Virus record (IMG/VR): IMGVR_UViG_3300025133_000194
Location: 1 to 46,751 of that record
Source: a virus
Strand: one strand, 5' to 3'
Length of the DNA stretch: 46,751 nucleotides
Of the stretch, positions 1-46,751 are shown piece by piece. The translations under genes and the position numbers were made by a program. The stretch's first letter is position 1, and every line of letters starts with the position of its first letter. The notes under the pieces are model-generated. The model did not search any database, was not told where the DNA came from, and saw only the letters and a list, made by a program, of their open reading frames with translations.

Positions 1-1
1 T

Positions 2-250
2 CTTATGGTTGGAGTTAACGTGTCACAAGCAGATTCTACAGTTGATGTATCGTATGATCTACACGCTAGATATTATGTACGTAGCTATTTTATATATGCT
101 ACTACTGATGGACTTGATACTGAAACCTTAAAGCTAGGTGTTGGTAGAATGTTTGGGATACATAAAGGAATTTATGTTGATCCAAAGATCGTGTATGATA
201 CACAGAGTAAAACTACAAATCTAACTTTAGGTTTGGGGTTGTACTTCTAA
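2..250 (+). CDS. Outer-membrane beta-barrel protein, C-terminal part
   Basis: The reading frame is open to the left edge, so the N-terminus and any signal peptide lie outside the window; the first ATG at base 5 is probably internal. The visible 80 or so residues show at least four amphipathic beta-strands with alternating hydrophobic residues (for example LHARYYVRSYFIYA, KLGVGRM, GIYVDPKIVY, TNLTLGLGLYF), separated by short polar turns. The protein ends in Tyr-Phe, the terminal aromatic typical of barrel proteins inserted by the BAM machinery. This supports a small porin or OmpA-like barrel in the host outer membrane. It is followed 28 bp later by a small membrane protein on the same strand. 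In a phage such a barrel could alter the infected cell surface or block superinfection; that role is inference. Confidence 0.55.
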   Translation, partial: LMVGVNVSQADSTVDVSYDLHARYYVRSYFIYATTDGLDTETLKLGVGRMFGIHKGIYVDPKIVYDTQSKTTNLTLGLGLYF

Positions 251-278
251 ACAAATTATTAATTTAAAAAACATAAAA

Positions 279-503
279 ATGGAAAAAGTATTTAACGTAG
301 TAAACGAATTTTTTGGTAAAATGTCAACTTTATTTATGACACTATTGTCATTCGGAATAGTAGCTGAGATTTTATTTGGGAAAGCAGTATTAGGAATGTC
401 TGTAATTGATAACGTAACAGAATTAATTGCATCATTTGGAAATAACGGAGTGGTTGGATTAATCGCTCTAGTTATATTATACAACATACTGGATAAGAAA
501 TAG
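279..503 (+). CDS. Small two-helix membrane protein
   Basis: This 74-residue protein starts with an amphipathic segment and has two likely membrane helices, roughly residues 14-34 (MSTLFMTLLSFGIVAEILFG) and 52-70 (NNGVVGLIALVILYNIL), with a charged DKK tail. The start is preceded by an A-rich leader (taaaaaacataaaa) rather than a Shine-Dalgarno site, as usual in Bacteroidota. It lies between the barrel protein and the histone-like protein and is probably co-transcribed with them. Size and topology fit a class II holin, but it is far from the endolysin and on the opposite strand, so I leave the function open. Confidence 0.6.
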   Translation: MEKVFNVVNEFFGKMSTLFMTLLSFGIVAEILFGKAVLGMSVIDNVTELIASFGNNGVVGLIALVILYNILDKK

Positions 504-529
504 TATTAACAATTAAATTAAATTAAATT

Positions 530-724
530 ATGGAAAATGAAGTAACAAACCTGCTTAAAAACATGGCAGAACAATTTCACGAAGCAACGCACGATGCTGT
601 GAAATTTGAAGGTGGTAATAACTCTGCAGGAACGAGAGTTAGGAAAGCTATGCAGAACATTAAGAACTTAGCTCAACAAGTTAGGTTAGAAGTTCAATCA
701 CAAAAGAACTCTGTGACAGCATAG
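530..724 (+). CDS. Histone H1-like (Hc1-type) protein
   Basis: This 64-residue protein has the core seen in the bacterial Hc1/histone-H1-like family: a GNNSAGTRVRKAM segment at about residues 29-41 followed by a basic amphipathic helix (NIKNLAQQVR). Bacteroidota Hc1-like proteins carry nearly the same [KE]GN.[SA]AGTR.RK pattern. It lacks the long Lys/Ala-rich tail of chlamydial Hc1, leaving only the short helical domain. The expected role is nucleoid or DNA binding in the host cytoplasm; whether it condenses phage DNA or disturbs host chromatin is not shown by the sequence. The leader holds three tandem TTAAA units directly before the ATG. The gene ends about 20 bp before a strong terminator. 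Confidence 0.6.
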   Translation: MENEVTNLLKNMAEQFHEATHDAVKFEGGNNSAGTRVRKAMQNIKNLAQQVRLEVQSQKNSVTA

Positions 725-743
725 TGCTATACACTAAATTAAG

Positions 744-776
744 AAAGGGAGTAACGAAAGTTACCCCCTTTTTTTT
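744..776 (+). terminator. Rho-independent terminator of the left rightward operon
   Basis: A 12-bp stem (744-755 with 760-771) has one A/C mismatch and a GAAA tetraloop closed by C-G, and is followed by a T-run (769-776). It lies just after the Hc1-like gene and faces the end of the leftward late block, so it separates convergent transcription. Confidence 0.85.
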
Positions 777-791
777 ATGTATTTATTTAAA

Positions 792-878
792 TTATTCTTC
801 TTGTTGACCCACGATATACGCTATTGACCCAGCTAGCATTATGAAAACTAAGTAATATAAAAACAATTTACAAACCAT
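792..878 (-). CDS. 28-residue single-span membrane peptide downstream of the endolysin
   Basis: This short frame starts at an ATG that overlaps the endolysin stop codon in a TAATG arrangement (878) and ends at TAA (792-794). The product is a short N-terminus with Cys3 and Lys4, a hydrophobic run of about 20 residues (LFLYYLVFIMLAGSIAYIVG) and a polar QQEE tail. TAATG overlaps occur at four other junctions in this late block, which supports real translation by re-initiation. The position after the endolysin suggests a lysis accessory protein (pinholin or inner-membrane spanin-like), but there is no family match and such a short frame could be chance. Confidence 0.4.
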   Translation of the reverse strand: MVCKLFLYYLVFIMLAGSIAYIVGQQEE

Positions 879-1333
879 TAAATAACCATGTATTTAGTTT
901 TTCCTTTGTCTTTGTATGCTTTCAAGCATTTATTCCGATTGTCAATTTCATTGACGTAACTAATATGAATCCAATTAGGATTTTTATCATCTCCAAACTC
1001 CCAGATCATTTGATCGAAGTTTAGATTCTCTTTAACCCACCCGTACATCTCAGCGTTAGTCTTTTTGCATCTAGTATCATCTATGTCTATAGCTTGACCT
1101 TTACAGTGTTGAGATGATGTTGATCCACCAATAGCTTTATTTAAAGCTTTACCTCTGTAGAAGCTGTTAACTCTAATTGGTCCACCAACCCACTCTCTTA
1201 ATGGTTCAAACACTTGTTCAGCTAACTCCTTCATATTAGCCAGCTCAAATTGATTTGGAGTATTGTCTAATCCTCGGCGTATCGCCGTTATGCTATACAC
1301 TCCCTCTTTATCGCTTATGTGTTTGCTTATCAT
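878..1333 (-). CDS. M15-type peptidoglycan peptidase (endolysin)
   Basis: This 151-residue protein matches the M15_3 peptidase family used by many phages as an endolysin to cut peptide stems of peptidoglycan. The zinc-binding pattern is intact: SSQHCKGQAID gives His76 and Asp83, and WIHISY gives His123 as the third ligand. VNSFYRGKALN at about 55-65 corresponds to the conserved substrate-side segment (S.yR...lN). No signal peptide is evident, so release probably needs a holin. It follows the tail-fibre gene almost directly and overlaps the small membrane peptide downstream. The length is normal for a single-domain member with no cell-wall-binding domain. Confidence 0.9.
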   Translation of the reverse strand: MISKHISDKEGVYSITAIRRGLDNTPNQFELANMKELAEQVFEPLREWVGGPIRVNSFYRGKALNKAIGGSTSSQHCKGQAIDIDDTRCKKTNAEMYGWVKENLNFDQMIWEFGDDKNPNWIHISYVNEIDNRNKCLKAYKDKGKTKYMVI

Positions 1334-2818
1334 TTATACTATTGTTTTAATTGGAGTTGCTATTACTAGTGTTATAGTTGCCATGATTTGTTGGTTTGAT
1401 GTTTCACCAAATAAAGACGGTACAAGTATGTCCCCTGCCGCTAATGATTTAATAGTACCATCCATACGGTGTACCTTTTGTACTTTCTTTCTATTAGAGC
1501 CCTCAGTATGTCTTGATGAATCTGACTTGTGAATCAAAGTAGCTTCTGCAGCATCTGAACCACCCCAATCTACATTAGCTTCTGGAACATGCCATATTGC
1601 TACGCCAGTATCATAACCAGAGCCGGTATTTGTTTGTGTTGTTGTTGTTGCATAAAACCCTATTAATTTACAGGTTTCAGCAATTGGTATTTGTTGTTCT
1701 AAATGTGCAGACGCTATATCGCAGGTTTCATCTGTACCAGTTCCACCTTCTTCCGTAGCTACTAATCCAAAATCTGTAGCAGAATCTATACCACTGTCTT
1801 GAGTGAACGTCACATTAGAAATACCATTAGCATGAGGCATTATATAGTTAGTACCGTAACTACTAGTGCTTTTTGCTGAAAAAGTTATATATGACGTAGA
1901 ATACTTAGTGTTTATTCTATCCTCAATAGCAGCTGATGTCATTATGCTTGTGTCATTATCCGCAAATGGTTCTGAAGACGTTTGAACGCTAGACAAAAGC
2001 ACGTCATCAAGTTTTAAACCCGCATCAAGTCTAACGTTACCAGAATCAACCCAAAGAGCCCATTGATTTGCAAGGGTCATGTTTGTCCCGGCTACTGGTG
2101 GTCCTTGAATTTTAAGAGAAGCCGCATCTGTTGTCGTAACACTAGCGTTGGTAGCAGCCACAGTCATAGGCTCAATATTAACCGTTCTATATTCAGCAGA
2201 AGTTCCTGATGCTGAAGTAGTTGCATCTGTTATTGTTGAGCTATCTAAATGTAATAAACCCGCTTCACCAGCCCAATTTCTATCACCGTCTAAAATAACG
2301 ACATCAGAAAATGTTTTTACTCCAGAAAAAGTTTGGTTTGTCGTGAGATGCGCTGTATCAGCATCTAAATATGCTGAAGCAATGGCCGTTCCTTGCCACT
2401 TACCGGTTCCAATTGTACCAATACTCGTTATTTGAGTTTGAGAAGCTTCTACATTTAATGCTAAAGCGCCATCCCCAACTACTGAAAGCAAACCAACACC
2501 AGCTAAGGTAGCTCCCGTTACAGCCGCTGGAGTAGATCCACCAACGACAATACTTCCGGCTGTACTTAAGTCAACAGCAGATATAGCTGATGTTCCGTTT
2601 CCAAATAAAACACCATCAGTAGTTAATGATGTAGCGCCAGTACCTCCATTCGCGACGGGCAAGGTTCCCGTGGCCTCCGCAGCTTTTACTATTTTATTGT
2701 GTGAATCTAAACCTAGATTACCACCACTAGCTATTGTGCCGGTATCTATATCTTCTAAATAGACGTCGTTACGAAATCTAGATACTAAATCGTATATATG
2801 TTGGCCTATCCATTTCAT
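1334..2818 (-). CDS. Tail fibre protein with receptor-binding end
   Basis: This 494-residue protein is rich in Gly, Thr, Ala and Ser. It begins with a short conserved-looking anchor (MKWIGQHIYDLVSRFR) that I recall from other marine phage fibres. A shaft region follows with the fibre signature LPVANGGTGATSL near residues 53-65 and TNQTFSGVKTF near 160. The C-terminal 170 or so residues look like a compact beta-rich tip (LIGFYATTTTQTNTG, AIWHVPEANVDWGG) that would contact the host surface. It sits between a set of small beta-rich paralogues and the endolysin, at the distal end of the structural block where fibres commonly lie. No chaperone or intramolecular peptidase tail was recognised. Confidence 0.75.
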   Translation of the reverse strand: MKWIGQHIYDLVSRFRNDVYLEDIDTGTIASGGNLGLDSHNKIVKAAEATGTLPVANGGTGATSLTTDGVLFGNGTSAISAVDLSTAGSIVVGGSTPAAVTGATLAGVGLLSVVGDGALALNVEASQTQITSIGTIGTGKWQGTAIASAYLDADTAHLTTNQTFSGVKTFSDVVILDGDRNWAGEAGLLHLDSSTITDATTSASGTSAEYRTVNIEPMTVAATNASVTTTDAASLKIQGPPVAGTNMTLANQWALWVDSGNVRLDAGLKLDDVLLSSVQTSSEPFADNDTSIMTSAAIEDRINTKYSTSYITFSAKSTSSYGTNYIMPHANGISNVTFTQDSGIDSATDFGLVATEEGGTGTDETCDIASAHLEQQIPIAETCKLIGFYATTTTQTNTGSGYDTGVAIWHVPEANVDWGGSDAAEATLIHKSDSSRHTEGSNRKKVQKVHRMDGTIKSLAAGDILVPSLFGETSNQQIMATITLVIATPIKTIV

Positions 2819-2819
2819 A

Positions 2820-3146
2820 TTACGTACTTATCATTACGTCTACCGTGTCTGAAGAACCCACGGTAATATACAGCCCATAGAGCTCATCAAACCTAAACAT
2901 AGAAGGATCATCTAAAAACAAAGCTGTATCCAAAGGTATAGCTACTGTACTTAAAAAGTTATAAGTACTGGTAACCCCACTTTCAGGGTCGTCTTGTATA
3001 AATAGAGTTACAGTAGCGTCAGCTGTAGCGTGGACGTTTGTTAGCAATATAGATTTTATATTGTTTCTAGCGTCCGGAGCTATCAATTCAACCGTTACAC
3101 CCTGTGTAGCATCTCCACTTGGATCTATGTTGTAGAATCTAGACAT
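2820..3146 (-). CDS. Small beta-rich virion protein
   Basis: This 108-residue protein is predicted to be nearly all beta: alternating hydrophobic strands such as NIKSILLTNVHA, VTLFIQD and GLYITVG. Its length and strand pattern resemble the three paralogues just upstream (the segment ILLTN parallels their KVYLKN strand), but it lacks their GKLYGGDW motif, so it may be a distant relative or a separate small appendage or fibre-associated protein. It is tightly packed between the last paralogue and the fibre gene. The function is unknown; a virion surface role is inferred from context. Confidence 0.55.
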   Translation of the reverse strand: MSRFYNIDPSGDATQGVTVELIAPDARNNIKSILLTNVHATADATVTLFIQDDPESGVTSTYNFLSTVAIPLDTALFLDDPSMFRFDELYGLYITVGSSDTVDVMIST

Positions 3147-3149
3147 TTA

Positions 3150-3572
3150 CTATGCCTCTTCGTAGAACATTACGTATTCCAAAACTACAGTATCGTCCGT
3201 AGCTGGATTCGCAGTAATATCATCAGCGTCTATACAAGTAAGAGGCATTACTAACCAATCACCACCATAAAGCTTCCCAATAGGTTCTGCGTTAACACCA
3301 ATTGTAACCCCAACTGATTTATCTATAACACCTTTATATCCAATGTTTCTAATGTATATTTTTGAAGCTACACTATCTTTTGGTTCTACAAGCTCGTTAA
3401 CCATAGTAACCAAGTCTACCGCTCCAGTTGCTGATAGTTTTCTTATTTGAAAACCCGTTGTGCTGTCTATATCTATAAGTGTCCCAGCTTGAGTTAGCGT
3501 CATGCTCTCGCCAATCCCGCTAAACCCAGGGGCTATGTCTGAAGATATACTTATCGTTGCTGTTGTTGCCAT
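3150..3572 (-). CDS. Tandem paralogue C, beta-sandwich virion protein
   Basis: This 140-residue protein is one of three neighbouring paralogues. It shares with the other two the MATT start, a TLTQAG segment near residue 25, a K-[VIL]-Y-[IL]-[KR]-N strand (SKIYIRNIG) and the signature IGKLYGGDW followed by a hydrophobic strand (LVMPL). The C-terminal strand VLEYVMFYEE parallels LEYMLFTDE in copy A. The predicted fold is an all-beta sandwich without a signal peptide. I recognise no named family. The position beside fibre genes suggests a small trimeric appendage or decoration protein, and tandem copies may provide receptor diversity. Confidence 0.6.
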   Translation of the reverse strand: MATTATISISSDIAPGFSGIGESMTLTQAGTLIDIDSTTGFQIRKLSATGAVDLVTMVNELVEPKDSVASKIYIRNIGYKGVIDKSVGVTIGVNAEPIGKLYGGDWLVMPLTCIDADDITANPATDDTVVLEYVMFYEEA

Positions 3573-3597
3573 ATTTATTTATTATTTAAAGTTATTA

Positions 3598-4011
3598 TTA
3601 AGATGCAACTAAAGTTGTTCCCTCGTGAAACAAAGCGTAACATATTTTATTCGTACCTCCTGTTGCAGTAATCTCGATATCTGCATTAGCGTCGTGAAAA
3701 TCCGCTGGAATAAACATCCAGTCTCCACCATATAGTTTACCTATAGCTTGCGCGTCTAATACCACACTTACGTAATATGTCTCATCTGTAGAGTGATTCT
3801 TTATATAAAGTTTACTTGCCTTACTCGCCGTGGGAGTGTTACCAATAATGTCATACGCAGTTCCACTTGCTATATCTACATATCCATATTCCATTTGATC
3901 CAAACCATCAGCAGTAGTACCCGCTTTCATACACGTCGTAGACGCGCTCACGGACATATTTGTTGACATTAGATCACTTGTTAGCGTTACCGCTGCCGTT
4001 GTTGTTGCCAT
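3598..4011 (-). CDS. Tandem paralogue B, beta-sandwich virion protein
   Basis: This 137-residue protein is the middle copy of three tandem paralogues. It carries the shared landmarks MATTTA at the start, SKLYIKN near residue 65, and IGKLYGGDW followed by MFIP near residue 90. The remaining sequence has diverged strongly from copies A and C, especially in the loops, as expected for surface-exposed regions. It is followed by a 25-bp AT-rich leader for copy C; its own leader is a run of repeated TAAA units. The enzymatic function is unknown and none is suggested; a virion structural or host-contact role is inferred from context. Confidence 0.6.
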   Translation of the reverse strand: MATTTAAVTLTSDLMSTNMSVSASTTCMKAGTTADGLDQMEYGYVDIASGTAYDIIGNTPTASKASKLYIKNHSTDETYYVSVVLDAQAIGKLYGGDWMFIPADFHDANADIEITATGGTNKICYALFHEGTTLVAS

Positions 4012-4041
4012 AATTTATTTATTTATTTAGTTATTGTTGTT

Positions 4042-4449
4042 TTATTCGTCTGTAAATAACATGTACTCTAGAGTCATATCCGCAGCTTGTGGAGTTATAT
4101 CTATATCACAGTTTGTTCCAGTTGTATCTGCCGACCAAGGGAACAAAGCCCAATCACCAGCATATAATTTACCTACTACTGTGCCAGCTATTTGTATCTC
4201 AAAGTACTGAGCTGAGGTAGTGGACATATTTTTTAAATATACTTTGTGAGCCTTGTCGTCTGTGTAGTCCGCCCCAGCAAACAAAGTGTATTCAGTAGTA
4301 TTACCAGTTGTTTTTCTAGCTAGTCCAGTTGTACCGGTTAAACCAGTAGCGTTTCCCGCTTGTGTTAAAGTTGCTGTTGTTGATAACGCTAGTTCATCTG
4401 ATAATAAATCAGTACTACTTAATGTTATAGTTGCCGTTGTTGTTGCCAT
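4042..4449 (-). CDS. Tandem paralogue A, beta-sandwich virion protein
   Basis: This 135-residue protein is the first transcribed of three tandem paralogues. The landmarks are MATTTATITLSS, TLTQAG (about 27-32), KVYLKN (about 68-73), VVGKLYAGDW (about 91-100) and the final strand LEYMLFTDE. GKLY[AG]GDW is the strongest shared signature of the family and is probably structural. There is no transmembrane segment or catalytic motif. The gene directly follows two small membrane proteins, so it sits at the join between lysis-type genes and the fibre cluster. Confidence 0.6.
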   Translation of the reverse strand: MATTTATITLSSTDLLSDELALSTTATLTQAGNATGLTGTTGLARKTTGNTTEYTLFAGADYTDDKAHKVYLKNMSTTSAQYFEIQIAGTVVGKLYAGDWALFPWSADTTGTNCDIDITPQAADMTLEYMLFTDE

Positions 4450-4458
4450 GTTATTATT

Positions 4459-4677
4459 TTATTTGTGTTTACAACCCTCTAGTTTTGCTAGTTCTTTTTC
4501 AAGCTCTACTATACGGTCTTCGTTTTCGTTTATTATTTTAATCTTTTTCTCTAGTCTTCTATCTAGAATTACAATGTCTTCTCCTAATTGAGCTATTTGA
4601 CTATAAGCCATGCCCATAGTAAAGATAATACCTATTATCCAGATTATATTTCCGATATTAATTTTAAAATCTTTCAT
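4459..4677 (-). CDS. Small membrane-anchored coiled-coil protein
   Basis: This 72-residue protein has one N-terminal membrane helix (about residues 9-27, IIWIIGIIFTMGMAYS) followed by a charged heptad-like coiled coil (LEKKIKIINENEDRIVELEKELAKLE) and a single Cys near the end. Its start overlaps the stop of the upstream gene as TAATG, so the two are probably translationally coupled. Topology with an N-terminal anchor and a periplasmic coiled coil resembles inner-membrane spanins, which link to the outer membrane during lysis. No matching outer-membrane lipoprotein partner was seen, so this remains a suggestion. Confidence 0.55.
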   Translation of the reverse strand: MKDFKINIGNIIWIIGIIFTMGMAYSQIAQLGEDIVILDRRLEKKIKIINENEDRIVELEKELAKLEGCKHK

Positions 4678-4985
4678 TACCAGAATATTAGTTTAACGAT
4701 ATAACCTATAATAGCAGCATATAAACCCCAAAGAGCTCTTGTAACATTTGATTTCCACCTTTGCATCTGCTTAAACTCTTCGAGATTACCTAACCACATG
4801 GGCAGCTCAATATCTCGTTGATCTAAACGCTCAGTATTCTTATTAACCCTAACTACTAAACCCTCATCTGGGTCTAATAATTTAATCATTAGTTTATCTA
4901 ACTTGTCATTTATCTCCTTAACGTCCTCTCCCAAAGTTTCGATGTCTTTTTTCATTAATGCTATCTCTTGTGCAGTTGTTGCCAT
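4677..4985 (-). CDS. XhlA-like coiled-coil protein with C-terminal membrane helix
   Basis: This 102-residue protein begins with a coiled coil (roughly residues 4-35, heptads through IALMKKDIETLGEDVKEIND) and ends in a single membrane helix (about 84-101, ALWGLYAAIIGYIVKLIFW). The layout of an N-terminal coiled coil, basic linker and C-terminal helix is that of the XhlA/haemolysin-type holin-associated proteins. It is coupled by TAATG to the next small membrane protein. It follows the giant ejected-protein gene. A lysis or membrane role is likely from topology, but the family assignment is by resemblance only. Confidence 0.5.
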   Translation of the reverse strand: MATTAQEIALMKKDIETLGEDVKEINDKLDKLMIKLLDPDEGLVVRVNKNTERLDQRDIELPMWLGNLEEFKQMQRWKSNVTRALWGLYAAIIGYIVKLIFW

Positions 4986-5022
4986 ATCTCTTTATTATCA
5001 CTTATTTTTTGAATTGTTTACT

Positions 5023-8000
5023 TTAATAAACCTTTAAAGTACCACGTCCTTTAGTCTTTTTTTTATTACTAAACTTTTGTTTCTTCTTTTCCTTCTCAAC
5101 ATCTTCAACCCCAAGATTCCACTTACTCCAACCACTAAACATTAAAACTCGCTCTAACGCACCTTGTTGGTTGTTTAAAGATTCTCTAACATTCATTGTT
5201 TTGTTGTACAGTCTATTAAGAGGAACATTTGTTAACGCTTCTATGTAACTTGTATTAGCAGACCATTGTGGATTGTCTATATCAAAAGTTTCCATCTCAT
5301 CTATTGTTTTTCTATTGTAATTAAGAGTTCTCTCTGCATTAACTATTTTTCTAGCCTTAATACCAAGAGGAGGGGAGACGTTTAACGCTTCAACAAGAAC
5401 TGAAGCCTCATCACCATTCCAATCTTTAGCTCTTTCTTTGTGGTACGCAAAAGCCATGTTTTTTAATGTAGAAATTGCCGCGCCCCAAACACCAGCACCT
5501 CTCAATACAGAGTCAAGCGTCCCGTTTACAATCCTTTCTTTTTTAGCCAACATTCTTTTGTCATCTTCGTCATCATCAAACATAGCCATGAATAACGCTG
5601 ATTGTAAAGAGTAGAATATTACGTTTTGTATCGCAAAGTAGTAAGCTATTCTTGATAAATTAGACATATCACTTTGCATTTGTGTTGTGTTGCCTGGTGT
5701 TATTCTTCTATTTTTAATATCTAAAAATGCTTTTTTACCTAATCTATTAAATTGAGACGTAACGTTTTGGAAAGCTAATATAACCTTGCCAAGAGGTGAT
5801 GCTTGTTGTTGTGAAACCATATCAGGTCTTGCTGACTGCTGAGTAGCTTCCGCTAGTATTTCAAAATCAACAAAAGCCTTAGCTTCAGCTTCTTTTTTAC
5901 TCATACCTTCCTTTAGATAGGTATTAATTCTATTCCTCAAAAATGTTGCACCACCAGTGGCAATCGCTATATTATCCCCGATTTGCGTTGGTAAAAAACC
6001 TAGTTCTAATAATTTTTTTATTACTGCTTGAGCTGGATTTTTAGCTCCCTTAACTGAGGCTGCTAACTCAGCACCGTTAACATCTGTTTGTATGCCTTTA
6101 CGTCTTTGCCTCATAAAATCAGAGTTAAATATAGTCGCCCAATCAGCCCAATATTGTTTTTGATTAGCAAAAGCTTTAGCTGCTGCTATAATATTATTGT
6201 CAGCAAAGTTGATAAAATTAACTAGAGACATTTGCTGTAACACAGCAGATCTAACATTAAAGAACATTGTTGCAGCTACAGAACCGTTTAAGTAATTAAG
6301 CCACTGGTTTGTTTGTTTGTTTTGCCCACTAGGTCTGTTTTGACCAGTCTTAATCCTATATACCATATCTTTAATGGCACTAACAACATCAGCCCCATAA
6401 GCAGCTTCTATTTTATTTAAGTTCTCTTGTGAGAATATTGTGTCGACATTTTCATTGAACTCAGCAAAGAAATCCCCTCTACCAATTCTACCTGTAGCGT
6501 CGTCTAAATCCGTTCTTATATCTCCACCTTCCCAGCTTTCAGTAGGTGCAACATATTTTTCTTGCTTAGATATTACATTTAAAGTTTCAGCGTAAGCTTG
6601 TAACTCAGGATCACCCATAACTAAGTCAACTAAATTCTGTTGATCAGTTGGGGATAGTCCAGGGATTTTGTTACCGTGTTTGTTCCATAAATAAACTCTT
6701 ATAGCGTCTTGATACGTAAAATCACCATCTGGAGTTTTCTTAGTTAATTTCTTTTTAACGTTTTCAAATTGCTTGTTTAAAGCTTTATAATCGTTAGCTA
6801 TAGCTTGTTTAGCTGCGTTTAACTCTCTATAAGCTCTATTTAAAGGTCTAATTAAAGCTTTTTCAAAAAAGTCTCTATGAGCGTTACCCTCCTTACCTCT
6901 ACCCATAAAGTTATATAATAATCCAACAAAATCCTCGTGTGATGGTGGTATAAAGAATCTAAATTTACCCTTGCTCTCACCACGTTTTCTAGCTTTAATA
7001 GCTGAAAATCTTTTCTTAGATTCAATACCTGTTATGTTTTCTAATATATCATTGAAGTTTTGATCCATTGATTTGCTAAACTTAACTTTAGCTTGCTGAA
7101 CTTTGGATTTAACATCGAATTGGTCTAGCATGTTTTTAACAGCTTGTACATTTTGTAACGCATCATCAGCAAAATAAAAGTCATTAAAACCTTCACCAAC
7201 TTTATCAGCCATCCAAAGTGCTTTAGCTTCTGATGTAGAATTAGCTAATCCAGTAATATTTTTCAACGGTATATTTAAGCCGTTGGCTTTCAAGAACTCG
7301 TGTATATGCGGAGCAGATTCAGCAGGTCTAGCCGTTAACACAAACATATCTTTGTTACCAAACTTCTTTTGCAATTTCATTGCTTTCTCAAACAACGGGG
7401 CTTTTTGTCCCTCAACTACTTTATTAAATTCTGAAAAATCAAATGTTCCACCTTGTTCTAATATATCAGCTCCTTCGCTAGCAAACTCTTCAGCATCTAA
7501 TCGTCTGTTCTCGTAACCACTAACGAAGTCGTTCATTTTATCTGTAAGTTCGGTAGGCATTGCATCTTGTTGGCCTAATTTATCAGTATTAACCTCCATG
7601 AATCTATCACCAAACATAGTTTTAAAACCATCTTTATTACCTTGAACTGCTTCGTGGTTTTTTGTAACAATCTTATCTAATAAAGATCTTTCTTTTCTAG
7701 CTGCATTTCTTTCTAATGCCACTGGTAACGATGTCTCAACAAACATCATACTAACGTCATAACCTTTGTCTTTAAACTCGTTAACTAGTTTTTCCATAGA
7801 CTTAATAGAACCACCGGTACCGTCAACAACAACTCCATTAGCATTACCTTGGTACTTCATCATCTTTCTTTTAGCAATACCTCTAGCTTGATGTTGTAAA
7901 GAACCTAACTTACTTCTTTGTTCTTTAGTAAAATCATTCATGTTTGCTGGTAACCCAGAGTTTTTCTTTAGCCATTCTAAAGATATATCAGAGTTAACAA

Positions 8001-11000
8001 TTTTAAATCCTTGATCTTTTAAACCTAACTTACTAATAACGTTACCTTTACCGCTACCAGCTCCACCAGCTAGGAATATAACTTTTCTTTGTGGTTTTGG
8101 TAAACCATCTGTATTAGGTATTTTAGCTCTAACACCAGATTTAGTTGTAGCTAGTGTATCATCAAAATCTAGAACTGTAATACCTTTAGATTCTTTTTGA
8201 GTAGATCTAGAAAGCACTATTGCTTTGTTTAGTGTTTTAGTCTCTTTTAGTTGTGGTTTTACGTTCACTTTATTTAAGGACTTAGAAAACTTGATGTCAA
8301 CTTCTCCAGTAAGTTGTTTTACTACCTGTTCATTCGCTCTTGAAACCTCCATCCCTTCCACGCCAAAAAACTCCGCTATAGTTTTTCCTTCATTTATTAA
8401 ATAATAGTTATTAAGATCAATACCAGACTTCGCTAATCTCACTACAGATACTAAACCATCAGGAAGCTTTAAACTTCCGTCTAATAATCTAGGAACTATT
8501 TCATCGTAATAAATATCTGGCATTGATGTTTGATAGCCAGATTCATTTATCAAATTATCATCCGCCTTTAGTAGAGATAACTGCATGTATGATTTTCCTA
8601 TAACCTTCCACATCTTTTTAGTATTCCCAATCTGTGCATTAGCTAACAACGCTTTACCTATTTGGTTTTGGGGATTAGTGTGCTCTTCTACGACTTTTTG
8701 GTCGTATATAGCGTCACCTTTCTGATTTACAGGATATGCTGTTATTGGTGCTAAAATTCTAGTAATAGTATTTTGATGTTTACCAGTATCTTTCAGCATC
8801 TCTTCGAATACCCATATATCCAATGGGTTATTTTTTAAATGATTTTCAACGGCTAAGAAAAAATCAAGTAATAGAGGTAGTTTACCATCCTGTCCTTTTT
8901 TATATCCTTTTTCTTTTGTTTTATTAACAAACTTTTTATCAAGAAATTTATTTTTATTATATGGATCTTTTGCGTATGTTTTTTGCTCTGCAGTGACCTT
9001 GTTTACAACTTTGTTAAACTCTTCAACCGTTTGGAAAAATCCAGCTCTTAAAACACCACCAGTCATTGTTTTTTGAATTAAATCTCTAAACTGTGGGTTT
9101 TTTTCTAAAAATAAATTCAACGCTTGAGCCGCCGTTTCTTTATAAGTTTTCCCGGTCTTTTTTCCATTTATTGTAAATTGAGCATCTACATCTCTTTGGG
9201 ACGTGTAAATTTTATCTTTACCTTCTTTTTGAATTTGAATAAGCGGTGTTAGCTTTATACCCAACGGCTTTGATAATTCTCCTAATTGATATTTAGATAA
9301 CAGTTCAGAGCTTTTGCTAAAAGCAACTTTACTTTGAGCAACTGTAATACTAGCTATTTGCTTTTTTGTTGCCTTTTTTTGTTCTGTTAAAATTCTTTGA
9401 GCCGTAGATAAAGATGTTTGTTGAGCTTGGAACTTAGCTACACCTTTCAATAGTTGTCCGATATTTCTATTGTAGTTATTTAACTCACCACGAGGTGTTA
9501 TACCTAAATCTTCTTGAAATTGTTTTATAGTTTCTGGTGTTGGGTTTTTAAACTCTGATTTTAATTCCCATATAAAAGGTTGAGACGTCTTACCCTTAGA
9601 TCTTTTGTCTGTTTTATTATAAAAGTAGTTTAACATTCTATTAGTTAAACCTAAACCTCTACCTAAAACTTCTCTATCAACATCTATGTTTTCTCCAATT
9701 TCGTTTATATCCGCGTCACTAGCCGTAACGTTTTCTGTTGGCAATATTTTTATAACTTTTTCAGCGGTTTGTGTATCACTATAGAAATTCTGTATATTAC
9801 CAGCTTCAGAAGCCTCTGGTATACCATTAACTATCTTCTTAGCGTAAGTTAAGTTTTTCTTTGGATCAGTAATTTTACTAGCTGGTACATCAAATATTTC
9901 TTCAGCTACTTTACCAGTATTATTATCACTAACCTCTTTAAACGTATCGCCTGGCTTAACCTTAACTATTTTCTTTATAGCATCTGCTTTTCTTTCTACT
10001 TTACCAATCTTAAGAACGTTTGTTTTCTTTCTACGCGTATCAGGGCCTTTATCTGTAGTTTCTGTAGTATCAGCTATTTGCATAGCTTCTGGGGCATCTA
10101 AACTAATACTCTCGTCACGCTTAGCCAATGTTTTAGCTTTTTCAAATATAGTATCATTTTTAGGAGCTATATTGTTATAAACATGAGTTGAGAACGCTCC
10201 TTTTTTAGGGTCATAGTTTCTCACGACAGCGTCGTAATACTCATTAATAGCACTAACAACATTTTCTCTACGTATATCACCTTTTGCTTCCTTGTAACCT
10301 AAAGCCTCTAAAGCTAAAGCTTGATATTGTGGTACTAAAGCGTCTTCAGCGGCGGCAACTTGTCTTGGATTTCCACCTCTTTTTATTGTCTTAATCAGTG
10401 TTTCTGGTGCTTTAGATGTTTTAAGCGTTTCAGAAGTACCATCTCCTTTAGTCGCTCTAGCAGTACCACTACTTAAACTACCCTTATGTATACTTTTATT
10501 ATAATCTTTTAAGAAATTATAAGCACCACGTCCACTTTTAAAATCTACTTTAGCAAGTCCAACGCTAGCAAACATTCTTCTAATAACGTCCGCTATTTTT
10601 GTAAACACACTATCGTTAAACTTTACTTCATTATTAGCTATAGCATCGGAAAATATAGTAAAATATTCATCTAAGTTTTCAGCCATGTATTCTGGCGTAT
10701 AGTTCTTATCTATTCTTTCTTGTATCTTAGCTTTGTTCTCCTCACCTATAATATTTAAGAAATCATTTATAGTTTCTTGGGTTATATTTTTTTGTTGACC
10801 ACTAGCTTTAATTATACCATGTAATAACTCATGATTACCAACGTTGTCACCATAAACCCTAGTTTTTGCTAGATCTTTATTTATAATTATTTCATCCCCA
10901 ATAATACCACCTAAAGAATCAGCAAGTTCAAGATTCTTCTTGTCACCTTTAAATCTCTTTTTTATTTCTTCTTGAGTTAATTCGGTAAATTTTAAACCAT

Positions 11001-12549
11001 ATAGCTCACTGTGTTTTTTGGCAAAAGCCATGTTACCTTGAAACACTCTTTCAGCAACCTCAGTTCTAACCTCTCCAGCCACCTTCTTTCTAGCTTTAAC
11101 ATCTGAAGTTCTACGGTCAACGTTTGCGTATTTATCTATAACGCTATTGATCTCATTCTCTATATTTTCCAAAGTAGTCTCTGCATCAGGAACTGCGAAT
11201 ACACCTTTCTTTTTAGTGTCAGCTTCAGCTTTTTGTCTTTTCCTTTCTAACTCAACTAATTTCTTTCTATCAGTCTCACCTACTCTCTCGTCTATTTGAG
11301 TTTCAAAAACTGCTTCAGCTTGTTTTTCTTTTACAAGATTATCAAGATTTTTATCACCAGTTACTTCAAATTGAATTTTAGCTAAGCTTTCGGCTTTTGT
11401 ATTGGCTACTTTATCTAATACTTCTTTTCTAGTTCTTTTCTCACCGTTTATTTTGTATTCTTTTTTAGCAAGAATGTCAGCAACGTTCACAACACCCTTT
11501 GCCTCAGCAATACCTTCCATTAAAACCTCAGCTATATCAAATTCTTGTCCAGCAGCAACTTGACCTAAAGCCTCACCACCGGAACCACCAAGAGTTTCAA
11601 TACCAGTTACTTGTCTTGCTATCTTGCCTTTACTTGCTCCCGATTTAAGCAGTTTAGCACCAACACCCCTTGATAAACCAACTGTAATCCCCTCAACAGC
11701 ACCAATAGTAGCACCTCTAGCCAAAGCTCTATCTTTTATGTCTTCAAAAAGCTCTTCATCTTCTAGTATAGCCCTAATATTTTCTTTGTTAAAATCTTTG
11801 TCACCAAGCTCTGTTTTCAATAACTCTGTTAATGTTAAAGCCGTTTCCATGGAACCCGTTAAACCAGCAACCGCACCACCAATAGCACCGGTTGCAGTAC
11901 CAACTACAGGGACAAAACTACCAGCGGTACCAGCAATAGCAGCACCTCCCCCAGCAGCAGCAGCAGCTTCTTCGGAATCAAAAAATGTTCTCCCCATTGC
12001 AGCAGCAGAACTAACTATAACTTGTGGTATAACCTGACCTCTTGTCATCACCATGCCTTTCATAAAACCCCAAACACCACCTCCAGCTTCGTTTTTTATT
12101 TCTTCGTATTCACGCATTTCATCTGACGCGCCAGTTTTATCTAAAGCATCACTTACCTCGATGTATCTTCTTAATTCTTCGTCAGATATATTTTTACCTT
12201 TTTTGTAAACATCAAAAGCTTCATCTACAGTTGCTCCTTGAGCTAAACCTTGCTCACCAGCCCTATACAAATCACCAAAAAAATCTGTTACCACGTTTTT
12301 ACCTAAAGCACGCTCTATAGCGGTATCTTCTTCTTTTTGTTCTTGTTCTGGTAATTCAATCTCTGGTAATATAGAGTTAATATACTCTAGTTGGTCTTGA
12401 CTTGGTCCACCTCCAGTATATTTTTGGTAAAAAGTGTTTACGAAGTTGCTAGGGTCTTGTTGTAAAGCATACCCAATCTTAGTATCTATCTCTTCTTGAC
12501 TTAAGTCGCCAGCGTATTTAGAATATAAAGCCCTGTATAGTTCTTCCAT
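5023..12549 (-). CDS. Giant multi-enzyme ejected (polyvalent) virion protein
   Basis: This 2,508-residue protein probably enters the host with the DNA. Domains seen in order: an N-terminal helical part; a Gly/Ala-rich hydrophobic stretch (about 190-235) suited to membrane insertion; a zincin-type motif HELLH (573-577) with a downstream DEYF segment; a sigma-region-2-like stretch (about 745-800, YDPKKG then FSTHVY, F786); helical regions; then a HAD phosphatase with motif I DFDDTL (1461-1466), motif II VLTARP (T1739) and motif IV ADD (D1795/D1796). Between HAD motifs I and II lies a P-loop kinase (GGAGSGKG, 1495-1502; DGTGG later), whose usual Ser/Thr after Lys is Gly. FSKS recurs at 1077, 1421 and 1824. 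The C-terminal part is helical with hydrophobic segments and a basic tail. It follows two other internal proteins, the usual place for ejection proteins. The kinase/phosphatase pairing recalls nucleic-acid end repair; substrates are unknown. Confidence 0.8.
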   Translation of the reverse strand: MEELYRALYSKYAGDLSQEEIDTKIGYALQQDPSNFVNTFYQKYTGGGPSQDQLEYINSILPEIELPEQEQKEEDTAIERALGKNVVTDFFGDLYRAGEQGLAQGATVDEAFDVYKKGKNISDEELRRYIEVSDALDKTGASDEMREYEEIKNEAGGGVWGFMKGMVMTRGQVIPQVIVSSAAAMGRTFFDSEEAAAAAGGGAAIAGTAGSFVPVVGTATGAIGGAVAGLTGSMETALTLTELLKTELGDKDFNKENIRAILEDEELFEDIKDRALARGATIGAVEGITVGLSRGVGAKLLKSGASKGKIARQVTGIETLGGSGGEALGQVAAGQEFDIAEVLMEGIAEAKGVVNVADILAKKEYKINGEKRTRKEVLDKVANTKAESLAKIQFEVTGDKNLDNLVKEKQAEAVFETQIDERVGETDRKKLVELERKRQKAEADTKKKGVFAVPDAETTLENIENEINSVIDKYANVDRRTSDVKARKKVAGEVRTEVAERVFQGNMAFAKKHSELYGLKFTELTQEEIKKRFKGDKKNLELADSLGGIIGDEIIINKDLAKTRVYGDNVGNHELLHGIIKASGQQKNITQETINDFLNIIGEENKAKIQERIDKNYTPEYMAENLDEYFTIFSDAIANNEVKFNDSVFTKIADVIRRMFASVGLAKVDFKSGRGAYNFLKDYNKSIHKGSLSSGTARATKGDGTSETLKTSKAPETLIKTIKRGGNPRQVAAAEDALVPQYQALALEALGYKEAKGDIRRENVVSAINEYYDAVVRNYDPKKGAFSTHVYNNIAPKNDTIFEKAKTLAKRDESISLDAPEAMQIADTTETTDKGPDTRRKKTNVLKIGKVERKADAIKKIVKVKPGDTFKEVSDNNTGKVAEEIFDVPASKITDPKKNLTYAKKIVNGIPEASEAGNIQNFYSDTQTAEKVIKILPTENVTASDADINEIGENIDVDREVLGRGLGLTNRMLNYFYNKTDKRSKGKTSQPFIWELKSEFKNPTPETIKQFQEDLGITPRGELNNYNRNIGQLLKGVAKFQAQQTSLSTAQRILTEQKKATKKQIASITVAQSKVAFSKSSELLSKYQLGELSKPLGIKLTPLIQIQKEGKDKIYTSQRDVDAQFTINGKKTGKTYKETAAQALNLFLEKNPQFRDLIQKTMTGGVLRAGFFQTVEEFNKVVNKVTAEQKTYAKDPYNKNKFLDKKFVNKTKEKGYKKGQDGKLPLLLDFFLAVENHLKNNPLDIWVFEEMLKDTGKHQNTITRILAPITAYPVNQKGDAIYDQKVVEEHTNPQNQIGKALLANAQIGNTKKMWKVIGKSYMQLSLLKADDNLINESGYQTSMPDIYYDEIVPRLLDGSLKLPDGLVSVVRLAKSGIDLNNYYLINEGKTIAEFFGVEGMEVSRANEQVVKQLTGEVDIKFSKSLNKVNVKPQLKETKTLNKAIVLSRSTQKESKGITVLDFDDTLATTKSGVRAKIPNTDGLPKPQRKVIFLAGGAGSGKGNVISKLGLKDQGFKIVNSDISLEWLKKNSGLPANMNDFTKEQRSKLGSLQHQARGIAKRKMMKYQGNANGVVVDGTGGSIKSMEKLVNEFKDKGYDVSMMFVETSLPVALERNAARKERSLLDKIVTKNHEAVQGNKDGFKTMFGDRFMEVNTDKLGQQDAMPTELTDKMNDFVSGYENRRLDAEEFASEGADILEQGGTFDFSEFNKVVEGQKAPLFEKAMKLQKKFGNKDMFVLTARPAESAPHIHEFLKANGLNIPLKNITGLANSTSEAKALWMADKVGEGFNDFYFADDALQNVQAVKNMLDQFDVKSKVQQAKVKFSKSMDQNFNDILENITGIESKKRFSAIKARKRGESKGKFRFFIPPSHEDFVGLLYNFMGRGKEGNAHRDFFEKALIRPLNRAYRELNAAKQAIANDYKALNKQFENVKKKLTKKTPDGDFTYQDAIRVYLWNKHGNKIPGLSPTDQQNLVDLVMGDPELQAYAETLNVISKQEKYVAPTESWEGGDIRTDLDDATGRIGRGDFFAEFNENVDTIFSQENLNKIEAAYGADVVSAIKDMVYRIKTGQNRPSGQNKQTNQWLNYLNGSVAATMFFNVRSAVLQQMSLVNFINFADNNIIAAAKAFANQKQYWADWATIFNSDFMRQRRKGIQTDVNGAELAASVKGAKNPAQAVIKKLLELGFLPTQIGDNIAIATGGATFLRNRINTYLKEGMSKKEAEAKAFVDFEILAEATQQSARPDMVSQQQASPLGKVILAFQNVTSQFNRLGKKAFLDIKNRRITPGNTTQMQSDMSNLSRIAYYFAIQNVIFYSLQSALFMAMFDDDEDDKRMLAKKERIVNGTLDSVLRGAGVWGAAISTLKNMAFAYHKERAKDWNGDEASVLVEALNVSPPLGIKARKIVNAERTLNYNRKTIDEMETFDIDNPQWSANTSYIEALTNVPLNRLYNKTMNVRESLNNQQGALERVLMFSGWSKWNLGVEDVEKEKKKQKFSNKKKTKGRGTLKVY

Positions 12550-12550
12550 A

Positions 12551-14410
12551 TTATATATCGTCCATGTTTATTTTAGTACTAGTCTCTGAACTAATTTCTG
12601 TACTTATCTTTAAAGCGTTATTTTCGTTCATTACTTTTAAAAACCTCTCTAACTCTTTTTTTGCCTTTGATGGGGTTTTAAAATAATTAGTGTCAAACTC
12701 TCCCACTTCGTCGCCATCTTCGTTTGTTACTATAAACTGATCTTCACTTCTAAAAAAGGGTGCCCAATCTCCTTTTTTACCCCAACCACTTTTCTCTGTT
12801 ACGACATTATAATCTTCTGGTAAAACTGCTTTTATTTGATCAATAATATCATCAGCTGGTTTCATAAAAATATTTTTATCTATACCCACTTTTTTTAGAT
12901 CTTTTAAACTTGTGATAGGTGTTTCTATTATTTCGCTCGCGTCACCGCCCCAACCTTTTACTGATTTCCACCATTTTGTTTGAAGAGTTGGTGATGAAAT
13001 CGGACTTTCAGATTGGAAAAATGTTTGAAATAAACTAGCTTTATCATCAATTATAGTTGTTTTACCCTGTGAGTCTTTATATATATAACCAGCTTTATCA
13101 TCCCATATCATTTCCCCCTCGCCTTCAGCTAGCGGAATATTTTCTCTATTATTTATAGCTGCACCCAAGCTATTTAAAACACCATTGTTAGTCCAACCGT
13201 TGTTAGTTCCAAATAATTCTGTACTTTTATTTGATTTTAATAAATTTAAACCCGAGTTTTTATCTATACCATTTTTTATAACTTTAGGTGTTTTACCTTT
13301 AAACTGAGCAGCACCTTGACCATAAAAATCTTTAACTGCTGTTTCAGTTAAAAAATTAGCCATAACGTCTCTATATTTTTGCTTATCTTTCTTTAACACG
13401 TCTATAAGAGAAACACCGTTCCCCACGTCAGTGTAAACTTCTCCCTTTCTTTTTGCTTCAGCAAGTAAACTTTTATCAGTATCATCAATATCATTGTCTC
13501 CATCCATATCTATACCCCCTAAAGCTTCTAACTCTGAATATACCATTTCTAAAGCGCTTGTGTTTATTTTACCATCAACATCTTTAGCTTGACCTGTTAA
13601 AACCTGTTCAAACGTGTGGTTCATCTTTCCAAACTTTTCTTGACCGATATTTCTAATCTCATCCCAACTAGTTATGGATGACTGAAGTTTATTTTTAAAT
13701 CTAACAGCATCGTCAGCACTCCACTTTGTACCTTTAGCCTTTCCTTCTGCTTTAAAGTCTGTTAACATTTTATTAATACCAGTCAAGTACTTTGGATCAT
13801 AAGTAGATAATCCCTCGTTAATATCACGCATCGTCATTTTAACATTTGTACCAGGTAGAGTATACACTATATCTCCTTTCTCATACTTAGGTTTTGTAAG
13901 TGATGTTCCGTCGTTATGGTCGTCTAGTATTGCTTTAAAAAGCCTAGCTCTATCATCTCCTAGGTCAGTTAAAAGACGGCTATTAGCAGCGTTCTGTGTC
14001 ATACCAATAAACATTTCTTCACCACCCTGTATATTAGATAAATAATTATTCATTTCAGATCTCAATTTAGATCTATCTAAATCTCCTTTTCTGCCTTTTG
14101 GTATACCTTTTAACCTTTCTTTAAAACCGTTAACAACATCATTGTGCATCCCAAGATTATAATCATTAGCCATACCACCTGTTTCCATTACTGCTAAAGC
14201 TTTGTCAGCGGAATCAGTTAACAGGTCCATAGTTTTTTTATCGTCAGCATATATTTTATCAAAAGCTTCTGACACACCCGTGGTGAATTCCTCGAAGTTT
14301 TTCAACTTCCACTCTTCTATCGCTTTCGTGTCACCAGGCACCATAGATTGACCATGTCTAAATGCTGCTGATACTAATGTTGGGTCTGCTGTTCCGTATA
14401 ATTTTGCCAT
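12551..14410 (-). CDS. Internal virion (ejection-type) protein with EF-hand-like loop
   Basis: This 619-residue, mostly helical and charged protein has no signal peptide or clear membrane helix. Residues 301-312 read DMDGDNDIDDTD, a good calcium-binding EF-hand or dockerin-type loop with acidic residues at alternating positions, followed by a short helix. I recognise no enzyme family. It lies between a Gln-rich 337-residue internal protein and the 2,508-residue polyvalent protein, with 1-12 bp gaps, so the three are a cassette like the internal core proteins of T7- or P22-type phages. Call of internal/cargo protein rests on this position and composition. Confidence 0.6.
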   Translation of the reverse strand: MAKLYGTADPTLVSAAFRHGQSMVPGDTKAIEEWKLKNFEEFTTGVSEAFDKIYADDKKTMDLLTDSADKALAVMETGGMANDYNLGMHNDVVNGFKERLKGIPKGRKGDLDRSKLRSEMNNYLSNIQGGEEMFIGMTQNAANSRLLTDLGDDRARLFKAILDDHNDGTSLTKPKYEKGDIVYTLPGTNVKMTMRDINEGLSTYDPKYLTGINKMLTDFKAEGKAKGTKWSADDAVRFKNKLQSSITSWDEIRNIGQEKFGKMNHTFEQVLTGQAKDVDGKINTSALEMVYSELEALGGIDMDGDNDIDDTDKSLLAEAKRKGEVYTDVGNGVSLIDVLKKDKQKYRDVMANFLTETAVKDFYGQGAAQFKGKTPKVIKNGIDKNSGLNLLKSNKSTELFGTNNGWTNNGVLNSLGAAINNRENIPLAEGEGEMIWDDKAGYIYKDSQGKTTIIDDKASLFQTFFQSESPISSPTLQTKWWKSVKGWGGDASEIIETPITSLKDLKKVGIDKNIFMKPADDIIDQIKAVLPEDYNVVTEKSGWGKKGDWAPFFRSEDQFIVTNEDGDEVGEFDTNYFKTPSKAKKELERFLKVMNENNALKISTEISSETSTKINMDDI

Positions 14411-14421
14411 TTTTTTATTTT

Positions 14422-15435
14422 TTAGAGTTCATGGAAATTGTAAGTATTAGGTTTGTTTGTTCTGTATGCATAATTATCTGAACTTCCACTACCAAAGCTA
14501 CCCCAATCAATCTCACCAGCTAAACCACCAAGCGCGCTCATAGTCATTTGATTTGCCGCTTGGTTAGCATACTGCTGATTCATTAGGGTTTGTTGATAAG
14601 CACTATTTGCTCCCGATGATTGTCCATATTGCATTCCTAATAATGTAGCTTGTCTACTCATTTCAGCCTCTTGTAACATAGCCTCACCACTTCTCTCTGC
14701 CATATCAGCTGCGGAAGCACCTTGTGCTATTAAGTTTTCTCTACTAACACCCAATGCTCTTGCTTGACCAGCACCTGCTAGTTGTAGTTTTTGAAGTTCA
14801 GAAGCTCCAGCCATTTGCATTTGTTGAGTCTGCATAGCGCCTTGAGCTTGTAATTGTTGTAGCTGCATTCCAGCACCTCTTTGTGTCATATCTATTCTAG
14901 AACCCTCTTGTGCTGCTAGCATTTGGTTTTGTCTTTCTTGTTGACTGATACCAGCGGAGATTTGTTGTGATTGTAAAGCACCTTGGTTTGCTAGTGATTG
15001 CGCTAAACCAGCAACACCAGAACTTCCTGCAGCACCTCTTAATCCTTGTAATATATTTGCTCTTTGCTGTTGTCCTTGCTGGGCTTGAAAGTCCGCAGCA
15101 CGCATGTCAACCGTCATATCTTCAAAGCGGTTTTCCATACCCTCATACATGTTCTCTAAGCCAGCATACATGTTTTCAGCACCAGCGTAAACGTTTTTAG
15201 CACCAGCAGCCAGATTACTAAAATCAGTCTGCAATCCACCATAAGCATTCTGCATGTTTGCAAAAGGATTTGTAAATTCAATTGCTCTATACTCGTCTTT
15301 TTGCTTTTCTAAAATAGCATCTTGTTCTCTTTGGTACTCCAAAGCAGCGTTTGATGATTTTTTAGCGTCTTTTCTACTTTTGTTAGCACTGTAAAGCGAA
15401 ACTCCTGCGGTTATTGCTGCTCCCCAAACGCTCAT
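14422..15435 (-). CDS. Gln/Ala-rich DNA-ejection protein (T7 gp14/P22 gp7-like)
   Basis: This 337-residue protein starts with a short hydrophobic segment (WGAAITAGVSLYSA) and a basic helix, then a YREQD-type charged region. Residues about 80-112 hold short tandem units of the form NVYAGAE/NMYAGLE/NMYEGME, followed by long Gln-, Ala- and Met-rich helices. This composition and N-terminal pattern are common in small ejection proteins of short-tailed phages, which leave the capsid first and help form the channel across the envelope. The link to T7 gp14/P22 gp7 is by type, not by clear sequence identity. It begins the cassette of three internal proteins. Confidence 0.65.
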   Translation of the reverse strand: MSVWGAAITAGVSLYSANKSRKDAKKSSNAALEYQREQDAILEKQKDEYRAIEFTNPFANMQNAYGGLQTDFSNLAAGAKNVYAGAENMYAGLENMYEGMENRFEDMTVDMRAADFQAQQGQQQRANILQGLRGAAGSSGVAGLAQSLANQGALQSQQISAGISQQERQNQMLAAQEGSRIDMTQRGAGMQLQQLQAQGAMQTQQMQMAGASELQKLQLAGAGQARALGVSRENLIAQGASAADMAERSGEAMLQEAEMSRQATLLGMQYGQSSGANSAYQQTLMNQQYANQAANQMTMSALGGLAGEIDWGSFGSGSSDNYAYRTNKPNTYNFHEL

Positions 15436-15447
15436 AATATAAAGTTT

Positions 15448-16011
15448 TTATTTATTAATTTCATTTCCTATTTTTTTATGATACTCTTTGTGTTCAAATA
15501 ATTGCCAATCATATCCTTCCTCGTCTCCACTATACTCATCCCAACTTGTGCAGGCGATTATTTTTTCCATTTCATTTAAATCAGTTATTCCATCAGGGTT
15601 TGGGTGAACTGTCACCACGATGCTGTCTTCTGGAAACCAACATATCCTTTTGGTGCCAGGTTCTGTTAAAACAAACGTGGGTGCTACTAGCTCTTGAACA
15701 CCGTCTTTAGTTGTGCACCACATAACACCTTTCATCACGAATAAGGGATTCGCTAGCTTATGTATTCCTGTAAAACCAAAACACCCACCACCAATAAACA
15801 TTTCCCTAACGTATAATCCACTAGAAAAGTAGTGGTTATACTTCGATGTACTTGGGTATAATATGTCTTTACCTTTGTTGTTTACTTCTAACTCAACGTC
15901 ATTATTTATTAATTCTCCTTTTAAAAGTAGTTCTTGTAACTCCTCTACTCTATCTCTATATGACAACTCGCTCGGTAGGTTCCATATTTTTTGCAACTCA
16001 TTCTCGTTCAT
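15448..16011 (-). CDS. Cupin-like protein in the virion gene block
   Basis: This 187-residue protein has a helical N-terminus (about 1-35) and then a beta-rich region that reads like a single cupin/jelly-roll domain: YVREMFIGGGCFGFTGIHK, a turn, LFVMKGVMWC, FVLTEPGTKRICW and DSIVVTVHPN. The EPGTKR.....ED pattern matches the second cupin half; the His/Glu metal ligands of the first half are not fully convincing (one His in TGIHK). The C-terminus is acidic. It sits between appendage-type proteins and ejection proteins, so it may be a virion enzyme or a structural jelly roll. The start follows repeated TTAAA units. Confidence 0.5.
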   Translation of the reverse strand: MNENELQKIWNLPSELSYRDRVEELQELLLKGELINNDVELEVNNKGKDILYPSTSKYNHYFSSGLYVREMFIGGGCFGFTGIHKLANPLFVMKGVMWCTTKDGVQELVAPTFVLTEPGTKRICWFPEDSIVVTVHPNPDGITDLNEMEKIIACTSWDEYSGDEEGYDWQLFEHKEYHKKIGNEINK

Positions 16012-16055
16012 TTAATTTAATTTAAGTGTAATTCTATAGTCACACTTTTTGCGCT

Positions 16056-16391
16056 TTATTTACTACTAGGAACTATCTCCGAGCTAAGAGCGAATAATTC
16101 TGCTCTTTTGTTAGAATGGTTTTCTAAAGTAACATCTGCATAATATCCCTTAACACTAGATTCGTTTATTTGAATTGGTTTTGAAAATAGAATAAAGGCG
16201 TTAGTGGGAATCACAACTCCACTACCCACGTCCACAACAATTGCACCATTAGTGGGGAATTCTACAAGTTCACCCATTAACAGTGGTTCACTTAATACAC
16301 CGTGGTTATCAGCTTGTGCGTAATACACTGAATCTCCAAGCTGTAGCGAGGAATTAATTTTTTCATCAAGGTATATTTGTTTTAATGCCAT
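16056..16391 (-). CDS. Small virion-type hypothetical protein
   Basis: This 111-residue beta-rich protein has no recognised family. The sequence shows short strands (GDSVYYAQA, GAIVVDVGS, AFILFSKP, GYYADVTLEN) and a small polar C-terminus, consistent with a compact beta-barrel. It begins 6 bp after the 409-residue beta-rich protein and shares its direction, so it is probably part of the same tail or appendage complex. No catalytic residues or membrane segments are visible. Confidence 0.55.
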   Translation of the reverse strand: MALKQIYLDEKINSSLQLGDSVYYAQADNHGVLSEPLLMGELVEFPTNGAIVVDVGSGVVIPTNAFILFSKPIQINESSVKGYYADVTLENHSNKRAELFALSSEIVPSSK

Positions 16392-16397
16392 GTTTAT

Positions 16398-17627
16398 TTA
16401 AGATTGAGTTCCTACTGTTATTATTTTATCTATATCGAAATATATGTTCCGATTAGAGGTTGGATATTTATTTACAGTAATATTTCCAGTTAAGTTAACT
16501 GTTTTGTAAACCTGGTTGAAAGATAAAACTGTCCCAGCTGTTAAAATTTGTGCTGACTCTACCGTTATAGCGCCGTCACTAGCCACTCCATTTGGATCTG
16601 GGGTAGCGACAGAAACAACACGGTTATTAAGCGTATTATTAACCCCTAAACCCTTATATTTTACAGTACTACCACCGGATATACCCAGTGTATCGTTTAA
16701 AGTAATACTAGTACCAGAAACGTTGGCTCTAACAGTTTGTGTTAACGGCATGGTTGCTAGCACTGTGGAGGTAAATTGTACCTCAACACCTATAGCGTAA
16801 CTTATCGCTTTTTTACCATAAGCCCTAAATGTCATCGTTTCACCATCTTCAAAAGCAACCGCTTGAGAAAAAGTTATTATTTTTGTTTCAGAGTCAATAG
16901 CTGTTATGGTTGTTGTTCCAACAGGACTACCCGCTTTATTTGTTGGTACGGTCGTTCCCGCGTGATAATACAACTCTGTTCCAACACCTAGATCAGTAAC
17001 ATCTGCGACAGTTATTGTAGTACTGTCTTCGCCATCTCCCGCTGGATTATCAGCTACGTTTTCTGTTGTTGTAAAGTACCAATAAGTTTCAGGTATAACA
17101 GGCAGTCCACTTGTAGTTTCGTTTGTTACTATTAACCCGTAACTACCCGCGTCAGCCACCCCATCCCAATTATCAACATCCCAATCGAAGCTAATTTTAC
17201 TTTTATCGCCAACACTTCCAGTGGAATCTGTTGTCGGAAATGTTGCGTAATTAACAGTATTGTTGGTTGCAAGCGCAAACGTTATTGTAGCATCTGCACC
17301 CAGTTTTGTGATAGATTTCGTTATAACACCTGCTTGAGCAGTAGTGCCCTCTGAGGGTATTAATTTTATAATATAGTCGCCAGAGCCTTCTGGAAACATT
17401 ATATTATTACGGTATTTTTTCTGACTCAGTGTTACTGCTAGATTACTGTTTGAATCGTGACCATCCTCAAACTCTCCACTAGTAAAATTATAATACTTTT
17501 GAGTGCCAACTTGCAAGGCTACCATAGTAAAAGCGGCGCCAATTTCACCGTTAACAACAAAACCCCTTGTTGTTGCCGTATTAGGCGCGTCGGTTGTATC
17601 TATTTGTAAATTACTTATTTTTTTCAT
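16398..17627 (-). CDS. Beta-rich tail/appendage structural protein
   Basis: This 409-residue protein is Thr-, Val- and Asn-rich with many beta-strands and Gly/Asp turns. Residues about 205-270 contain a segment (STTITVADVTDLGVGTELYY, then FSQAVAFEDGETMTF) of the type found in repeated beta modules of phage appendages, and a similar unit recurs near 335-380. There is no enzyme motif. It starts two bases after the stop of the giant tail protein, suggesting that they act in the same tail structure. I recognise no named family. Confidence 0.6.
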   Translation of the reverse strand: MKKISNLQIDTTDAPNTATTRGFVVNGEIGAAFTMVALQVGTQKYYNFTSGEFEDGHDSNSNLAVTLSQKKYRNNIMFPEGSGDYIIKLIPSEGTTAQAGVITKSITKLGADATITFALATNNTVNYATFPTTDSTGSVGDKSKISFDWDVDNWDGVADAGSYGLIVTNETTSGLPVIPETYWYFTTTENVADNPAGDGEDSTTITVADVTDLGVGTELYYHAGTTVPTNKAGSPVGTTTITAIDSETKIITFSQAVAFEDGETMTFRAYGKKAISYAIGVEVQFTSTVLATMPLTQTVRANVSGTSITLNDTLGISGGSTVKYKGLGVNNTLNNRVVSVATPDPNGVASDGAITVESAQILTAGTVLSFNQVYKTVNLTGNITVNKYPTSNRNIYFDIDKIITVGTQS

Positions 17628-17628
17628 G

Positions 17629-20600
17629 TTAAATAACGTCTATTGTTCTACTAGCAAAACCGATTCCCTGCACACTAAACCTTGAGGTGTCTAGCGTGCC
17701 AGCCGCAACACGTTTACCCTTGATATACCCAAACCACTTACCTTCTTTTTTAACAAAATCTTTTAAACTTCCAGCGTCCATATCTGTTTCTATTCTTGTA
17801 ACTTTCCAACCATCTATATTCGGGTAAAAGTTGCTAGTTGGATCAGATAAACTCCAGGCTTTAGCGTTGTGAATTGTAATTATTGGGTTGTCGTCAAGAT
17901 TCGTTTCATTAGTGAGATCTATGTTTGCCATTGGATTTGTTATATGCGCTTGACTACCTTCATAATTTAACGTGTTAAACGTTTTTATAATAGAAGGTTC
18001 TGCATTTAAAACAGCTTTAATTGTGGAAGAATAAGGTGTACCATAAAAAGTATTGTAATTTTCCGCGTTTTCCAGCGTAGAATCTACCACTATTTCCCCA
18101 AAAGTAAGTGATGTTGGATCTTTATCTTCTTCTAAAGGTATGTAATGTTGAAACAACCTAGCATCTTTCAGTGTAAAGTATTTTTTAGACAAACTTAAGC
18201 CATTTTCAGGTACAAACGATTTAAAACTTGTCCATCCATTTACATCTTCACTAAACGTTACTGTTGTTTCTGGGTACACGAGTGTTCCATCATTATTGTA
18301 CTCTATATTGTAAACCCTCTTCATTGATATGTTATCCACCCAACAGGTAACGTCGTGTGTGTCGTCAGAATCGTCTCTTCTAATAACAAAAGTGTTAAGC
18401 AAAGCTTCTACGCCTTGATCTGTTAGCTCTGAAGATGCTTCGTCATCACCAATCTCAACAACCATAGTAACTTTTCTAACCGGATTTGGTCCACTCCCTA
18501 TTTCCTCGATATTACCAGGTGAATATATACCATAACTAGGATTTGCGATTGAACCATTTAAAGGATCTCCAATATCTTGTATTCTAAAACCATAACCCTC
18601 ATTATTGAAGTAGTACATATGAAGTAAACCTTGACCATCCACTCCCATCTTTGATTCCATGCAGTAATCAAAACTAATCTCATACTTTTCGTATCTATTT
18701 ATAGGTTTGTCTACAAGCTGGTTTGCTGTTATTGCCTCTATAACGGTAGAGGTAGCATTTGGATCGAAGGTTGGACAATCTGTAAATTGAATTCTACCGT
18801 CGCCAGAAGTACCATCCCATATTATATAATCGTCTATAGTAGTTTCAAATCCATCAAAATTCCAAGAACCAACAGTACCGCCTTCAAGTATAGTTGTTTG
18901 ATTGGTAAGTGTAATATTACTTATCCCCATAGACAGAGGTATAGTACCGCCACTTGATTCATAAAAAACTATCCTATTTTCTTCCGCAACGTCAGTAACA
19001 GTGAAAACACCTGTATTGAACAAACCGAAGTGGTCCACACTACCAGAGTAGTCACTACCACCTTTTTCAATAGTCCAATTCGTAGTATCATCATCCATAG
19101 TGAACTTGATCTCATAGTTACCTTGATCGTGTATGTTTGTGACATGCATACCGTTGTACTCACCGGCGGTGAAATCGCCTATGACGTTAGAAACACCAAC
19201 TCCAAGTTCACCTGTAAATCCAGTGGTTTTAGCGTTTGTCCCAAGAGAAAATCCAAGTGTCCAACCATTACCCGATAATGCTGGCGTGTTTCCTCCAAAA
19301 TCTTGACTCCATTCAGAGTTACTCGTAACACTATCCCAACATAATTTATCATCGAAAACATACATATCTGTATCTGTGAGCGTGTGATATTGAGCCCAAA
19401 ACCCAGTGTTGCCAGCGTCACCGTCTCTCATCCAATCGTCAGCGGCTCCTAAACCGTTATTCCACGTAATATCTCTTGTAATTACTTTTGAAACGTACAC
19501 TGGGTTATTTGCAAAGTTATAGAATCGCAATGTAAATTCATCCATATGACCACTGTTAGTCCAACTATTAGGATGTACTTGGTATATAGCTCTTAAAACC
19601 CATTTGGGCGTATTACCATACTCATGCCTCCATTTCCACTGTGTAGATATACTTACCCAACTACCAGTCTGGTAAAACGTCCCAACTCCATTTATGTCTA
19701 CTTCCGCTCCATCCACTCCATTTGTATCACCAACAACGCCAATCACCACTCTACCATCATTCCCACCTGATCCTATAGTTGGTGGAGTGGTATCATCAAA
19801 AAAATCTTCACCCGGGTGTAGCGATTCATCTAGCTCTATATCTACTAAGTACCAGTGATTAAGTTCGTAATCCGATCCACTAATATCCCACGAAACCCGT
19901 TGGTGACCACTAAGACCACTATCTGTTTGTATTCTCCAATAATCATTCACAACATCGTTAAAAGTAGTTACAGATGGACTAGATCCAGTATCGTTAAACT
20001 GCGCGCCTCTACTACCCGCTGTTGTAGAATAAGTGGTGCCACCTAAAGTTTTATTAAATGGAATTCCACTACCCACGTCTTCTTGTGGAGACTGGTAGGC
20101 GTTGGAACTGTTAACTGTCACTGGATCCAAGCCTTTCTCCCAGTATGTTACCGTAGCTCCAGTCGCCGCGCCAGTAGTTTGGTCTGTTTTATTTATCTCT
20201 CTTTTTATTGCGGTTCTATTGTTACCAAACCAATTTTGTGTTTTAGCTACCACCCATTCTCCAATCGAATTATCAGTCGTCGAGACTATACCAGCTGGGT
20301 AACTATAAGGAAACGATAAACCGTCTTTGTAGCCAAGGTGTTCTACCTCAACAAAAGCCTCCACTTCGAATTCTGGTATATTGGGTTGGGAGTAAGCATT
20401 GTTTGCATTATAAGCATTGATTGCTGCCTGGTTTAAAACAAATTCACCGTCAGCGTTCCACTCCCCTGCTACTGTATTACCTAAATCACTATAAGTCCAT
20501 CCTTCATCAGCAACGCCGTCACTTTCATCACCATAATAAGTAACGTAAGTACCAGTATCACCTGCATCAGCCGCGGTAGAAGGACCTGTTATACCAAATA

Positions 20601-23600
20601 GCTTTGTAACGTGAACACTCTCAATTTCAAATCTAGGATATTGAAATCCTTCTGGATAAGTGTTAGGTGAAGCTGTAGAGCTAGTGTTCAAAGCTCCTAT
20701 CGTAGTGTTCGCGTTACCAACTCTAATCCAAAGGTCGTCCACAACTTTTGCTTCCGCGGTTCCAGACCCCGTGTTTCCATCTGTAAATTTAAACCTCGCC
20801 CCAATCGTGTGGGTTGCATAATCTTGATCAAACTCATTATTCCACGCACTACCATAATAAACCAGCGTGTTACCAGTGGGATTTTGTGTTACGGGGAACA
20901 CAACGTAACCATCGCTTTGGAAGGGTTTAAGGTAATGCCAAGCGTTGTTATCACCAGTTAAATGGTTATAACCACTAACATTGCTAAAAACGTCACCGCT
21001 GTAACTAGCTTGTTGGTAAAGATACGGGTTGTAGGTTGCGTTGTCAACCTGGTGATCCCCAGTGCAAAAGTAAGTAGAATCTAATTCTGTTGAACCGTTG
21101 CATAGTTGTATAAATGGTTTTATAAAATTATAACCTCTTTTATAATCTTGATCGGCACTCCAACCACCAGAGGTACCCCCTAAAATACTGTTATCAAGAC
21201 CTGTCGCGTAGGTTTTAAACTTTACCACCACTGAAATTTCATCACCATTAAACATTTGAGAGTGAGCGTTGTTGGGTTTTGACGGTGTGTCTGGGTCACT
21301 GTAATAATCATCGAGTAAAGCGCCATCTAGAGCGTTGGTACTTGTATTAAGCCCCGCGTGTCTAAACTCTACATAAGTATTTTGCGGTGATGTTGTTGGT
21401 ACTCTATCAAAAATAATCGCTCCACTCGAGTCTGTGTTTTGCGCGATCTCGCCCGATGGTGGAGTCCACCCTACGTAAGCGATGTAGCTAGGATCGTTGT
21501 AGGGTTCTGGGGTGATGTAACCGCTCCCCGATACGATTAAACTCCCATTTCTTTTTCTTCTAACTTCAGAATATATATTAGGGTCCGTATCAACAGTTGC
21601 GGCTGATCCAGGATTACCAAATGTTTGCCCGGTATTACCTTTCACCCACTTGTAAAAATGGCCAGCAGTACCACTACCAGAATTTGGTAGATTAAGATTC
21701 GACTCGTAATCAGCCCACTCAAATGGCGTTGCGGCTTGTTCGCCTTCTAACACGTCGTACGCTACGGCTACTATTTCAGCTGGGGCTGAACCTACTATTC
21801 CAGAGGTTGCAGTTTGATACCATCCCTGTGGAATCTGTGGGTGATTTGTAACTTTTATTTGACTTTGCATCGTGTCGAGCGAAGATAAACCATTAAAAGT
21901 GTTATCCACTAAAACATCTCTTTCAACAAAAGATGGAACATAACTGTTTCCAGAAAACACACCTCCATTTTCAATAATGTTTAGTAAAGAAGATTCAATA
22001 GGGTTACTATCAACACCTTGTCCAAAAGCAGTGTTGAATATAATATTTTCAGTGTACGTGTTTGACAGGGTTATATTGTAGTTTTCCTTATAACTATCGT
22101 AAGTACCAATTAATGACGTGTAGATTGGTAGATTATCTCTAAACCAATCGTGCATTCCAGCTTTAGATATTGGCGTTAAACCATCTTTTGATAATCTTAA
22201 AACCGCTCCCCTAGCTTTATCTGTAAAGTATGCTCTATAAGATTCTGATGCAAATGATTCTGGATTTTTAGAAATACCAAAATTACCAACAAAAGGATTT
22301 GCATCACCTAAAACGTTGCTGCTAGATATTAATTGTGGGTTACCATCAGCATTGTAAATAGCGTCCTTGTTCGATGTAATTTGTATTACTCTATCTTCAC
22401 AAAATGCAATTAAACTAATTCTTCTTTGGAATAACTTTTGAACACTACCGTAGGTTGGATTTAAATCTTTTGTGATCTTCTCAGCCATTATAAACTGATT
22501 TAGATCATTAATACCAGAGTTAGAGTTGTATATACCAGAATATATTAAACCGTGTGATCTACGCTCTTCCTCGTATGTTTCTTGTGTTGTAGTCGACGCT
22601 TTAACTCCGTTTGCAATAAACATTTCGTTAAAGTCATCTCTAATTCTATTGGATTCTAAACCATTTCCAAAAGAAAAACAATTATACCAAGCAAGTCCAG
22701 CTCCAATAACATCCCCAACGTCTTCTTTAAATGTGAAATTAGTTTTAAATTCCGTAACAGCCACTGACCCTCCAACTAACTGCTGTCCACCAGCTTCAGC
22801 AACCGTATAACTACCATCTTCTCTAATAAACTTAAAAGCAGCGTGAGCGTAATCTATTTCATTATTTCCATCGGCTTTATTGAATCCCGGGTAGAATATA
22901 GCCGTGTTACCATCCCACGACTCTAAATAAACATCGTTTAGTGCTTGTTGTGGTGTTGCATTGATTATTTCAACCTTGCAACCAATCGGAGCAAATAATT
23001 CATTTGTTCTTTCATTAATTCTAACAGGTATATTATTACTAGCTTCGTAATATATATCTAAATCTACCTCTTGTTTTTTAGGGTCAACTTCCCATATAGC
23101 TGGGAATTTACTTAAATCAGAGAGTAATAAATCCTGAACTGGATCTAGAAATTCTACATCAGTATAGTCGGAATTAGCGAGATCACCAGACATACCGTCG
23201 TGACCACCATTACTCATGTTTAAAGGATTACCCATTTGATTACCCGTGGCATAGCGAGGGTTTTTGTCAAGTTCAATTATATAACAAAGTCTTCTATTGT
23301 GAGAGGCTCCAAATTGAACAATTTTATTCTTAAGATTATTGGATTCATTGTTGGGATTTAATCCCCCAGTGCCCGCGTCCGGCAGTTGGTTTAACCATCT
23401 TAAAGCGGTTTCCTCTACACTTTGGTAAGCCACGTGTTGCTCGGTTTCAATATCGTACCCCTCACCACTAATAAACCTATTATAAGGTTTTCTCCAAGAA
23501 GTGTGATTATACAGTTTTTTTATTGTAACTTTTTTAATAGTATAAACAGCATCATCGGTTATATTGTTAGCGCTAGTAGCTGAGTTGGTTTTATTAAACC

Positions 23601-26600
23601 TAAACTTAGAACCTGGGTATAAATTTCTAATAAAATCACGTATAGTATTTCCAGGATCACCTACATAAGTTCCATCCGCTCTATGTAAAAACGTTGGATC
23701 CCACTGTCTCTCGTGTAATTCTCTATAATCTAAATTATAACCAAAACCAATGCCTGGCCCTGGTGGTTCTGGTAAGTAATCGTTATTACTATCATAATTA
23801 CCCTCTAGTGCTAAGTGTGTATGACCAGTTCCTGTTCCAAAAATATCGCTAGGACTTTCACCTGTAAAAACCCCTCCGCCCCATATACCTTGTAAATTAT
23901 TAGCCCAAGAATGCTCACCATATAATGACTGCACACCAGGGCTAAAGTCCCAAGAATAACCACCGGCATGCAAATCTTTCCCTGGGGCAAAAAATGATAA
24001 ATGCATAAAATGCCTATCTTCTTCACCATTGTCTGAGTAAGTTCTTGTATCATCACCAACACCATAATCAGTTCCATTCAAACCGCTAAACCATCTTCTA
24101 GGTCCGGTCGTGTGAAACTCATTTGTCGTGACTAACCCCTCTAAACCATTAACATGATTAGCATTATTTATACCTGTGTCTAAAACTGGCAAGTCCCTAG
24201 AAACGTTTTGCAGTGGACCAACCCAGCCATCAATTTTCAAGTTTTCGTAATCTGCATTTTCGCTTAATAGTGGTGATGTCGAAATTAAATTGTTTTCATA
24301 CCACACTGATTGAGATGGAATCGTGGTATCTGGAAGTGTAATACTGCCTCCAAATGGCGTGTCTATAGTATTCCCACCAACAGTTGTTGACGGTACCACA
24401 AGATTAGTTGTGTCCCCAAACTCTGATAACCACGTTTTTAAAGGTGGATAACTCCAGGCTGAATTTTCAGCGGTATCACCGTTATCGTCTTTAGTACAAC
24501 CAGACCAAGTCATACAACAGTATTTAGCGTAATCACTAGCCTCACTTTGCCCAGCTATCATGTGCATCGCGTCTACGAAAAACCTAGGTTTATTATCTAA
24601 TTCATTTAGTATACCACTCCAAACTTCCCACCAATCTGAAATTCTTAGTTTATTATAAGGTGGATTATAATTAGGATCAGCACTCTCGTTATTACTTCCG
24701 TTGGAGTCAGTGTAGTTCTTGTGTATGTGATTTATACCACCATCAGCTCCCGTGTTGTAATCATGGTCAGGATCATAACCGTAAAAATTAGTAAGACCGT
24801 AGTTTGGGTTACCTACTACTGGGCTTCCTTGTGTGGTCATAATATCATCATGCCAGTACCAAACACCTTGCTTTGCTGTAACTTGATATTTATCTAAATT
24901 ACTAACTTCCTTACCAGTTTCAATTATACTAGAAACTTGGTTTTTAGATATTTTAACAAAGAACTTTCCAGAGAAATCCTCTGAATCTTTAAGTACTTTT
25001 TCCTCTACTTGAAATATTAAATCTTGATGCATGTGAGTCGCTGTAGTGCTTGAATCACCGCTTACACTAGCTATATCAGCATCTATTTTTGTTATTGGAG
25101 CTGAAAGGCTTAACACATAACCAACAGAACCTTTCCATCCCCCAGTTACTTTGTATTTTTTAGAAGAAAGTTCCCCATTCGAATCAATTCTTCTCCAAGA
25201 TACATATAAATTTTTCTTAATTATATCTCCCTCCGGGCTTGCTGCGTCTCCAGGGCTACTCCCTATTTCTAATGACGAACGATAACCACCTAGTGCCTTC
25301 CATGGAACATAACCAATAACAATAATATTCACCTCTTTATCAATCCGCTGAGATGAGCTAATAAAAAGTTTATCAGAACCAGCTGTAAATATATCGAGGG
25401 TGTCGTTTGATTTTACACCTAAGTTAACCAACTCATATTTGATAGCGTCTGGTGCTTCGTTTTTAATATCAACAATCTTAAACTTGTTTTCAAAAGTTAC
25501 CTGTTCTTCTCCAACGCCTATTTTCTTTTTTAGAATAATATAATCTTCCTCTGATATTTTATTTCTATCAGACGATGGAAATGAAATCCAAAGATGACCT
25601 TCAGAGTTATCTAGCTCATAGGTACTTTTAGTAACCCACGCTCTGTCCATTGTTAAGTTATAATATTCATTTGAAGTTTCTTTTACAAAGAACTTTAAAG
25701 AATCAACCCATTCAGGGAAATTATTTATAGCGCCAACTGTTAGTTGAGTGCTTTTACTAGCGTTTTTATTACCACTAGAATCTTGCCAAGGAATATTTAC
25801 AGCACCATCGTTAGATGTAAATACAGGCGTTTCTCTACCGTACTTGTCGCAGTAAACAACTCCTAACTGATAATTTCTTTGAGATTTTATAGACGGCAAA
25901 CCTTTTGAAGTGAAAGTTCCCAATCTATTTTGCCTGTCACTGTAGCTTACTTGAACTTGCGGTTTTAATCCTATGTCGTAGTTTTGTAAATAATTACCAT
26001 ATACAATTCTATTTCCAGTAACCTCCTGTGCTAACGCTTTTCTTGGAACGTTGTCCCAAGGTCTTAGTAATTGATTAGCAGGTAGTGCTGCGTATATATT
26101 TTCAGTTGTTACCACGTATTTTCCACCAGTAAGACCACCCGTAGCAGCGTATGTATTTGCGTTTTGCAACGCCTTACCGTAACCTATATTCGTGCCCTCA
26201 TTGGCACTCCAATCGTGCCACTCGGAATCCACATGCTTAATAGTGTCGATAGAGTATATGACACTTGAATTCTCTTGTTTATATAATATGTCTACTTCCA
26301 CAACGTCTTCTGGAGTTTGAGCCGTGATAAAGTCAGTTAAATCTACAGAATGAATAGCGTTAACCATAGCTTTATTGTATGGCTCTTTAATATCGTAAGC
26401 AGTATCTTGGTTGTACATAACACCACCATCTATTGACTTACTAGTATCCTTAGTATATTTAGCGTTAAATACGGGTTCTGTAAAAGGCGCAAACGTAGAG
26501 TATTCTCCGTCTCTATATTTATACCTATAAGAAAATCTTGGAAATTTTGTTTCGAATAAATTAGGGATCTTGCTCGTGCTTTGAGAGCTTTCAGTGTGAT

Positions 26601-27594
26601 TTATTTTTACAGTGGGAGCGTTTAAAGGTTTTGGTTTTATAACCGTAACATGTCGCTCGGCTATATCGATAGCGACACTGTCTCCAAAAATAACATCTCC
26701 CTCGCGGAAGTCTTCGTCACTACCTTCGCCCCATATTCTACGACCATGCGTACCATTGCCGGGATATCCTCCAGATTCGTGGGGTATAATACCTGGGTAA
26801 GTGCTATCCTCTACGTAGTTAATAGAATCTGATGTATATCTGTTTAACACAATTGGATCATTATCTGGATTTGGCCAATTTGTTGAGTCAAAAAAATTGA
26901 TATCATAAGCGCCTAAAAACTCACCATTTCTATAATGGCGAATAGGAGATCGCATAACAGTGTCATTAGCTGAATCACTGGGAGAGTACATCCAAGTATC
27001 AATCGCTTTTAGGAATTTTTCTCTAGGATAATAAAAATATCTATCGCTAACAGCGGGATTCATGTAAGATCTAACAGTTATCCCATGGAAACTACCGTTT
27101 TCAAAACTTAATCGCGTGTGTGTGTCTATACTAGTCGTGCCAGCCTTACACGTATCTATATTTATTTTCTTTGGCTCACCGTGGTTGTCCGTCCAGAATA
27201 ATAAATTATCAATTACATTTATTCCAGTTATAACGTTTCCAAAAAACTTTAAAACAGCCTTATTTGTTCCAGCATAAGTATCTACTAAAACATATTTTGC
27301 AATATCATTATCGGCATCATATTCTAATATAGCGTCTACGTTGTATTTAGATATAAACCAATATAGTTTGTTATTCTTCTCGTCAGCAATACTACCAACA
27401 CATTTAAAATTACTACCAACTAAGTTTTCAACCCTTTGATTACCTAAAATATTTTTAACAGTACCAACGTCAGATCCCTCTGAAGTTGAAACCTCCACGT
27501 TTAGTGCATCTCTATATTGTCCATTAGGTATTAATCTCTCATCAAGGTCTTTGTTCATTTTACCTTGAAGAAAAGTATTCTTAATTTCTGGCAT
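17629..27594 (-). CDS. Giant tail protein (stabilisation/muzzle-type) with C-terminal beta modules
   Basis: This 3,321-residue protein spans almost 10 kb. The N-terminus (KNTFLQGKMNKDLDERL, then IPNGQYRDALNVEVS) is the hallmark I recall from the large tail-stabilisation-type proteins of marine and crAss-like podoviruses. The conserved part appears to continue to about residue 1,800, where a segment with RVIQITSNKDA, YFTDKARGAVLRLS and GMHDWFRDNLP resembles the end of that core. The remaining 1,500 or so residues are a chain of Gly/Asn/Thr-rich beta-sandwich modules with aromatic residues, like carbohydrate-binding or jelly-roll domains. Related proteins are generally shorter, so the long modular tail is an addition. 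The gene lies between ring proteins and appendage proteins, consistent with a distal tail component contacting host glycans. No catalytic residues were identified. Confidence 0.75.
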   Translation of the reverse strand: MPEIKNTFLQGKMNKDLDERLIPNGQYRDALNVEVSTSEGSDVGTVKNILGNQRVENLVGSNFKCVGSIADEKNNKLYWFISKYNVDAILEYDADNDIAKYVLVDTYAGTNKAVLKFFGNVITGINVIDNLLFWTDNHGEPKKINIDTCKAGTTSIDTHTRLSFENGSFHGITVRSYMNPAVSDRYFYYPREKFLKAIDTWMYSPSDSANDTVMRSPIRHYRNGEFLGAYDINFFDSTNWPNPDNDPIVLNRYTSDSINYVEDSTYPGIIPHESGGYPGNGTHGRRIWGEGSDEDFREGDVIFGDSVAIDIAERHVTVIKPKPLNAPTVKINHTESSQSTSKIPNLFETKFPRFSYRYKYRDGEYSTFAPFTEPVFNAKYTKDTSKSIDGGVMYNQDTAYDIKEPYNKAMVNAIHSVDLTDFITAQTPEDVVEVDILYKQENSSVIYSIDTIKHVDSEWHDWSANEGTNIGYGKALQNANTYAATGGLTGGKYVVTTENIYAALPANQLLRPWDNVPRKALAQEVTGNRIVYGNYLQNYDIGLKPQVQVSYSDRQNRLGTFTSKGLPSIKSQRNYQLGVVYCDKYGRETPVFTSNDGAVNIPWQDSSGNKNASKSTQLTVGAINNFPEWVDSLKFFVKETSNEYYNLTMDRAWVTKSTYELDNSEGHLWISFPSSDRNKISEEDYIILKKKIGVGEEQVTFENKFKIVDIKNEAPDAIKYELVNLGVKSNDTLDIFTAGSDKLFISSSQRIDKEVNIIVIGYVPWKALGGYRSSLEIGSSPGDAASPEGDIIKKNLYVSWRRIDSNGELSSKKYKVTGGWKGSVGYVLSLSAPITKIDADIASVSGDSSTTATHMHQDLIFQVEEKVLKDSEDFSGKFFVKISKNQVSSIIETGKEVSNLDKYQVTAKQGVWYWHDDIMTTQGSPVVGNPNYGLTNFYGYDPDHDYNTGADGGINHIHKNYTDSNGSNNESADPNYNPPYNKLRISDWWEVWSGILNELDNKPRFFVDAMHMIAGQSEASDYAKYCCMTWSGCTKDDNGDTAENSAWSYPPLKTWLSEFGDTTNLVVPSTTVGGNTIDTPFGGSITLPDTTIPSQSVWYENNLISTSPLLSENADYENLKIDGWVGPLQNVSRDLPVLDTGINNANHVNGLEGLVTTNEFHTTGPRRWFSGLNGTDYGVGDDTRTYSDNGEEDRHFMHLSFFAPGKDLHAGGYSWDFSPGVQSLYGEHSWANNLQGIWGGGVFTGESPSDIFGTGTGHTHLALEGNYDSNNDYLPEPPGPGIGFGYNLDYRELHERQWDPTFLHRADGTYVGDPGNTIRDFIRNLYPGSKFRFNKTNSATSANNITDDAVYTIKKVTIKKLYNHTSWRKPYNRFISGEGYDIETEQHVAYQSVEETALRWLNQLPDAGTGGLNPNNESNNLKNKIVQFGASHNRRLCYIIELDKNPRYATGNQMGNPLNMSNGGHDGMSGDLANSDYTDVEFLDPVQDLLLSDLSKFPAIWEVDPKKQEVDLDIYYEASNNIPVRINERTNELFAPIGCKVEIINATPQQALNDVYLESWDGNTAIFYPGFNKADGNNEIDYAHAAFKFIREDGSYTVAEAGGQQLVGGSVAVTEFKTNFTFKEDVGDVIGAGLAWYNCFSFGNGLESNRIRDDFNEMFIANGVKASTTTQETYEEERRSHGLIYSGIYNSNSGINDLNQFIMAEKITKDLNPTYGSVQKLFQRRISLIAFCEDRVIQITSNKDAIYNADGNPQLISSSNVLGDANPFVGNFGISKNPESFASESYRAYFTDKARGAVLRLSKDGLTPISKAGMHDWFRDNLPIYTSLIGTYDSYKENYNITLSNTYTENIIFNTAFGQGVDSNPIESSLLNIIENGGVFSGNSYVPSFVERDVLVDNTFNGLSSLDTMQSQIKVTNHPQIPQGWYQTATSGIVGSAPAEIVAVAYDVLEGEQAATPFEWADYESNLNLPNSGSGTAGHFYKWVKGNTGQTFGNPGSAATVDTDPNIYSEVRRKRNGSLIVSGSGYITPEPYNDPSYIAYVGWTPPSGEIAQNTDSSGAIIFDRVPTTSPQNTYVEFRHAGLNTSTNALDGALLDDYYSDPDTPSKPNNAHSQMFNGDEISVVVKFKTYATGLDNSILGGTSGGWSADQDYKRGYNFIKPFIQLCNGSTELDSTYFCTGDHQVDNATYNPYLYQQASYSGDVFSNVSGYNHLTGDNNAWHYLKPFQSDGYVVFPVTQNPTGNTLVYYGSAWNNEFDQDYATHTIGARFKFTDGNTGSGTAEAKVVDDLWIRVGNANTTIGALNTSSTASPNTYPEGFQYPRFEIESVHVTKLFGITGPSTAADAGDTGTYVTYYGDESDGVADEGWTYSDLGNTVAGEWNADGEFVLNQAAINAYNANNAYSQPNIPEFEVEAFVEVEHLGYKDGLSFPYSYPAGIVSTTDNSIGEWVVAKTQNWFGNNRTAIKREINKTDQTTGAATGATVTYWEKGLDPVTVNSSNAYQSPQEDVGSGIPFNKTLGGTTYSTTAGSRGAQFNDTGSSPSVTTFNDVVNDYWRIQTDSGLSGHQRVSWDISGSDYELNHWYLVDIELDESLHPGEDFFDDTTPPTIGSGGNDGRVVIGVVGDTNGVDGAEVDINGVGTFYQTGSWVSISTQWKWRHEYGNTPKWVLRAIYQVHPNSWTNSGHMDEFTLRFYNFANNPVYVSKVITRDITWNNGLGAADDWMRDGDAGNTGFWAQYHTLTDTDMYVFDDKLCWDSVTSNSEWSQDFGGNTPALSGNGWTLGFSLGTNAKTTGFTGELGVGVSNVIGDFTAGEYNGMHVTNIHDQGNYEIKFTMDDDTTNWTIEKGGSDYSGSVDHFGLFNTGVFTVTDVAEENRIVFYESSGGTIPLSMGISNITLTNQTTILEGGTVGSWNFDGFETTIDDYIIWDGTSGDGRIQFTDCPTFDPNATSTVIEAITANQLVDKPINRYEKYEISFDYCMESKMGVDGQGLLHMYYFNNEGYGFRIQDIGDPLNGSIANPSYGIYSPGNIEEIGSGPNPVRKVTMVVEIGDDEASSELTDQGVEALLNTFVIRRDDSDDTHDVTCWVDNISMKRVYNIEYNNDGTLVYPETTVTFSEDVNGWTSFKSFVPENGLSLSKKYFTLKDARLFQHYIPLEEDKDPTSLTFGEIVVDSTLENAENYNTFYGTPYSSTIKAVLNAEPSIIKTFNTLNYEGSQAHITNPMANIDLTNETNLDDNPIITIHNAKAWSLSDPTSNFYPNIDGWKVTRIETDMDAGSLKDFVKKEGKWFGYIKGKRVAAGTLDTSRFSVQGIGFASRTIDVI

Positions 27595-27597
27595 GTA

Positions 27598-29100
27598 CTA
27601 GTGTTTTATTTGCTTAGATTTGCCTCTAAGTATTTGAGTTAATTCTTCTAATTTAATATTAGATAATCTTAATTTTGCTTTTCTTACAGCAGCAAATTTT
27701 TCCTTTGTTAATCTAGAAACTAGAGGCTGTCCATAAGAAGAAGCTGACAGTATAGCGTGAGTAATCCACTTGTACATAGCATCTTCAGCAAATTTATGAA
27801 CTTGCATTTCCGCATCTGTACCAAGACTATCACTTATATAATCTAAGATCACAGTTTTTCCTGAAATATTAGATGAAAAATGTATTCTTCCTAATCTAGG
27901 GTCTATATAAAAAGATCCATTAGCTTGAGCGTGTTGAGGATCTAATCCATATCTTTCTCCGTTTGCTGGCCAATAAGTATCATCTTGATAATCATCTTGG
28001 TTTTCTGAAGGTGTGTTTGCTTTATAATTATTCCAAGTAGAGGATTCGGTTTCGTTATCTATGTTTGCTGATAAATATCTGCTAGCGTAAGTATTTGTAA
28101 CACTAATGTTGTCTATGTTGTTACCTGGTGTTAGGTTGTTATATACAACACCTGAATAAAATTCGTTAAACGAAGCAACAATAACATAAATTGTATCGTG
28201 ATTTCTTACATCTATTCCTAAAAGCGATTTACTCGTAGTATTATCAGTGGTATTCCACTCTATGTAACTTTTTGATCCATCATCAGCCACTAAATCAAAC
28301 ATATCTACCTTATGGTTTGTTGTGATGTTGTTTGCGTTTATTGAGACAGTAGAAGAAACGTAGTTGTGGGTTCTAGAGTCTGGAACACCAGTACTTAAAC
28401 CTAACCTCAATATACCGGGATGTGTGGTTTCACTAGCTGTAAGATCAACAGATTCACCGTCACCGCTTAAATTAACGTAATCTTGATCGCTAACATCTAG
28501 CTCTTGCCAAACAGCTAAAGCGTGTCCAAAGTTAGGCGGTGACGCACCATACCCCGCTCTTGTTCTATGAGTAAAAACTAACTTACCACCACTAACCTCA
28601 CTTTTATTTTTTAATTCTCCTGACGCTTGATAAACATCTGGATTTTTACTCCAATGAGGTAATAATGGATTTGAAAAATTACCATTTTTAACCTCTTCGT
28701 TTTCTTCCGGAAATGAATAACTACCATCGTCCTCTTGTCTTATTTGAAATGGGTTTGAAGTACTATTCGTAGGATATAATGGGTGTTTTATACCAGATGA
28801 ATCAGCCCAGGATAATTTTGTATAACCTACGTAGTCGTGGGGAAGTGGCATAACTAAAGTTGGCGGTAGATCTATTTGTTGAGACTTAACAGATTTTAAG
28901 ACGTCAAATGATAACTCGCGTAAAGCTCTTTGGGCGTGGAAAGCAACGTCAATCCTACTCGCTTTTGGTATCATTTTATTCTCACCAACATATACAACCA
29001 TAAATTGATTTATAATATCACTTAAAGATGTGAATTGATAGTTACCTAAATCACTCCCTTGGTAATAATCACTATTTGTAATTCCGTCTAATAATCCCAT
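27598..29100 (-). CDS. Head-tail ring/adaptor protein with inserted beta domain
   Basis: This 500-residue protein has helical, conserved-looking ends and a different middle. The N-terminal 130 or so residues (ITNSDYYQGSDLGNYQF, SRIDVAFHAQRALRELSFD, VMPLPHDYVGYTKLSW) and the C-terminal 110 or so (FYIDPRLGRIHFSSN, EDAMYKWITHAILSA, FAAVRKAKLRLSN) resemble ring or adaptor proteins between portal and tail in short-tailed phages. The intervening region (about 140-380) is Asn/Ser/Thr-rich and beta-like, with strands such as KLVFTHRTRAGY and DTIYVIVASFNEF, resembling a carbohydrate-binding module inserted into the adaptor. It is packed 4 bp from its neighbours on both sides. Confidence 0.65.
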   Translation of the reverse strand: MGLLDGITNSDYYQGSDLGNYQFTSLSDIINQFMVVYVGENKMIPKASRIDVAFHAQRALRELSFDVLKSVKSQQIDLPPTLVMPLPHDYVGYTKLSWADSSGIKHPLYPTNSTSNPFQIRQEDDGSYSFPEENEEVKNGNFSNPLLPHWSKNPDVYQASGELKNKSEVSGGKLVFTHRTRAGYGASPPNFGHALAVWQELDVSDQDYVNLSGDGESVDLTASETTHPGILRLGLSTGVPDSRTHNYVSSTVSINANNITTNHKVDMFDLVADDGSKSYIEWNTTDNTTSKSLLGIDVRNHDTIYVIVASFNEFYSGVVYNNLTPGNNIDNISVTNTYASRYLSANIDNETESSTWNNYKANTPSENQDDYQDDTYWPANGERYGLDPQHAQANGSFYIDPRLGRIHFSSNISGKTVILDYISDSLGTDAEMQVHKFAEDAMYKWITHAILSASSYGQPLVSRLTKEKFAAVRKAKLRLSNIKLEELTQILRGKSKQIKH

Positions 29101-29104
29101 TTAT

Positions 29105-29815
29105 CTATTGTTTTTGTTGTTGAGTTATACTAGCTTCTTTTCCAGCAGCCACTTGTGCTAACTGAACATCTTTAATGGCAACACCCGCTAATGCTAGAAT
29201 TTTAATAACTAATTTATTTTCTTCAGAAGAGTGTAGTTCGAAGTCTATAGAGTTGCTTGAGTTGTAAAGTGCATTTTCATTGCTAATAACATATGCCCAG
29301 TTTGGTTTATTAGGCTTTAACACATAAGAAAGTAAAACACGCTCAGGCGGTACTGGGTATGGATAAACTCTAAGTCTACTTCCTCCGCTGGAACTTGATA
29401 TCATAATGTAAACTGGCCGTGACTTATTCCACTTTGTCAGTGGGCTAATACTCGCGTGAAGTTCTTTTAATTGAACATGCTCAGCTGGCACAAAACCACT
29501 CGTGGTATCGTAATCAACCCTCACCATTCCTAACTTATACACATTAGAGGGTAGTTGCACATCACCAAAGTCTACCGAAAGTACCGCAACTTGGTCATAC
29601 TTTTCGAAAGCACTAATTTTTTGCTCTAAGAAATCGTCTACATCGCTACTTGGATTTCTTTCAAACTGCTCTAAATCGTAAAAATATTGTTCAAATATTT
29701 CCATTTGAGCGTGGTCGGCGAATAGGTTAAATTCTTGAGGCGTTATATAGCCTCTCTGCTCTTTATTAGCTAGCGCTAAAACTTTTTGATATACTCTATC
29801 TATATTTACCGACAT
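29105..29815 (-). CDS. Head-tail adaptor (ring) protein
   Basis: This 236-residue protein begins with a helical domain (VYQKVLALANKEQRGYITPQEFNLFADHAQMEIFEQYF) typical of the small head-tail connector proteins of crAss-like and marine podoviruses, with the GYITPQEFN stretch as the best landmark. A beta-rich middle (VQLPSNVYKLGMVRV, VYIMISSSSGGSRLRVYP, LLSYVLKPNKPNW) follows, and the C-terminus is a short helical region ending in Gln/Lys. It precedes the larger ring protein by 4 bp, as expected for components assembled on the same portal. The role is inferred from fold-like features and context. Confidence 0.65.
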   Translation of the reverse strand: MSVNIDRVYQKVLALANKEQRGYITPQEFNLFADHAQMEIFEQYFYDLEQFERNPSSDVDDFLEQKISAFEKYDQVAVLSVDFGDVQLPSNVYKLGMVRVDYDTTSGFVPAEHVQLKELHASISPLTKWNKSRPVYIMISSSSGGSRLRVYPYPVPPERVLLSYVLKPNKPNWAYVISNENALYNSSNSIDFELHSSEENKLVIKILALAGVAIKDVQLAQVAAGKEASITQQQKQ

Positions 29816-29830
29816 AATTTCTTTTTAATT

Positions 29831-29869
29831 TGTAGTTTACGATCGCCCCGTAGAGCGACCGCATCTACA
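29831..29869 (-). promoter_or_regulatory. Nested hairpin element before the adaptor gene
   Basis: The intergenic DNA between 29815 and 29876 contains a nested inverted repeat: outer arms TGTAG/CTACA (29831-29835 with 29865-29869) and inner 8-bp arms (29840-29847 with 29854-29861, with two G-T pairs on the RNA) around a 6-base loop. No T-run follows on either strand, so it does not look like a simple terminator. It would form a leader or processing hairpin in the late mRNA just before the adaptor start. Confidence 0.45.
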
Positions 29870-29875
29870 GTTAGA

Positions 29876-30697
29876 TTAATTTAATCTTTTTTCAATATTG
29901 GAGTAAATCTCCATTCCTTCATCAGTCTTAAACCAAGCGGCTAAGGCTGAGTATGGATGTTCGTCGAACGGAACATTCATTAGTTTTCTATCATTAGAAC
30001 CCCATGAAAAAGTTCTTTGATCAGAAGATAGTTTTAATATTCCCATCTCAGTTGCCTTAATACCAAAGTTTCTAAGCACAACGTTTTCATCATTCGCTAA
30101 CTCTAAGAACAAATCTGGGTTTCTCTTAGCGTATAATAGTAAATCTCTTTTAAGCTCCTTAGAACTCATCCCTGATACCTCAGAACCTTTCTCTACACGC
30201 ATGATTGCTTCAGCCATATCTATATCCATGTTTTGAGCAGCATTTAATGCTTCAATCTCTAACTCGATAAGCTCTACTTGATTACTAGCTATAGCAACAG
30301 GTTTGTGCTCTGCATATTTTTTGTTTAAATCTGGGTGGTACAAAGATAACAGCTTTTGTAAAGTTTGTTTGTTTTTAGGAACATATAACACTCCATCTCT
30401 AAAAGTGATATGTGCTAACCTAGCATTACCCTTAAACTCATCGACAAAAGGTGTTTTTTGATTGGTAGTGTACTTTAATTCTCTTTCATATCCTTTTTCC
30501 TCATCGAAATAATAAATGTTCGAAGATTTTAAAGTGTGAGATAGTGCCGCTCCATTCTTTAAAATATAACGCCTATCTTTCATTTCCCAATTATTTTTTT
30601 TAGGTAATGGTTTTTCCATAACCGGTGTTTCAACTTTTGGTTGTTCTACAACCTTCGGTGTTTCTACCGCCTCTGTGTTTTTTTGTTTTTTTGCCAT
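29876..30697 (-). CDS. Virion-associated hypothetical protein downstream of MCP
   Basis: This 273-residue protein has a Lys/Pro/Glu-rich, probably disordered N-terminus (about 1-38, several VEQPKVE/TPVMEKP units), then a mixed domain beginning RRYILKNGAALSHTLKS with short beta-strands (NIYYFDEE, ARLAHITFRDGVLYVPK), and a helical C-terminal half (LKRDLLLYAKRNPDLFLEL, HPYSALAAWFKTDEGMEIYSNIE). I recognise no named family, though similar proteins lie beside capsid genes in marine phages as I recall. It sits directly after the terminator-like hairpin that follows MCP, so it should be made in lower amount than the capsid protein. Likely a head or head-completion protein. Confidence 0.55.
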   Translation of the reverse strand: MAKKQKNTEAVETPKVVEQPKVETPVMEKPLPKKNNWEMKDRRYILKNGAALSHTLKSSNIYYFDEEKGYERELKYTTNQKTPFVDEFKGNARLAHITFRDGVLYVPKNKQTLQKLLSLYHPDLNKKYAEHKPVAIASNQVELIELEIEALNAAQNMDIDMAEAIMRVEKGSEVSGMSSKELKRDLLLYAKRNPDLFLELANDENVVLRNFGIKATEMGILKLSSDQRTFSWGSNDRKLMNVPFDEHPYSALAAWFKTDEGMEIYSNIEKRLN

Positions 30698-30720
30698 AAT
30701 ATAATATAATATAAATTAAT

Positions 30721-30757
30721 AAATAAAAACCATCCCCATGTTTCAGGGGACGGTTTT
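30721..30757 (-). terminator. Terminator hairpin after the major capsid gene
   Basis: Read on the minus strand, a 12-bp stem (30746-30757 with 30726-30737, one G-T pair) encloses an 8-base loop and runs into a TTTTTATTT tract. It lies 12 bp after the MCP stop. Downstream structural genes continue in the same direction with no obvious strong promoter, so it probably acts as a partial terminator that keeps MCP message above that of later genes. Confidence 0.8.
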
Positions 30758-30769
30758 AAATGTAAATGC

Positions 30770-32215
30770 TTAAGCAGTTAATAACATGAAGTTATTAGCT
30801 CCTTGAGTAACTAGACATCTTTCAGATAAGTGGTGTACTTCCATAGCATCTAAGCTAGATGTAGCCGCACCAACAGATCCAGTGATCCAAGTTTTCATTT
30901 TTCTTGATTCAGTTTGTGAAGCTCTGTATCTTATATGTAAGAATGGTCTCTTAAGGTTTTTACCTAAAGATTGATCGTAAACTGAAGAAACTCCAGCTGG
31001 AACGATAACACCATCAACATCACTAAAAGCACCTCTTGTAGTAACATCGTTTAAGTATTTCCAGTCAGACTTGTAGAAGTCATAAGAACCTCTTCTGAAT
31101 CCAGAGAAACCTAAGTTTAAAGCCATATCTTCTGAGTTGTCGAATACCCCGTAAGAAGTACCACTAGCACCGTAAGAGTTCATAGAAGCTAACATATCGT
31201 CGATCGCTAGAGCAGTTCCTCTGTTTAAGAACATCATGTTTTCTTCAATAGCACCTTGCTTATCAAATTCAGCAAGAATTAAATCAAATGAAGCTAAGTT
31301 GTTTGCGGCTGTATCATCCGTATTAAGTTGATCGATAGAGTTACCTCTTTTCTTAATCGCAGAGAATAAACCTTCAGTACCAGACTGAGCGCCTAATACA
31401 GCTTCTGTTGCAGCTGCACCACCATCACCATCATCAGCAGTTAATTCACCCTCAATACATGTCATTTCACAGTAATCAGCGAATCTAGACACAGTATCAC
31501 CAGCAGCTTTTAAATACCACAAGTAACCGTTTTGACCATCTTCTCCAGAAACCTCAATCCAACCAATTGCAGAAGCATCAGATCCTGATACTTCGTAAAG
31601 GTCTTTTAAGATAACCGGTTTGTTAGTGAAAGATAAGAATGCTGGTTGAACAGATTCTCCTCTTCCAGCTACACCTTTAGTGTATTCAGATCCAAAAACG
31701 AAACCTGTAACAGCTCCATCAGTAAATGTGAGGTCACCCGTAGCACTAGAATCCATTTTTGATTGAGTATAAGGTATACAGTCATAAGTAGTACCATCAG
31801 ACGCTACAGCTGTAACGTAACACTTAAGAGTTCCTACGCCCGATCTGTTTAATACAACTGTATCACCAAGTCTAATTGTATGAGTTGTATCCGTTGTTGT
31901 TACTTGTCCAGCACCTGTTGCCGCACCACCGTCAGCGTCGATAACACCTGCCGCTGATAAATGTAATTGTCCTTGCTCTGACCAAACCACTTGATCAGCT
32001 TGCATTGCTTCTTCAGCGCCTACTTGCGCTAAGAAACCTGAAATTGTTCTGTTACCGAAAACTTCAGCTTCCTTTTCCATTAAATCAGGTAAATATTGTT
32101 GAGCCCAACCGCTGTTTCTTAAATCAACGTATGCTGAAGCTACAGTTTGTTTACCTGGAGCTGGTACCGAGTTTAAACTCCCACCAGCCGTAATTGTTCC
32201 TATTGCACTTGCCAT
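30770..32215 (-). CDS. Major capsid protein
   Basis: This 481-residue protein fits the HK97-fold capsid proteins of crAss-like and marine podoviruses in length, position and landmarks. The N-terminus carries DLRNSGWAQQYLPDLMEKEAEVF, and the C-terminal third has FRRGSYDFYKSDWKYLND, LHIRYRASQTESRKMKTWI and LSERCLVTQGANNF, which I associate with this capsid type. The middle (about 80-280) is Gly/Thr/Asp-rich beta and probably an insertion domain exposed on the shell. It follows the acidic scaffold-like gene and portal, and is followed by a terminator hairpin, typical for the most abundant virion protein. No start ambiguity: the ATG lies 26 bp after the scaffold stop. Confidence 0.85.
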   Translation of the reverse strand: MASAIGTITAGGSLNSVPAPGKQTVASAYVDLRNSGWAQQYLPDLMEKEAEVFGNRTISGFLAQVGAEEAMQADQVVWSEQGQLHLSAAGVIDADGGAATGAGQVTTTDTTHTIRLGDTVVLNRSGVGTLKCYVTAVASDGTTYDCIPYTQSKMDSSATGDLTFTDGAVTGFVFGSEYTKGVAGRGESVQPAFLSFTNKPVILKDLYEVSGSDASAIGWIEVSGEDGQNGYLWYLKAAGDTVSRFADYCEMTCIEGELTADDGDGGAAATEAVLGAQSGTEGLFSAIKKRGNSIDQLNTDDTAANNLASFDLILAEFDKQGAIEENMMFLNRGTALAIDDMLASMNSYGASGTSYGVFDNSEDMALNLGFSGFRRGSYDFYKSDWKYLNDVTTRGAFSDVDGVIVPAGVSSVYDQSLGKNLKRPFLHIRYRASQTESRKMKTWITGSVGAATSSLDAMEVHHLSERCLVTQGANNFMLLTA

Positions 32216-32241
32216 TTTTTATAAATGTTTTAAATTTGTAA

Positions 32242-33402
32242 TTATTTTCTATTTTTAATTTTGAACTTAAAATCAGAAGAATCATCACCCAACACTTTAA
32301 ACTTCATACCACCCGCTTCAATTTTTCCATGACTTTGTCTTGGGTTCATATCAACGTTTTTGGATTTAGCAATACTATTTTTCATAGCATCTGCTTTTCC
32401 TTGTTCGTAAAAGTGTTTTGCAACAGCGTCCGCATTCATTGCTGTGTATAGAGATTTATGATAACCCTTAGCGTCTGTTAAAGCAGAGTTCTTATCCAAA
32501 AACTTTTTGGTGAAATTGCTTATATCGCTCTGAGTGTTTTTAACCTCTTCAGCATTGTTTACATTAAACCTGTATTTTTTGTCACCGACGTTATATTCAA
32601 AACCTTTGAACTTGTCGTTGAAAACATTATTTGTTTTCTGCGTAAAAATATCAGAGTTCGTTTTAACTGTTTTTTGAGTTGCTTCTGACTCCTTGTTGTA
32701 CCTATTAAAGAAATCAATTGCCTTTTGTTGCTCACCCGTAAGTTTGCTTCCAGCTTTAATCTCTTCATAGTATTTAGACTTTTGCCCGTCTAGGTGGCTT
32801 TTAGCGCTGGCAACTTGCTCTTTAAGCGCTAATTTCTTTCTACGTATATCTCTATCGTCGTCTACATCTTCGTCGTAAGAGAATGTATCTTCCATAAGGA
32901 AGTTAATTTCTTCTTGGTTTAAATGAGGTTTTGTTTGCTTGTAGTATTCATACAGTAGACTTTGGTCGTCTAACTTTGAATAATCCTGGTTAAGCTTAAC
33001 ATAGTCACTTAAATCACCTCCAGTTTCTTCCATAAAGTCCATTAACTTTTGGATATTCTCTGGTAATGGTTTTCCAGTAGCCTCAGCTTCTGCTATAGCT
33101 TCTTCAACCTGTTCTTCAACCTCTTCAACTTCCTCCTCAGTAATTTCTTCTAACACTGGAGTTTCTTGAGTTTTAGCTTCTGGTTGTACTTCTGTTTCTT
33201 CAGTAACCCCTGTCACCGCTTCTGTTTCTTCGGTTTTTTCCTCTGCCACAACTTCAGTTTCTTCTTTCTCTTGTGGTGGAGCGCTTAAATCTACTTTAAT
33301 GACACTATCGTCACCAGCAGATTCAAATTTACTTTCATCAACCGTTTCTACGGTTTGATCTTGAGTAGTCTCTTCGACTACGTTTTCTTTTTCTTCTTCC
33401 AT
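32242..33402 (-). CDS. Scaffold-like head assembly protein
   Basis: This 386-residue protein has an extremely Glu/Thr/Val-rich N-terminal third (about 1-110, repeated EETE/EEVEE segments), a charged helical middle (NLMEDTFSYDEDVDDDRDIRRKKLALKEQ-type composition) and a short basic C-terminus ending KFKIKNRK. Acidic, helical proteins with a basic end placed between portal and capsid genes are usually scaffolding proteins that guide capsid assembly and bind the coat through the basic end. No protease motif is present in it. The leader holds repeated ATAAT units. The role is inferred from composition and gene order. Confidence 0.65.
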   Translation of the reverse strand: MEEEKENVVEETTQDQTVETVDESKFESAGDDSVIKVDLSAPPQEKEETEVVAEEKTEETEAVTGVTEETEVQPEAKTQETPVLEEITEEEVEEVEEQVEEAIAEAEATGKPLPENIQKLMDFMEETGGDLSDYVKLNQDYSKLDDQSLLYEYYKQTKPHLNQEEINFLMEDTFSYDEDVDDDRDIRRKKLALKEQVASAKSHLDGQKSKYYEEIKAGSKLTGEQQKAIDFFNRYNKESEATQKTVKTNSDIFTQKTNNVFNDKFKGFEYNVGDKKYRFNVNNAEEVKNTQSDISNFTKKFLDKNSALTDAKGYHKSLYTAMNADAVAKHFYEQGKADAMKNSIAKSKNVDMNPRQSHGKIEAGGMKFKVLGDDSSDFKFKIKNRK

Positions 33403-33430
33403 AATATAATATAATAATAATTAATAAATT

Positions 33431-35845
33431 CTAACTAGGGTCAAACGAACCTAAATCAAATCCTCCACCTAGTATATCATTACCTGCGGACTCAAAGTTT
33501 TTAGGTGGTTTTCCACTATTTCTTTGCTCAATCATCTCTGATTGCTGTGTTGCTTGTATCTTTGTTCTTTCGTCTTTACGATCTTCTTTTTGCTTTTCTC
33601 TATCTTTCATCCCGTCAACCTCAACTCCTTTAAGCTGCATGTTATACTGGAATTCTAAAGCCATAAGTTCTTTTTTGAGAGCAGCTTCCTGTTGCATTTT
33701 CTGCATATCAATTTGAGCTTGCATTTGACTTAACTCAGCTTTACCAGCATTTAACGCTTGGTTCTTCTGAACATCGGCTTGGGCAGCTGCTTGAGCGGCT
33801 TGAGCGTTAGATTGTGTTTGTGCTTGGATGTTCTCTAGTTGAAGTTGTCTATCTTTCTCTTGCTTTTTCTTTCTACGTATTTTAAGAAGTTGATTCGCTA
33901 GTTTAATATTACGTATCTCTCTAAGATCGATAGCGTCTTCTAGTTCTATTGTCTGTTGTTGTAAAGCCATTTGAATATTGTTTTCTAAAATAGCTTTTTC
34001 TTCTTCATCCGGCATTAACTCTAAGAATATACCGAAATCATAGAGATGTAATTCTTTCATTTCGTCTAGCGTAGCTACATTATGAGCGCCTATAGCTTGA
34101 ACAAAAGCATCTGAAGTAGGAGAGTACTCTAAAACATCTGATATTCTAAGTGATAAACATTCCGCTGTTTCAGCTGTTAGATATAATCCAGCTTGCAATA
34201 TATGTCTAGTTGCTGTATTACTATTTGCCGCGGCTAGTTTTTGAACTCCAACTAATGCGTTTTTATCAGGCATACTGCCATCTCTAGCTTCGTTAAGACC
34301 GGTTACATCTCTTATCATCTGTAAGTAGTAATTATAATTACCAATAAGAGCTTGCATTTTATTTCCACCAGAACCCGATGTGATTTCTTGAATAGGTACT
34401 TTACCTGGATTCATATCACCCTCCGAAGTAAATGATCTACCTATAACACTACCAGTTTGGAAGAACATGTTTAACGCTTCTTGTGGATTGTAGTTTGTTC
34501 CATTACCTAGGTCTACTTCAGCTAAACCATCTGCGTCTAAATAAACACCATCAGGAACCATTCTAGATAATACTTGTTGAAGTTTTAAATGAGTTAACTG
34601 AATCATGTCAGCAAAACCAGTTACACGTTTTACCAGTGAATCTATCTTGCCATTATACATTCTTGGCGCGACTATAGAATAATTCATTTTTACTTTAGTG
34701 TAATCGCTTTTTGGACGCATCATATTTTTGGCCATTTCCCATTTAAGCAACTTATCAGTACCTAGTATCATAGCGCCGTCGTAAAGACACTCTATAGATC
34801 TTAACATCCTACCATAACCACCCTCCATATCGCTCGGTGGGTTATATTGATCATCTCTTGGTATAATCTTGTCCGCACCAGTAGCAGTTTCTTTAACCTT
34901 GTAAACCTCGTTCATATAAGTCTTATAGTTAAAGTATAAAACTTGAACAGTGTTATTGTCCTCTTTGTCTGAGGAAAACCTTGTCGTATTGTTGTTTTTG
35001 TTAAACGTTTTGTTCTTCATTATGTCTTCAAGATCACTTTCGGATAAATGAGGAAATTGTTTTGCTAATTCGTTTACCGGAATAGATTTAACTTCACCAA
35101 CATAGTAAATGTCATCAAAATAAGGGGAATCAGTATGTGAGTACACTAAGTTCGCTGGGTCGACATAATCTATAATAACACCCTCAGATGTATTGAAAGA
35201 AGTTTTAACAGCACCTATACCCAAAACAGTTAAATCGTAATAAAATCTTTTCTTTATTAACTCATAATCGTTCCCCTCGAACAAAACGCTTAAGGCTTGT
35301 TCTTCTGCTAACTCAACAGCTTGCTTGTATGTTAGCTGCATGTGAAGTTGTAATTCCTCTGGAGTTTCTGGTAATTCTTTTTCCTCACTTTCCTTGGTGT
35401 TTACACCGAAGTTTTGAGCGGCGAAATTATCAAACTCCTTGTATTCCATGTCGTTTAGTATAGACTCCATATATTTGGTACGTTTTTCAATACCATTTGG
35501 AGACTGTGAGAAAGCTTTTATATCATATGTCCTTTCAGCAATTCCATTCACAACTATATCCACAAATTTAGATATAATTGGAACTGGTTTCCAGTCTAAA
35601 TTTAAATAGGACAAATCACCGTTTATAGATAACTCATCCTTATATTTTTGTATAGATTGTTCGCCTCTAGCGTACAACCTTAAATTATGAAAATTATTAT
35701 GATTAGATCTATACCTACCTCTATCATTGTTAAACCACTCTTGCTCTATTGCTTTACCTACTTTCAAACCATAATCATAGCTTAGCTTTTCAGCATCACT
35801 AACTGTTTGACTCGGGAAATAACTTTTAATGCCAGACTCTGCCAT
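33431..35845 (-). CDS. Portal protein
   Basis: This 804-residue protein lies directly after TerL and before the scaffold and capsid genes, the classic portal position. The core has portal-like features: an N-terminal helical segment with FHNLRLYARGEQS, PIISKFVDIVVNGIAERTY near 90-108, a long helical stem region (GFADMIQLTHLKLQQVLSRM) and YNYYLQMIRDVTGLNEARDG, a pattern I know from portals of crAss-like and marine podoviruses. The C-terminal 150 residues are a Gln/Lys-rich coiled coil (repeated QAQ/QAAAQA then QMQAQIDMQKMQQE) that may reach into the capsid as a barrel. It forms the dodecameric DNA gate with which TerL docks. Confidence 0.85.
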   Translation of the reverse strand: MAESGIKSYFPSQTVSDAEKLSYDYGLKVGKAIEQEWFNNDRGRYRSNHNNFHNLRLYARGEQSIQKYKDELSINGDLSYLNLDWKPVPIISKFVDIVVNGIAERTYDIKAFSQSPNGIEKRTKYMESILNDMEYKEFDNFAAQNFGVNTKESEEKELPETPEELQLHMQLTYKQAVELAEEQALSVLFEGNDYELIKKRFYYDLTVLGIGAVKTSFNTSEGVIIDYVDPANLVYSHTDSPYFDDIYYVGEVKSIPVNELAKQFPHLSESDLEDIMKNKTFNKNNNTTRFSSDKEDNNTVQVLYFNYKTYMNEVYKVKETATGADKIIPRDDQYNPPSDMEGGYGRMLRSIECLYDGAMILGTDKLLKWEMAKNMMRPKSDYTKVKMNYSIVAPRMYNGKIDSLVKRVTGFADMIQLTHLKLQQVLSRMVPDGVYLDADGLAEVDLGNGTNYNPQEALNMFFQTGSVIGRSFTSEGDMNPGKVPIQEITSGSGGNKMQALIGNYNYYLQMIRDVTGLNEARDGSMPDKNALVGVQKLAAANSNTATRHILQAGLYLTAETAECLSLRISDVLEYSPTSDAFVQAIGAHNVATLDEMKELHLYDFGIFLELMPDEEEKAILENNIQMALQQQTIELEDAIDLREIRNIKLANQLLKIRRKKKQEKDRQLQLENIQAQTQSNAQAAQAAAQADVQKNQALNAGKAELSQMQAQIDMQKMQQEAALKKELMALEFQYNMQLKGVEVDGMKDREKQKEDRKDERTKIQATQQSEMIEQRNSGKPPKNFESAGNDILGGGFDLGSFDPS

Positions 35846-35850
35846 ATTTA

Positions 35851-38064
35851 TTATTTGATTATTTGTGAATTACTTCCAGTATTACTATACTTGGAAATGT
35901 TTATGTTTAGTGGTTGTTTTTCAACCTTAGCATTTGGCGCATATAAATGTCTATTGTTAGCCATAATAGCTAAGCCAGAACTTATCGACGCATCATGCTT
36001 TGTTCTTTTGTTTATATCAAACTTTGCCCAATCGTTTAATAATTCATTGAAATACAAATCACCAAACGTTCCATCTTGCTTCATTCCAACGTGATCTTGT
36101 ATATACATCTCAATCGCTGCCGCGTGAGCTTGTTTAATATCTTCTGAAGAGTTAGGTATACCACCTACTTCTTTTTCTGCAACAGATAGTTTGTTCCATA
36201 TCTTGTCTGGTCTATTCATACTAAACCCTCTATATCCTCTACGTCTCAGATAATACAAGAGACGAGGTTTATTGTTCTCTGCGAGTATAGGCATCCCATA
36301 AAATACTAAAGCCATTAGAACGTCCTCAAAGAACATCTCGGCTGTTGGTGGTCTTGACAAGTATTCTAAAAAGAAACTGTTTGCTGGAGCATCCTCCATA
36401 CTAAATCTAGTTAACCCATGCAAAGCTCCTTTCGACCCAACTCCATCCACTGTTCCTGATATATCATAACTATCACAACCAAAAGCTCCCATATGCTCAT
36501 TACCAGGGTATTTTATACCATTTTTAAGCACTACTCTATTTTGTATTCCAGAAGGTGGAACCCAACTAACTTTAAACCTACCTTTTGGATCTGGATAGAA
36601 TATGACTTGAGAATCTTTGATTCCATTTACCCATTGAAAATTACCTGTTGTAATCCCTAGAGTTCTAGTCATCTCTTCGTTGTAATCTATCTGTTCGTAC
36701 AATTTAACCAAGTTAAATATACTATTTTTAGTCTCGTCTCTAAACGCGTGCTCCGTAGTTCTTGGAAACTGACGGTAAAATTCGTTTAAAGCATCTTGAT
36801 CGTCTTTTAAACCGTCTACTTCGTTTTGCCAGTTATCTATTACACCTACGTCTATTAATTCACCGTCTGGTGTAAGTCTGTCGATATCAGGGTTAGTAAA
36901 GACTGGAATTCCATACTCGTCAATAAATCCTTCATAGTTCCATTCCATTGGGATAAAAAGAGAGTATAAGCCAGACTTTGTCTGACCATTTCTATTTCTT
37001 CTCGTGACATCTGAGGCATTGTATAGTTTTTTAAAGTTTTCTCCACCCTTATCTAAAGCATTTGAAGTTGAGCCCATCATACATTTACCAATAATTCTAC
37101 TACCTAATCGCAAACATGTTTTTGTAACCCTCCAGTTATTTAAAATATTATCAGGTCTCTCCCATTTACCGGATTCATCATGAACTAATAAAGCTAGTTT
37201 CTCACCATCATAACTATTGTCTCCAGTGTTTTTCCAGTCAATCGTCGTGTCCAAACCTTCGATATCCTCCATACCATCTGTAGCTGACATCTTTTTCCGT
37301 GTAAACTTACTAGCAGGTACTCTATAAGCAAGTTCAGATTTAGGACGATCCATACCATCTTGGATAGGTTTAAAAAAGAAAGGATAATTAATTGATATAG
37401 GAACCACTTTGTCCGTGAACATCTTCTTTGCATCTGATCCAGTTTTAGATAATATACCAAATCTACTATCACTTGCAAGAGTGGCTAAATTAACCGTTTC
37501 TGCTGACGACATGAAGGAAAATCCAGAACGTCTATTTTTAAGGTAGCACATTCCGTAACATCTTTTATCTGCCTTGCAAGCTTCCCAGAATATATAGAAT
37601 AACCTGTTTGCCTCTCTAAAATCTGGAGCACCTACATCAATCTTGCTCCATTGCAAGTACATGTACTGCGTACCTGTTATCCAGGTTGGTTTACCATTAT
37701 TTGTGAACCAGAATCCCTCCTCTCTTCTTTTGAATTCCTCGTCTATATAATCGTACCATTTTTCTTTACTGCTTTCCGGATAGTTTCTCCAGTCGAATAT
37801 ATTTTTAATTCTTTTTAACTCCTTGGGATACTCGAATTTCACCCATTTGTTCTTCGGATCTTTGTATATTTCTTTAGGAGCTTTTGGTAGCGCAATAACT
37901 AGTCCTTGTATTTCTATTATCTCACCTATTTGTCCGCTATGAGATAACACTATAATATCGTGTTCTTTATCGTAACCGTATTTCCACTTTTTACCTTTGT
38001 TAAGTCTACTGATAGTAGTTTTCTTAACTGGTTCAACTGTCTTAACTAAATTTTGCTCGTACAT
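35851..38064 (-). CDS. Terminase large subunit
   Basis: This 737-residue protein is the packaging motor ATPase/nuclease. A deviant Walker A (KNRRSGFS, 176-183) follows GMCYL, a Walker B ALLVHDE (291-297, D296/E297) ends in the catalytic Glu, and GSTSN (331-335) is a coupling-type motif. The nuclease half starts with GAFGCDSYD, with D531 as a likely metal ligand, and includes later acidic residues around FFEDV and the segment LLYYLRRRGYRGF. The KxRRxGxS form of the Walker A is what I associate with crAss-like and related terminases. It is overlapped by the upstream gene through TAATG and is 5 bp from the portal. Length fits the family. Confidence 0.92.
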   Translation of the reverse strand: MYEQNLVKTVEPVKKTTISRLNKGKKWKYGYDKEHDIIVLSHSGQIGEIIEIQGLVIALPKAPKEIYKDPKNKWVKFEYPKELKRIKNIFDWRNYPESSKEKWYDYIDEEFKRREEGFWFTNNGKPTWITGTQYMYLQWSKIDVGAPDFREANRLFYIFWEACKADKRCYGMCYLKNRRSGFSFMSSAETVNLATLASDSRFGILSKTGSDAKKMFTDKVVPISINYPFFFKPIQDGMDRPKSELAYRVPASKFTRKKMSATDGMEDIEGLDTTIDWKNTGDNSYDGEKLALLVHDESGKWERPDNILNNWRVTKTCLRLGSRIIGKCMMGSTSNALDKGGENFKKLYNASDVTRRNRNGQTKSGLYSLFIPMEWNYEGFIDEYGIPVFTNPDIDRLTPDGELIDVGVIDNWQNEVDGLKDDQDALNEFYRQFPRTTEHAFRDETKNSIFNLVKLYEQIDYNEEMTRTLGITTGNFQWVNGIKDSQVIFYPDPKGRFKVSWVPPSGIQNRVVLKNGIKYPGNEHMGAFGCDSYDISGTVDGVGSKGALHGLTRFSMEDAPANSFFLEYLSRPPTAEMFFEDVLMALVFYGMPILAENNKPRLLYYLRRRGYRGFSMNRPDKIWNKLSVAEKEVGGIPNSSEDIKQAHAAAIEMYIQDHVGMKQDGTFGDLYFNELLNDWAKFDINKRTKHDASISSGLAIMANNRHLYAPNAKVEKQPLNINISKYSNTGSNSQIIK

Positions 38065-38339
38065 TACTTAGATCTACTTTCTGCGAATCCCTTAAAAGTT
38101 TTTTCCTTTGTCTCTTCAGGTGTTTTGCCATCAAGCAAGTTTTCTTCTTCTTCAATTCTGTTAAGTATCTCAAATGCGTCAAATATAGCTAATTTTTTAG
38201 TAGCTGCGGCATTCTTAAGTCTATCTGCTGATATGTCGTCATCTGAATCAACGATTGCTTCCTTAGCTACTTTAATCAGCTCTTCAACTGCTCTGTGCCC
38301 AGCTTGGATTATACTCTTCTTCGTTTCCTTGATGTTCAT
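38064..38339 (-). CDS. Candidate small terminase subunit
   Basis: I start this gene at the ATG at 38339 (91 residues, MNIKETKKSIIQ), not at the upstream ATG, because the longer frame would overlap the preceding gene by over 140 bp and its extra N-terminus is uncharacteristic; the chosen start is preceded by an ATTAAAT leader and overlaps by 56 bp. The protein is mostly helical (IIQAGHRAVEELIKVAKEAI, then KNAAATKKLAIFDAFEILNRIEEEE), a helical-bundle pattern like TerS oligomerisation domains, with a charged tail. Its stop overlaps the TerL start (TAATG). Size and position suggest TerS; no DNA-binding helix-turn-helix is obvious. Confidence 0.5.
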   Translation of the reverse strand: MNIKETKKSIIQAGHRAVEELIKVAKEAIVDSDDDISADRLKNAAATKKLAIFDAFEILNRIEEEENLLDGKTPEETKEKTFKGFAESRSK

Positions 38340-38874
38340 ATTTAATTGTAATAAAATTAGATAAAACTCGAAATAGTCTCTCGCCATCAACGATAAACTC
38401 ATATTCACTACTTGGTCTAAAACCAACTAGATCGCCAACCTCAACTGTACCGTCAGAATACTTAACAATACCTTGTAAAGGTTTTTCAGATTCAGTGTTA
38501 AACTGATCTGTAGCTTTTAAGGGTATTACAAAGCAATATCCTTTTGGAGCTATCCACTTGTCATTTCTTTTATATAAAAAGATTTGATCATCGTTTATAA
38601 AGTAAGTGTCTTCGTCAAAATAAGCTCTACTATTCTTTTCAATACCTTTTACGTTATGCCATCTACGAAATACATTGTGATGTACGATAACTGTATCCCC
38701 TGGTTTTATATCTGTATCACCAATAATTGGAGTTGATATAACCTCTGCTTCTCTATTAACATATTGATGATTGAATATCTCTGTGTTAAGAATTAACTCT
38801 CCACCATCTAGTTTTTTAGTATTGTTATATCTCTCTCCCTTTGGCTTTACAACAAAGTTGTAAACGCTCCTCAT
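38284..38874 (-). CDS. Tandem GroES-like (two-domain) co-chaperonin-type protein
   Basis: This 196-residue protein appears to contain two GroES folds in series. Domain 1 (1-102): strand VYNFVVKPK (4-12), a flexible segment NNTKKLDGGELILNT (17-31) where the GroES mobile loop would be, KPGDTVIVHH (57-66), and a closing strand YFINDDQIFLYK (91-102). Domain 2 (about 109-181): GYCFVIPLK (112-120), a short loop, PLQGIVKYS (132-140), VEVGDLVGF (144-152) and DGERLFRVLSNFITIKYE (163-180). Only domain 1 has a long mobile-loop-like segment. The layout is like chloroplast Cpn20. It lies just upstream of the terminase genes, coupled by TAATG to its own upstream neighbour. Alternative: a virion protein that borrowed the fold. 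Confidence 0.6.
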   Translation of the reverse strand: MRSVYNFVVKPKGERYNNTKKLDGGELILNTEIFNHQYVNREAEVISTPIIGDTDIKPGDTVIVHHNVFRRWHNVKGIEKNSRAYFDEDTYFINDDQIFLYKRNDKWIAPKGYCFVIPLKATDQFNTESEKPLQGIVKYSDGTVEVGDLVGFRPSSEYEFIVDGERLFRVLSNFITIKYEHQGNEEEYNPSWAQSS

Positions 38875-39095
38875 TAGTATTGTAGATTATATTCTACAGA
38901 TACAGCCATATTCTTGTTAAAATCTTTCCAAGGTAGTACGTCTTTATTTTTTTTGATATAGACAGAGAACTTATCGTCTTCTTCTATAATATCGCAGATA
39001 GTATGACCACCATACACTTCTTGCCCCACGGCATAGTGCATAGCGTCATTCTTATAATCTTTACCGATACTAATCTTCCTTATTAGCTTCGACAT
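38874..39095 (-). CDS. Small hypothetical protein
   Basis: This 73-residue protein has a basic N-terminus (SKLIRKISIGKDYKN) and a beta-rich middle (GGHTICDIIEEDDKFSVYIKKN) ending in an aromatic tail. I recognise no family. It overlaps the upstream coiled-coil gene by 26 bp and its stop overlaps the start of the tandem-GroES gene as TAATG, so it is translated in a tightly coupled set. Strand-like SVYIKKN and GGHTICDI suggest a small beta fold. Confidence 0.5.
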   Translation of the reverse strand: MSKLIRKISIGKDYKNDAMHYAVGQEVYGGHTICDIIEEDDKFSVYIKKNKDVLPWKDFNKNMAVSVEYNLQY

Positions 39096-39375
39096 CTGCT
39101 GGGTAGTTTATAATACCATCCTGAATATTAACATCAGAAGTACCGTAATCTTTTTCAAACTCTTCTCTAACTACTCCAATAGCTTCCTGTAAAGAAGATA
39201 TGTGGTGTAATATAGCGTGTTTTTTAGTTTCCATTTGACCTAACTCCATTTGCGATCTATTAATATCGTTAATAAGAGTTTGAACTTTTTCTAACTGCTC
39301 ATCAGTTATTTTTTCAGGTTTAATACCTTTGAGTTCTTTGATTTTTGCATTAGTGCCCTTTGTTTTTGTTGCCAT
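39070..39375 (-). CDS. Small coiled-coil protein
   Basis: This 101-residue protein has a basic N-terminus (MATKTKGTNAKIKELKGIK) and then a long helical region with heptad spacing (KVQTLINDINRSQMELGQM, then HISSLQEAIGVVREEFEKDY), ending in an acidic tail. No known domain is seen. It begins after a leader of three TTTAA units and overlaps the next gene by 26 bp. The location among small proteins upstream of the terminase suggests a head-assembly or regulatory accessory role, which cannot be refined. Confidence 0.55.
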   Translation of the reverse strand: MATKTKGTNAKIKELKGIKPEKITDEQLEKVQTLINDINRSQMELGQMETKKHAILHHISSLQEAIGVVREEFEKDYGTSDVNIQDGIINYPADVEANKED

Positions 39376-39401
39376 GATTTAATTTAATTTAATTGTTATT
39401 T

Positions 39402-39632
39402 TTATTCTTCAACCCAAGCAGATTTAGCCATCTCGACTAATATTTCCGCGTGAGTATAAGTTGTTTTACCATTTAAAAAAGATGGTTGGTTTCCATTGTA
39501 TTTTACTAACGCCTTGCTTTTATCTACACTATATCTTAGCATGCTCGCGCTGCGGTTTAGTAGTTGTGAAAAATCAATAACAGAACCTTCATCTGTTATT
39601 TCTATTGTGTCTAATATTACGTATGTTGCCAT
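39402..39632 (-). CDS. Small hypothetical protein
   Basis: This 76-residue acidic protein starts with two strands (TYVILDTIEITDEG) and continues as a mixed alpha/beta sequence containing LLNRSASMLRYSVDKSKALVKYNGN and a C-terminal helix (HAEILVEMAKSAWVEE). No family is recognised. It sits between the LamG-type protein and the small coiled-coil protein on the same strand, with 9-26 bp gaps. No catalytic or membrane features are visible. Confidence 0.5.
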   Translation of the reverse strand: MATYVILDTIEITDEGSVIDFSQLLNRSASMLRYSVDKSKALVKYNGNQPSFLNGKTTYTHAEILVEMAKSAWVEE

Positions 39633-39641
39633 AATTTATTT

Positions 39642-40790
39642 TTAATCGTCTGGAGTGTCTGCGCTAAAACTTGCGTCAGCTGCTGTTAATCCTGGGTAGC
39701 CGTTTAATCTTCGTAATGATATGTTAGTAATGGTCCCAGCCCAACTACCACCACTGTTAAATTGAAAATTATCTAATGTTGCGTCATTTGTTAAATAATG
39801 GATATGATTACCAGCCGTCCCTGTAATAACCTGATTTGATCCTCCTCCAAACTTAGCGTGAAGAGTGGTTGAATCAGTTACACTAGATAGGGTATATTCT
39901 AACTTATACACATCACCAATATAATCAGAGAATTCTAAAACTTGTCTAATATTACCATTAGTACCACTATTTACAATACCACCTGTAGTTGTGCTCCATC
40001 CTCCAGTAGGACCTGTCCAACTAGTTGTTAAATAATTAGCAGCGTCAGCAAATCCAGGATTGTTCGCATCGTGAACAATTCCATTCACTTTATCATCAAA
40101 AGGTCCATTACCCATTCTCCAATATCCTTGTAAAGCTGAAGAATTATCGTAATTACCTCTATCGTTATTTAAATCAAATGGTTTACCAGAGTTGTACACA
40201 GCAGCCACAGCGTCTGCATCTAAAACAGCATTAAATATTGCCACGTCGTCTATACTACCGCCAAAAGGATTAGCTACACTTCCATTGATATTCTGACCTC
40301 CTATATAAAAATTATCTGTAGTTGTAAATAATTCATGGTTTGCTTCAGAAACTGCACTTACAAGAGTTGCGCTTGCTTCAATTCCGTTTACAAATATTTT
40401 ATAAGCTGTAGCTGCTCCGCCATTAGTGTAGTCGGCCGTCACAACTACGTGTGTCCAATCGCAAGCCCCGTTTGGGAAAATAGCGCTAGTTGTTGTATAA
40501 GAAGCCCAATCATTGTTAGCTTTGTGTTGTACAAATATTTTTCCATCAGTACCTATTCCAAAATAAAAAATATCCTCACCTGATGAGTTTTGAGTACCTA
40601 TAAGAACATCATTACCACCAGGTTGCCCATCATTTGGTTTCACCCACAAACTCCAAGAAAAGTCAGCTCGCATATTATTTTGAAAAGTATGACCCGTATC
40701 TAAATAATCACTCGAACCATCAAGGGATAAACTGTAAAGCTGCTCGCTAGTAGAACTAGCTGTAGATAATGCGTTTGCTAATCCTAACAT
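39642..40790 (-). CDS. LamG/concanavalin-like lectin-domain virion protein
   Basis: This 382-residue protein contains a LamG/ConA-like jelly roll in residues about 15-205: YSLSLDGSSDYLDTG, DFSWSLWVKPND, FYFGIGTDGKIFVQ, WTHVVVTADY, YKIFVNGIEAS and NPFGGSIDDVAIFNAVL are the successive strands of the family, and the last is its characteristic closing segment. After about residue 230 a second beta domain of carbohydrate-binding type follows (YKLEYTLSSVTD, GTITNISLRRLNG). It probably binds glycans on the virion surface. The start is coupled to the upstream gene by TAATG. It lies near the head genes, so it may be a head decoration fibre rather than a tail one. Confidence 0.75.
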   Translation of the reverse strand: MLGLANALSTASSTSEQLYSLSLDGSSDYLDTGHTFQNNMRADFSWSLWVKPNDGQPGGNDVLIGTQNSSGEDIFYFGIGTDGKIFVQHKANNDWASYTTTSAIFPNGACDWTHVVVTADYTNGGAATAYKIFVNGIEASATLVSAVSEANHELFTTTDNFYIGGQNINGSVANPFGGSIDDVAIFNAVLDADAVAAVYNSGKPFDLNNDRGNYDNSSALQGYWRMGNGPFDDKVNGIVHDANNPGFADAANYLTTSWTGPTGGWSTTTGGIVNSGTNGNIRQVLEFSDYIGDVYKLEYTLSSVTDSTTLHAKFGGGSNQVITGTAGNHIHYLTNDATLDNFQFNSGGSWAGTITNISLRRLNGYPGLTAADASFSADTPDD

Positions 40791-41140
40791 TAGTATCCTA
40801 CGTAAGCTATTGCTCTACCAGATGCTAGGGTTATACCTGTCCACCTACCATATATAGTAACCCCTTTTGGAAAACTTTCAGTACCAGTTATCGAACCACC
40901 ATCAGCGTCAATACCAGCACTAGTCATTCCAGTACCACCGACAAACATGTTTGAACTATTTTCAGGTGTTAATCCAGCTAGAGAGTTGTTAAACACAGTG
41001 TCCTCTAAAAATGTTATCGCACAGAAAACAGCGTTTTCCATACCAGTCACACCGTTTGAGGTTACCGCTGTAGTTCCAGATATATGTATGCTTCCCATTT
41101 GTCCAAAACCATACTCTGTGATATTATCTTTATACGCCAT
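40790..41140 (-). CDS. Small beta-rich virion-type protein
   Basis: This 116-residue protein is Gly/Thr-rich (YGFGQMGSIHISGTTAVTS, NAVFCAITFLEDTVF, MFVGGTGMTSAGIDADGG, VTIYGRWTGITLASG). The strand pattern is that of a small beta-sandwich; there is no signal peptide. It ends in GRAIAYVGY and its stop codon overlaps the start of the LamG-domain gene (TAATG), so equimolar production with that lectin-like protein is likely. It may form the base or shaft to which the LamG protein attaches; that is inference. Confidence 0.55.
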   Translation of the reverse strand: MAYKDNITEYGFGQMGSIHISGTTAVTSNGVTGMENAVFCAITFLEDTVFNNSLAGLTPENSSNMFVGGTGMTSAGIDADGGSITGTESFPKGVTIYGRWTGITLASGRAIAYVGY

Positions 41141-41144
41141 AATT

Positions 41145-41537
41145 TTATTTTTTTACTTTTTCTAATGATCGTCCGCCAAAATAAGCGCCGATCACGGTTA
41201 TTAATACTATTTGTAATAGGTCTGTCCACTTGTCTTCGACTATGAATTTAATCGTACCAGCATCAATGAATATCATTAAAACCGTGGATACTACCAAGAA
41301 AGCTAAAACCAACGGTCTTATGTTCTTAGCTAACCATGAGTCAGACTTCATATCAGCCTCCCATCGAGATGTAATTTGCTTTTCCATCTCTACCTCATAA
41401 TCACTTATAAGTTGCTTAATTTTAAGCTCAGCAGCAAGTTTTTCTTCTTTAGATGTGTGTAGGTTGTCTATTACGTCTCCAACACCTCTTACTAGTTCAG
41501 TTGCTCCAGAAGAAAATATGTTTGCTAATATACTCAT
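41145..41537 (-). CDS. Holin (GTA_holin_3TM-like)
   Basis: This 130-residue protein resembles the three-TM phage/GTA holin family: an N-terminal amphipathic start (SILANIFSSGATELVRGVGDVID), a charged helical segment (about 30-65), then the family landmark SDSWLAKNIRP (65-75) leading into membrane helices about 75-93 (LVLAFLVVSTVLMIFIDAG) and 106-122 (DLLQIVLITVIGAYFGG), with a basic tail. It would permeabilise the inner membrane at lysis time. It lies about 40 kb from the M15 endolysin, so holin and endolysin are in different parts of the same late block. Confidence 0.75.
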   Translation of the reverse strand: MSILANIFSSGATELVRGVGDVIDNLHTSKEEKLAAELKIKQLISDYEVEMEKQITSRWEADMKSDSWLAKNIRPLVLAFLVVSTVLMIFIDAGTIKFIVEDKWTDLLQIVLITVIGAYFGGRSLEKVKK

Positions 41538-41540
41538 AAT

Positions 41541-41963
41541 TTAATGATTTCCGTTATTTGCATCGTCCTCCCAAGGAAAACCAGTATCTCCAGCTTCCTT
41601 CCATTCTCCATCTACTAATATAGAATCTACTCCATCTATATCCATTCTAGGAAAAGTTTCTCCATTATATGTAATATGATCATCATCATAAGCCAATTTA
41701 CCAATCTTCATATCAGTAGCATGTCTCATTTCATGATTAATTGTTTGTCTGTACTCGAAGCTATTAGGATCTAGGTTTTTATTAACATAAATACTTCCAT
41801 CCATATTGGCTTCACCCATAATACCTTCTTCTAAAGGCATAGGTATAATAGGTGTTCCAGGAATAGACTCTATACCATCAGGCTGTCTACCAAAACGTAA
41901 TTTAGTTTTAATTTCACCACTAGTAGCTTCTAATCCTCTATTTTTACCTAGTTTAAACCCCAT
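41541..41963 (-). CDS. Small HExxH zincin-like protein
   Basis: This 140-residue protein contains INHEMRHATD with a complete HExxH motif (His77, Glu78, His81), preceded by a strand-like segment GSIYVNKNLDP and a helix, as in minimal zinc metallopeptidase folds. A third ligand could be Asp84 or His96 (AYDDDHITYNG). N-terminal residues 1-50 are basic and Pro-rich. There is no signal peptide or membrane segment. It is set between a holin and a small basic protein in the head-side part of the block. A head maturation protease is possible because no other prohead protease was seen, but this is inference. Confidence 0.6.
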   Translation of the reverse strand: MGFKLGKNRGLEATSGEIKTKLRFGRQPDGIESIPGTPIIPMPLEEGIMGEANMDGSIYVNKNLDPNSFEYRQTINHEMRHATDMKIGKLAYDDDHITYNGETFPRMDIDGVDSILVDGEWKEAGDTGFPWEDDANNGNH

Positions 41964-41965
41964 GT

Positions 41966-42196
41966 TTATACTTTCTTTGTTGTAATAGAAGTTTTGCCTT
42001 TCATTTCTGTCTCACCACCGAAAGCTTTGTTCATAGCATCCTTAAACCCTGGTTTATCTTTATTTTTTTCATAGTTGTCTACGTACCATTTCTTTGTTTT
42101 AGTAGAAGCTTCTGTTTTAAAAGGAAAAGCACTATTACTATATTTCATTTTGTATGAACTTGATTTTTTTCTAGTTCCGTCTGGATTCCAAGGCAT
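41966..42196 (-). CDS. Small basic hypothetical protein
   Basis: This 76-residue protein is Lys- and Ser/Thr-rich (about one residue in four is Lys), with short helix KPGFKDAMNKAF in the middle and a basic ending. The start is PWNPDGTRKKSSSYKMKYS. It lacks a recognised family, membrane segment or enzyme motif. The charge suggests nucleic-acid or capsid-inner-surface binding. It sits 2 bp before the HExxH gene and 3 bp after the winged-helix gene, so it is translated with them. Confidence 0.5.
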   Translation of the reverse strand: MPWNPDGTRKKSSSYKMKYSNSAFPFKTEASTKTKKWYVDNYEKNKDKPGFKDAMNKAFGGETEMKGKTSITTKKV

Positions 42197-42198
42197 AA

Positions 42199-42639
42199 TT
42201 ATCTATCTTTATCTTTTATCATATCGTCTATAGCTTTATTGTAAACTTTATCTGTATATGATTTGTTTTTATAAAATACACTTCTTTCTGAAGTGGGTAA
42301 GTCTTCCTCACCTAATAGGATTCTGTATATCCTACTAATCATTTGAGAGCATTTCCACGATGTTTTAAATACTGAGTACTTAATCGTTGTTCTATTCCTG
42401 TGTCTCCAGGTTTCGATCCAACCTTCTCGTTTTAATCTCTCCCATCTGTTTTTATCCCATGAGTATGTATAAACTCCGTTGATAAAATCGTTTCGTGTAA
42501 ATCTTCCTTTACAATCTAAATAAATTAATAATTCTAAATCTGCATCTTTAATACCATTAGTCTTGCAAGCCCATTTTCTAACAAGTCTGTAATACTTAAG
42601 TATGTTCATCTCACGTAAGTCTTGAGCGGTTAATCTCAT
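42199..42639 (-). CDS. Winged-helix DNA-binding protein
   Basis: I start this gene at the ATG at 42639 (146 residues, MRLTAQDLREMN), which overlaps the GroES stop by 4 bp in ATGA form; the longer frame would extend into GroES. The sequence fits a MarR-like winged helix: helix DADLELLIYLDC (32-43), helix TRNDFING (48-55), a recognition helix WDKNRWERLKREGWI (61-75) and a basic wing of HRNRTTIKYSV (80-90). A long basic C-terminus includes SQMISRIYRILLGEEDLP. Similar proteins occur in marine phages as I recall. It may regulate the late operon or bind packaging DNA; it is the only clear transcription-factor-like gene here. Confidence 0.65.
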   Translation of the reverse strand: MRLTAQDLREMNILKYYRLVRKWACKTNGIKDADLELLIYLDCKGRFTRNDFINGVYTYSWDKNRWERLKREGWIETWRHRNRTTIKYSVFKTSWKCSQMISRIYRILLGEEDLPTSERSVFYKNKSYTDKVYNKAIDDMIKDKDR

Positions 42640-42893
42640 TCTACTAAAACTACGTCTCCAGCTCTTATAACTTGGTATAATACATCTTTCCACGTAATAC
42701 CATGTCCAGCGTGCTTGTCGTAATATATTACATCGCCGTCTTTTAAACCCTCAGCCAAACTACCACATGATATTATCTTTGCTCTTAAGTACCTGTTATC
42801 TACATCGGTATCTTCCGTCATTATAAGACCAGCAACCTTTTTAGGTTCTGTCTTTATCTTATCTACGATTATATACTGGTTAATTGCTTTCAT
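42636..42893 (-). CDS. groES: GroES co-chaperonin
   Basis: This 85-residue protein is slightly shorter than bacterial GroES (about 95). Landmarks: strand INQYIIVDKI (4-13), a mobile-loop-like segment with L23-I24-M25 in the place of the GroES I-V-L tripeptide that binds GroEL, the basal strands YLRAKIISCG (35-44), KDGDVIYYDK (51-60, parallel to GroES VGDIVIF) and a closing strand VLYQVIRAGDVVLVE. It lacks a clear roof Cys/His zinc site. The start overlaps the GroEL stop by 14 bp and its stop overlaps the winged-helix gene, so the three are co-translated. In bacteria groES precedes groEL; here the order is reversed. Confidence 0.8.
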   Translation of the reverse strand: MKAINQYIIVDKIKTEPKKVAGLIMTEDTDVDNRYLRAKIISCGSLAEGLKDGDVIYYDKHAGHGITWKDVLYQVIRAGDVVLVE

Positions 42894-44445
42894 TTATTCT
42901 CATATTTGAAATTACACAATCTGCAGATATAATAGTTGTAACTACACTCACTGCATTCTTAAGAGCGGACTTGGTTACAAGTACAGGATCTATGATACCA
43001 GCTGAGATCATTGTAGCTCTTTCACCAGTTACTACATCTACACCATAACCCTCGTGATCTTCGTACCCATCAGCCATAGATATACCAGCATTGTCAAGTA
43101 CAGTGTAAAAAGGAGCTTGAATAGCTTTTAGTAGTATCTCTTCACCCACCGCTTTAGCGGAGATTTTTTGAGATGCATTTAACAGTGCAACTCCACCGCC
43201 AGGGACTATACCTTCCTTAAGTGCAGCTTTGGTAGCGTAGATAGCGTCTTCTATTCTATCTTTCTTTTCTTTAAGTTCTACCTTTGAATCAGCACCAACT
43301 TTTACCATTCCAACAGATCCTGATAGCATAGCTAATCTTTCTCTATGTTTCTTTTGTATAAACGGATTTTTCTCCCATTTATCTATAGTTTTCTTAATAC
43401 TCTCGATTCTCTCTTCCATCTCATCCTCTGGGGTCTCAATAGTTAATACTGTATTTTTATCATCAGTTATTGCTGAGTAAGCTTCTCCCAAGCAATCTAT
43501 ATCTATGAGATCTAAATCATCACCTAATTGTTCGTTGATTACCTTAGCACCAACTAAAAAAGCGAGATCTGCAACAGTATCATCTTTAGTAGGACCAAAA
43601 CCTGGAAGATCTATAATATTTACTTTTATATTACCTTTTACCTTGTTCATGAGTAAAGCAGCTTTAACCTGCTGTTCAACCTGCGCCACTATTAATAAAG
43701 GGCGTTTAGTCTTAATAACATGTTCTAATACTGTTTGTATTTTTCTTATGTTTGGTATTTCTGAAGATACTATTAATACTAATGGGTTATCAAGCTCACA
43801 TATCTGCTTGTCCTTATCAGTAACGAAATGTGGGGATGTGAGCCCTGAATCTACCTGTACGCCGTCAACTACTTCGACATATGTCTCTTCAGTTGGAGAC
43901 TCTTCCATTAATACCACACCATCTTTACCTACTTTAGTATAAGCTTCCGCTATAATCTTTCCTAGTTCAGCATCATTATTGCAACTTATTGAACTAACAG
44001 ATTCGAGCATATCGCCTTCGATCTTGACAGAAATCTTATTTAGGTAATCATTTACCTTTTTAAGACCGGATTTAATCCCGTCTTTAATTTCTCTTGTGTT
44101 AGCTTCACTCTTGCTAACTTCTTTTAATAGTGATTCAGCAAGGACGGTAGCTGTAGTAGTACCGTCACCTGCTTCTCTCACTGTATTTCTAGCAGCCTCC
44201 TTTATTAAGGTAGCCCCCATGTTTTCTACCGGGTCAAATAAGACAACTGATTCTGCTACAGTTACTCCGTCTTTCGTTATTACCGGTAAACCTCTCGCAT
44301 CTTCGTATATAACGCATTTACCAGAGGCACCTAGGGTTGATTTTACTGCTTTAGCTAGCTTTTCAACGCCAGCTACTATTTTGTTCTTTGCGTTATCGCC
44401 AAAGTTTACGTCTTTGACAATCTCACTTGGTTGATTGTATTCCAT
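42880..44445 (-). CDS. groEL: GroEL chaperonin
   Basis: This 521-residue protein is a full-length GroEL with equatorial, intermediate and apical domains. The ATP site is intact: KDGV (58-61), GDGTTTAT (93-100, Asp94 = E. coli Asp87), RIEDA (397-401, Asp400 = Asp398) and GGGVAL (416-421). The C-terminal Gly-Gly-Met tail of bacterial GroEL is missing, as the protein ends in INESN. In the apical groove several hydrophobic contacts differ from E. coli: Leu202 for Tyr199, His206 for Tyr203, Gln237 for Leu234 and Lys261 for Leu259, while Phe207, Leu240, Leu265 and Met266 stay hydrophobic. The start follows a TTAAA-repeat leader. It heads the late operon. Confidence 0.93.
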   Translation of the reverse strand: MEYNQPSEIVKDVNFGDNAKNKIVAGVEKLAKAVKSTLGASGKCVIYEDARGLPVITKDGVTVAESVVLFDPVENMGATLIKEAARNTVREAGDGTTTATVLAESLLKEVSKSEANTREIKDGIKSGLKKVNDYLNKISVKIEGDMLESVSSISCNNDAELGKIIAEAYTKVGKDGVVLMEESPTEETYVEVVDGVQVDSGLTSPHFVTDKDKQICELDNPLVLIVSSEIPNIRKIQTVLEHVIKTKRPLLIVAQVEQQVKAALLMNKVKGNIKVNIIDLPGFGPTKDDTVADLAFLVGAKVINEQLGDDLDLIDIDCLGEAYSAITDDKNTVLTIETPEDEMEERIESIKKTIDKWEKNPFIQKKHRERLAMLSGSVGMVKVGADSKVELKEKKDRIEDAIYATKAALKEGIVPGGGVALLNASQKISAKAVGEEILLKAIQAPFYTVLDNAGISMADGYEDHEGYGVDVVTGERATMISAGIIDPVLVTKSALKNAVSVVTTIISADCVISNMRINESN

Positions 44446-44475
44446 GTATTAAATTAAATTTGATTAAAGTGTACT

Positions 44476-44766
44476 CTATTCGAAAGTTTTTACAACCTTT
44501 GGCCCTTTCGTAGCCTCTAACTTGTCTGCAAAGTGCTTAACACTACCATTTATAGCTGTCTCCGCCCCTTCTATTGTTTCTCTACGTGTAACATCTTGCC
44601 AATTCTCGTAATTATCGGGATTTTTGCATTCTGTTTGATAGAATCCGTTAGGTAATTGGGTTATTCTCCAGTTTTTCTTCTCAGAGAGGTGTTTCCAATG
44701 TTTAATTGTTGTTTCATTCGGTTTTAGGTTGCCAGTTGAACTGGTCTTGTAGTATAAATAAGTCAT
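44476..44766 (-). CDS. Small hypothetical protein upstream of GroEL
   Basis: This 96-residue soluble protein is polar and Lys-rich with a Trp-containing middle (HWKHLSEKKNWRITQLPNGFYQTECKNP), followed by a helix (REETIEGAE-type charge pattern) and a basic ending. The NW.I...NGFYQ pattern suggests a small alpha/beta fold, but no family is recognised. It lies between the basic protein and GroEL, about 30 bp from each, and is probably co-transcribed. No membrane segment is present. Confidence 0.5.
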   Translation of the reverse strand: MTYLYYKTSSTGNLKPNETTIKHWKHLSEKKNWRITQLPNGFYQTECKNPDNYENWQDVTRRETIEGAETAINGSVKHFADKLEATKGPKVVKTFE

Positions 44767-44811
44767 TTTTTTGGTTTTTTGGTTAATGTTGACTTGGTGT
44801 AGGGTATTTCC

Positions 44812-45108
44812 CTATTTTTTGTATCTAGATGATTTGTTTCTAGACTTAGATGTCTTCTTCATTGTCTTTGTGCTAAAGCCTTCTCTCTTCGTTCCTTTAC
44901 CATCATTCCCTCTATTAGCTTTAACAGACTTAAATCTACGATCTTTGTGATCATAATCTTTGCCTTTAATATCTTTACCCTCTTTTATAGCTTTTCTACG
45001 CTTAACTTGATTCTCTGCTTTCTTCGCTCTTCTATCCGGTGTCATCGCTGCTTTCTTATCGCGAATAGCCTTTGCACGTCTTGCTGTTGGAGAGAGTTTC
45101 TGTTTCAT
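44812..45108 (-). CDS. Highly basic small protein
   Basis: I start this gene at the ATG at 45108 (98 residues, MKQKLSPTARRAKAIRDK), because the longer frame adds an unrelated hydrophobic stretch and lacks leader features. Over 40 percent of residues are Lys or Arg (for example AKAIRDKKAAMTPDRRAKKA, KGTKREGFSTKTMKKTSKSRNK), with Gly/Ser/Thr between. It is likely to be disordered in the absence of nucleic acid and could bind DNA or RNA, for example as a packaged DNA condensation protein. It is the first gene of the leftward late block, downstream of a divergent control region. Basic residues alone do not give a family. Confidence 0.55.
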   Translation of the reverse strand: MKQKLSPTARRAKAIRDKKAAMTPDRRAKKAENQVKRRKAIKEGKDIKGKDYDHKDRRFKSVKANRGNDGKGTKREGFSTKTMKKTSKSRNKSSRYKK

Positions 45109-45123
45109 ACTTAGTATGATTAC

Positions 45124-45153
45124 ATAGTAAATAAGTAATTTACACAGTGACAA
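45124..45153 (-). promoter_or_regulatory. Possible leftward promoter for the late block
   Basis: On the minus strand TTGTCA (45153-45148) and TACTAT (45129-45124) are 18 bp apart, like a sigma70 promoter, with a short leader to the ATG at 45108. The -35-like box lies inside the direct repeat at 45146-45166. The Bacteroidota consensus TTTG / TAnnTTTG is not present, so the assignment is weak. Confidence 0.35.
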
Positions 45154-45166
45154 TAGCCTATTACTC
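45146..45166. repeat. Direct repeat, copy 1 (100-bp spacing)
   Basis: The segment aGTGACAaTAGCCTaTTACTC matches copy 2 at 45246-45266 in 18 of 21 positions and lies exactly 100 bp from it. The minus-strand promoter-like -35 box is inside this copy. The pair could be binding sites for a regulator or replication protein. Confidence 0.6.
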
Positions 45167-45188
45167 CTATCTCTACTATCCTATCTCT

Positions 45189-45229
45189 ACCCTTAGATAT
45201 TACTCTAGTAATATCCTTAAGTAAAGGGT
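45189..45229. repeat. Palindrome with outer arms
   Basis: A perfect inverted repeat, GATATTACT and AGTAATATC (45196-45204 and 45207-45215) with a 2-bp centre, is enclosed by outer arms ACCCTTA (45189-45195) and TAAAGGGT (45222-45229, one extra A). It lies midway between the two direct repeats, so it may be the centre of an operator or origin-type site. Confidence 0.65.
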
Positions 45230-45245
45230 ATTAAAAAACGAATAC

Positions 45246-45266
45246 TGTGACACTAGCCTGTTACTC
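45246..45266. repeat. Direct repeat, copy 2 (100-bp spacing)
   Basis: The segment tGTGACAcTAGCCTgTTACTC is the second copy of the repeat at 45146-45166. It keeps GTGACA, TAGCCT and TTACTC identical. It lies between the palindrome and the GC-rich island. Confidence 0.6.
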
Positions 45267-45315
45267 TAATACTTAGCTACCTAATGTCACATAAATTGTG
45301 TTGTAAATATAGAAC

Positions 45316-45413
45316 GATTGCACCGCTCCCTATCCCCCTGGTACCCAGCCCGTTACCAAAACGGTTTTCATTTAGCCCACGGGCCCCCTCGATCGATCAT
45401 TTCGCCCGAAGTT
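45316..45413. other. GC-rich island with small hairpins
   Basis: About 100 bp of markedly GC-rich DNA in an AT-rich window, with CCGTT/AACGG (45350-45354 with 45360-45364), GCCCGT/ACGGGC (45348-45353 with 45379-45384) and clustered short palindromes (GGTACC, GGGCCC, GATCGATC). It has no coding signature. It may be a structured RNA, a packaging or nick site, or the binding site of a phage protein. Confidence 0.45.
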
Positions 45414-45476
45414 TTTGCGTTTTTCTTTTCGTGTCATATCGTCATGACATACTGTCACAATATCAACTACTAATAT

Positions 45477-45510
45477 TTACAAACTAGATACGACTAACAT
45501 TGGATAATAT
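45477..45510 (+). promoter_or_regulatory. 34-bp promoter-like element, copy 1
   Basis: TTACAAACTAGATACGA, a 7-bp variable spacer and TGGATAATAT. It lies 36 bp before the ATG at 45547. The right half contains an extended -10-like TAATAT; the left half is conserved in all copies. The host-type TAnnTTTG box is absent, so it may be read by a phage or altered sigma factor. Confidence 0.65.
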
Positions 45511-45546
45511 ATATGTAAACAAATTAATAACTAAATAAATTAAATT

Positions 45547-45771
45547 ATGTCAAAAGAAATCAATCAAATTACTACGAAAAGATTCGTAATCAGAAAAACA
45601 TTAATCGGTAAAAATGCTATCATTACTTTTACTAATAAGAAAAATGAAACATTTACTTATAATCACGATAAAGTTTATAATGATAATAAAGAAAAATTCG
45701 ATAATATGAATTGCTTCAATAAGTACGGAAGTTACACATGTACTAATAACTTACCAACTTTCGCAAGATAG
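45547..45771 (+). CDS. Small early-type protein (paralogue 1)
   Basis: This 74-residue protein starts MSKEINQITTKRFVIRKTLI and continues with a beta-hairpin-like segment (NAIITFTNKKNETFTYNHD) and an Asn/Lys-rich end with two Cys (NCFNKYGSYTCTNN). Its first 30 residues are closely similar to the partial gene at 46663, with the shared core KRFVIRK.LIGKN..ITF. No family is recognised. It follows the first 34-bp promoter-like element and the divergent control region. Small AT-rich genes at the start of a rightward cluster are typical of early phage genes that alter host functions. Confidence 0.6.
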   Translation: MSKEINQITTKRFVIRKTLIGKNAIITFTNKKNETFTYNHDKVYNDNKEKFDNMNCFNKYGSYTCTNNLPTFAR

Positions 45772-45848
45772 TTAGTATAAAAAGTCCAGTTAGTTATTCG
45801 ATTACTGGTATAAACAAAATGATCGATCACTCAGTTCCCCGAGGTGGA

Positions 45849-45884
45849 TCTATAAAGAACTATAGATAGAAGTTCGACTCTTCT
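45849..45884 (+). other. Two adjacent hairpins, one T-arm-like
   Basis: TCTATA/TATAGA (45849-45854 with 45861-45866, 6-base loop) is followed after one base by AGAAG-TTCGACT-CTTCT (45868-45884), a 5-bp stem with a 7-base loop that exactly fits a tRNA T-arm. No matching acceptor arm or anticodon loop was found. It could be a tRNA-like fragment or an RNA 3' structure. Confidence 0.35.
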
Positions 45885-45916
45885 CGTTACTACTAATAAT
45901 CAATAAATAAATAACT

Positions 45917-45994
45917 ATGTCAAAAGTACTAGAAAGAAACATCGCAGAATTAATAATGATAACACTAACAATCATAATATTAATTACAAACTAA
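45917..45994 (+). CDS. 25-residue single-span membrane micropeptide
   Basis: A short frame with an ATG after an AATAAATAACT leader typical of this cluster. The product starts MSKVLERNIAEL and continues as a hydrophobic helix of about 13 residues (IMITLTIIILI) ending in TN. Its first residues MSK match the two paralogues nearby. Its stop codon TAA lies inside the second 34-bp element (TTACAAACTAA), so the promoter-like element overlaps the gene end. Translation is not proven. If real, it would sit in the inner membrane. Confidence 0.4.
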   Translation: MSKVLERNIAELIMITLTIIILITN

Positions 45995-46017
45995 ATACGA
46001 TCTAATCTGGATAATAT
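45984..46017 (+). promoter_or_regulatory. 34-bp promoter-like element, copy 2
   Basis: TTACAAACTAAATACGA, 7-bp spacer, TGGATAATAT; 24 bp before the ATG at 46042. It overlaps the 3' end of the micropeptide frame. The left half is identical to copy 4. Confidence 0.65.
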
Positions 46018-46041
46018 TAATATAAACTAATAAATAACAAT

Positions 46042-46194
46042 ATGACTTACGAACACGAAATCACTTTCAACGACGACTCAATACAATACTTGACGTCAAC
46101 AACTAATTATCTTAACGATGACGACAAACAATTCTTAACTGACTTACTCGTCGACTTAAATACAATAAAATCGGTGAATTCATATAAACTATAA
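46042..46194 (+). CDS. Small acidic early-type protein
   Basis: This 50-residue protein (start MTYEHEITFNDDSIQYLT) is acidic and soluble, with a helix-rich second half including DDDKQFLTDLLVDLNTIKS. It is preceded by the second 34-bp element and a TAATAACAAT leader, which supports an active start. No family is recognised. Small acidic phage proteins often bind host enzymes, but nothing in the sequence shows this. It was identified because it lies between two elements of the promoter-like family. Confidence 0.55.
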   Translation: MTYEHEITFNDDSIQYLTSTTNYLNDDDKQFLTDLLVDLNTIKSVNSYKL

Positions 46195-46202
46195 TTCACA
46201 TT

Positions 46203-46218
46203 TGTAAACTAATTTACA
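46203..46218. repeat. Inverted repeat TGTAAA/TTTACA
   Basis: A perfect 6-bp inverted repeat with a 4-bp centre (TGTAAA-CTAA-TTTACA) lies just after the small acidic gene. A related TTTACA-A-TGTAAA palindrome is inside the third 34-bp element. Both could be operator half-sites. Confidence 0.45.
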
Positions 46219-46286
46219 GTTGTGAACATTGAGTGTCGGTGGTATACTTCAATACAATTTCTATCAACTTAATAAACAATATACTT

Positions 46287-46320
46287 TTACAATGTAAATA
46301 CGAAGCATATTGGATAATAT
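46287..46320 (+). promoter_or_regulatory. 34-bp promoter-like element, copy 3
   Basis: TTACAATGTAAATACGA, 7-bp spacer, TGGATAATAT; 22 bp before the ATG at 46343. The left half differs from the other copies (TGT for ACT), forming TTTACA-A-TGTAAA. The conserved region extends on into AACTGAAC, as in copy 4. Confidence 0.65.
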
Positions 46321-46342
46321 AACTGAACTTAAAAATTATACT

Positions 46343-46573
46343 ATGACAATTAAACTAATCAATCAATCAACTAAAAAAATTAATAATAATACACTTATTA
46401 TCTATAACTTATTAATAAATAATAAATTTAATTTAGAAACAACTAAAGTTATATCTAATAATAAATTTAGTCATTACACAATAAATGACACTCAACATAA
46501 TATATTACTCAACAATAATATAATTATAAATAACAAAATATTCTTTAACAAAATAACTAAATTACTTAAATAA
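46343..46573 (+). CDS. Asn/Ile-rich small protein
   Basis: I start this gene at the ATG at 46343 (76 residues, MTIKLINQSTKKINNN), since a TTG at 46310 lies inside the promoter-like element. The protein is rich in Asn, Ile, Lys and Leu, with strand-like segments such as NTLIIYNLLINNKF and HNILLNNNIIINNK. About one residue in four is Asn, which reflects very AT-rich codons. No family is recognised. It follows the third 34-bp element and precedes the fourth by only 2 bp. A role as a small host-interaction protein is possible but unproven. Confidence 0.55.
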   Translation: MTIKLINQSTKKINNNTLIIYNLLINNKFNLETTKVISNNKFSHYTINDTQHNILLNNNIIINNKIFFNKITKLLK

Positions 46574-46575
46574 TA

Positions 46576-46609
46576 TTACAAACTAAATACGAATGTAATT
46601 GGATAATAT
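46576..46609 (+). promoter_or_regulatory. 34-bp promoter-like element, copy 4
   Basis: TTACAAACTAAATACGA, 7-bp spacer, TGGATAATAT; 53 bp before the ATG at 46663. It shares a longer downstream match (AACTGAAC) with copy 3. Confidence 0.65.
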
Positions 46610-46662
46610 AACTGAACAAACAAACAATAAATAACTTAATTAATAACTTAAAATAAATAATA

Positions 46663-46751
46663 TGTCAAAGTTAACAAAAGTTGAAGAACTTAAAACTAAA
46701 AGATTTGTAATTAGAAAGTCTCTAATTGGTAAAAATGTAGTAATAACATTT
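46663..46751 (+). CDS. Small early-type protein (paralogue 2), N-terminal part
   Basis: The frame runs off the right edge. The visible 29 residues start MSKLTKVEELKTKRFVIRK and continue SLIGKNVVITF, closely matching the start of the gene at 45547 (KRFVIRK.LIGKN..ITF). This makes it a second copy of the same family, preceded by the fourth 34-bp element. No further domain can be judged from the fragment. The repeated gene and promoter layout suggests an array of paralogues that continues outside the window. Confidence 0.6.

Follow-up and report, generated by a model that had tools for sequence, protein, structure and literature searches.

The window, by which we mean the whole stretch of DNA analysed here, comprises all 46,751 bases of its IMG/VR record and is a linear fragment of a marine bacteriophage. 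On terminase and portal it groups with MW202828 (Manatee Spring), Elemovirus (Flavobacterium phages) and the Callevirus phi38:1 (Cellulophaga). Almost the whole window is a leftward late arm encoding terminase, portal, virion proteins, GroEL and GroES; a giant 2508 residue protein encoded on its minus strand (5023-12549) contains an HExxH motif, a HAD-like LDFDDT motif and a P-loop kinase-like domain. The end of the window is a rightward, early-type arm of small genes, each preceded by a copy of a bipartite element, and the two arms are separated by an AT-rich control region within which lies a ~100 bp GC-rich stretch (about 45320-45425). Two operator-like sites also sit between the arms. The features of this region are as follows.

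45148..45163, plus strand: operator-like half site TGACAATAGCCTATTA, candidate site for a helix-turn-helix (HTH) regulator
45246..45291, plus strand: operator-like inverted repeat TGTGACACTAGCCTGTTA ... TAATGTCACA (site at 45248)
45477..45510, plus strand: element copy 1, TTACAAACTAGATACGA-CTAACAT-TGGATAATAT (upstream block 45477-45493, TGGATAATAT 45501-45510)
45547..45771, plus strand: 74-aa gene after copy 1, with relatives in 39 IMG/VR loci
45984..46017, plus strand: element copy 2, TTACAAACTAAATACGA-TCTAATC-TGGATAATAT (upstream block 45984-46000, TGGATAATAT 46008-46017)
46042..46194, plus strand: 50-aa ORF after copy 2
46287..46320, plus strand: element copy 3, TTACAATGTAAATACGA-AGCATAT-TGGATAATAT (upstream block 46287-46303, TGGATAATAT 46311-46320)
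46343..46573, plus strand: 76-aa ORF after copy 3
46576..46609, plus strand: element copy 4, TTACAAACTAAATACGA-ATGTAAT-TGGATAATAT (upstream block 46576-46592, TGGATAATAT 46600-46609)
46662..46751, plus strand: gene start after copy 4, truncated by the record end and a paralogue of the 45547 gene

The four copies of this 34-letter element, TTACAAACTAAATACGA-N7-TGGATAATAT, are all on the plus strand and confined to the early-type arm, in the last 1.3 kb of the window; the paralogues at 45547-45771 and 46662-46751 each have a promoter-like copy of their own. TGGATAATAT is the same in all four copies, the first block varies slightly between them, and the next ATG follows after 36, 24, 22 and 52 nt (copies 1-4). 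An initial annotation had reported copies at 45477, 45984, 46287 and 46576 with two conserved blocks and an exact 7 bp spacer of varying sequence, 22-53 bp before an ATG; the positions and the spacer are as it described, and the distances measure 22-52 nt. Allowing up to 4 mismatches over the 27 fixed positions, a search of the window returned exactly these 4 sites and no fifth copy in the remaining 45 kb, the reversed control pattern gave 0 matches, and neither 300 dinucleotide-shuffled versions of the window nor 1000 of the 1.35-kb local region yielded a site with fewer than 6 mismatches. Searched by itself with one mismatch allowed, TGGATAATAT occurs 15 times versus a background of 6.05 +/- 2.69, which is near background, so the evidence resides in the combination of two blocks and fixed spacing.

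A phage sigma factor and its association with the element

The element was initially described as unlike the Bacteroidota TTTG/TAnnTTTG promoter, and indeed none of six flavobacterial sigma motifs (PMC9723704) resembles it. The flavobacterial sigma-A promoter (PMC6847099, PMC9723704) is similar in overall size, and the host core polymerase is likely the same, but its -33 TTTG and -7 TAnnTTTG are both absent from the phage element; no host-type TTG-N17-23-TAnnTTTG occurs on the plus strand of window positions 45109-46751. Because the element is unlike flavobacterial promoters, we searched for a phage factor as its reader.

Four near-complete relatives of the window (G001, G016, G018 and G013) carry 6, 8, 7 and 13 copies of the element, respectively, on one strand and in one arm, with 0 matches in the reversed-sequence control; G016 is the nearest of the four to the window (large terminase 83% identical). 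In the replication arm, all four encode a ~250 residue protein that has both sigma regions 2 and 4, matches Sigma70_r2 and r4, phrog_351 (E 3.5e-25) and, above cut-off, TIGR02937, and aligns with the solved structures of FliA and SigA (E to 1.5e-11). The G018 version is broken into two ORFs, probably through a frameshift. No sigma gene is present in the window itself, which is a fragment without the arm that carries sigma in the relatives. Among the tested contigs closest to the window by terminase, only G001 has the sigma gene; the others probably break off inside or ahead of the early arm, possibly owing to the early-arm repeats. A profile search recovered ~525 sigma relatives from IMG/VR viral contigs, and no relatives of sigma or of an adjoining HTH partner were found in 50,697 phage records. 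In bacterial genome contigs the sigma profile matched 8 MAG contigs. Some of these are from Sphingobacteriales, Saprospiraceae and Lewinella, which would fit Bacteroidota hosts; the rest may be misbinned.

Co-occurrence was assessed on loci fetched by sigma similarity alone, the element playing no part in their selection. It is present in 102 of the 114 sigma loci with at least 8 kb upstream (mean 5.5 copies), and all 192 sigma loci together contain 782 matches versus 40 in reversed sequence, although these are counts of loci and not of independent genomes because some contigs are represented by two overlapping loci. On the strand of sigma lie 732 of the 782 matches, and nearly all fall within 10 kb upstream of the sigma gene. 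Neither element nor sigma was found in MW202828, elemoE or phi38:1; in 12 contigs of the MW202828 clade there was no sigma, and GATAATAT before an ATG was at background (28 versus 25 in the control). Element and sigma are thus present together and absent together across the clades compared, with a lineage effect possible; this contrast perhaps reflects one evolutionary event and so supports the link without proving it.

Geometry, placement and the promoter interpretation

An exact scan of IMG/VR found TACGA-N7-TGGATAATAT in at least 120 stretches, with TTACAAACTAAATACGA-N7-TGGATAATATaaATgTAA as the consensus among the matches listed and an ATG mostly close downstream; the broader search of relatives that the initial annotation had proposed found the element in hundreds of related IMG/VR contigs. 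Spacing is rigid: in loci fetched by sigma similarity, ATACGA-N9-GATAATA occurs 512 times, the N8 form twice and the N10 form 0 times, with 5 occurrences on the opposite strand. Only 22% of the bases of copies lie inside ORFs of at least 60 aa, versus 78% for random positions. Measured from GATAATAT, the next ATG is a median of 23 nt away, with a sharp peak formed by 139 of 941 copies in which the ATG is exactly 4 nt downstream. Occurrence inside genes and away from starts had been named at the outset as evidence against a promoter; copies are instead mostly intergenic, with ATGs peaking just downstream, a placement that would be expected of a promoter. If GATAAT occupies -12 to -7, an ATG 4 nt on falls at +1, giving a leaderless start. 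In Flavobacterium most mRNAs have a leader; the leaderless share is 5.5% in F. psychrophilum (PMC9723704).

Judged from these regularities the element is very probably a promoter, and would represent a promoter class shared by a large group of uncultured phages, at ~5 copies in each genome; no description of it was found in the literature. Of the two proposals first made for it, a new early promoter class or an operator of a phage regulator, the former is well supported as to class by the fixed spacing, single strand, intergenic location before ATGs and recurrence in hundreds of contigs, while early timing is no more than a possible reading of the early-type and replication arm in which the copies sit. 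An operator is disfavoured. Repetition before many genes would suit an operator or an RNA leader element as well as a promoter core, and the MW202828 palindrome GTGTCGTTAACGACAC is likewise repeated before early-type genes, but the present element has no dyad symmetry, consists of two rigidly spaced blocks of which one is -10-like, and stands at distances of 4 to >50 nt from the ATG. The operator-like palindromes are separate sites (45148 and 45248 in the window), and we regard an operator or leader function as highly improbable. The MW202828 repeat is a 16 bp perfect palindrome of unrelated sequence, in a phage without this sigma; at least 11 copies occur (L205:43733-49891 and L206:733-5173), mostly shortly before early-type genes. 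A repeat search in elemoE and phi38:1 found nothing comparable. A T7-like polymerase promoter was also considered, since TACGACT recalls TAATACGACTCACTATAG, and was set aside because the variable 7-nt gap does not fit; PF00940 brought up no such polymerase, though it gave nothing in the control genomes either.

Candidate readers of the element

The probable reader of this promoter class is host RNA polymerase with the phage sigma bound. Under this model the host core enzyme would combine with the ~250 residue sigma-70-family factor, GATAATAT would serve as the -10 element, the 17 bp block would cover the -35 region and some of the spacer, and transcription would begin ~5 nt past GATAATAT, in many cases on the ATG or immediately upstream of it. 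The sigma gene lies in the replication arm, past its own presumed promoters, so that the circuit should self-amplify once started; the window's own genome presumably encodes sigma in its missing part. By comparison with E. coli-type TTGACA-N17-TATAAT, GATAAT matches 5 of 6 positions; the -35 position differs, and the 17 bp block reaches into the spacer. The model builds on what was observed by computation, namely the repeat with its exact spacing, strand, intergenic site and relation to the ATG, the sigma co-occurrence and the sigma-70 homology. In its favour, the four near-complete relatives all encode sigma and carry 6-13 copies each. It must be tempered by the facts that co-occurrence could be common descent, that the ATG overlaps the element end, upstream of the predicted start, in 16 of 941 copies, and that sigma may not read the upstream block, which changes fully while region 4.2 stays YVRVS[QE]LKK-like.

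Phage sigmas of this general kind are known. In phage 7-11 (PMC8948821), sigma gp47 acts with the host core on late promoters GTAAtg-(16)-aCTA, and as described that system resembles the present one in having its own phage sigma (here, in the relatives), bipartite promoters repeated before transcription units and the same predicted type of reader. It differs in sequence, in the use of its promoters for late genes where the present copies occupy the early-type and replication arm, and in the upstream part, which here is long (17 bp) and swapped between lineages. Phage phiEco32 (PMC8948821) likewise combines a phage sigma, gp36, with a -10-like promoter element (tAATGTAtA, start 6-8 bp downstream), but its promoter is a single element with no upstream block, and gp36 is without the region 4 homologue that the present sigma has. 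The sigmas of both phages serve middle or late genes (PMC8948821), so that the early-type location of the present copies would, by analogy, count against the phage sigma as reader. Dependence on phage-made sigma would make these promoters delayed-early or middle, unless sigma comes with the virion. Although the kind of system is thus known, what appears to be new is the sequence, the phage family, the rigid two-block layout and an upstream block that can be exchanged. With a promoter defined and a candidate reader proposed, transcription in this large group of uncultured phages becomes open to in vitro tests before any member has been isolated.

The main rival assigns the element, as an early promoter, to host polymerase with one of the host's own sigmas and leaves other (late) promoters to the phage sigma. 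This would account for copies that precede the sigma gene in the arm presumably transcribed first, for an upstream block that changes while the phage sigma remains constant, as if tracking different hosts, and for the late-promoter-like sequence of another kind, TGTAATNATA following an operator, that stands before the late arm. We nevertheless consider it unlikely, as TAnnTTTG, TAnnTTGY, sigma-54 and the ECF CGT box are all unlike GATAATAT (PMC9723704), and the element is missing from related phages without sigma.

Still less probable is a reader carried in the virion and injected, either a factor or a polymerase, for example part of the giant 2508 residue protein. Such a reader would account for the switching-on, at entry, of genes that have no other promoter, and the giant protein is found in all four motif-bearing relatives with no match in MW202828, elemoE or phi38:1. 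Its motifs, however, are protease-, HAD- and kinase-like, and as a virion RNA polymerase it was rejected for having no conserved polymerase motif; PF00940 gave no match in 14 records, nor in the control genomes.

Exchange of the upstream block and the HTH regulator

In sigma loci without TTACAAA, the GATAATAT block and the geometry are kept and the upstream block is different. Classes seen include the following.

Upstream-block class CACGGACTTA: loci L402/L238, L317 and L424
Upstream-block class TCGAA..TTAATACGA: locus L398
Upstream-block class GCAGACA.AATACG: loci L443 and L441

Classes switch many times on the sigma tree, a fast tree with many weak branches, and some switches separate close sisters (L451 versus L442; L410 beside L324 and L408), while sigma region 4.2 is almost the same between classes. 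Since lineages swap the block although their sigma barely changes, its reader may be an additional factor; either subtle differences in sigma suffice, or the reader is another, exchangeable factor. We tentatively propose, as a possibility we would not favour on present evidence, a three-part promoter in which GATAATAT, the part that sigma would read, is frozen family-wide and the upstream block (TTACAAAC, CACGGACTTA, TCGAA or GCAGACA) is swapped wholesale along with a putative exchangeable factor that reads it. If true, related phages could keep their transcription programmes apart, for example in co-infection. The exchange of the block against a near-constant sigma offers a natural experiment on the evolution of promoter specificity.

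Gene content within ~10 kb of sigma, compared between classes, contained nothing accounting for the switch. The HTH partner was rejected as reader of the upstream block because it is absent from 5 of 5 TCGAA-class loci, as well as from L442 and L339 of the TTACAAAC class, and already has an operator-like site of its own. Some CACGGACTTA-class phages encode a second, ECF-like sigma with regions 2 and 4 (L317:7985-8509, L424:7994-8518, L425:7847-8440); this was rejected as reader of the class since it occurs in only 3 of its loci and is not found on the 67-kb contig of L238. Covariation between motif positions and residues gave a few strong columns, among them position 7 with S246 and position 8 with Q/E230 (region 4.2). 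We set aside covariation with sigma or HTH residues as evidence, because it is weak and confounded by relatedness such that one clade could produce it, and the single pairs test had too little power.

The gene adjoining sigma encodes the HTH partner, a 206 residue protein with a C-terminal helix-turn-helix, whose model had no significant match in a PDB fold search. A palindrome, TGTGACAnTAGCCTnTTA ... TAAYAGGCTAnTGTCACA, overlaps the start of this gene (offset -10 in 81 cases), and its half-site, with one mismatch allowed, occurs in 110 of 124 loci with the HTH gene, in 0 of 7 without it and 0 times in the reversed control. Two sites of this type, at 45148 and 45248, occur in the window. In relatives, a TGTAATNATA sequence often follows the operator-like site towards the late arm; in the window, TGTAATCATA (45124-45115, minus strand; consensus TGTAATNATA) is a possible late promoter, placed ~22 nt downstream of the operator with the first late gene following after 6 nt. 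A plausible model is that the HTH protein would regulate both its own gene and the change-over to the late arm. In contig G016 the ligase-HTH-sigma-ERF segment occurs twice (L215:1617-5061 and a matching segment in L218), with the two sigmas 72% identical, reflecting either duplication or chimeric assembly.
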